From: Clostridiales bacterium
GTDB lineage: Bacteria; Bacillota; Clostridia; Saccharofermentanales; Saccharofermentanaceae
Direction of reading: 5' to 3'
Length of the DNA stretch: 36,558 nucleotides
Assembly: GCA_017649645.1 (NCBI GenBank)
Contig: JAGCGK010000083.1
Span: 1 to 36,558, forward strand
Part shown: positions 1 through 36,558 of the stretch, piece after piece
How positions within the stretch are numbered: position 1 is the stretch's first letter
How the letters are laid out: each line of letters starts with the position of its first letter
Notes under the pieces: generated by a model
What the model saw: the letters and a program-made list of their open reading frames with translations, nothing else
Told to the model about the DNA's origin: nothing
Database searches by the model: none
Program-made: the position numbers and the translations under genes

Positions 1-1
1 C

Positions 2-148
2 TTCGCATTTGTTGAGTTCCTTTCCACATGTCCTACTAACTGGGGTAAAGATCCTCTTGATGCTATGGAGTGGCTCAAGGAGAAGATGATCCCTCAGTAT
101 CCTCTCGGATGTTTCAAGGACACAACAAACGAGGAGGTGAAAGCATGA
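2..148 (+). CDS. 2-oxoacid:ferredoxin oxidoreductase, beta (thiamine diphosphate) subunit, C-terminal end
   Basis: Only the last 48 codons are present; the gene begins upstream of the window. The visible residues include EFLSTCPTNWGKDP and end in CFKDTTNEEVKA. This matches the C-terminus of the TPP-binding beta subunit of KorB/VorB-type 2-oxoacid:ferredoxin oxidoreductases, where a CPTNWG-type motif is typical. The enzyme oxidatively decarboxylates a 2-oxoacid to an acyl-CoA and reduces ferredoxin in the cytoplasm. The stop codon overlaps the start of the next gene as ATGA, so the two subunits are probably translationally coupled. Whether the substrate is 2-oxoglutarate or a branched-chain oxoacid cannot be told from this fragment. 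Confidence 0.8.
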   Translation, partial: FAFVEFLSTCPTNWGKDPLDAMEWLKEKMIPQYPLGCFKDTTNEEVKA

Positions 149-684
149 TCGATTTTTCCGTAATTCTCGCAGGATTTGGCGGTCAGGGTATCCTTTCCGC
201 AGGTAAGATGGCAGCAGAGGCTGCTCTTTACGAGGGCAAGGAAGTATCATGGTTCCCTTCATACGGACCTGAGATGCGTGGCGGTACAGCTAACTGTTCA
301 GTAGTTATCTCTGATGAGCCTATCGGTTCACCTGTTATCAACGATGCTGACGTAGTTATCTGCTTGAACCAGCCTTCCATGGAGAAGTTTGAGGCTTCTT
401 TGAAGCCGGGCGGATATCTGATCATTGACTCTTCATTGATCCACATCCAGCCTACAAGAACAGACATCAACTTCATCGCTATGCCTGCTTCAGACATCGC
501 TTCTGAGCTCGGCAACATGCAGTTCGCTACGATCTCCATGCTCGGTTGTCTTTCCAAGGCTACAGGTTGTTTCTCTCGTGATTCTTTCGAGTCTTCCTTG
601 AAGGAAGTTCTTCCTGAGAGACACCACAATAAGATCCCTGGTAACTTAAACGCATTCGACAAGGGTGCTTCTTACGCCAAGTAA
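145..684 (+). CDS. 2-oxoacid:ferredoxin oxidoreductase, gamma subunit
   Basis: A 179-residue protein starting MIDFSVILAGFGGQGILSAG. The GGQG motif near the N-terminus and the later SYGPEMRGGTANC motif are hallmarks of the gamma subunit of KorC/VorC-type 2-oxoacid:ferredoxin oxidoreductases. ATG at 145 is chosen over in-frame starts upstream (from position 70) because a strong ribosome site (GAGGAGGTGA, 131-140) sits just before it and the upstream codons lie inside the beta subunit gene. It forms a complex with the TPP subunit encoded just upstream. It is the last gene of its operon and is followed by a terminator at 707-738. A paralogue, iorB, lies at 13938-14534. The substrate (2-oxoglutarate or branched-chain oxoacid) is undecided. 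Confidence 0.88.
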   Translation: MIDFSVILAGFGGQGILSAGKMAAEAALYEGKEVSWFPSYGPEMRGGTANCSVVISDEPIGSPVINDADVVICLNQPSMEKFEASLKPGGYLIIDSSLIHIQPTRTDINFIAMPASDIASELGNMQFATISMLGCLSKATGCFSRDSFESSLKEVLPERHHNKIPGNLNAFDKGASYAK

Positions 685-706
685 TCTTATTTTTCTCGAA
701 AACAAT

Positions 707-738
707 GGTCTCCGATCTTTGGATCGGGGACCTTTTTT
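707..738 (+). terminator. Intrinsic terminator of the oxidoreductase operon
   Basis: GGTCTCCGATC and GATCGGGGACC form an 11-bp stem with one G-T pair around a 4-nt loop, followed by six T. It ends the operon encoding the beta and gamma subunits. Confidence 0.9.
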
Positions 739-842
739 ATTGCCCGAAAACGGAGTTCCTTTTCGAAAAAAGGCTCAAAAAACGATATGTAAAAAATGCA
801 CAAAAAGAATGGCAAAAAATAGATGTTTTTTGTAATTTTTGG

Positions 843-871
843 TGGTAAGGGAGTCAAATATAAGATATAAT
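843..871 (+). promoter_or_regulatory. Probable glgB promoter
   Basis: TATAAT at 866-871 lies 31 nt before the glgB ATG in an AT-rich stretch. The matching -35 region (TGGTAA, 17-bp spacing) is a poor match to TTGACA. The -10 element is convincing and the -35 is not, so activation by another factor is possible. The rest of 739-902 shows no gene. Confidence 0.45.
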
Positions 872-902
872 AATCGAATAAGAAACAGTTTGGAGGTCTT
901 TG

Positions 903-2954
903 ATGGAACAAGCTTATTTGTTTAATCGAGGGGAAGATTATATGTCCTATAATCTGCTTGGCTCCCGTCCGTACAGGGATGATAACGGAGAAGCAGGTTA
1001 TCTGTTCCGAGTATGGGCACCGAATGCCAAGGGTGTCAGTGTAATAGGAGAATTCAACGATTGGTCAAGTAATGCAGATCCCATGTACCGCTTGGGTGAC
1101 ACGGGTATCTGGGAATGCAAGATAGCAGGAGCGGCACAGTGGGACCGATATAAGTATCGCGTGCTCGGTGCTGATTCAAGAGTTTATGAGAAGGTCGATC
1201 CGTTTGCAAGGCATTTCGAGACCAGACCTAATAATGCTTCTATCCTTTACGATTTTAATGATTATACGTGGCATGATTCCAAGTTCTGCAAGAACAGGAA
1301 AGATGCTCTGGCTCCTCAGCCGGTCAATATCTATGAGGTCCATTTAGGTTCATGGAGAAGACATCCTGACGGCAATTTCTTCTCATACAGGGAACTAGCC
1401 ATTGATCTTTCCGATTACTGCCGTAAGATGCATTATACCCACGTTGAGCTCATGCCTGTAATGGAGCATCCGCTTGATGCATCATGGGGATATCAGATCA
1501 CGGGTTATTACGGTGTAACGAGCAGATTCGGAACACCTGCAGATTTTAAATATCTCGTTGATGTCCTTCACCAGAACGGCATCGGCGTTATCCTTGACTG
1601 GGTACCTGCTCATTTCCCTAAGAACATGGAAGGTCTCGTAAGATTCGACGGTACGCCTTGCTATGAGTATAGCGACCCGAGGATCGGCGAGCACAGGGAG
1701 TGGGGTACGTATGTTTTCGATTACTCCAAGAACGAAGTAATATCATTTTTGATCTCCAATGCGATCTTCTGGGTTGACGAATTCCATGTAGACGGACTTC
1801 GTATCGACGCAGTAAGTTCCATGCTCTACAGAGACTACGGAAGAACACAGTATATCCCGAACAAGTACGGCGGCAATGAGAACCTTGAGGTTATCGAATT
1901 CTTTAAGAAGCTCAACGGTACCATGAGATACAAGTATCCGTACGTTATGATGATCGCCGAGGAGTCCACGGCATATCCGAAGATATCCCATCCTGTCGAG
2001 GACGGGGGACTCGGATTTACCCATAAGTGGAACATGGGATGGATGCACGATACGCTCGACTATTTCTCGACGGATTCCTATGCGAGGGGCTGGCACCACG
2101 ATCAGTTCTGCTTCTCCATGGATTATGCGTTCAGTGAGAATTTCGTTCTGTCTCTTTCACATGACGAAGTAGTTCACGGTAAGTTCTCTCTTATCGATAA
2201 GATGCCTGGAGATGTATGGCGTAAGTTCGCTAACTTAAGGCTCTTGTTCCTTTATCAGATGAGCCATCCAGGTGCTAAGCTCAACTTCATGGGCGCTGAG
2301 TTCGGTCAGTTCATCGAGTGGAGATTTTATGAGGAACTCGAGTGGTTCATGCTCGACTATGAGTCCCACAGGCTCCTTCAGGAGTTCTGCTCCAGACTTA
2401 ACCAGGTCTATATGGACTATCCTCAGTTCTGGCTCGATGATCACACATGGAGCGGATTCGGTTGGGTAGATATCAAGGATACGCTCAACAATGTCTTCAT
2501 CTATAAGAGAACATCTCCTCGTGAAGAGGACAGAGACATTTATGTAGCCCTTAATATGGTTCCGCAGCCATTGGAGGGATATAAGATCCCGGTATATGAG
2601 CTCGGAACATATAAGATCATCCTCAACACGGATGACATGGGATTCGGAGGAAGCGGTTATCCGACAAAGACAGATGCTCAGGGATGCGTTGAAGCGATCG
2701 ATGAGCCATATAACGGATTACCGTATCATATCCAGTTGAATCTTCCGCCTTTGGCAGGTATCTACTTTATGAGAGTAGATAAGCCGAAGAAGAAAACAGT
2801 CAAGAAAGTATCGGCTAAAAAGCCGATAGCAAAAAAGACAACAGCTGCAAAGAAGACTTCGACTACCAAGAAGGCAACGGCTTCCAAGACGGCAGTTAAG
2901 AAACCGGCAAAGAAGACGACCACAAAAAAGAAAACAGTTAACGAGAAGAAATGA
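903..2954 (+). CDS. glgB: 1,4-alpha-glucan branching enzyme with lysine-rich tail
   Basis: GlgB cuts alpha-1,4-glucan chains and rejoins them as alpha-1,6 branches during glycogen synthesis. The 683-residue protein has an N-terminal CBM48-like domain (YLFRVWAPNAKGVSVIGEFN) and a GH13 catalytic barrel. The nucleophile is D302 in GLRIDAV, the acid/base is E353 in IAEEST, and SHDEVVHGK follows. ATG 903 is chosen because GGAGGT lies 5 nt upstream; an in-frame TTG at 900 is less likely. Residues 627-683 are a Lys/Ala/Thr-rich tail that is not part of normal GlgB, which usually ends near the beta domain. It is first in the operon, 19 nt before glgC. Confidence 0.95.
   Translation: MEQAYLFNRGEDYMSYNLLGSRPYRDDNGEAGYLFRVWAPNAKGVSVIGEFNDWSSNADPMYRLGDTGIWECKIAGAAQWDRYKYRVLGADSRVYEKVDPFARHFETRPNNASILYDFNDYTWHDSKFCKNRKDALAPQPVNIYEVHLGSWRRHPDGNFFSYRELAIDLSDYCRKMHYTHVELMPVMEHPLDASWGYQITGYYGVTSRFGTPADFKYLVDVLHQNGIGVILDWVPAHFPKNMEGLVRFDGTPCYEYSDPRIGEHREWGTYVFDYSKNEVISFLISNAIFWVDEFHVDGLRIDAVSSMLYRDYGRTQYIPNKYGGNENLEVIEFFKKLNGTMRYKYPYVMMIAEESTAYPKISHPVEDGGLGFTHKWNMGWMHDTLDYFSTDSYARGWHHDQFCFSMDYAFSENFVLSLSHDEVVHGKFSLIDKMPGDVWRKFANLRLLFLYQMSHPGAKLNFMGAEFGQFIEWRFYEELEWFMLDYESHRLLQEFCSRLNQVYMDYPQFWLDDHTWSGFGWVDIKDTLNNVFIYKRTSPREEDRDIYVALNMVPQPLEGYKIPVYELGTYKIILNTDDMGFGGSGYPTKTDAQGCVEAIDEPYNGLPYHIQLNLPPLAGIYFMRVDKPKKKTVKKVSAKKPIAKKTTAAKKTSTTKKATASKTAVKKPAKKTTTKKKTVNEKK
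2781..2951 (+). repeat. Low-complexity lysine-rich tail of GlgB
   Basis: Codes for the last 57 residues of GlgB, built from irregular units such as AKK, TKK and VKKP. The composition resembles histone H1-like tails. The tail follows the normal end of the enzyme and is predicted to be disordered and very basic. Compare the tail of GlgA at 6840-7010, which has the same length. Confidence 0.85.
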
Positions 2955-2973
2955 AGCATAGGAGGTATGACTA

Positions 2974-4233
2974 ATGGCAAAAGCTGAAACCGTAGCAATG
3001 ATACTTGCAGGTGGACAGGGTTCCAGATTGGGAGTCTTGACCAAGAAGATCGCAAAGCCTGCTGTTCCGTTCGGAAGCAGATACAGGATCATTGATTTTC
3101 CATTGTCAAATTGTGTAAATTCAGGAATTGAGAGAGTAGGTGTACTTTCACAGTACATGCCGCTCGCACTCAATACTTACGTAGGTAACGGACATCCGTG
3201 GGACCTCGATCGTAACAACTGCGGAGCGTATATCCTTCCTCCGTATCAGAAATCAGGAAGCTATGACTGGTACAAGGGTACCGCTAATGCCATCTTCCAG
3301 AATATGGACTTCGTTGATGACTTTAATCCGAAGTACGTATTGATCCTTTCAGGTGACCATATCTACAAGATGAACTACGCAGCTATGCTCAAGGCTCATA
3401 TCGAGAATGAAGCAGATGCTACTCTCGCAGTTTACGAAGTACCGTGGGAGGAAGCTTCCAGATTCGGTATCCTCAACACGAGAGAGGACGACTCCATCAC
3501 AGAGTTTGTAGAAAAGCCTGCCAAGCCTGAGAGCAACCTTGCTTCAATGGGTGTTTATATCTTCAATTGGCAGGTTTTACGTAAGGCTCTTATCGAAGAC
3601 GAGAATGATCCTGAATCAAATAACGACTTCGGTAAGAATATCGTTCCTAAGCTTTTGAACCAGGGCAGCAAGCTCTTCGCTTACCGTTTCTCCGGTTATT
3701 GGAAGGACGTTGGAACCATCGCTTCACTTTGGGAGACCAACATGGATATCCTCGATAAGCCTGAGGAGATCAACCTTGTAGACAGAGCTTGGCGTATCTA
3801 TAGCCGTAACCCGATCAAGCCGTCACACTTCATCGGACCTGATGCTAAGGTAACGGATTCCGCTATGACGGATGGTTGCCGTGTATACGGAACAGTAGTA
3901 CATTCGGTTCTTTCTGATTCCGTTCTTATAGAGAAAGGTGCAGTCGTTAAGGACTGTGTCCTTCTTCCTGGTGTTGTCGTTAAAGCAGGTGCTCATATCG
4001 AGCGCTGCATCGTAGATTTTGGTACAGTCATCGGCGAGAACGTTAAGGCAGGCGCCAACGTTGACGGTGAAGGTCCTTACACCAACCACAAGATCTGCTC
4101 CGAAGGCATCGTAGTTTTCGAGAGAGGCCTTGTAATTAAAGACGGCGCGGTCATTCCTGGAAATTCAATGGTAGATTCGGATCTCGATGTACCTGAAGAT
4201 CAGAATGTAATCGCCAGTACGTTCAGAGTATAA
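2974..4233 (+). CDS. glgC: Glucose-1-phosphate adenylyltransferase, catalytic subunit
   Basis: GlgC makes ADP-glucose and diphosphate from ATP and glucose-1-phosphate, the committed step of bacterial glycogen synthesis. The 419-residue protein opens with the nucleotidyltransferase loop [13 protein letters not shown]. It has the [15 protein letters not shown] substrate motif, [11 protein letters not shown], and EFVEKPAKP. The C-terminal third is a left-handed beta-helix typical of the family. Length is normal and there is no lysine tail. The ribosome site AGGAGGT lies 7 nt before ATG. It lies between glgB and glgD and probably forms a heteromer with GlgD, as described for Bacillus and other Firmicutes. 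Confidence 0.96.
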
Positions 4234-4252
4234 GGGGAGGGAGTAAAGATTT

Positions 4253-5362
4253 ATGTTTACCAGTGCAATGGGTCTTATATTGGCCGATAACAAAAAGATT
4301 TCCTTGGGAGAACTCTCGGGCCCTCGTGCTCTCTCTGCTATGCCATTTGCAGGAAGATACAGGATCATCGACTTCGTTCTTTCAAACATGGTTAATTCCG
4401 GTATCAAGAATATCGGTGTTCTTACCTACAACAAGTATAAGTCATTGATGGACCACCTCGGAACAGGTGCTCCGTGGAGTTTGGACAGAAAGAATGACGG
4501 ACTTCACATCCTTCCTCCGTACGTTAACTCGGAGGCAACAAATATCGCAGGCGACGAGGAGATGGCAGGTATCATCGACTTCCTCCGTACATCCAGAACA
4601 ACTTATGTTATCGTCGCTAACAGCAACATCGTTTTGAATACCACATTCGATGACATGATCAAGGCTCACGAGCAGAACAATGCCGACATCACCGTTATGT
4701 ATAACAGAGACGGCACGAAGTTCGGAAGCCCTGCTTATATCCTGGAACTTGATGATGAGGGATTCGTTAAGGACATGCTCTTTAATCCTCAGAAGTCAGC
4801 TTCCAACAAATCAAGTCTCGGTATCATCTGCATCAGAAGAGATCTTCTCATCGACCTCATCGCTAAGCAGATGGCTCACGCTACATCACACTTCGGTGTT
4901 CACTCATTCGTTAAGATGTTCGACGAGTTGAAGGTTTACGGCTACGAGTATAACGGCATCGCATTCAGGATCAATTCCGTAAAGACATACTTCGATGCTT
5001 CCATGAACCTCATCGACGAGTCCATCCGTAACGACTTATTCTGGAGCGGCGAGCCGGTATTTACAAAGATCAAGGACGAGGCTCCGACACTTTACTTCAA
5101 TAACGCTCAGGTATCGAACGCTATCGTATCCGATGGTTGCCGTATCTACGGAAGCGTTGAGGAGTCGGTCCTCTTCAGAGGAGTTACGATCTCCAAGAAT
5201 ACCACGATCAAGAATTGCGTTATCATGCAGGACGCTCACATCTCAGAGAACTGCCATCTCGAGAACGTAATCCTTGATAAGAATGCCATCGTTAGACCTG
5301 GCATCAGACTTGTGGGTCACAGGGATTTCCCTGTAGTTATAGGAAAGGGAGCAGGTATCTGA
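4253..5362 (+). CDS. glgD: GlgD, regulatory paralogue of glucose-1-phosphate adenylyltransferase
   Basis: A 369-residue homologue of GlgC that keeps the fold (RYRIIDFVLSNMVNSGI, then the C-terminal beta-helix). It lacks the GGxGxRL nucleotide loop: where GlgC reads AGGQGSRL, this protein reads ADNKKISLGEL. That loss is the known sign of GlgD, which has little activity alone and raises the activity of GlgC in the heteromer. The N-terminus MFTSAMGLILAD is typical. A ribosome site GGGAGGGAG precedes ATG. The gene sits 19 nt after glgC and only 1 nt separates its stop from the glgA start, so the operon is tight. Confidence 0.94.
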   Translation: MFTSAMGLILADNKKISLGELSGPRALSAMPFAGRYRIIDFVLSNMVNSGIKNIGVLTYNKYKSLMDHLGTGAPWSLDRKNDGLHILPPYVNSEATNIAGDEEMAGIIDFLRTSRTTYVIVANSNIVLNTTFDDMIKAHEQNNADITVMYNRDGTKFGSPAYILELDDEGFVKDMLFNPQKSASNKSSLGIICIRRDLLIDLIAKQMAHATSHFGVHSFVKMFDELKVYGYEYNGIAFRINSVKTYFDASMNLIDESIRNDLFWSGEPVFTKIKDEAPTLYFNNAQVSNAIVSDGCRIYGSVEESVLFRGVTISKNTTIKNCVIMQDAHISENCHLENVILDKNAIVRPGIRLVGHRDFPVVIGKGAGI

Positions 5363-5363
5363 T

Positions 5364-7013
5364 ATGGATAAGATCAAAGTATTGTTTGTATCATCGGAAG
5401 TTAGTCCGTTTGCGAAGGTCGGTGGCCTTGCAGACGTAGTAGGTGCATTGCCTATAGAGCTTAACAAGGCAGGCGTTGACGCACGTGTCATCCTTCCTTT
5501 GTACAGAAAGATCAAGGCAAAGTACAACGAGGAGTTGAGATTCCTCGGCTGGAAGATGGTCCACATGGGTTGGAGATCTTTATATGCAGGTCTCTTCTCT
5601 CTCGAAAAAAACGGCACCACTTTCTACTTTGTAGATAACGAGTACTACTTCAATTTTGACAGTGTTTACGTAGAGTACGTTTTCGATATCGAGAGATATT
5701 GTTTCTTCCAAAGAGCTGTCCTCGATTTCATGGGCGATTTCATGAACTTCGAGCCGAACGTTCTCCACTGTAACGACTGGCAGACAGGTATGATGCCGAT
5801 GCTCCTCGATGCTCACTTCAAGAAGCACGGATATCACACGGATGTTCAGACAGTATTTACTATCCATAACCTTAAGTATCAGGGTGTTCACGCAGTAGAC
5901 GTCGTACGCGACATGCTCGATCTTCCGGATGAGTACATCCGTGACGAGTTCTGTATCAAGGACCGCGCCATCAACTTTATGAAAGCAGGTATCGTTTATT
6001 CGAATTCCGTTACAACGGTTTCTCCGACATACGCTTACGAGATCATGACAGACTACTACGGCGAAGGTCTTAACCAGACATTGCAGCGTTACGCTTACAA
6101 GGTATCCGGTATCATCAACGGTATCAACGATCTCGAGTATAATCCAAAGACTGACGAGAACATTCCTCAGAAGTACGATATCAAGACATTTAAGAAGGGT
6201 AAGGCAGTTTGTAAGGAGTCACTCCAGAAACAGCTCAATCTCGACGTTAACCCGAGAGTTCCTCTTTGCGTTATGATCTCCCGCTTAGTTGACCAGAAGG
6301 GTCTTGATCTTCTCCTTTATGTTCTTGAGGAGATGCTCTATGACGGAATGCAGATCGTTATCCTCGGAACAGGTGACGCATACTATGAGCGCGCTCTCGT
6401 AAGCATCGCTGACCGTAACCCGGGCAAGATGTGTGCCTGCATCGATTTTGACAGCGGACTTGCTCATACGATGTATGCTGCAGCTGATATCTTCCTCATG
6501 CCGAGTATCTTCGAGCCATGCGGACTTTCTCAGCTCGTATCCATGACATACGGTACAGTTCCTGTAGTTCGTGAGACAGGCGGTCTCAAGGACACAGTTA
6601 CACCTTATAACGAGTTCACAGGCGAAGGAAACGGATTCTCATTTGCTAATATCAACGCTCATGAGTTCCTCTTTATCACAAAGTACGCATGTGACCTTTA
6701 CAGGAATCATCCGGACGTATGGGATAACATCATCAAGGCCGGCATGAGCGGAGACTATTCCTGGAAGAAGAGCGCCCTCGAGTATATTGGTCTTTATTCT
6801 CTCATCACGGGCATCCCTTTCGAAAAAGATGTCACGCCTAAGGAAGAAGAAAAGCCTGTAGAAAAGAAGGAAGCTCCCAAGAAGGCCGCAGCAGCTAAAA
6901 AGCCTGCAGCTAAGAAGACGGCAGCAAAAAAGCCGTCAGCAAAGAAGGCTCCTGCTAAGAAAGCTGCTGCAAAGAAGGCCGAAGAGAAGAAGCCTGAAGA
7001 AGAAAAGAAATAA
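5364..7013 (+). CDS. glgA: Glycogen synthase with lysine-rich tail
   Basis: GlgA (GT5 family) transfers glucose from ADP-glucose to the non-reducing end of glycogen. The 549-residue protein has the ADP-glucose loop KVGGLADVVGALP (K18), the HCNDWQTG motif and the C-terminal PSIFEPCGLSQL...RETGGLKDTV block. The enzyme proper ends near residue 490. Residues 493-549 are a tail of AKKP/AAKK-type units flanked by EEE clusters, absent from typical GlgA of about 480 residues. The start is 1 nt after the glgD stop, with no strong ribosome site, which suggests coupling to glgD translation. Confidence 0.95.
   Translation: MDKIKVLFVSSEVSPFAKVGGLADVVGALPIELNKAGVDARVILPLYRKIKAKYNEELRFLGWKMVHMGWRSLYAGLFSLEKNGTTFYFVDNEYYFNFDSVYVEYVFDIERYCFFQRAVLDFMGDFMNFEPNVLHCNDWQTGMMPMLLDAHFKKHGYHTDVQTVFTIHNLKYQGVHAVDVVRDMLDLPDEYIRDEFCIKDRAINFMKAGIVYSNSVTTVSPTYAYEIMTDYYGEGLNQTLQRYAYKVSGIINGINDLEYNPKTDENIPQKYDIKTFKKGKAVCKESLQKQLNLDVNPRVPLCVMISRLVDQKGLDLLLYVLEEMLYDGMQIVILGTGDAYYERALVSIADRNPGKMCACIDFDSGLAHTMYAAADIFLMPSIFEPCGLSQLVSMTYGTVPVVRETGGLKDTVTPYNEFTGEGNGFSFANINAHEFLFITKYACDLYRNHPDVWDNIIKAGMSGDYSWKKSALEYIGLYSLITGIPFEKDVTPKEEEKPVEKKEAPKKAAAAKKPAAKKTAAKKPSAKKAPAKKAAAKKAEEKKPEEEKK
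6840..7010 (+). repeat. Low-complexity lysine/alanine-rich tail of GlgA
   Basis: Codes for the last 57 residues of GlgA: an acidic start (KEEEKPVEKK), about eight AAKK/PAKK units, and an acidic-basic end (EEKKPEEEKK). It is more regular and richer in alanine than the GlgB tail at 2781-2951. The codons vary between units, so this is not a recent exact DNA duplication. Confidence 0.85.
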
Positions 7014-7034
7014 AACATAAAGGGACAAATAGAA

Positions 7035-9113
7035 ATGTTTAGACACGCATCAAGATCCGAAAAGTACAGAATCCCTTTTGGTGCTTTGAAGACAGGATCG
7101 GATGTTAAATTAGTTTTTGACGCGAGTAAGGATAGCACAGAAGTTGTTCTGTGCTATTCTTACGGTTTATACGGATTCTCATATCATGAGGAGCCGATGC
7201 GCCTTATCCATGAATCCAGGAATCACGACCGTTATGAAGTTGACATGGAAGTGCCTTCAGAACCTTGTATCCTTTTTTACTGGTTCAGGGTAACGATGAA
7301 TGATTCGGATCTTCATAAGATAGGTCTTGAGGGTCTGTCGTTCAATAAGCCTGACCAGGAACATACATATGTGTACTATGTTTTCGATGAGTGTGGGGAT
7401 AAAGGAAACGGAAAGGTGTATCCTGAGCCGCCCAGGATCGGCGTTGAAGAGGATAAGTATCCTTTTGCATGGCAGATAACTGTCTATGAGGAGAACTTCC
7501 GTACCCCGGATTTTCTTAAGGGCGCTCTCATGTATCAGATATTCCCGGACAGGTTCTCCAGAGACTCTAAGTTTAATTATGAGGAGATGACCCATAAGTC
7601 GCCTAGAAGCGAGAGGATCTATCACGAGGACTGGAATGAGGAAGTGGATATCTACGGTAAGCCTGAGACGGGTTATCTTGCCTGTGATTTTTATGGCGGA
7701 TCTCTGGACGGAATAGCCGAGAAGTTGGATTACATCAAGTCTCTCGGAATCGATGTCCTGTACTTGAATCCGATCTTTGAAGCAAGGTCCAGCCACAGAT
7801 ATGATACGGCTGATTATCTTAACGTTGATCCTATCCTCGGAGGAAACGAAGCTTTTGAACGCCTTTCAAAGGCATGTGATGAGAAGGGGATAAAGATAGT
7901 CATAGACGGTGTTTTCAGCCACACTGGAGCTGACAGCAGATACTTTAATAAGTTCGACAGATATGAAGGCGTCGGTGCGTTCAGATCATATAAGACAGGC
8001 GAGGAAAGCAAGTTCCGCTCCTGGTATAAGTTCATAGGAAACGACAAGGAAGAACCAAAGTACGAATCATGGTGGGGCTTTCCTGATCTTCCGAACGTCG
8101 ATGAGAATGATCTGTCTTATAGAAGATTTATCTTCGGTAAGGACGGAGTCGTTGATACCTGGATAAAAAGAGGAGCTTCAGGCTTGAGACTTGATGTCTC
8201 AGATGAGCTTCCAGACAGTTTTATCCGTCAGATGAGAACCTCCGTAAGAAAATATTCGAACGGCAACGGATGCGTAATAGGCGAAGTCTGGGAAGATGCA
8301 AGTAACAAGTGCTCATATGGTTCCTATAGAGACTTTATGCTCGGAAGGACTCATGACAGCGTAATGGGCTATACGTTTAGGATAGGTCTTCTGAACTTCC
8401 TTACTCATACGTTTGATGCCAAGTTCTTTGATTCGTATATGGAGGGCTTCAGGGAGCGTTATCCTTCCGAGAGTTACTACTCCATGATGAATCTTATCTC
8501 GTCTCATGACGTGCCGAGAGCGATAAATATCCTCGTCAAAAAAGAAGACCCGGGTGACAGGGAACTTCAAAAGGACATATTCCTGTCGGAGGAAGAAAAA
8601 GAGCTTGGAATGAAGCTCATGAAGCTTGCTTATTCGTTCCAGATCGGTTATATCGGATCGCCTTGTCTTTACTACGGTGACGAGATATTGATGGAAGGAT
8701 TCAGGGATCCTTTTAACAGAAGAACTTATCCTTGGGAGAAGGTAGATGACGACGGTAAGAAGATGCTTTCGTTCGTTAGGGAGATCTCAAGGCTTCGTGT
8801 CGAGAACCCTGTCCTTCGTACAGGTCTTTATAAGACAATATATGCTGAAGAAAATGCGATCGTTTTCGAGAGGTATCTTGATAAGGAAAACAAAGATGCA
8901 TTTGGAAAATATGTTGGCGAAGGAGCCAAAAGAATAGTATTATTAATTAATAACAATGATTCGGATTTTTTGAGATTTGACACAAGATCTTTTGAAGCCG
9001 AGACGTGCGAGACAAAGGAGATTTCCGAAGGATCGATACTGAAGATCAAGGAGGGCTCTGATACTGTGGTTTCAGCAGCTCCGAGGTCATCGTTGTTCTT
9101 AATATATGAATAG
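7035..9113 (+). CDS. GH13 family alpha-glucan hydrolase (neopullulanase or amylase type)
   Basis: A 692-residue glycoside hydrolase of family 13. An N-terminal beta domain (about 1-150) resembles the CBM34-like region of maltogenic amylases and neopullulanases. The barrel begins near GALMYQIFPDRFSRD. The catalytic residues can be placed: nucleophile D387 in GLRLDVSDE, acid E417 in VIGEVWED, and D492 in SSHDVPR. The motif VIDGVFSHTG is also present. There is no signal peptide, so it acts in the cytoplasm. Its place 21 nt after glgA suggests trimming or breakdown of glycogen or imported maltodextrins. Exact specificity (alpha-1,4 versus alpha-1,6) cannot be assigned by eye. Confidence 0.88.
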   Translation: MFRHASRSEKYRIPFGALKTGSDVKLVFDASKDSTEVVLCYSYGLYGFSYHEEPMRLIHESRNHDRYEVDMEVPSEPCILFYWFRVTMNDSDLHKIGLEGLSFNKPDQEHTYVYYVFDECGDKGNGKVYPEPPRIGVEEDKYPFAWQITVYEENFRTPDFLKGALMYQIFPDRFSRDSKFNYEEMTHKSPRSERIYHEDWNEEVDIYGKPETGYLACDFYGGSLDGIAEKLDYIKSLGIDVLYLNPIFEARSSHRYDTADYLNVDPILGGNEAFERLSKACDEKGIKIVIDGVFSHTGADSRYFNKFDRYEGVGAFRSYKTGEESKFRSWYKFIGNDKEEPKYESWWGFPDLPNVDENDLSYRRFIFGKDGVVDTWIKRGASGLRLDVSDELPDSFIRQMRTSVRKYSNGNGCVIGEVWEDASNKCSYGSYRDFMLGRTHDSVMGYTFRIGLLNFLTHTFDAKFFDSYMEGFRERYPSESYYSMMNLISSHDVPRAINILVKKEDPGDRELQKDIFLSEEEKELGMKLMKLAYSFQIGYIGSPCLYYGDEILMEGFRDPFNRRTYPWEKVDDDGKKMLSFVREISRLRVENPVLRTGLYKTIYAEENAIVFERYLDKENKDAFGKYVGEGAKRIVLLINNNDSDFLRFDTRSFEAETCETKEISEGSILKIKEGSDTVVSAAPRSSLFLIYE

Positions 9114-9134
9114 GGAATTGGAGGAAAAAAGTTT

Positions 9135-10418
9135 ATGGCAAAGTGTCCTGTATGCGGTGCGGATTCCGAAGGTAAATTCTGTGAGTACTGTGGTGCTTCT
9201 ATGACTGAGACTCAGTCAGCAGGTTCTGCGGGAAATGCCCCGGCCGAAGATTACGGCAGCGAGCCGGAAGTCGGCAAAGAGGAGTACGGCAATGAGCCGG
9301 AAGTGGCAAAAGAAGATTATGGTTCTTCTTCGGAGCCTAAGGTTACCAAGACGATGGAGCAGACGGACAAGAAGTGTCCTTCCTGCGGCGGTACATTGAT
9401 GTTCGATCCTGAGACAGGCGGAATGCTTTGCTCCTTCTGCGGATTTACAAAGGAACTTCCTAAGCCGGAGCAGAATACGGCGATGGAAGAATTGGATTTT
9501 GAATCAGCCAAGAACCGTGCAAGTTTTGACTGGGGTCAGAAGATGAAGACAGTTATCTGTCAGCAGTGCGGCGGTGAGACCGTTTACGATGCACTCGAGA
9601 CAGCTGACTGCTGCCCGTTCTGCGGTTCCACGAGCGTAATGCCTGTAGATGACGAGTCTGATGTAATGGCTCCTGGCGGAGTAGTTCCGTTCGCTATCTC
9701 ACAGGAAAAGGCTGCTCAGCTTTTCAAGAGCTGGATCGGACACAAGTGGTTTGCTCCAAGTGATGCTAAGAAGAGCTGCTCTGCTAAGGATATCAACGGT
9801 GTATATCTCCCATACTGGACATACGATTCCGATACGACTTCTCCATATTCCGCTAGGATCGGTTTTGACGAGAGAGTCAAGAGGGGAGACCACTACGAGA
9901 CTGTAACCAAGTGGAGACAGACAAGCGGTGTATATAGCGAATTCATCGATGACTATACGGTATTTGCCAGTAAGAAGTCCGATAATAACCCTTATATCAA
10001 GAGTGTTTCGCAGTTTGACTTCACAAAGCTTCGCCCGTATTCTCCTGACGTAGTTGCCGGTTTTTCTGCCGAGCGTTATTCAGTCGGTCTTGATGAGGGC
10101 TGGGATAATGCCAAGAAGGGTATCAACCAGAGACTGTCGAGCAACATCAGAGCTGATATCAAGAAAAAGACTCGTTGCGACAGAGTTGACAGACTCCAGT
10201 TCTCGACAATGTACGATAACATCACGTTCAAGTATCTCCTTGCACCTATCTGGCTTGCTTCCTATAAGTACAAGGATCAGATCTATAACATCGTAATCAA
10301 CGGTCAGACAGGTAAGGTAGGCGGTAAGGCACCGATTTCCGCACTCAAGGTTATCATCTTTATCCTTATCATCCTTGCGATCATTATCCTCTTCTACTTT
10401 GTCTTCGGAAGGAACTGA
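9135..10418 (+). CDS. Zinc-ribbon protein with C-terminal membrane anchor, function unknown
   Basis: A 427-residue protein with three pairs of CxxC zinc-ribbon motifs. They are CPVC...CEYC at the start, CPSC...CSFC near residue 77, and CQQC...CPFC near residue 139. Similar proteins are often labelled TFIIB-type zinc ribbon or PriA-like, but no helicase motif is seen. Between the first and second ribbons is a linker with three YGxEPEV-type repeats. The C-terminus is a single hydrophobic helix (about 402-424) ending FGRN, so the bulk of the protein probably faces the cytoplasm as a tail-anchored protein. It ends the glycogen operon, 21 nt after the GH13 gene, and is followed by a terminator. 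Any role in glycogen metabolism is only guilt by association. Confidence 0.8.
   Translation: MAKCPVCGADSEGKFCEYCGASMTETQSAGSAGNAPAEDYGSEPEVGKEEYGNEPEVAKEDYGSSSEPKVTKTMEQTDKKCPSCGGTLMFDPETGGMLCSFCGFTKELPKPEQNTAMEELDFESAKNRASFDWGQKMKTVICQQCGGETVYDALETADCCPFCGSTSVMPVDDESDVMAPGGVVPFAISQEKAAQLFKSWIGHKWFAPSDAKKSCSAKDINGVYLPYWTYDSDTTSPYSARIGFDERVKRGDHYETVTKWRQTSGVYSEFIDDYTVFASKKSDNNPYIKSVSQFDFTKLRPYSPDVVAGFSAERYSVGLDEGWDNAKKGINQRLSSNIRADIKKKTRCDRVDRLQFSTMYDNITFKYLLAPIWLASYKYKDQIYNIVINGQTGKVGGKAPISALKVIIFILIILAIIILFYFVFGRN
9246..9344 (+). repeat. Short tandem repeat in the zinc-ribbon protein linker
   Basis: Three degenerate units coding for EDYGSEPEVGK, EEYGNEPEVAK and EDYGSSSEPKV. The unit is about 11-12 codons. 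It forms an acidic, probably flexible linker between the first two zinc ribbons. Confidence 0.75.
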
Positions 10419-10434
10419 TATTCCGGTTATAAAT

Positions 10435-10465
10435 GGACTGTCTCATGCGAGGCAGTCCTTTTTTT
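10435..10465 (+). terminator. Intrinsic terminator of the glycogen operon
   Basis: GGACTGTCTC and GAGGCAGTCC pair over 10 bp (one G-T) with loop ATGC, followed by seven T. It lies 16 nt after the zinc-ribbon gene. Confidence 0.92.
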
Positions 10466-10469
10466 CGCG

Positions 10470-10498
10470 AAAAAAACAGGGCATCTTTTCAGATACCC
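10470..10498 (-). terminator. Terminator of the small lipoprotein gene
   Basis: Read on the minus strand, GGGTATCT and AGATGCCC form an 8-bp stem (one G-T) with a GAAA loop, followed by a T-rich run. It stands back to back with the glycogen operon terminator, so the two convergent units are separated. Confidence 0.85.
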
Positions 10499-10522
10499 CG
10501 TGATCTTTTTCTTTACGCTTTG

Positions 10523-10708
10523 TCAGTCGCCTCTGGCATCAACTTCTTCTTTGGCGCCTTCCATCATATTGGCGAACTCAAGGCCTGCTTCTTCGGCGTC
10601 TGCCTGCGCCTCGGCAATATCATCGCCTCCGCATGCCGATAAGATGAACACACATCCTCCGGCCAAGACCAAAACCAATAATACAGCTAAAAGTCTGGTT
10701 ATCTTCAT
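10523..10708 (-). CDS. Small lipoprotein, function unknown
   Basis: A 61-residue protein with a hydrophobic N-terminal helix, MKITRLLAVLLVLVLAGG. Two possible lipoprotein cysteines follow, in LAGGC and in LSAC. The mature part is short and acidic (GGDDIAEAQADAEEAG...). ATG at 10708 is chosen over an in-frame GTG nine bases upstream because GGAGG stands about 8 nt before it. The gene is alone, with its own promoter-like TATAAT and its own terminator. After cleavage fewer than 45 residues remain, so a structural or peptide-like role is as likely as an enzymatic one. I do not recognise a family. Confidence 0.7.
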   Translation of the reverse strand: MKITRLLAVLLVLVLAGGCVFILSACGGDDIAEAQADAEEAGLEFANMMEGAKEEVDARGD

Positions 10709-10746
10709 GATCGTCACCTCCGAGAATAATCTTCATATTTACTCTG

Positions 10747-10775
10747 ATTATATTACGTATTTCCGAAAATAAACC
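10747..10775 (-). promoter_or_regulatory. Possible promoter of the small lipoprotein gene
   Basis: On the minus strand a perfect TATAAT (10747-10752) lies about 39 nt before the start codon. The -35 region at 17-bp spacing reads GGTTTA, a weak match. Confidence 0.45.
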
Positions 10776-10841
10776 TGCAAACATACCGAATTAACAAAAG
10801 ATTCAAATAAATGTCCTCGTCTTATTATGTATGAGGATCAA

Positions 10842-11633
10842 ATGGGGTATAATACCGTTATGGAAATAATAGACGGACAATGGTACATGAATGGGCTCGA
10901 CAGCCGTGATCCCGATTGTATAAAAAGCAGTGACGAACTTCTCAAAGTAATCGAGAAGGTTGGTTTCCTGCCGCTTTTTGAAGCGGAGGTACCGGGTCTT
11001 TCCGTAGAGAACATGACCGATCCCAAGTATTGGTGGACCGGTGATGTCAAAAGAGATCCGTGGGAATGGAGAGGGATCCTGGCAAAGACCGGGAAAGTCG
11101 CTTACGGCAAGTTTTTCGGAAAGAAAGCAGGCTTCGTCTCGAAAAAGTGGTTCCCTTACTTCGCCAATTACAGAAGAAACGGTTATGATTTTGATTCACG
11201 CTATGAAGACGGCAAGGCCGAACGCAGGGAAAAACTCATAATGGATCTTTTCTGGCCGCGGGATATCGAGATGTGTGATCTTGATCTGCGGAAGATAGGA
11301 AAGTACGTTGATAATCCCGAGCTGTTCTCGTTTGAAGTAAAGGACAGGGCCGGGTTCGGTACCGGCGGTGAGAAGAACTTTGAAGGAACTTGTGCCAAGC
11401 TTCAGATGGGCTCATATCTCCTGGTCAGGGACTTTAAGCCGAGACTTAACAAAAAGGGCGAGGAATACGGATGGTCTATAGCGATCTACACTTTGCCGGA
11501 ATATCTGTGGGGATATAAGTTCGTAACGGAAAGGTACAGCGAGGATCCTAAAGAATCCTTAGATAAGATCGTCTCGCAGATACAAAAGTATTACGATGCG
11601 GAAGAAAGCGTTATACGTAAGTTTATACGTTAA
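10842..11633 (+). CDS. AlkZ-related protein, function uncertain
   Basis: A protein of 263 residues (from 10842). Its core contains DPWEWRGILAKTGKVAYGKF, KKAGFVSKKWFPYFANYRR and NGYDFDSRYEDG. I recall this pattern from clostridial proteins labelled AlkZ-related, a label that refers to a winged-helix DNA glycosylase family; I cannot verify activity here. There is no signal peptide or membrane helix. The start is uncertain. ATG 10842 has GAGG five bases upstream. ATG 10827 has no ribosome site. ATG 10860 lies exactly 7 nt after a TATAAT (10848-10853) and could be a leaderless start. The next gene begins 20 nt downstream, so the two are likely co-transcribed. Confidence 0.7.
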   Translation: MGYNTVMEIIDGQWYMNGLDSRDPDCIKSSDELLKVIEKVGFLPLFEAEVPGLSVENMTDPKYWWTGDVKRDPWEWRGILAKTGKVAYGKFFGKKAGFVSKKWFPYFANYRRNGYDFDSRYEDGKAERREKLIMDLFWPRDIEMCDLDLRKIGKYVDNPELFSFEVKDRAGFGTGGEKNFEGTCAKLQMGSYLLVRDFKPRLNKKGEEYGWSIAIYTLPEYLWGYKFVTERYSEDPKESLDKIVSQIQKYYDAEESVIRKFIR

Positions 11634-11653
11634 CAGTGAGGAGGGAGATACAT

Positions 11654-11896
11654 ATGGAACCATCAGGTGGTAATTTCGGAAATATATATGTCTTTGGAAT
11701 GGGCACTATATTGCTTTGGGCACTGATCCCGACTTTTTTGGAATGCCTTATCGCCGGATTGATCATGAAGATCAAAGGACACCAAAAGAAAAAAAGAGGA
11801 CTCAGGATTGCCGGGAATATCTTTCTCGTAGTAGCGGGAGTAGTAGTATTGGTATTTGCAGCATATTGTGTTTGGGGCTATTTCGTACTTCATTGA
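11654..11896 (+). CDS. Small membrane protein with two transmembrane helices
   Basis: An 80-residue protein with two hydrophobic segments, about residues 10-35 (VFGMGTILLWALIPTFLE...) and 50-76 (AGNIFLVVAGVVVLVFAAYC). A basic loop (KIKGHQKKKRG) between them probably faces the cytoplasm. ATG 11654 is chosen because GAGGAGGGAG lies just upstream; the in-frame GTG at 11636 would place that ribosome site inside the gene. It follows the AlkZ-related gene by 20 nt. No family is recognised. Confidence 0.65.
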   Translation: MEPSGGNFGNIYVFGMGTILLWALIPTFLECLIAGLIMKIKGHQKKKRGLRIAGNIFLVVAGVVVLVFAAYCVWGYFVLH

Positions 11897-11903
11897 AAAT
11901 AAT

Positions 11904-11929
11904 AAAGGACATCCGATCGGATGTCCTTT
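11904..11929. terminator. Perfectly palindromic two-way terminator
   Basis: AAAGGACATCC-GATC-GGATGTCCTTT is a perfect palindrome. It is flanked by T on the right and A-rich sequence on the left, so it can end both the plus-strand small membrane protein gene and the minus-strand tRNA gene. Confidence 0.9.
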
Positions 11930-11934
11930 TTAAT

Positions 11935-12017
11935 TGGTGCGGCCGACGAGACTTGAACTCGTACGGTCTCCCACACGCCCCTCAAACGTGCGCGTCTGCC
12001 TATTCCGCCACGGCCGC
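11935..12017 (-). tRNA. tRNA-Leu (anticodon GAG)
   Basis: The minus strand gives an 83-nt tRNA with acceptor stem GCGGCCG/CGGCCGC, discriminator A and an encoded CCA. The D arm is GGCGGAATAGGCAGACGC, the T-loop is GTTCAAGTC, and the variable arm is long, as in class II tRNAs. The anticodon loop TTGAGGG gives anticodon GAG, which reads CUC and CUU leucine codons. Those codons are very common in the surrounding genes. Confidence 0.96.
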
Positions 12018-12037
12018 ATTTGTGTTAAGCATTGACA

Positions 12038-12066
12038 ATTATACTAATGACATTGGGGGGTGTCAA
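12038..12066 (-). promoter_or_regulatory. Consensus promoter of tRNA-Leu
   Basis: On the minus strand a perfect TTGACA (12061-12066) and a perfect TATAAT (12038-12043) are separated by exactly 17 bp. The predicted start lies about 13 nt before the mature tRNA 5' end. Confidence 0.92.
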
Positions 12067-12114
12067 GCACTTTTTCGAGAAGAATAAAGATAATGCTCCA
12101 ATCCTTATTATTTG

Positions 12115-12123
12115 TGGTATTAT
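12115..12123 (+). promoter_or_regulatory. Possible iorA promoter (extended -10)
   Basis: TGGTATTAT matches the extended -10 form TGnTATaAT, about 51 nt before the iorA start. No good -35 is seen at the usual distance. Confidence 0.4.
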
Positions 12124-12174
12124 GATTATTACGCACAAACAAATTGTTTAAAGTTAACATCAGGAGGAACCAAG

Positions 12175-13935
12175 ATGAAGACTATCATGCTTGGAAACGA
12201 AGCGGTTGCCCGTGGTGCCTATGAGGCGGGCGTTAAGCTTGTTTCATCGTATCCGGGAACACCTAGTACCGAGATAACGGAAGAAATTGCTAAGTTTAAG
12301 GAAGTGTCCTGCGAGTGGGCACCTAACGAGAAAGTAGGAGCAGAGGTTGCTATCGGTGCATCTATCCGTGGCGCACGTGCAATGACATGCATGAAGCACG
12401 TAGGCTTGAATGTTTCTGCAGACCCTCTTTTCACAGCAGCATATACAGGAGTTAACGGCGGACTCGTTTTCTGCGTTGCAGACGATCCGGGAATGCACTC
12501 CTCACAGAATGAACAGGATACAAGAAACCACGCAAGAAGCGCTAAGGTACCTGTATTTGAGCCATCTGACAGTGCCGAGTGTAAGGAATTCATTAAGTAC
12601 GCTTTCGACTTTTCTGAGAAGTATGACACACCGGTTATCCTCCGTCTTCATACAAGAGTATCTCACTCCAGAAGTATAGTAGAGATCGAAGATCCTAAGC
12701 CGATCACATTGAAGGAATATGCTAAGGATCCTGCTAAGTACGTTATGATGCCTGCTAATGCCATCAAGCGTCACGTTGTAGTTGAGGAGAGAACTAAGAC
12801 TATCGCAGCAGATTCTAATGACGTTAACGTCGGTAAGCACAAGGTTGAGATGAGAGATACTAAGCTCGGTATCATCACGGCAGGTGCTTCCTATCAGTAC
12901 GTTAGAGACGGTGTGCCGGACGCGAGCGTATTGAAGCTCGGTCTCGTATGGCCGCTTCCTATGGACTTGATCCGTGATTTCGCATCTAAGGTCGACCGTC
13001 TTGTAGTAGTAGAAGAGCTCGATCCGTTCATCGAGAACGAGATCAAGGCAGCAGGCATCAAGTGCGAGGGTAAGGAACTCTTCACGATGCTCGGCGAATA
13101 TACTGCAGTTATGATCCGTAAGGCTCTTTCAGACCTTCCGCTTCCTGAGGCAGGAATCGATACATCTTCGCTTCCTACTCCTCCGGGCCGTCCGCCGGTA
13201 CTTTGCGCAGGATGTCCTCATAAGGGATTGTTCCTTGCTCTTAACAGACTCAAGGTACAGGTTATGGGCGATATCGGATGCTATACTCTCGGCGCACTTC
13301 CTCCGATGCAGGCAGTTGACGCAGTTGTATGTATGGGTGCATCCGTAGGTATGGCTCACGGCTTTGATAAGGCTACTGACGGAGCAGATTCACGTAAGAC
13401 AGTTGGTGTCATCGGTGATTCTACATTCCTCCATTCAGGTATCACAAACCTTATGAACGCTGTTTATAACCAAAGTTCCATCACTCTTATCATTCTTGAT
13501 AACTCCATCACAGGTATGACAGGTCACCAGCAGAACCCTTCAACAGGTAAGAACATCCGCCTTGAGGATGCTCCTGCAGTTGATCTCGAGGGTCTTTGTA
13601 AGAGCCTCGGTGTTGCTTCCGTTCGCGTAGTCGATCCTGTTGATACATTCGGTGCAGAGAAGGTTATCAAGGAAGAGCTCGATAAGAACGTTGTATCAGT
13701 TGTAATCGCTCGCCGTCCTTGTGCTCTCATCCCTACAGGAAGAGCTAAGAAGGGCGTTGAGGTATCTTGTGATTACGATAAGTGCCGTTCCTGCGGAGCT
13801 TGCGGACGTATCATGTGTCCTGCTCTCATCATGGGCGAGGATAAAAAGCCAATGATCGATGCCGAGTCCTGTAACAACTGCGGACTTTGCGTAAATGTAT
13901 GTAAATTCGACGCTTTGATCAAGGGGGAGGAGTAA
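12175..13935 (+). CDS. iorA: Indolepyruvate ferredoxin oxidoreductase, alpha subunit
   Basis: IorA is the large subunit of the enzyme that converts aryl 2-oxoacids (indolepyruvate, phenylpyruvate) to aryl-acetyl-CoA and reduces ferredoxin, in aromatic amino acid breakdown. The 586-residue protein starts MKTIMLGNEAVARGAYEAGV. The pyrimidine-binding domain (SSYPGTPSTEITEE) comes first and the TPP-binding domain (CAGCPHKGLF, then GDIGCYTLG and DNSITGMTGHQQNP) follows. The C-terminus carries two 4Fe-4S motifs, CRSCGACGRIMC and CNNCGLCVNVC. ATG 12175 is preceded by AGGAGG; the upstream in-frame codons from 12112 have no ribosome site. It lies 2 nt before iorB. Confidence 0.95.
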   Translation: MKTIMLGNEAVARGAYEAGVKLVSSYPGTPSTEITEEIAKFKEVSCEWAPNEKVGAEVAIGASIRGARAMTCMKHVGLNVSADPLFTAAYTGVNGGLVFCVADDPGMHSSQNEQDTRNHARSAKVPVFEPSDSAECKEFIKYAFDFSEKYDTPVILRLHTRVSHSRSIVEIEDPKPITLKEYAKDPAKYVMMPANAIKRHVVVEERTKTIAADSNDVNVGKHKVEMRDTKLGIITAGASYQYVRDGVPDASVLKLGLVWPLPMDLIRDFASKVDRLVVVEELDPFIENEIKAAGIKCEGKELFTMLGEYTAVMIRKALSDLPLPEAGIDTSSLPTPPGRPPVLCAGCPHKGLFLALNRLKVQVMGDIGCYTLGALPPMQAVDAVVCMGASVGMAHGFDKATDGADSRKTVGVIGDSTFLHSGITNLMNAVYNQSSITLIILDNSITGMTGHQQNPSTGKNIRLEDAPAVDLEGLCKSLGVASVRVVDPVDTFGAEKVIKEELDKNVVSVVIARRPCALIPTGRAKKGVEVSCDYDKCRSCGACGRIMCPALIMGEDKKPMIDAESCNNCGLCVNVCKFDALIKGEE

Positions 13936-13937
13936 TC

Positions 13938-14534
13938 ATGGAAAACTTTGAAGCTTCAATCGTATTGGCAGGCGTAGGCGGCCAGGGAACATTGATCGCA
14001 GGTAAGCTCCTCGGTATCCTGAGCCTTAAGCTCGGACTTGACGTTAAGGTATCTGAGGTTCACGGAATGAGCCAGCGCGGCGGTTCCGTTATCACATATG
14101 TAAAGATCGGTAAGGAAGTTCATTCTCCTATCGTTGAGCCGGGTACGGCAGACTTCGTTCTTTCCTTTGAGGAAGTCGAGGCAGTCCGTTGGGCATCTCT
14201 TCTTAAGAAGGATGGTGTCATGATCGTTAACTCACAGAAGATCAAGTCACTTCCTGTTCTTCTCGGAGCAGTTCAGTATCCTTCCGACATCAAGGCTTCT
14301 CTTGATAACGGTGCTATCGGCGATACAAAGATCATAGAGATCGATGCTTTGGGCGCAGCTCTTGACTGCGGTACATCCAAGGCTACAAACATCGTAATGC
14401 TCGGAGCTCTCTCCAAGTACTTCGGTATCGATGACAAGGTATGGCAGGAGTCCATCGAAGAGGCATTTGCTTCTAAGCCTAAGACAATACCTCTTAACCT
14501 TGAGGCATTTGCAAAGGGCAAGAGCCTCGCATAA
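13938..14534 (+). CDS. iorB: Indolepyruvate ferredoxin oxidoreductase, beta subunit
   Basis: A 198-residue protein with the N-terminal GVGGQGTLIAGKLLG motif and the VHGMSQRGGSVITYVKIG motif that distinguish IorB from other gamma-type subunits. It pairs with IorA, which supplies the TPP and iron-sulfur centres. It starts 2 nt after the iorA stop with GGGGGAGGAG as ribosome site. It is a paralogue of the gamma subunit at 145-684, and both genes are followed by the same 16-nt motif and a terminator. Confidence 0.93.
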   Translation: MENFEASIVLAGVGGQGTLIAGKLLGILSLKLGLDVKVSEVHGMSQRGGSVITYVKIGKEVHSPIVEPGTADFVLSFEEVEAVRWASLLKKDGVMIVNSQKIKSLPVLLGAVQYPSDIKASLDNGAIGDTKIIEIDALGAALDCGTSKATNIVMLGALSKYFGIDDKVWQESIEEAFASKPKTIPLNLEAFAKGKSLA

Positions 14535-14556
14535 TATTTTTTCTCGAAAACAAAAG

Positions 14557-14590
14557 CATCCATCGATCATTCGATCGGTGGATGTTTTTT
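14557..14590. terminator. Two-way terminator between iorB and the lipoprotein gene
   Basis: CATCCATCGATC and GATCGGTGGATG form a 12-bp stem (one G-T) with loop ATTC. Six T follow on the plus strand. An A-rich stretch before the stem gives a T-rich tail on the minus strand, so it can serve the convergent operons on both sides. Confidence 0.9.
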
Positions 14591-14607
14591 ATTGTTCTTA
14601 AATCTGT

Positions 14608-15228
14608 TTACTTAAAGATGAATTTCTTCGGAAGCGGTAACTCAAGATCTTCCATAAGGTTCTTGATCACGTCCTTGTTCTCGTTATTGTCCGAGAAGCA
14701 GCAGATCTCCATAACAGATCTTCCGGAGCGGTATACACCGCCGAAGATGTAGTAATCTTCCTGATCGTAGTTCGGCTCTAAGTCCGCATCTATGAACAGA
14801 TAATCGTCGAATGTATAGAATTCTCCGTCTATTTCATTGAAGTCTATATAATTATCCGCTCTCACCTGGTAAAAAGCCTTGGCAGATTCTTCGCTTTCCA
14901 GAAGATAGTAGGTGGCATAGTAGATATCTCCCTTGTCACCGATGTAGTTATACATCATTTCAAGATCTTCTATGTAGATCTGCGTGCTGTCCTTTTCTTC
15001 AAAATCATAAGACGTGCAGCCATAAGCATCCTTTACGGCTTCGGTAAACTCGAAGGGAGATACTTCAGGTACTTTTTTACCTGATTTTTTATCTTCATCC
15101 TCAGATCTTGAATCAGAATGCTTTTTGCCCGAACCTTTCTTTAGACTGTCACAGCCTGTGATAGAAGAGCATAGAAATGCCATGCAAAGTGCGATCGCTA
15201 AAGAAGTGATTATCTTTCGAGATTTCAT
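14608..15228 (-). CDS. Lipoprotein, function unknown
   Basis: A 206-residue protein with a signal peptide (MKSRKIITSLAIALCMAFLC) and the lipobox SITGC, so it should be attached to the outer face of the membrane. A linker rich in Lys, Ser, Asp and Glu (residues 28-52) leads to a compact domain with many Tyr and Asp residues. The gene is the third of a minus-strand operon, 15 nt after the dehydrogenase gene, with AGAGGT as ribosome site. I do not recognise the domain. It may simply be carried along in this operon, as nothing in it points to phospholipid or sugar-phosphate chemistry. Confidence 0.72.
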   Translation of the reverse strand: MKSRKIITSLAIALCMAFLCSSITGCDSLKKGSGKKHSDSRSEDEDKKSGKKVPEVSPFEFTEAVKDAYGCTSYDFEEKDSTQIYIEDLEMMYNYIGDKGDIYYATYYLLESEESAKAFYQVRADNYIDFNEIDGEFYTFDDYLFIDADLEPNYDQEDYYIFGGVYRSGRSVMEICCFSDNNENKDVIKNLMEDLELPLPKKFIFK

Positions 15229-15243
15229 TTAGACCTCTTGGTA

Positions 15244-16299
15244 TCAGTGAAGTATAGCCAGAAGCTTAGGATCTTCCTTAAGGAGAGCCTTGGCAAGTTC
15301 TCTGTACTTTTCTTCGTGGAGATAAGTATGACGGTGAGGCTTGATCTGAGGAGCCATATCGATGGCTTCTTCAAAGTCAGCGACCTTGAGATCAAGAGTT
15401 GCGCAGTAATCCCAGAAACCTGTCTTTGTGAATACCGTATCGACACGCTGCCATCTGTGATCACAGATCTTGCACATGATATAAGTAGCGATACCTACCT
15501 GAACTCCGTGAAGCTGAGGCTTCGTCAAGAGCTGATCCAATGCATGTGAGATGAGATGTTCACTTCCCGATGTAGGTGCAGAAGATCCGGCGATCTCGTT
15601 TGCTACGCCGCTCATTGCGAGGGAATCAAGAAGTTCCTTTAAGAAGAGATCTTCTTCTATTGATTCAAACGGTGTTCTTACAAAAGAGTTAACAGCTTTC
15701 TTGGCGATCATGAATGCGAAGTCATTAACTTCGAGATATCCCTGATCTTCCTCGTGCTGCCAGTCATATGTGGAAGAGATCTTAGCGACCATATCACCGA
15801 TACCTGAATAGAGGAATCTGACAGGAGCGCTCTTAATGACATCTGTATCAACGAGGATTCCGTAAGCCATCTTTGCCGGAACTGACTTTCTGTGACCGCC
15901 TACCGTAAGGGAAGCGGAGGAACTTGAGAAGCCGTCGGAAGAAGAGCTTGTAGGAACGCTTATGAACGGGATCCTTAATACATAACCGATATACTTTGCA
16001 GCATCGATTACTTTTCCGCCGCCCATACCGATTATTGCCTGAGTTTTATTAGGAAGCTCGAAAGCAAGATTGGTTATATCATTAAAATCCACGGTGTCCA
16101 TTTCCTGATGGTGAAGGATCTTTACACCTGCTTCCTCACAGGATTTAAAGACCGTATCTCCGAACATGGAGATGAGACCGTTTCCGAAAAGGATCGTTAC
16201 CTGTGTAAGGTCTGCATCCTTAAGATATGATCCGATCTGAGATGTAACACCTTTTTCGATCTTAAGGATAGAAGGGATGGATATCTGATCTTTGTTCAT
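15244..16299 (-). CDS. Iron-containing alcohol dehydrogenase family, glycerol-1-phosphate dehydrogenase-like
   Basis: A 351-residue protein of the family that includes AraM/EgsA sn-glycerol-1-phosphate dehydrogenases. It has the NAD-binding motif GMGGGKVIDAAKY followed by the phosphate/nicotinamide segment SVPTSSSSDGFSSSSASL. Possible metal ligands are the histidines in SEHLISHALD and LHGVQVG. The family reduces dihydroxyacetone phosphate to glycerol-1-phosphate or acts on related substrates. Its start overlaps the stop of the upstream HAD gene (ATGA), implying coupled translation and perhaps sequential steps, with the phosphatase acting on the dehydrogenase product. The exact substrate is inferred only from family resemblance. 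Confidence 0.8.
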   Translation of the reverse strand: MNKDQISIPSILKIEKGVTSQIGSYLKDADLTQVTILFGNGLISMFGDTVFKSCEEAGVKILHHQEMDTVDFNDITNLAFELPNKTQAIIGMGGGKVIDAAKYIGYVLRIPFISVPTSSSSDGFSSSSASLTVGGHRKSVPAKMAYGILVDTDVIKSAPVRFLYSGIGDMVAKISSTYDWQHEEDQGYLEVNDFAFMIAKKAVNSFVRTPFESIEEDLFLKELLDSLAMSGVANEIAGSSAPTSGSEHLISHALDQLLTKPQLHGVQVGIATYIMCKICDHRWQRVDTVFTKTGFWDYCATLDLKVADFEEAIDMAPQIKPHRHTYLHEEKYRELAKALLKEDPKLLAILH

Positions 16300-16955
16300 T
16301 TTAAGACCTCCTTGACTGTCTTCGGCAGATCGCTGAATTTATTGATCTTGGCGGTTTCGGCATTGATCGTTCCGAAGCCGTAAGTTGCATGGATAAACGG
16401 TAAGCCTGCCTTTGTCGTTGCATCATAATCGCTTTGGATATCGCCTACATAGCAGGCCTTATCCAGATCGTTCCTCTCGCAGACGAGCTTTATGTTCTCG
16501 TCTTTCTGAAGGAAGTTATTTCCGTAACATTCGATATCTTCAATGAGGCAGTCAGGTGTTCCCCATGCTATACCGTAATGCTCTAGGAAAGCTTCTACAT
16601 AACCTGCCTGACAGTTACTTACGATATAGAGGTGATAACCCTGCTTTTTAAGCTTCTCCCATGTCTCGACAAGCTTAGGGTAAAGTATGCCGCCGTGCTC
16701 GCGAAGATACTCGTTCTCGTATGTTTCGCATGCCTCACGAAGAGCATTTCTCTGCTTTCCTTTTTTCGTGTATGTGAAAAGGGTGTCCGCGATAACGTCC
16801 ATCGGCTTTCCCATTACGCTTTGTATATCTTCGCGGGTTACGACCTTGTCAAAACCTGCTTCTTTAACTTTGACTGTCCAGGACTTGGCTACGTTTTCGG
16901 AACTGTCCCATACCGTACCGTCCATGTCAAATATGATTCCTTTTTTCTCTGACAT
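16296..16955 (-). CDS. HAD-superfamily hydrolase, phosphoglycolate phosphatase-like
   Basis: A 219-residue HAD hydrolase. Motif I is IIFDMDGTVWDSS with the nucleophile D10 and acid/base D12. Motif II is YIVSNCQ. A helical cap domain lies between them. Motif III/IV is CYVGDIQSDYDATTKAG. Such enzymes dephosphorylate small phospho-sugars or phosphoglycolate. It is the first gene of a three-gene minus-strand operon, with a ribosome site TAGGAGAG before ATG. Its stop overlaps the start of the dehydrogenase gene. Substrate is unknown; a glycerol-phosphate is suggested by the neighbour only. Confidence 0.85.
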   Translation of the reverse strand: MSEKKGIIFDMDGTVWDSSENVAKSWTVKVKEAGFDKVVTREDIQSVMGKPMDVIADTLFTYTKKGKQRNALREACETYENEYLREHGGILYPKLVETWEKLKKQGYHLYIVSNCQAGYVEAFLEHYGIAWGTPDCLIEDIECYGNNFLQKDENIKLVCERNDLDKACYVGDIQSDYDATTKAGLPFIHATYGFGTINAETAKINKFSDLPKTVKEVLK

Positions 16956-17070
16956 AAAATTCTCTCCTATTTATGATACTTCCTAAGAATAACATATCTG
17001 ACCTCTTTTTTCTTTACCTGTCGAGGCAAGTAGTGTATTCTGATTTGAGTTATAAAAACTTGGTGTTGAA

Positions 17071-17694
17071 ATGCTTTTCGAATTGATCCTTAAAGGTTAT
17101 CTCATAGGTCTTGTACTCGGCGTTCCTGCGGGAGCGATAGGTGCGCTTACCATAAAAAGGACATTGTCACATGGCCTTAAGGGTGGTTTTGCTTCAGGTG
17201 CGGGTTCCTGCTTTGCAGATCTCATATTCGCATTCATAGGCATAATGGGTGTCAATGCCATCTCCGATTTCCTCGAAAAGAAAGAACACATCATAGAGAT
17301 CTTCGGCGGCCTTTTGGTCGTAGCCATCGGCATATCCTTTTTCATCCGAAAAGCAAAACTTGAGAAGGCAGAAGCAAAAGGCGACAGCCTCGTTATATAT
17401 TTCCTTACATCCATGGGTGCGGCGCTTCTTAATCCGGGAACCATGGTCGCTTTTATGATCGCATTCACATCTTTTGATATCACAGATGTTCACGGACCGC
17501 TTCAATCCGGTTCTCTTCTTGTAAGTATCGTTCTCGGTACATTTACCTGGTGGCTCGGACTTTGCCTGTTTGTTAACTTCCACAGGAACAAGATAACCGA
17601 TAGGACTTATAAGCGTGTAAATATCGTCCTTGGAACTTTCGTTATCCTTTGCGGCTTGTTCATAATGGCTCAGGGTATTTTCACCGTGTTATAA
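17071..17694 (+). CDS. LysE-family membrane exporter
   Basis: A 207-residue integral membrane protein with about six hydrophobic helices. The start (LIGLVLGVPAGAIGALTIKRTLSHGLKGGFASGAGSCFAD without a signal peptide) matches the LysE/RhtB amino-acid exporter fold, including the conserved PxGP-like turn and the FAxxxGxG region. The central loop is charged (RKAKLEKAEAKGD) and STSMGAALLNPGT-like residues follow. The start is odd: a TATAAA (17051-17056) lies only 14 nt before ATG 17071 and there is no clear ribosome site, so the leader may be very short. The substrate is not predictable. Confidence 0.82.
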   Translation: MLFELILKGYLIGLVLGVPAGAIGALTIKRTLSHGLKGGFASGAGSCFADLIFAFIGIMGVNAISDFLEKKEHIIEIFGGLLVVAIGISFFIRKAKLEKAEAKGDSLVIYFLTSMGAALLNPGTMVAFMIAFTSFDITDVHGPLQSGSLLVSIVLGTFTWWLGLCLFVNFHRNKITDRTYKRVNIVLGTFVILCGLFIMAQGIFTVL

Positions 17695-17695
17695 T
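17687..17695 (+). promoter_or_regulatory. Extended -10 promoter of the sugar-sensing operon
   Basis: TGTTATAAT is a perfect extended -10 element (TGnTATAAT). It overlaps the end of the exporter gene and lies about 30 nt before the first sensor gene. No clear -35 is present. Confidence 0.55.
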
Positions 17696-17725
17696 ATGAA
17701 TCATTAAAAGGGCAGCCGAGGAAAC

Positions 17726-18772
17726 ATGAAGCGTAAGCACAGAGGAACCAGATATTTCTATATTGTCACTTATATTGCGATGATATTGGTCACTGTTATC
17801 GTAACAGTAGGTTTTTTGCGTGTGTATCTCAGGACTGACCCGAGATCTTCCCGTAAAGAGACATTCAACAGATATTATGTCCTCATTACCGACGACAAAG
17901 ATTCCATGTTCTGGCAGTCTGTCTATAAAGGTGCTTCGGATTACGGATTAAGCCATGATGTCTATGTTGAGTGTTTAGGTGAGGGTATCTCCAACGATTA
18001 CACCAAGGCAGAACTTATGAGAATGGCCATAGCTTCCAAGGTCGACGGAATAATCCTTAATGCCGATGAGAGCGAAGAGATGGAACAGCTCATCAGTGAA
18101 GCAATGGACGCTTCTATCCCGGTAGTTACCGTTAACAATGACTGTTCCAACAGCCGAAGGATTAGTTATGTCGAGGTTGGTAACTATAACTTAAGTAAAG
18201 AGTACAGTAAGCAGATCATGGAGATCGCAGGCAACATGATCACCGAAGAAGGTCAGATGGTTAATGTTGCTGTTATCGTTAACTCCGTACCTTCTTCCGG
18301 CCAGTCGATCATAAGCGCAGGTATTCAGGAAAGTATTGAGAACTCAGTTGATTTTAGTAATCTCATTTCTCTTGATCTTGTTACGGTTGATGAGTCCAAT
18401 TCATTTGCGGTTGAGGAATCTATAAGAGATCTTTTCATGCAGGAAAATCTTCCTGATATCATAGTCTGTCTCAATGAACTTGATACCACATGCGTTTATC
18501 AGGCTGTGGTCGATTTCAACAAAGTAGGACAGGTCCATATATTGGGTTACTATGATTCCACCACGATCCTTCAGGGAATAGACAGAGAGATCATAGATTC
18601 CACCATTAAGATCGACACCGTTGAGATGGGTGAATTAGCTGTCGAAGCTTTATTGTCGTACGAGAGAGTCGGTTTTGTTAACCAGTACAATACCGTAGAT
18701 ATCATTCTCATAAACAACACGAATATCAAAGAGTACTACACGGAGGGCTCAAATGAAACACAAGTTCAGTGA
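17726..18772 (+). CDS. Membrane-anchored sugar-binding protein, XylFII-like sensor
   Basis: A 348-residue type I periplasmic-binding-protein fold (Peripla_BP_4 type) held in the membrane by one N-terminal helix (about 11-30) with no lipobox and no cleavable signal. The binding domain starts at RYYVLITDDKDSMFWQSVYKG and contains KVDGIILNADE and IPVVTVNNDC. Importer binding proteins are usually free lipoproteins, so the fixed anchor fits a sensor. In Clostridium beijerinckii an anchored binding protein, XylFII, senses xylose together with LytS. The same gene order is seen here, with a 20-nt overlap into the kinase gene. Ligand is probably a pentose or related sugar, by inference. Confidence 0.82.
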   Translation: MKRKHRGTRYFYIVTYIAMILVTVIVTVGFLRVYLRTDPRSSRKETFNRYYVLITDDKDSMFWQSVYKGASDYGLSHDVYVECLGEGISNDYTKAELMRMAIASKVDGIILNADESEEMEQLISEAMDASIPVVTVNNDCSNSRRISYVEVGNYNLSKEYSKQIMEIAGNMITEEGQMVNVAVIVNSVPSSGQSIISAGIQESIENSVDFSNLISLDLVTVDESNSFAVEESIRDLFMQENLPDIIVCLNELDTTCVYQAVVDFNKVGQVHILGYYDSTTILQGIDREIIDSTIKIDTVEMGELAVEALLSYERVGFVNQYNTVDIILINNTNIKEYYTEGSNETQVQ

Positions 18773-20240
18773 CCTTCCGTTGCAGCTTAAGATAGCTTTC
18801 ATATATGTGTTATCCAGCGTGTTGATCCTCGTCGTCAACATGAGTCTTTTGATCGGTATCACAACGGTATCAGCCAGACTTCAGAGAACCTATGAGGATA
18901 ACCTTTCTCTTAATGAGATGACCAAGGCATTATCTGATGTTCAGTATTCCATGACGCAGTACCTTAACGTTAAATCTTCAGATTCACTTGAGGAGTATTA
19001 CATAAGTGAACAGACCTATAGAAACCTCATTAACGAACTTAATGTTGAAGTAACTGATTCGAATGCCGATGTAATGCAGCGTAACATCAAGTACATGAGT
19101 GAGGAGTATCTGGATCTCGTATCGCAGACCGTTGAAGCAAAGCGTGGACGTAACGTAGAAAAATACAGGCAGCGTTATGAACTTGCTACTGAGATGTATA
19201 ACTTCATCAATTCCTATATCGACAGTTTGAATACAAGACAGTTCGAGGATAATTCCAAGACATATAGCGAGATCTCACGAAGCCTTCGAAGCATGCAAAA
19301 TGTCAGCTTGATCGTTATCATCGCCGTTATCGTTACAAATGCATTCGCGATCATCAATTATACGGGTCGTCTCATAAGACCTTTGAGAGTACTTTCAAGA
19401 TCAGCGGATGAAGTGGCGAAAGGTAACTTTGATGTCGAGCTTCCGAGGGTTGAAAGCAAAGATGAGATCGGTGTCGTTACGAAAGCATTTAATAAGATGG
19501 TCGTAAGTATCCGTAATTACATCGATCAGATCAAAGAGAACATGGAACTCGAGCGTCAGCATAAGGAAAAGGAACTTATGATGGAGACGCACCTTAAGGA
19601 TGCCCAGCTTAAATATCTTCAGGCTCAGATCAATCCGCACTTCCTGTTTAATACCCTTAATGCGGGTGCGCAGCTGGCGATGATGGAAGGCGCTGACAAG
19701 ACTTATGAGTTCGTTCAGAATATGTCCGAGTTCTTCAGGTACAATATCAACAAGAACGATGAGATCATTAAGCTTCGTGATGAGATCGAACTTGTAAATC
19801 ACTATATGTTTATCATAAACGTAAGATTTGCGGGGGAGATAACCTTCATAAAGGATATCGACGAGAGCCTTTTGGATGCTGACATCCCGAGTATGATCAT
19901 CCAGCCTCTTGTCGAAAATGCTGTCAACCACGGCGTAAGAAACGTGGAATATGATAAAGTAATAACCGTATCGGTTAAACGCGTCGAAAACAATGTCCGC
20001 GTCAGCGTAAAGGATAACGGCGTCGGCATGAGCGAAGAGATCATAAACGAGATATTAAGCGGCAACAAGAAAAAGCGTTCCGATTCAATGGATTCGAACG
20101 GTGTTGGTCTTGATAACGTTATCGAGCGATTGAAGATATTCCTTGATTCCGATGACGTTATGAGTATAGTAAGTGAAGGCAAGAACAAGGGAAGCGAATT
20201 CCTTTTCTATCTGCCTATTAAGGAGACAGATTATGTATAA
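18753..20240 (+). CDS. Sensor histidine kinase, LytS/YesM family
   Basis: A 495-residue kinase. Transmembrane helix 1 (about 15-38), an extracellular helical domain of about 140 residues (40-180), and transmembrane helix 2 (about 183-203) are followed by a HAMP domain (RPLRVLSRSADEVAKGNFDV). The His_kinase domain has the phosphoacceptor H296 in QINPHFLFN. The ATPase domain shows the N-box PLVENAVNHG, then DNGVGMSEE and GVGLDNVIERL. It probably senses sugar through the binding proteins encoded on either side and phosphorylates the response regulator, with which it overlaps by 8 nt. The short extracellular domain has no obvious ligand pocket, consistent with sensing through a partner. Confidence 0.93.
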   Translation: MKHKFSDLPLQLKIAFIYVLSSVLILVVNMSLLIGITTVSARLQRTYEDNLSLNEMTKALSDVQYSMTQYLNVKSSDSLEEYYISEQTYRNLINELNVEVTDSNADVMQRNIKYMSEEYLDLVSQTVEAKRGRNVEKYRQRYELATEMYNFINSYIDSLNTRQFEDNSKTYSEISRSLRSMQNVSLIVIIAVIVTNAFAIINYTGRLIRPLRVLSRSADEVAKGNFDVELPRVESKDEIGVVTKAFNKMVVSIRNYIDQIKENMELERQHKEKELMMETHLKDAQLKYLQAQINPHFLFNTLNAGAQLAMMEGADKTYEFVQNMSEFFRYNINKNDEIIKLRDEIELVNHYMFIINVRFAGEITFIKDIDESLLDADIPSMIIQPLVENAVNHGVRNVEYDKVITVSVKRVENNVRVSVKDNGVGMSEEIINEILSGNKKKRSDSMDSNGVGLDNVIERLKIFLDSDDVMSIVSEGKNKGSEFLFYLPIKETDYV

Positions 20241-21828
20241 GATAATGCTCGCAGACGATGAAGGAATCGTAACCGATTCTCTTAAGTTCATTATCGAAAA
20301 AGAATTCGGCGATCTTTGCGAAGTCAGGACCGCTAAAACGGGAAGAAGCGCGATCGAACTTGCCGAGACTTTCTCGCCTGACATTATCGTCATGGATATC
20401 ATGATGCCGGGAATTAACGGTATCGATGCGATGAAAGAGATCAGAAGGACTAATAACAAAGTCGTTTTGATCGTTATGTCCGCTTACGACAAATTCGACT
20501 ATGCTCAGGAATCCATCGCTTTGGATGTATTGGAGTACATCACTAAACCGATGGAGAAGAACAAGATCGTCGCTATCATAAGAAAAGCAATGGAAGTGAT
20601 CGATGGTCAGAGGATGCAAAGGACCAATGACCTTATCATAAAAGAAAAGCTTGAGATAGTCGTTCCGATCATCGAGAGCGGATTTATCTATAATGTTCTT
20701 TTCCAGGAAAAGTTCAACGAAGATATCGACAGCTACAGATCGATCCTTGAGATCAGCGATGAGCAGGGATTTATGATCGCTTTTGTCTGCGGTGACAAAC
20801 AGGACGGAAGCCATCTTACAAATGCCGTAGGTTCATCCGTTAAGCTTCAGCAGCACTATAACGAGATAAGAGATGCGTTCAAAGAAAGATTTACTTGCCT
20901 TGTCGGTTCGATAATGGCTAACAAGATCGCAGTTCTCGTACCTACGGATAAGAAAGAACTTACTTTGGACGAGCGTATCTCCATAATCGATCAGGCGCGT
21001 GATATTGCAAGGATCCTCATGGTGAAGACCAATCAGCAGATAAGGATCGGTATCGGAAGCATAAAGCCGATGATGGAACTTAAGACTTCCTACAGCGAAG
21101 CACTTAAGGCTCTTACGATGACGACAGAGAACGTTATCCATGTTGAAGATCTTCCGATGGGACTTGAATATGAGAGTAACTATCCTAGGGATCTCGAAAA
21201 GCAGCTTTTCGATGAGATAAAGGAAGGAAACGATTCCAAGGTTGCCGTATCATCCAATGCATATTTTGACTGGATGCTCAAAAATCCTTCCACCGGTATC
21301 ATGGACATGCGTCTTAAGATCCTCGAGTTTGTCTTGTGGGCAGAAAAGATCGCGTATAATTCAGGCGGAATGAAGTATGTTTTCGATTCGAGAGCAAATT
21401 ATCTTCCTCAGATAATGGCGACTGAAGATCACGAGGAACTTCGAAGATGGTTCCTTGATAAGATGACGGAAGCTACGAGAAACGTAGTGGAGAAGAAGGC
21501 TGAAAAATCCACGAAGACGATCGCGCTTGCCAAGGAATACATAAAGAAGAACTTTAATGCGGATATATCCCTTGAAGATGTTTCAAGAGAAGTAAACATA
21601 AGTCCTTACTATTTCAGTAAGCTTTTTAAGGATGAGACAGGTGAAGGTTTTGTCGAATATCTTACTAACTTAAGGATCGACAAGGCAAAGGAACTTTTGA
21701 GCGGAACATCCTACTCCATGAAGGAGATCTGCCAGATGGTCGGATATACGGATCCGAACTATTTCAGCAGGATATTCAAGAAGAATGTCGGAGTTACGCC
21801 GACCGAATATAAGGAGAATATTCTATGA
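20233..21828 (+). CDS. Response regulator with AraC-type DNA-binding domain, YesN family
   Basis: A 531-residue regulator. The receiver domain at the N-terminus has the acidic pair D8/D9, phosphoacceptor D55 in IIVMDIMMPG, S83 and K105 in YITKPM. A long middle region of about 300 residues follows. The C-terminus (about 430-531) is an AraC-type double helix-turn-helix (ISLEDVSREVNISPYYFSKLFK, split here at ISLEDVSREV and NISPYYFSKLF). ATG 20233 is chosen since AAGGAGACAG stands before it, while the longer frame from 20173 lies inside the kinase gene. It probably activates the importer genes downstream. It overlaps the next gene by ATGA. Confidence 0.93.
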   Translation: MYKIMLADDEGIVTDSLKFIIEKEFGDLCEVRTAKTGRSAIELAETFSPDIIVMDIMMPGINGIDAMKEIRRTNNKVVLIVMSAYDKFDYAQESIALDVLEYITKPMEKNKIVAIIRKAMEVIDGQRMQRTNDLIIKEKLEIVVPIIESGFIYNVLFQEKFNEDIDSYRSILEISDEQGFMIAFVCGDKQDGSHLTNAVGSSVKLQQHYNEIRDAFKERFTCLVGSIMANKIAVLVPTDKKELTLDERISIIDQARDIARILMVKTNQQIRIGIGSIKPMMELKTSYSEALKALTMTTENVIHVEDLPMGLEYESNYPRDLEKQLFDEIKEGNDSKVAVSSNAYFDWMLKNPSTGIMDMRLKILEFVLWAEKIAYNSGGMKYVFDSRANYLPQIMATEDHEELRRWFLDKMTEATRNVVEKKAEKSTKTIALAKEYIKKNFNADISLEDVSREVNISPYYFSKLFKDETGEGFVEYLTNLRIDKAKELLSGTSYSMKEICQMVGYTDPNYFSRIFKKNVGVTPTEYKENIL

Positions 21829-22886
21829 GGACCAGGATAAAGGCATTGCTGCTCGCTATATGCATGACTTTCGCATTCTTTCTGCCTTCGTGTAAGGGGA
21901 TCAATAATGAGCAGGTTCAAAATCCGAAGGACAGCAACAAGATAAAGATCGGCATGAGCTTTGACTCTTTCATCATCGAGCGCTGGCAAAGAGACAGAGA
22001 TGTCTTCGTATCAGCGGCCAAGGAATTGGGTGCGGAAGTTAACGTTCAAAATGCCAACGGTTCTCTTGATGAGCAGAAAAAACAGATCAAGTATTTTATC
22101 GATGAAGGAATGGACGTAATAGTCATCATCGCCATCGACGGTTTTAACCTCTCGGAGGAAGTTGCTCTTGCCAAGGAAAAGGGCATCAAGGTCATTGCTT
22201 ATGACCGTTTGATCTGTAACGCTGACGTGGATCTTTATATATCTTTCAATAACGTACGCGTAGGTGAGCTCATGGCACAGGCCCTGGTCGACAGCGGCAA
22301 GCTCAAGAAAAAGAAAGTCCTGATGCTCGGAGGCTCTGAAGAAGACAACAACGTTTATCTCGTAGAGGCTGGCTTTAAGAAAGTCATGGACGAGAATGAC
22401 ATTACCATAGTCGATACCATGCATGCGGCAGGCTGGAGAGCCGAGATCGCTGCTTCCTATGTTCGAAAAAACCAGACCACCGTCAAGTCCGTTGATGCCA
22501 TCATGTGCGGTAATGATAACCTTGCAAGTGCGGTGGTTCCTGTTCTTGCCGAGATGCGTCTTGCAGGCGACATGCTCGTCACGGGTCAGGATGCCGATCT
22601 CGAGGCATGTCAAAGGATCGTGGAGGGAACTCAGCTCATGACGGTCTATAAGCCTGTTGAACGTCTTGCTCAGAAAGCAGCCGAGTGTGCCATAAAGCTT
22701 GCCAAGGATGAGACACTGGAAAAAGAACCTGATTACTTTCTCATGGACGACGGCACATACGATGTTCCTTGCATCGCTCTCGAACCTATAATGGTTACGG
22801 CGGATAACATCGACGAGGTCATCATCGGCAGCGGCTTCCATTTAAAAGAAGATGTATACCTTAATGTTCCGGGTCAGTCGGAGTAA
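21825..22886 (+). CDS. Xylose-binding-protein-like lipoprotein
   Basis: A 353-residue lipoprotein: signal peptide MRTRIKALLLAICMTFAFFL with lipobox LPSC. The mature part closely follows the remembered pattern of XylF, the D-xylose-binding protein: KIGMSFDSFIIERWQRDRD, AYDRLICNADVDLYISF, ITGQDAD-like VTGQDADLEACQ, and MTVYKPVERLAQKAAE near the C-terminus. It overlaps the response regulator gene by 4 nt, so it belongs to the sensing operon rather than to an importer operon. It may present sugar to the kinase, or serve the MmsAB importer as a second receptor. Xylose specificity is likely but not proven. Confidence 0.85.
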   Translation: MRTRIKALLLAICMTFAFFLPSCKGINNEQVQNPKDSNKIKIGMSFDSFIIERWQRDRDVFVSAAKELGAEVNVQNANGSLDEQKKQIKYFIDEGMDVIVIIAIDGFNLSEEVALAKEKGIKVIAYDRLICNADVDLYISFNNVRVGELMAQALVDSGKLKKKKVLMLGGSEEDNNVYLVEAGFKKVMDENDITIVDTMHAAGWRAEIAASYVRKNQTTVKSVDAIMCGNDNLASAVVPVLAEMRLAGDMLVTGQDADLEACQRIVEGTQLMTVYKPVERLAQKAAECAIKLAKDETLEKEPDYFLMDDGTYDVPCIALEPIMVTADNIDEVIIGSGFHLKEDVYLNVPGQSE

Positions 22887-22904
22887 TATAGCATTATTTT
22901 TTCT

Positions 22905-23009
22905 TGTTTTCGAAAACACACAAAAATGTGCTAGACCATTTTTACAACCTTGTTAAAAAACGGATAAAAATGTGAAGTTCGGCGTAATTTTTTACTAATT
23001 CATTATGAT
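22905..23009 (+). promoter_or_regulatory. Candidate regulated promoter region of chvE
   Basis: TATGAT at 23004-23009 is a fair -10, with no recognisable -35 at 17-18 bp (GGCGTA), as expected for an activator-dependent promoter. Upstream are two direct copies of AAAAATGTG (22922-22930 and 22966-22974), 44 bp apart, about four helical turns. A 14-bp perfect palindrome TGTTTTCGAAAACA lies at 22905-22918. These are plausible binding sites for the AraC-type regulator encoded just upstream. Confidence 0.4.
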
Positions 23010-23050
23010 AGGCTCTAAATGTAAAACCAATACATAAAGGAGGCTTAATA

Positions 23051-24196
23051 ATGAAGAAAAAATTACTTTGTTTGGTTTTGACAGCTGCTGTCGGTATGAC
23101 AATGTTCGCAGCTTGTACTAGTTCAGAGAATATTCCTGAGACTTCAGCACCAACAACTGCTGCAGCTAACAACGGCGGAGACACTGGCGAGTCCAAAGAC
23201 ACAGAGGCTGTTGCTGTAGGTAAGAAGGTTGGCGTTTCAATGCCTACTAAGGATCTCCAGAGATGGAACCAGGACGGTTCTAACATGGAAGAGCAGCTCA
23301 AGGCAGCTGGTTACGAAGTAGATCTTCAGTTCGCTTCTAACGACGTAGCTACTCAGGTTTCTCAGATCGAAGCTATGATCAACGGCGGATGTGACGTTCT
23401 CGTTATCGCAGCTATCGAGGGTGATTCTCTTGGTACAGTTCTCGCTACAGCTAAAGAGCAGAACATCCCTGTAATCGCTTATGACCGTCTCATCATGAAT
23501 ACAGATGCAGTTTCTTACTATGCTACATTTGATAACCTCATGGTTGGTACAAAGCAGGGCGAGTACATCAGAGATGCACTTGATCTTGATAACGCAGCTG
23601 GCCCATTCAATCTCGAGATCACAACAGGTGACCCGGGTGACAACAACGCTAAGTACTTCTATCAGGGCGCTATGGACGTTCTGCAGCCATACATCGATTC
23701 CGGTAAGCTCGTAGTTAAGTCCGGCCAGATCGAATTTGATAAGGTTGCTACAGACGCATGGTCAACAGAGAACGCTCAGAACAGAGCTGATACTATCATC
23801 GCTGCTAACTATTCTGACGGATCCAACATCGACGCATGGCTCTGCTCCAATGACTCCACAGCTTATGGTGTAGCTAACTCCCTTACAGTTAACTATTCCG
23901 GTAACTGGCCTATCATCACTGGTCAGGACTGTGATATCTTGAACGTTAAGAACATGATCGACGGTAAGCAGTCTATGTCTATCTTCAAGGATACACGTAC
24001 TCTCGCTTCTAAGGTTGTTGAAATGGTTAACGCTATCCTTTCCGGATCCGAGCCACCGATCAACGATACATCTTCTTACGACAACGGAACAGGTATCATC
24101 CCTTCATTCCTTTGTGAGCCAGTATTTGCTGATATCAATAACTATCAGGAACTCCTTATCGATTCCGGTTACTACACAGAGGCAGATCTTGCTTAA
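23051..24196 (+). CDS. chvE: Sugar-binding lipoprotein of a multiple-monosaccharide ABC importer
   Basis: A 381-residue lipoprotein: signal MKKKLLCLVLTAAVGMTMFA with lipobox AAC, then a Thr/Ala/Gly-rich linker (residues 24-53). The binding domain has VGVSMPTKDLQRWNQDG, QIEAMINGGCDVLVIAAIEG and IAYDRLIMNTDAVSYYATFDN, and ITGQDCDILN follows. This is the ChvE/GguC-like family that feeds MmsAB. It delivers sugars such as galactose, arabinose or xylose to the permease. It has a strong AAAGGAGG ribosome site and a codon usage rich in optimal codons, so it is likely made in large amounts. A stable hairpin separates it from mmsA. Confidence 0.9.
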   Translation: MKKKLLCLVLTAAVGMTMFAACTSSENIPETSAPTTAAANNGGDTGESKDTEAVAVGKKVGVSMPTKDLQRWNQDGSNMEEQLKAAGYEVDLQFASNDVATQVSQIEAMINGGCDVLVIAAIEGDSLGTVLATAKEQNIPVIAYDRLIMNTDAVSYYATFDNLMVGTKQGEYIRDALDLDNAAGPFNLEITTGDPGDNNAKYFYQGAMDVLQPYIDSGKLVVKSGQIEFDKVATDAWSTENAQNRADTIIAANYSDGSNIDAWLCSNDSTAYGVANSLTVNYSGNWPIITGQDCDILNVKNMIDGKQSMSIFKDTRTLASKVVEMVNAILSGSEPPINDTSSYDNGTGIIPSFLCEPVFADINNYQELLIDSGYYTEADLA

Positions 24197-24246
24197 TCTT
24201 TAACTTAACCACCAAACACACAAAAATACTAACTGTTTCAGGATGT

Positions 24247-24272
24247 GCAGGCGGGCATTTTAACCCGCCTGC
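24247..24272 (+). promoter_or_regulatory. Stable RNA hairpin between chvE and mmsA
   Basis: GCAGGCGGG and CCCGCCTGC form a perfect 9-bp GC-rich stem with an 8-nt loop. No T-run follows at once (TATCTTG), so it is a poor full terminator. Hairpins in this position commonly stabilise the upstream binding-protein mRNA or allow partial termination, giving more binding protein than permease. Confidence 0.7.
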
Positions 24273-24302
24273 TATCTTGAAAAAATACTAGGAGGGATAA
24301 AA

Positions 24303-25850
24303 TTGGCTGATATTATACTGGAAATGAAAAATATAACCAAAACATTCCCCGGTGTAAAAGCACTCGATAATGTTAACCTCAAAGTGGAGAGGGGCGAAAT
24401 TCACGCACTCGTTGGCGAGAACGGAGCAGGAAAGTCCACTCTTATGAATGTTTTGAGCGGCATTTATCCTCACGGAACTTATGAAGGTCAGATCATTTAT
24501 AACGGAAAAGAATGTAAATTCAACGGAATCAAAGACAGTGAAGCTATGGGAATCGTAATCATTCACCAGGAGCTCGCATTGGTTCCTTACATGTCGATCG
24601 GTGAGAACATGTTCCTCGGAAACGAGAGAGGTCATGCAGTGAAGATCGACTGGAACGAGACACACAAACTCGCTTCCGAATATCTGAAAGTCGTCGGACT
24701 TAACGAATCATCAAGAACATTGATCAAAGATATTGGTGTAGGAAAACAACAGATGGTTGAGATTGCAAAAGCACTTGCAAAGAAGGCCAAATTACTTATA
24801 TTGGACGAGCCTACATCTTCTCTTAATGAAGAAGATTCCAAGGCACTTTTGGACTTGCTCATTAAGTTTAAGGAAAACGGAATGACTTCCATTATCATTT
24901 CTCATAAGCTTAATGAAGTATCATACGTAGCAGATAAGATCACTGTTATCAGAGATGGTGCCACGATCGAGACACTCGATAAGAAAACAGATGACATCTC
25001 TGAGGGCAGGATCATCAAGGGAATGGTCGGCCGTGAACTTTCTGACCGTTTCCCGAAAAGAGAGAGCCACATCGGCGAAGTTATGTTCGAAGTTAAGAAC
25101 TGGAACGTTTATCATCCTGTCTTCATGGAACGTAAGGTCGTTGATAATGTTTCGATCAAAGTAAAGAAAGGTGAGGTTCTCGGAATCTCCGGACTCATGG
25201 GTGCCGGCAGAACGGAACTTGCCATGAGCGTTTTCGGAAGAAGCTATGGAGAGAACATTACCGGAGAAGTCTTTATCAATGGTAAGAAAGTAGAACTTCA
25301 TAGTGTAGAGCAGGCTATCAAGCATAAGCTTGCCTATGTTACCGAAGATCGTAAGGGTAACGGACTTATCTTGTCTAATCCGATCAAGATAAATACAACT
25401 CTGGCGAATCTTGATGCGGTAAGTACGCATAAGATCATCGATAAAGATAAGGAATACGGTGTAGCTGTTGAGTACAAGGAAAAACTTAAGACAAAATGTC
25501 CTACAGTTAACCAAAACGTAGGAAACTTGAGCGGTGGTAATCAACAGAAAGTGCTTCTTGCAAAATGGATGTTTGCTGCCCCGGATGTTTTGATCCTCGA
25601 CGAACCGACCAGGGGTATCGACGTCGGTGCTAAATATGAGATCTACTGCATCATTAACCAACTTGTAAGCGAAGGAAAATCAGTTATCATGATCTCTTCC
25701 GAGCTTCCTGAGATCCTTGGTATGTGTGACAGGATATATGTCATGAACGAAGGCAGAATAGTTGGCGAGATGATGGGTGAAGACGCAACACAGGAAAAGA
25801 TAATGTCTTGTATTTTACAATCTAGTGCAAAAGGAGAGGCTGCGGTATGA
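24303..25850 (+). CDS. mmsA: Sugar ABC importer, ATP-binding protein with two ATPase domains
   Basis: A 515-residue protein with two fused ATPase domains, as in sugar importers of the CUT2 type. Domain 1 has Walker [10 protein letters not shown], a degenerate signature [13 protein letters not shown], and Walker [12 protein letters not shown]. Domain 2 has a modified Walker [11 protein letters not shown], signature [14 protein letters not shown] and Walker [15 protein letters not shown]. The start is TTG at 24303, placed 6 nt after AGGAGGG; the residue run [16 protein letters not shown] is the usual N-terminus and no ATG is available near it. It overlaps mmsB by ATGA. It powers uptake of sugars bound by the ChvE-type protein. 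Confidence 0.94.
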
Positions 25851-27142
25851 CAACGGCAAACAGTGCACCTAAGAAAAAGGTCGCAAAATCAAAACTTGAT
25901 AGGGATAAGATCCAAGAATTTATAAAGAAATATACAATGGTTTTCGTGCTCGTAATCGTATACGGATTCTTCGCTTGGCGTACTCACGGAACGATCGCAG
26001 CTCCTATGAACATCACGAGCCTTGTTGCACAGAATGCGTACGTATTCATTCTTGCAGTAGGTATGCTCCTTTGTATCTTGACAGGTGGTAATATCGACCT
26101 TTCCGTCGGATCAGTCGTATGTTTCACCGGTGCTATCGGAGCTATGTGTCTCGTTGGCGGCAACCTCCTTGTTCGAAATGAAGAAGGATTGCCTCTTCCT
26201 GTAGTAGTAATAATCATGCTTGGTGTAGGTATCCTGATCGGTGCTTTCCAGGGCTTCTGGATAGCATATGTACGAATTCCTCCATTCATTGTTACCCTTG
26301 CGGGTATGTTGGCATTCAGAGGTTTGAGTAACGTACTTCTCGACGGTAAAGGAATTCCTCTTGCAGATGAGACTTCATTCATGAAGATCTTCGGCGGTGG
26401 TAATGCCTGCTACGTTCCTGACCTGTTCAATATGGGTATATATATTCCTTCTCTCAATATCGTAATCAAGCATTTTAATCTTACTTGCTTCATTATCGGT
26501 ATCGTAGCAGTTTTGATATTCCTTGCTCTTGAGGTAAGAAGCAGACTCGTTAAGAAAAAGAAGGGCTATGAGACAGATAAGCTCTGGGCTTTCATCCTTA
26601 AGAACGGTATCATCGCAGCAGCTATCATCTGGGTATTCTGGAAATTCTCCTGCGATAAGGGTCTTCCTAACGTTCTTATCATCCTCATGGTCGTTATCCT
26701 TTTCTACGGATACCTTACAGGTAACACAACGATCGGACGTTCCTTCTATGCAGTAGGTGGTAACGAAAAGGCTACAAAGCTTTCCGGTATCAACACAAAC
26801 AAGGTTTACTTCATCGCTTACACAAACATGGGTCTTTTGTCCGCTGTTGCTGCTCTCGTAACAATGGCTAGACTTTCATCCGCACAGCCTACAGCAGGTA
26901 ACTCATACGAGATGGACGCTATCGGTTCATGCTTCATCGGTGGTGCTTCTGCTTATGGCGGAATCGGAACAGTTCCTGGCGTTATCATCGGTGCTATCCT
27001 CATGGGTGTTATCAACATGGGTATGCAGCTTATGTCAGTTGACCAGAACATGTGTAAAGTTGTTAAGGGCGGCGTTCTTCTTGCAGCCGTTATCTTCGAC
27101 GTAGTTTCCAAGAGAAGAGGTAAGTTTATAGCAAAGAACTGA
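25847..27142 (+). CDS. mmsB: Sugar ABC importer, permease protein
   Basis: A 431-residue integral membrane permease of the CUT2 (BPD_transp_2) family. It has a cytoplasmic N-terminus rich in lysine ([15 protein letters not shown]), about ten membrane helices, and the conserved segments [27 protein letters not shown] and [19 protein letters not shown]. It is larger than many CUT2 permeases because of a charged insert with extra helices near residues 215-265 ([17 protein letters not shown]), which fits MmsB/GguB. It overlaps mmsA by 4 nt and ends the importer operon. Confidence 0.94.
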
Positions 27143-27170
27143 TCTTCGGGGGTTTATTGTTAATTTGTAC

Positions 27171-27197
27171 AAGGGCGCTTCTTATGGGGCGCCCTTT
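27171..27197 (+). terminator. Terminator of the sugar importer operon
   Basis: AAGGGCGC and GCGCCCTT form an 8-bp stem with a 10-nt loop, followed by a short T-run. It is weaker than the other terminators in the window because the T-run is only three to four bases. Confidence 0.7.
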
Positions 27198-27222
27198 GCA
27201 ATGCTCGAAAAAGGTCAAAGAC

Positions 27223-27250
27223 TTGAAAAAATGTGGTTTCGTGTTATACT
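27223..27250 (+). promoter_or_regulatory. Strong promoter of the polyamine operon leader
   Basis: TTGAAA (27223-27228) and TATACT (27245-27250) are separated by 16 bp, with an extended -10 TGT directly before TATACT. The predicted RNA start is near 27257, about 240 nt before the first start codon, so there is a long untranslated leader. Confidence 0.75.
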
Positions 27251-27256
27251 TTGATA

Positions 27257-27481
27257 GTTAAAACTATTGACCGAATACGGATAAAGAAATCTGTATTTAA
27301 CGCTCGTCGGACGGGGCAGGTCGTGCCGCATGTGGTGTAAAGCACCACGTTTATTAAACTAGGTTGATCCTAATTTTATAAGATGGTTTCTTAAAACCAG
27401 TGCTGATGCGCTACCGAAGAGCAGGTCTTAGTATCATTACTAAGAATCAAAGGCAGTTCATCATAGATGAATTGCTTTTTT
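27257..27481 (+). ncRNA. Structured 5' leader with terminator, candidate riboswitch or attenuator
   Basis: The leader folds by eye into a series of hairpins. Clear ones are AATACGG/CTGTATT (27274-27297), GGCA/TGCC (27315-27327), TGTGGTG/CACCACG (27331-27349), TGGTTT/AAACCA (27384-27399) and CTTAGTA/TACTAAG (27427-27444). The terminator at 27451-27481 comes last, 15 nt before the start codon of the decarboxylase. Stem sequences do not match the riboswitch classes I can recall (lysine, SAM, T-box, guanidine, glycine, c-di-GMP). The position before a polyamine operon suggests control by a polyamine, an amino acid or a related signal. The fold is hand-drawn, and no antiterminator pairing was found by eye. 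It could instead be a stand-alone small RNA. Confidence 0.6.
27451..27481 (+). terminator. Intrinsic terminator inside the polyamine operon leader
   Basis: GCAGTTCAT and ATGAATTGC pair over 9 bp (one G-T) around a 5-nt loop, followed by six T. It lies between the promoter and the first gene, so it must be read through for the operon to be expressed. Confidence 0.85.
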
Positions 27482-27496
27482 GTTTGGAGAAGAAGA

Positions 27497-28945
27497 ATGG
27501 ATCTGGAGAGACAGAAAAAAGCACCTTTATACAGGGCGTTACAGGAATTCAGACGACAGAGAGTCGTTCCTTTTGACGTTCCCGGTCATAAACGTGGAAG
27601 AGGTAATAAGGAACTCGTGGATTTTTTGGGTCTCCAGTGCGTTGAGATAGACGTAAACTCCATGAAGGCTCTTGATAATCTCTGTCATCCTGTTTCTGTT
27701 ATCAAAGAGGCTGAGGAACTGGCAGCTGATGCTTTCGGTGCAAAGCACGCTTTCATGATGGTTGGCGGAACAACAAGTGCTGTTCAGAGCATGGTCCTTA
27801 CAGCATGTAAACGCGGTGAGAAGATCATCATGCCACGTAACGTTCATAAGAGTGCCATTAATGCTCTTATCCTTTGCGGAGCTATTCCTGTTTATATCGA
27901 TCCGAAGGTAGATACGAAGCTTGGCATCCCTCTCGGAATGGAAACGGCAGATGTTAAGAGGGCGATCGAGGAAAACCCGGATGCGAAGGCTATCATGATC
28001 AACAATCCATCTTACTACGGAATCTGTTCGGATCTTAAGGCAATAGTAGATCTTGCTCATAAGAACAATATGCTGGCACTGGTTGATGAAGCTCACGGAA
28101 CACACCTTTATTTCGGTGAGGGACTTCCTCTTAATGCTATGGCCGCAGGCGCTGATATGGCAGCCGTAAGCATGCATAAATCAGGCGGTTCTCTTACACA
28201 GAGTTCCATGCTCCTTATAGGTGAAGGAATAAATGAGGGTTACGTTAGCAACATCGTAAATCTTACTCAGACGACAAGTGCATCCTATCTTCTTTTGGGA
28301 AGTCTCGATATCAGCAGAAGAAACCTTGCACTTAAGGGTAAGCAGAGTTTCGCGAAGGTATGTGAACTTGCTGATTACGCCAGGGAAGAGATAAACGAGA
28401 TCGAAGGCTATTATGCTTTCGGAGCTGAGCTCATAAACAAGAGCAGCGTATATGATTTTGACGTTACAAAGCTCGTTATTAATACCAGAGGAATAGGTCT
28501 TACGGGAATCGAAGTATATGATCTTCTCCGTGAGGAATATGATATTCAAATGGAGTTCGGTGACCTTTCAAATGTACTTGCTTACATTTCGATAGGTGAC
28601 AGGCTACAGGAGATAGAAAGACTCGCGGGAGCTCTTAATGATATCGCGAGACTTTACTCAAAGCCTACGGGAGATTTCTTCTGCGCAGAGTATGTTACTC
28701 CGATAGTCAAGGCTACTCCTCAGGAGGCTTTTTATGCTGAAACTGAAAAGCTTCCAATCGATCAGACGATCGGCAGGATATGCGCTGAGTCGGTTATGTG
28801 TTATCCGCCGGGAATACCGATCCTGGCACCTGGTGAGATGATCACCAAGGATATTCTTGATTACATTAATCTCGCTAAGGAAAAGGGCTGTTCAATGCAG
28901 GGCCCGGAGAGTGAGGATATCTCAGAACTATACGTTTTGAAATAA
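27497..28945 (+). CDS. speA: Orn/Lys/Arg decarboxylase, probably arginine decarboxylase
   Basis: A 482-residue PLP enzyme of the short Bacillus SpeA/YaaO type, lacking the N-terminal wing domain of the large enterobacterial forms. Start MDLERQKKAPLYRALQEFRR, then PFDVPGHKRGRG. The PLP lysine is K228 in AVSMHKSGGSLTQSS; DEAHGTHL and GGTTSAVQ are also present. Arginine as substrate is inferred from the agmatine-processing genes aguA and aguB downstream. ATG 27497 follows GGAGAAG by 7 nt; the longer frame from 27467 begins in the terminator and is rejected. It is the first gene of the polyamine operon and is controlled by the leader upstream. Confidence 0.88.
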   Translation: MDLERQKKAPLYRALQEFRRQRVVPFDVPGHKRGRGNKELVDFLGLQCVEIDVNSMKALDNLCHPVSVIKEAEELAADAFGAKHAFMMVGGTTSAVQSMVLTACKRGEKIIMPRNVHKSAINALILCGAIPVYIDPKVDTKLGIPLGMETADVKRAIEENPDAKAIMINNPSYYGICSDLKAIVDLAHKNNMLALVDEAHGTHLYFGEGLPLNAMAAGADMAAVSMHKSGGSLTQSSMLLIGEGINEGYVSNIVNLTQTTSASYLLLGSLDISRRNLALKGKQSFAKVCELADYAREEINEIEGYYAFGAELINKSSVYDFDVTKLVINTRGIGLTGIEVYDLLREEYDIQMEFGDLSNVLAYISIGDRLQEIERLAGALNDIARLYSKPTGDFFCAEYVTPIVKATPQEAFYAETEKLPIDQTIGRICAESVMCYPPGIPILAPGEMITKDILDYINLAKEKGCSMQGPESEDISELYVLK

Positions 28946-28957
28946 GGAGGGATTAAG

Positions 28958-29830
28958 ATGGCCGGAAACGATATGGAATTTTGGTTTGAAGAGATGCACA
29001 CGAACAATGTGAAGATGTCTATTCGAGTTAACCAGCATCTGTATAGCGGTACGAGCGAGTTTCAGAGGATCGATGTTTTTGATTCTCCTGAGTTCGGCAA
29101 GTTCTTAACTTCTAACGGTAATGTTATCTTTTCCGAACAGGAAGAGTTTACTTATGACGAGATGATCGTTCATGTTCCTATGGCAGTTCATCCTGACGTC
29201 AAGCGCGTACTCGTTATCGGTGGCGGTGACGGAGGCGTAGCCAGAGAGCTCTCTTACTATAAAGAGATCGAAGTTATCGATATCTGCGAACCGGATAAGA
29301 TGTTCGTGGATGTCTGCCGTAAGTTTTTCCCTGATAATGCGATCGGTCTTGAGGACGTACGCGTAAGGATCTACTACGAGGATGGCCTCAGGTTCCTTCG
29401 TAAGTGTAAGGATAAGTACGATCTTATCATCAATGATGCAACTGATCCTACGGGTCATGAGGCAGGTCTTTTCACAAAGGAGTTTTACGGCAACTGCTAT
29501 AAAGCTTTACATGATGACGGAATCATGGTATATCAGCACGGAAGTCCTTTTTTCGATGAGGATGAAGAGAACTGCAGGGCGATGCACAGAAAGGCTGTTA
29601 AGTCGTTCCCGGTAATGAAGGTCTATCAGGCAAATATCCCGACATGTCCGTCAGGATACTGGCTTTTCGGATTTGCTTCTAAGAAGTATCATCCTATCCG
29701 TGATTTTGATCCGAAAAAGTGGGAGGATCGCAAGATCAAGACCTGGTATTACACCACACACTTACACTCGGGTGCATTCATGCTTCCGAAATATGTTGAA
29801 GATATGTTGATCGAAGAAGAGAAAGAATAA
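28958..29830 (+). CDS. speE: Spermidine synthase-like aminopropyltransferase
   Basis: A 290-residue aminopropyltransferase fold: N-terminal beta domain, then a Rossmann domain with GGGDGGVAREL (88-98) and the catalytic aspartate D160 in INDATDPTG. SpeE moves an aminopropyl group from decarboxylated S-adenosylmethionine to putrescine. The conserved YHE/YQE segment reads YDE here (EEFTYDEMIVHVPM). No gene for S-adenosylmethionine decarboxylase (speD) lies in the window, so its donor must come from elsewhere or differ. It sits 12 nt after the decarboxylase gene with AAGGAGGG as ribosome site. Confidence 0.86.
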   Translation: MAGNDMEFWFEEMHTNNVKMSIRVNQHLYSGTSEFQRIDVFDSPEFGKFLTSNGNVIFSEQEEFTYDEMIVHVPMAVHPDVKRVLVIGGGDGGVARELSYYKEIEVIDICEPDKMFVDVCRKFFPDNAIGLEDVRVRIYYEDGLRFLRKCKDKYDLIINDATDPTGHEAGLFTKEFYGNCYKALHDDGIMVYQHGSPFFDEDEENCRAMHRKAVKSFPVMKVYQANIPTCPSGYWLFGFASKKYHPIRDFDPKKWEDRKIKTWYYTTHLHSGAFMLPKYVEDMLIEEEKE

Positions 29831-29844
29831 GGAGGAACGTATAA

Positions 29845-31103
<1,259 letters not shown>

Positions 31104-31107
<4 letters not shown>

Positions 31108-32231
31108 GATACGAAGAATTAAAGACACCTTCATATATCGTGTCTGAAAAGGCGCTTCGAAAAAACCTCGAGATCTTAAAGGATGTCGAGGTAAGATCGG
31201 GCGCCAAGATACTTCTTGCCCAAAAAGCATTTTCGATGTTCCGCGTTTATCCTTTGATAGCCGAGTACTTAACCGGTACGACCGCTTCAGGCATCTACGA
31301 GGCAAGACTTGCTCATGAAGAGATGAATGGCAGGGAAAATCACGTTTTCGAGCCGGCATATAAGGATGACGAGATGGAGGATATCTTTAATATCTGCGAT
31401 CATGTCTACTTTAATTCCATGTCGCAGTTTAATCGTCATCTTCCTTCTATTCGAAATCATGAGGATGTTAAGATCGCACTTCGCATCAACCCTGAATTCT
31501 CGACTCAGGAAGGCCACGAGATCTATGATCCGTGCTCGCCTTCATCACGTCTCGGTATAAGGCTTAAGGATATGCCCGAAATCCTTCCGAAGGAAGTATC
31601 TGGTCTTCATTTCCACACGCTCTGCGAGCAGGGATTTGAGCCGTTGAAGGCTACGTTCGATGTGGTAGAAAAGAAATTCGGTAAGTACTTCAAGGACATA
31701 AGATTCATCAATCTCGGCGGCGGTCATCACATAACCAAGCCTGATTATGATGTGGACGGACTTGTGGAGCTTATCAAGTACATCAAGAAAACATACGATC
31801 TCGATGTGTATCTCGAGCCGGGCGAAGCTATCGCTCTTGATGCGGGATACCTGATCACCGAGGTCATGGATATCGTCGATACAGGAGACGTTCCTACGCT
31901 CATCCTGGATGCGTCCGCGGCATGTCATATGCCTGACGTATTGGAGATGCCGTATTTGCCGCTTCTTATCGATTCTGACGCGAACGGCATTAAAGTCCGC
32001 CTTGCATCAAGAACTTGTCTTGCAGGCGACGTAATAGGCGAATACGGGCTTAAAACGATGCCGAAGATAGGAGACCGCCTCACATTCGGTGACATGGCCA
32101 TCTACAGCATGGTCAAAAACAACACGTTTAACGGAATGCCTCTTCCTGACATCGTTCTCGAAAAAGAAGACGGCGATTACGAATTGGTCAGAAGATTCGG
32201 TTACTCAGATTTTAAGGAGCGTTTGTCCTGA
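31104..32231 (+). CDS. nspC: Carboxynorspermidine/carboxyspermidine decarboxylase
   Basis: A 375-residue PLP enzyme of the alanine-racemase fold. The N-terminal barrel holds the PLP lysine K41 in ILLAQKAFSMF. The segment HFHTLCEQGFEPL and the glycine loop NLGGGHH bind substrate and phosphate. The C-terminus ends RRFGYSDFKERLS, a family signature. It removes the carboxyl group from carboxyspermidine to give spermidine. Its start overlaps the synthase stop (ATGA) and its stop shares a base with the aguA start (TGATG), so translation is tightly coupled. Confidence 0.92.
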
Positions 32232-33334
32232 TGGTTAGATTTCCGGGAGAATTCGAAAAGCATAGCGCCACACTCATGATCTGGCCCGTAAGGCCCGGAA
32301 GCTGGGGCAAGGATCCTTCAGCTGCCCAAAAAGCTTTTATCAGTATCTTTGAAACGATACTTAAAAGCGAAGATCTCTATGTTCTTTTCAACAATAATGA
32401 GCCACAAAAGACCATCGATGATCTTTCATCAAGATTCGAAGAACTTCCTTATAACTTCATACCGCTTAGGATAGATTCCAACGACTCATGGGCAAGAGAT
32501 GTCGGACCTACTTTTGTCTTGGACGATGATGAGGTCTTGGGCATCGACTGGAGATTCAACGCCTGGGGCGGAGATTATAACGGCCTTTATCAGGACTACG
32601 ATCTTGATAATAAAGTTGCTTCCGTTTTCTGCAGTAAGATCGGAAAGAATTTCATTGACCGACAGGATTTTATCCTTGAGGGAGGTAGCATAGCAACCGA
32701 CGGGGAAGGCACGCTGATGGTCACGGAGACTTGCCTTTTAAGCCCGGGAAGAAACTGCGATCTTTCTCGTGAAAATATAGAGGGCTATCTATGTAATGCT
32801 CTGGGTGTCAAGAAGGTATTGTGGCTCCCGTTCGGAATATATAACGATGAAACTGATGAGCACGTTGATAATGTGGCAGCCTTTGCCGGACCGGCAAAAG
32901 TGGTTTTGGCATGGACGGATAATATAGATGATCCTCAATATAAAATGTCTAAGGCCTGCTACGATTATCTGAGCTCAGTAACAGACTGTAAGGGACGAAA
33001 GATCGAGATAATCAAACTTCCTATCCCTGATAATCCGGTCCTTATCGAGAAGAAGGATATGGCTAATCTTGTTTTCGAAGAAGGCGAAGATAACAGGGAA
33101 GAAGGAGAAAGACTTGCTGCAAGCTATGTGAATTATTACTATACAAATGATTCCATACTTATCCCGCAGTTTGGCGGCAACAACGCCGAATCAGACAGGA
33201 GAGCAGTTGAGATAATGGAATCTGTAAGTTTCGGAAGAAAGGTTGTTCCTATATACGCCAGAGATATCCTCGTTGGAGGAGGAAACATACACTGTATCAC
33301 TCAGCAGATACCGAAGGTAAAGAAGGAGGGATAA
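32231..33334 (+). CDS. aguA: Agmatine deiminase
   Basis: A 367-residue agmatine deiminase of the guanidino-group-modifying fold. It converts agmatine to N-carbamoylputrescine and ammonia. Motifs: SNDSWARDVGPTF, GSIATDGEGTLMVTE, DEHVDNVAAFAGP and the nucleophile C355 in GGGNIHCITQQ. It begins with the A of the nspC stop codon. Together with aguB it turns agmatine, the product of arginine decarboxylase, into putrescine. Confidence 0.95.
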   Translation: MVRFPGEFEKHSATLMIWPVRPGSWGKDPSAAQKAFISIFETILKSEDLYVLFNNNEPQKTIDDLSSRFEELPYNFIPLRIDSNDSWARDVGPTFVLDDDEVLGIDWRFNAWGGDYNGLYQDYDLDNKVASVFCSKIGKNFIDRQDFILEGGSIATDGEGTLMVTETCLLSPGRNCDLSRENIEGYLCNALGVKKVLWLPFGIYNDETDEHVDNVAAFAGPAKVVLAWTDNIDDPQYKMSKACYDYLSSVTDCKGRKIEIIKLPIPDNPVLIEKKDMANLVFEEGEDNREEGERLAASYVNYYYTNDSILIPQFGGNNAESDRRAVEIMESVSFGRKVVPIYARDILVGGGNIHCITQQIPKVKKEG

Positions 33335-33335
33335 T

Positions 33336-34217
33336 ATGTCCAAGATCAAGGTTGCTGCAGTTCAGATGAACTGTTCAACAATAGTAAGTGAGAATATTGA
33401 AAAAGCTGAAAAGTTTGTCAGAAAGGCTGCAGAAGAAGGTGCAAAAATCATATTGTTGCCGGAACTTTTCGAGAGGCAGTATTTCTGTCAGGAAAGAAGA
33501 TATGAATACTATGATTTCGCCAAGAGCGTCGATTCAAACGATGCGGTCTGTCACTTTAGGAAACTGGCGGCGGAGCTGGATGTTGTAATACCCGTAAGCT
33601 TTTACGAAAAGGATGGAAATGTTCTTTATAACTCGGTAGCTATGATAGACAATAAAGGCGAGATCTTAGGAGTCTATAGGAAGACGCATATACCTGATGA
33701 TCATTTCTACCAAGAAAAATTCTACTTTACTCCGGGCAATACGGGATTTAAGGTGTTTGAGACGGAATACGGAAAGATCGGTATAGGTATTTGCTGGGAT
33801 CAGTGGTTCCCGGAAACAGCCAGATGTCTCGCTTTAATGGGCGCGGATATCATCTTATATCCGACTGCTATCGGTAAAGAGCCTATCCTTGAAGTAGACA
33901 GCATGGGCCATTGGTCAAGGACGATGCAGGGACATTCCGCAGCCAATATAGTACCCGTAGTAGCAGCTAACAGAGTAGGAAACGAGAAGGTTGTCCCTTG
34001 TAAGGAAAACAACCAACAAAATAGCGAGCTTACGTTCTACGGAAGCAGTTTCTTAACTGATCATGTCGGAGAAATACTTGTTCAGGCAGGAAGGGAAGAA
34101 GAGACGGTAATATTCTCCGAATATGACTTTGATTCAATAAAAGAAGACAGATTGTCCTGGGGTCTGTTCAGAGACAGAAGACCTGAAACTTATAAGTTGA
34201 TCAGTGACAATAAATGA
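33336..34217 (+). CDS. aguB: N-carbamoylputrescine amidase
   Basis: A 293-residue nitrilase-superfamily amidase. The Glu-Lys-Cys triad is visible: E43 in LLPELFERQYFCQ, K116 in YRKTHIPDD, and C153 in GIGICWDQWFPE. It hydrolyses N-carbamoylputrescine to putrescine, carbon dioxide and ammonia. It starts 1 nt after the aguA stop, with GAAGGAGGG as ribosome site inside the aguA end. It is the last gene of the operon and is followed by a strong terminator. Confidence 0.95.
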   Translation: MSKIKVAAVQMNCSTIVSENIEKAEKFVRKAAEEGAKIILLPELFERQYFCQERRYEYYDFAKSVDSNDAVCHFRKLAAELDVVIPVSFYEKDGNVLYNSVAMIDNKGEILGVYRKTHIPDDHFYQEKFYFTPGNTGFKVFETEYGKIGIGICWDQWFPETARCLALMGADIILYPTAIGKEPILEVDSMGHWSRTMQGHSAANIVPVVAANRVGNEKVVPCKENNQQNSELTFYGSSFLTDHVGEILVQAGREEETVIFSEYDFDSIKEDRLSWGLFRDRRPETYKLISDNK

Positions 34218-34237
34218 ACAATATAAAGCAATTATAT

Positions 34238-34273
34238 ACCGTTCGGTTCTTTGAACCGGGCGGTAATTTTTTT
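34238..34273 (+). terminator. Intrinsic terminator of the polyamine operon
   Basis: ACCGTTCGGTTC and GAACCGGGCGGT form a 12-bp stem with two G-T pairs and a 3-nt loop, followed after AA by seven T. Confidence 0.92.
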
Positions 34274-34816
34274 GACAGAAAAAGCATATCTATGCATATA
34301 GTTGTATAAAAATGCATGAACTATAGTCCTAAAACGGGCAATATACAATTACTAAAACTAATAAAAACAACAAGTATTTGACATAATGTAAAACGTTTCG
34401 CGTAGCAAAGATTGTTGATAATATAACAAGAAAAATCATAAAGATAAATTGATATATACAATTGTTACAGAGAATGTAACAATGTTACAAAAACATTACA
34501 ATCAAAAATATGCAGGGATCGACAGCTCGGAATGTACTGATAATTGTGCGTTTTTCAGCAATGCGATTTTGTTTAAACTAATCAAAGCAAATTGACTGAC
34601 AAAAACATTTAAAAATATTTGATATATGTCCTTTTCTTTGAGAAAGTACTAAAGTTGCCCTTAATTTGTCGAATATTGCTCTGCTTTTATCCTTTTTGTA
34701 CAAAACATATGCTATATTTTTGTTGTTTTTAATATAGTTGCTTTGATTGTTTGATATTTCTAATGGTTGTATATTTTTTCTCGGTTTTATTATTTAAAAG
34801 GGAGAAGTCTATACTT
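34274..34816. other. AT-rich intergenic region before the adhesin gene
   Basis: No gene of meaningful length is seen on either strand. A TTGACA at 34378-34383 has no -10 at the right distance. The GTTAC-type inverted repeats at 34461-34499 stand out. A small palindrome GTTTAAAC lies near 34570. The region probably holds a long leader and regulatory sites for the surface protein gene, whose ribosome site (AAAAGGGAGAAG) ends it. Confidence 0.6.
34461..34499. repeat. Clustered inverted repeats of a GTTAC motif
   Basis: ATTGTTAC and GTAACAAT are perfect 8-bp arms around a 7-bp spacer (34461-34483). A second pair follows, TGTTAC (34483-34488) with CATTAC (34494-34499). The spacing, near 11-15 bp between half sites, suits a helix-turn-helix dimer. 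Confidence 0.6.
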
Positions 34817-36558
34817 ATGAGGTCAAATTTGAAGCGCATAGCAGCATTTATGTCAACTGTTCTGACGTTGACATTCTTTTCGCCACTTTTCTCAACTCCG
34901 AATGTTTTAGCAGCAGATAAGGATTCCGACGGACTTCCGATCATGTCCGGAACATTTCGTGATTCTTCTTACTACTGGGATAACCTACTTGGTGAAGCAG
35001 GTAACTTTTCACTTTTTGCATTCGACAGTATTTATAATGATACACATGTAAACGGTAACCTTGCGTGTAAGAATTGGTATATCGGTATGAACTATACCGA
35101 ACCTCATACCGGCTTCGGCGGATATGAATCCCATCCTCTTGTTAATATTGTTTCCAATAAGATCGATACAACTGCTTCAAGTGTTGATTTCGGTTATGGT
35201 GTTGTTAATCATCCTGATAATGATGACGGATTTGTATGGGGTATCGGAATGCTTGATACGATCCTTCTTCCTGAATCCTATGATGTTAAATATATCGATC
35301 CTAATCCTACTTTTGATGTTTGGGGTACCCCGACTTATAACTATGATCCTCAAAATATAACCAATAATTCTTCCATTAAAGATAGGACATATATATACTC
35401 TTATAATTCTGACCTTAAAGATGGAAAACTTCAGATCAGACCTACGAATTCTACAACTAATTCCATATTCTTTGGTCACGTTACTGAAAGCTATATCGAT
35501 TTTGATTCTCTTAAGACTCAGTACCAGTCTTTATCATCTCAACTTTCACAATTGAATAATAATGTTTATCCTAGTTATGATTCGACTAATGAGAATAATA
35601 ATACCATCTGGCTCAATTCAAGCGGCACTAATGTATTCAATGTGTCAGCAAAGGATATGGGCTCTTTCAATATCCATAACATAAATAATATCAATTACAG
35701 TTATTCAAATGGATATCAGGATAATCAGTCGCTTGTTGTCAACATCGATCTTTCCGGCGTTGACAGATTTGAATTTCCCTCAACCATTAAATATGGTCTC
35801 TTGGGCGGGGGATTCATCAAAGATGAAGAACAAATGGCTTCTAAGGGAACCAATATAATATATAACTTTTTTAATGCTAAGCCGGGTACGACGATCATCA
35901 CACATGCTACTATCGGACATATTCTTGCTCCTGATTGCGATGTTGTTGCTGACGGTGGAAGCGGAACTATCATTGCTAATAATATATATGCATCCAATGA
36001 GACTCATATGTCATTTATCCCGAAGGGACTATCTATAGATCTTCCTAAAGTCGGAGCAGTTTCGATTTCCAAGGTTGATATTGATACTTCCAAGGAATTA
36101 AAGGGAGCAGAGCTTACTTTAACAGGATTAGATTCTAATTGGAACAAAATAGTATTTAATAAAAATAAAGTAAAGTTAGGTGAAGGCGCATATTTTGCGG
36201 AAAAGCAGCCTGATGACGGAATTACTTTTGTGTCAGGTTCCACGAAGACAACTTTTGAGAACCTTCCGGATGGAACATACACTCTTTCTGAGAATGCAGC
36301 TCCTGCAGGTTACGATGTAACTACAGATATCACATTTGAGATCAAGGGTGGTAAGGTAGTAGATTCTTCTTATGTAACAGCAGCTAATGGAAATAATCCT
36401 GCAGTAGTTACAATGAAGGATGCTGCCTATAAGACAGATGTAGTTATCAGTAAAGTTGATACAGATAGCGGAGATGAACTCCTTGGAGCAACTCTTACAC
36501 TCACAGGTACAGATGCAAAGGGAGAAGCGGTTTACTTTGCTGAGGAGCAGATCGTTAA
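34817..36558 (+). CDS. Large surface adhesin: choice-of-anchor A region plus SpaA-like repeats (3' end outside window)
   Basis: The frame stays open from ATG 34817 to the window end (580 codons). A signal peptide (MRSNLKRIAAFMSTVLTLTF, cleavage probably after VLAA near residue 33) directs export. Residues 50-400 resemble choice-of-anchor A domains: LGEAGNFSLFAFDSIYNDTHVNGNLA, split here as LGEAGNFSLFAFDS and NDTHVNGNLA, then QYQSLSSQLSQLNN and ADGGSGTIIANNI. From about residue 411 come SpaA/Cna-B-like domains: VSISKVDIDTSKELKGAELTL... and LSENAAPAGYD, with a second copy from about 533 (VVISKVDTDSGDELLGATL). The SKVD lysine and the LSEN glutamate suggest isopeptide bonds. A sortase signal would lie beyond the window. 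Confidence 0.8.
   Translation, partial: MRSNLKRIAAFMSTVLTLTFFSPLFSTPNVLAADKDSDGLPIMSGTFRDSSYYWDNLLGEAGNFSLFAFDSIYNDTHVNGNLACKNWYIGMNYTEPHTGFGGYESHPLVNIVSNKIDTTASSVDFGYGVVNHPDNDDGFVWGIGMLDTILLPESYDVKYIDPNPTFDVWGTPTYNYDPQNITNNSSIKDRTYIYSYNSDLKDGKLQIRPTNSTTNSIFFGHVTESYIDFDSLKTQYQSLSSQLSQLNNNVYPSYDSTNENNNTIWLNSSGTNVFNVSAKDMGSFNIHNINNINYSYSNGYQDNQSLVVNIDLSGVDRFEFPSTIKYGLLGGGFIKDEEQMASKGTNIIYNFFNAKPGTTIITHATIGHILAPDCDVVADGGSGTIIANNIYASNETHMSFIPKGLSIDLPKVGAVSISKVDIDTSKELKGAELTLTGLDSNWNKIVFNKNKVKLGEGAYFAEKQPDDGITFVSGSTKTTFENLPDGTYTLSENAAPAGYDVTTDITFEIKGGKVVDSSYVTAANGNNPAVVTMKDAAYKTDVVISKVDTDSGDELLGATLTLTGTDAKGEAVYFAEEQIV

Follow-up and report, generated by a model that had tools for sequence, protein, structure and literature searches.

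The DNA analysed here, a window of 36,558 nt from a Clostridiales bacterium, carries a six-gene polyamine operon on the forward strand and, directly before it, a structured leader RNA. The operon begins with an Orn/Lys/Arg decarboxylase gene (27497..28945; PF01276, 6.5e-72). This is followed by speE (28958..29830; NF002010, above cut-off), a gene for a carboxynorspermidine synthase-like protein (CASDH; 29845..31107; NF043000 at 404 bits, below the cut-off of 800), nspC, encoding carboxynorspermidine decarboxylase (31104..32231; TIGR01047 at 422.6 bits, cut-off 409), aguA, encoding agmatine deiminase (32231..33334; TIGR03380, above cut-off), and aguB, encoding N-carbamoylputrescine amidase (33336..34217; TIGR03381, above cut-off). 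The first gene is predicted to encode an arginine decarboxylase, based on the gene context and on SP_0916, the gene behind the pneumococcal F59 leader. Just upstream of the leader, positions 23051-27142 encode what is by sequence a sugar-type ABC transporter (binding protein, ATPase and permease), after which there is a hairpin near 27163-27205. The sole ARAGORN match in the window was a tRNA-Leu (gag) at 11935-12017 on the minus strand.

A sigma-70 type promoter occupies 27223..27250 of the forward strand, with TTGAAA at 27223-27228, a 16-nt spacer and an extended −10, TGT-TATACT, whose −10 element lies at 27245-27250. The strong extended −10 promoter described in an earlier note on this DNA is therefore present as sequence, but by count alone it is no better than chance: the region of 901 bases contained one promoter-like site versus 1.6 in shuffles, which is not significant alone, and one terminator-like site versus 0.7. 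In sister leaders, TATACT or TATAAT occurs at the same place. Judging from the promoter, transcription would start at ~27257 and yield a leader of ~225 nt (27257..27481, forward strand). The leader ends in an intrinsic terminator with a U tract (27449..27481; arms 27449-27462 and 27466-27479, T tract to 27481), 15 nt upstream of the decarboxylase ATG at 27497, and GGAG at 27486..27489 is the probable ribosome-binding site. The segment 27257-27481 folds at −81.1 kcal/mol versus −48.4 ± 3.9 in dinucleotide shuffles (z −8.3), and none of 200 shuffles folded as well. The excess persisted without the terminator (27257-27448; z −5.5, 0/200 shuffles) and in 27296-27414 alone (z −3.1, 1/200). The coordinates and the fold thus confirm the architecture proposed in the note, namely a promoter, a structured RNA of ~225 nt and a terminator 15 nt before the decarboxylase. 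A further hairpin, UCUUAGUA/UACUAAGA (27426..27445), resembles in position the AGAGU...ACUCU pairing of the wider RNA family described below. A leader peptide was considered and rejected: nine small ORFs overlap 27240-27500 and, by eye, none is arginine-rich or placed as a leader peptide would be.

To follow the leader through relatives, we used both the DNA and covariance models. Searching 59 relatives with the leader DNA recovered, besides the window, three close leaders and, in a fourth genome, a short match. A covariance model built from five window-type leaders, R2, identified the leader in 9 of 85 genomes of the genus; a search of 188 genomes from the order added no others, so that one genus out of 30 was positive. 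None of the nine R2 genomes had a match to R1, a model of the core of the wider family. Across 59 genus genomes, a leader was present in all 29 that have an ortholog of the decarboxylase (at least 66% identity; R1 in 24, R2 in 5) and in none of the 30 that lack one. Within the subtype, a near-invariant block extends from UUUAACGCUCG to CUGAUG (27296..27408, 113 nt in the window). Pairs of five species differed at 2-13 of 113-117 positions of this block (2-11%) versus 38-77% of the four-fold degenerate sites of their decarboxylase genes. The leader is more than a chance structure: 9 of 85 genus genomes retain it, and it changes at a much lower rate than four-fold sites. We conclude that it is a real, selected, cis-acting RNA.

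The subtype structure combines a side domain resembling Rfam family SpF59_sRNA with a rearranged set of core helices. The 5′ strand of P2 in the side domain, GACC at 27269..27272, was assigned by alignment with a bridging locus, L166, and the sister leaders; its partner is GGUC at 27319-27322, and in alternative folds of the sister leaders a later GGUC takes this role. P3 (27273..27298; 27273-27282 with 27289-27298) covaries within the subtype, both sides changing with the pairs kept. A closing helix, P1′, joins GC.CGUCGG (27302..27310) to CUGAUG.GC (27403..27411) according to RNAalifold on alignment A3, in which its pairs are invariant in five sequences. Between these strands lie the P4 hairpin, GUGGUG...CACCAC (27331..27349), found identically in L166; an extended P6 hairpin, UUAU.AAA.UAGG/CCUA.UUU.AUAA (27351..27381), with UAGG/CCUA in the window versus UGGG/CCCA in sister species; and the P8 hairpin, UGGUUU/AAACCA (27384..27399). 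The strands of this P6 are P5-5′ and P7-5′ of the wide family, which in the subtype pair mutually as one long helix, and the new helix P1′ shuts the block. As most other pairs of the block are invariant, they are uninformative either way on pairing. Conservation of the stems in relatives, a check set beforehand, was borne out by the low divergence of the block and by covariation in the wide family.

In Rfam searches, the window gave no match at the gathering threshold and none to RF02440 (SpF59_sRNA, ldcC RNA; gathering score 37.2 bits) at E values up to 10. By contrast, sister leaders before the orthologous gene matched RF02440 at 58-70 bits in four of the six loci scanned (L014, L006, L016 and L021). 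The description of the RNA as unclassified thus stands for the window and lapses for its sisters: the proposed Infernal check gave a significant match in relatives only. By the membership test, the window is a relative of RF02440 and not a member. No other Rfam family, including the SAM family (RF00162), matched in the window or at the leaders scanned; the variant SAM-I riboswitch for spermidine was set aside as a candidate on this result, noting that the Rfam SAM model may miss rare variants. Rfam likewise gave no match to speF in the window. The rnk_leader family (RF01771) reached 22.2 bits (cut-off 50, E 0.17) over 27388-27488 only, with the resemblance strongest around AGUAUCAU; this and three other loose-threshold matches in the window were treated as chance.

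Across the phylum, the RF02440 model matched 17 of 398 genomes, which belong to 12 of 267 genera; of the 14 named genomes used as controls, Lactococcus lactis had a match. Reading the loci individually revealed that this 54-nt model adjoins a better conserved core of ~150 nt. A core pattern blind to genes, CTTGTGAAN{1,5}TCAATAAGAGTRGTAAA, retrieved at least 120 stretches in named genomes, and the taxa among the matches listed included Paenibacillus, Bacillus, Heyndrickxia, Acetobacterium, Faecalibacterium, Candidatus Blautia, Ruminococcus and Lachnospiraceae. RF02440 had no match at any of 14 selected core loci (L166 and 13 judged to lack the 54-nt domain), so the Rfam piece is an optional side domain. 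At L054, L064-L066, L072 and further loci, RF02440 accounts for no more than this side domain of a larger RNA. The core model, R1, had 24 matches in the 398 genomes (18 of 267 genera), a count not independent of the model: nine or more of these places also occur in its own alignment, A2, and L183 repeats L144.

Alignment A2 was obtained in two steps. A first cut, defined by the SpF59 side domain and a 3′ AGACTCT, retained 93 of 155 loci. Inspection of the 62 that were lost revealed that not every leader carries the side domain; in some, the 3′ motif or contig ends were the cause. A final cut via P5 kept 140 of the 155 loci and lost 15. This gave 67 non-redundant cores of 110-170 nt, from which nine without a full P8/P9 (L050, L056, L063, L098, L136, L146, L152, L155 and L170) were dropped, leaving 58 sequences. 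Seven Ruminococcus-type speD leaders (L063, L068, L103, L132, L136, L152 and L170) have, by eye, short cores without P8/P9; in leaders of this type, the terminator arm (e.g., ACAGGCUG) directly complements CAGCUUGU.

In A2, whose 58 cores are among the matches listed, changes on both sides of a pair occurred in 6/6 pairs of P4, 2/4 of P6, 3/4 of P8 and 4/4 of P9, the last being paired in only 62-70% of cells. Overall, 91.6% of cells were paired versus 36-49% with the partners slid. P5 (UUAUUGAU/GUCAAUAA) and P7 (UUUUAUAAGU/ACUUGUGAAA) were nearly invariant; the invariance of P5-3′, P7-3′ and GAGURGUAAA is partly ascertainment, because 120 loci came from an exact pattern. A second alignment, A6, comprised 24 sequences that had been retrieved through protein, Rfam or R1 searches; some of them also match the pattern. 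Here 91.1% of cells were paired and 20 pairs changed on both sides versus 9.8 in shuffles (0/500), in an alignment that was fitted to the model structure and so leans towards it. Covariation in A6 was thin for P5 (three pairs changed on both sides) and P7 (one pair). The test of P1 was weak: 11 of 88 leaders fell in the best 5% of swapped upstream sequences and 27 of 88 beat at least 95 of 100 shuffles, with single cases looking clear.

The window itself, like G062 and G028, had no R1 match up to E 10, and P5 and P7 are unrecognisable in these three; the window does not qualify directly as a class member, for which R1 would have to align P4-P9 together with the conserved 3′ strands. Sister leaders L009 and L010 matched R1 at 23.7 and 22.4 bits (E 0.0011 and 0.0023), aligned through the P7-3′ and P5-3′ positions. 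The connection to the class is provided by L166, from Ruminococcaceae bacterium UBA4871, which joins a window-type side domain and P4 to a complete core 3′ half and scored 82.5 bits with R2. Two other loci, L041 and L037, scored 33.1 and 28.8 bits. As the window's own minus strand scored 25.2 bits, the noise level, R2 matches at or below this value are no evidence by score. Through L166, the window is related to the wide class by homology through an intermediate, and it lies directly before a polyamine gene with a terminator before the start codon, as in the class. The window RNA is therefore best read as a divergent subtype of a widespread class, of which SpF59_sRNA would be one optional domain. 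In L166, Rfam also identified SAM and FMN riboswitches at 4487-4588 and 5447-5583 of the minus strand, less than 2 kb from the polyamine leader and on the opposite strand.

To examine the genes behind the class, we used 135 loci, 120 of which came from the gene-blind pattern, and a reference set of nine polyamine genes. Six loci were cut off too early. In all 129 readable loci among the matches listed, the nearest of these reference genes lay on the strand of the leader and began 129-526 nt past the core motif; because only reference genes were used, a small gene in between is possible. Six of the 135 loci are duplicates of another locus across the 120 nt surrounding the motif, and with identical stretches counted once the result was 124/124 among the matches listed. 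L051 and L053, missed by the script pattern and left out of the 129, are both speD loci (as L191 and L190). Among the matches listed, the nearest reference gene was the decarboxylase in 43 loci, speD in 40, CASDH in 28 and potA in 18; potB came next in 14 of the 18 potA loci and the contig was cut off first in four. The speD reference scored above its NCBIfam cut-off, and the potA (query cut at 300 aa) and potB references scored below theirs, with spermidine/putrescine transporter families as the best match. All 24 R1 matches in the 398 phylum genomes precede a decarboxylase, speD or CASDH gene.

These data bear on the nature of the RNA. The pneumococcal F59/SN20/srn235 RNA is labelled a small RNA, having been described as a separate transcribed region and catalogued as an sRNA in the literature sections available, and Rfam types the family as 'Gene; sRNA'. 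A trans-acting role is nevertheless very improbable: in every readable locus among the matches listed, the RNA is followed by a polyamine gene of the same orientation, it is absent from all 30 genus genomes in which the gene is absent, and a terminated leader would likewise appear as a separate RNA.

They also bear on the ligand. The earlier note considered a polyamine, arginine or a related compound to be a natural signal. The polyamine theme is now better supported, since relatives of the RNA also precede speD, the carboxynorspermidine synthase gene and potA; for the same reason arginine has become an unlikely ligand, CASDH and potA being nearest at 28 and 18 loci, respectively. The genes of the class make spermidine via two routes (SpeD-SpeE and CASDH-NspC), supply its precursor or import it, such that spermidine is the simplest common signal, with putrescine next. 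A riboswitch that senses a different compound of the pathway (arginine, agmatine, putrescine, decarboxylated SAM or MTA) would suit the arginine-type decarboxylase that opens the window operon and the 40 loci, among the matches listed, at which speD is nearest. CASDH and potA use neither arginine nor SAM, however, and spermidine is the only compound on which all four gene sets converge, by synthesis or by import, with putrescine as the strongest alternative. We regard a ligand from this list as quite unlikely.

In 147 of 149 leaders among the matches listed, all but L090 and L145, a terminator lies between the core and the start codon; dinucleotide-shuffled versions of these regions had one in 25% of cases. 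The 5′ arm of the terminator frequently contains CAAGU or CAGG, sequences complementary to ACUUGUG of P7-3′, and the complementarity may extend into P9-3′, as in L040 (GCAAGUGUGAUGAUGCGCA against UGCACAUCAACUUGU). In 64 of 100 non-redundant leaders among the matches listed, the P9-3′/P7-3′ segment was the best complement of the terminator 5′ arm, in competition with ~48 other segments each. In the controls, 37 of the 100 leaders outscored every one of 50 shuffles, and 15 ranked within the top 5% of swapped arms, where 5 would be expected. These controls are less sharp partly because the terminator arm is itself conserved, and the test was weakened because the script took an upstream hairpin as the terminator in a few loci (L042, L047, L158 and L171). 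One full-type leader, L020:1285-1459 (G074; R1 34 bits), apparently lacks the core 3′ half between P9 and the terminator, possibly through loss of the switch or an assembly fault.

In the subtype, the 3′ strand of P1′ and the bases following it, GAUGCGCURCC, complement GGCAGUUCAU(C) of the terminator 5′ arm, and GGCAGUUCAU is invariant in eight aligned leaders, including that of the window. The pairing was strong in G001 and G017, where 0 and 1 of 200 shuffled arms were as good. In the window, G062 and G028, the corresponding numbers were 52, 41 and 47. The candidate antiterminator strand of the window, GAUGCGCUACC (27405..27415, forward strand), would pair with 27452-27462; it does not rise above shuffles, and another segment scores slightly above it. 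The switch in the window is accordingly deduced from its relatives. By computation, then, we observed a conserved fold, covariation, gene association and terminators, with arm complementarity in the wide family and in two sister species.

The arrangement suggests how the RNA may act. At high levels of a polyamine, spermidine being the likeliest, the conserved fold would close and hold its own 3′ strand: ACUUGUG of P7-3′ and the neighbouring P9-3′ in the wide family, or CUGAUGCGC of helix P1′ in the subtype. With this strand held, the terminator would form before the start codon and transcription would stop. When the polyamine is scarce, the 3′ strand would instead pair with the terminator 5′ arm as an antiterminator, and the operon would be read. 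This predicted direction is that of an OFF switch. The window subtype may alternatively have lost the switch, its leader being merely constitutive or degenerate; the missing recognisable P5-3′ and P7-3′ strands and an antiterminator no better than shuffled arms would fit such a loss. We consider it improbable, as the 113-nt block has diverged by 2-11% versus 38-77% at four-fold sites, the GGCAGUUCAU stretch is unchanged across the aligned leaders and the subtype is kept in nine genomes.

Termination could also be governed by a regulatory protein that reports polyamine status and binds the conserved RNA, in place of an aptamer. With its length and its strong sequence conservation, invariant strands included (in part an effect of ascertainment), and with an aptamer role that is a prediction, the class would agree with a protein-binding RNA. 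No regulator is found among the six window genes, however, and optional side domains around a minimal core, with a switch strand shared with the terminator, are typical of riboswitches. Protein-mediated attenuation thus appears unlikely. We judge instead, at a probability of roughly two in three, that the window leader is a cis-acting transcription attenuator responsive to polyamines, probably spermidine, and a divergent subtype of a widespread class.

By extension from the sequence comparisons, RNAs of the class probably turn off genes for making and importing polyamines in many Gram-positive bacteria when polyamines are plentiful, which would explain the joint control of synthesis and import. 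We see even odds for a bolder proposal: that the class is an overlooked spermidine riboswitch, unrelated in structure to the SAM-I-derived one and missed because the catalogued part, labelled a pneumococcal sRNA, is only its side domain. Both spermidine routes and polyamine import would be under its control across the Bacillota. The genus of the window would have a rearranged form of it, two core strands pairing mutually instead of with the missing 3′ strands and ligand preference possibly altered; such a subtype would illustrate the rebuilding of a core in front of an unchanged gene. Found in 24 of 398 sampled phylum genomes and as at least 120 stretches in named genomes, the class is a concrete and common candidate. 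Together with the clean gene associations, this makes the question of a polyamine riboswitch directly testable. A family for the ~150-nt core would be needed beside RF02440, and the catalogued 'sRNA' could be re-read as a cis switch.

Published data on the pneumococcus are relevant here. In the portions available of the reports concerned, F59, also named SN20, srn235 and Spd_sr49, is a transcribed region of 318-327 nt (82 nt as F59) between SP0915 and SP0916 that precedes the arginine decarboxylase gene SP_0916 (PMC3395615, PMC12323649, PMC2887815, PMC7531197; identity of SP_0916 as arginine decarboxylase, PMC7531197); one paper guessed that it is an FMN switch. As excerpted, one study found that deletion of potABCD in S. 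pneumoniae lowered intracellular polyamines and raised speA 16.9-fold and speE 14.4-fold by qRT-PCR, whereas RNA-seq detected no differential expression of either gene (PMC8540371); its qRT-PCR thus supports feedback and its RNA-seq does not. In another, likewise as excerpted, an inhibitor of polyamine transport raised operon genes 1.4-1.9-fold by RNA-seq and three of them 2.4-3.3-fold by qRT-PCR (PMC10887117). The available portions of these pneumococcal papers contained no link between the polyamine response and the F59 leader. In the main texts of the open-access literature, as far as these were available, the SAM-I variant was the only polyamine riboswitch of this kind that we found. The accessible parts of PMC8632094, PMC11109978, PMC6429828 and PMC11477304 name no such leader, and we found no ligand-binding or termination experiment on an RNA of the window type or class in the open-access literature.

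Three known systems invite comparison. The closest is RF02440: sister leaders match it at 58-70 bits, and the pneumococcal region before SP_0916 has a length near that of full-class leaders. It differs in that Rfam models the 54-nt side domain alone and types it 'Gene; sRNA'; the pneumococcal RNA was compared here by its published description. The Salmonella speF leader, as far as described in the accessible part of PMC6386406, similarly provides leader control of a polyamine decarboxylase gene, but that work deals with arginine levels and an inducible ornithine decarboxylase of an enteric bacterium. Finally, the SAM-I-variant spermidine riboswitch is, in the sections of PMC10853860 available, an OFF switch that terminates transcription and is associated with speE, speB, speD and ldcC genes. 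It resembles the class in its predicted mode of action and in its polyamine genes, but it is a different RNA, a variant of the SAM-I aptamer with 13 aligned representatives. The same sections call earlier claims of polyamine riboswitches unconvincing and state that more classes seem certain to remain undiscovered, a description that the RNA class reported here may come to fit.
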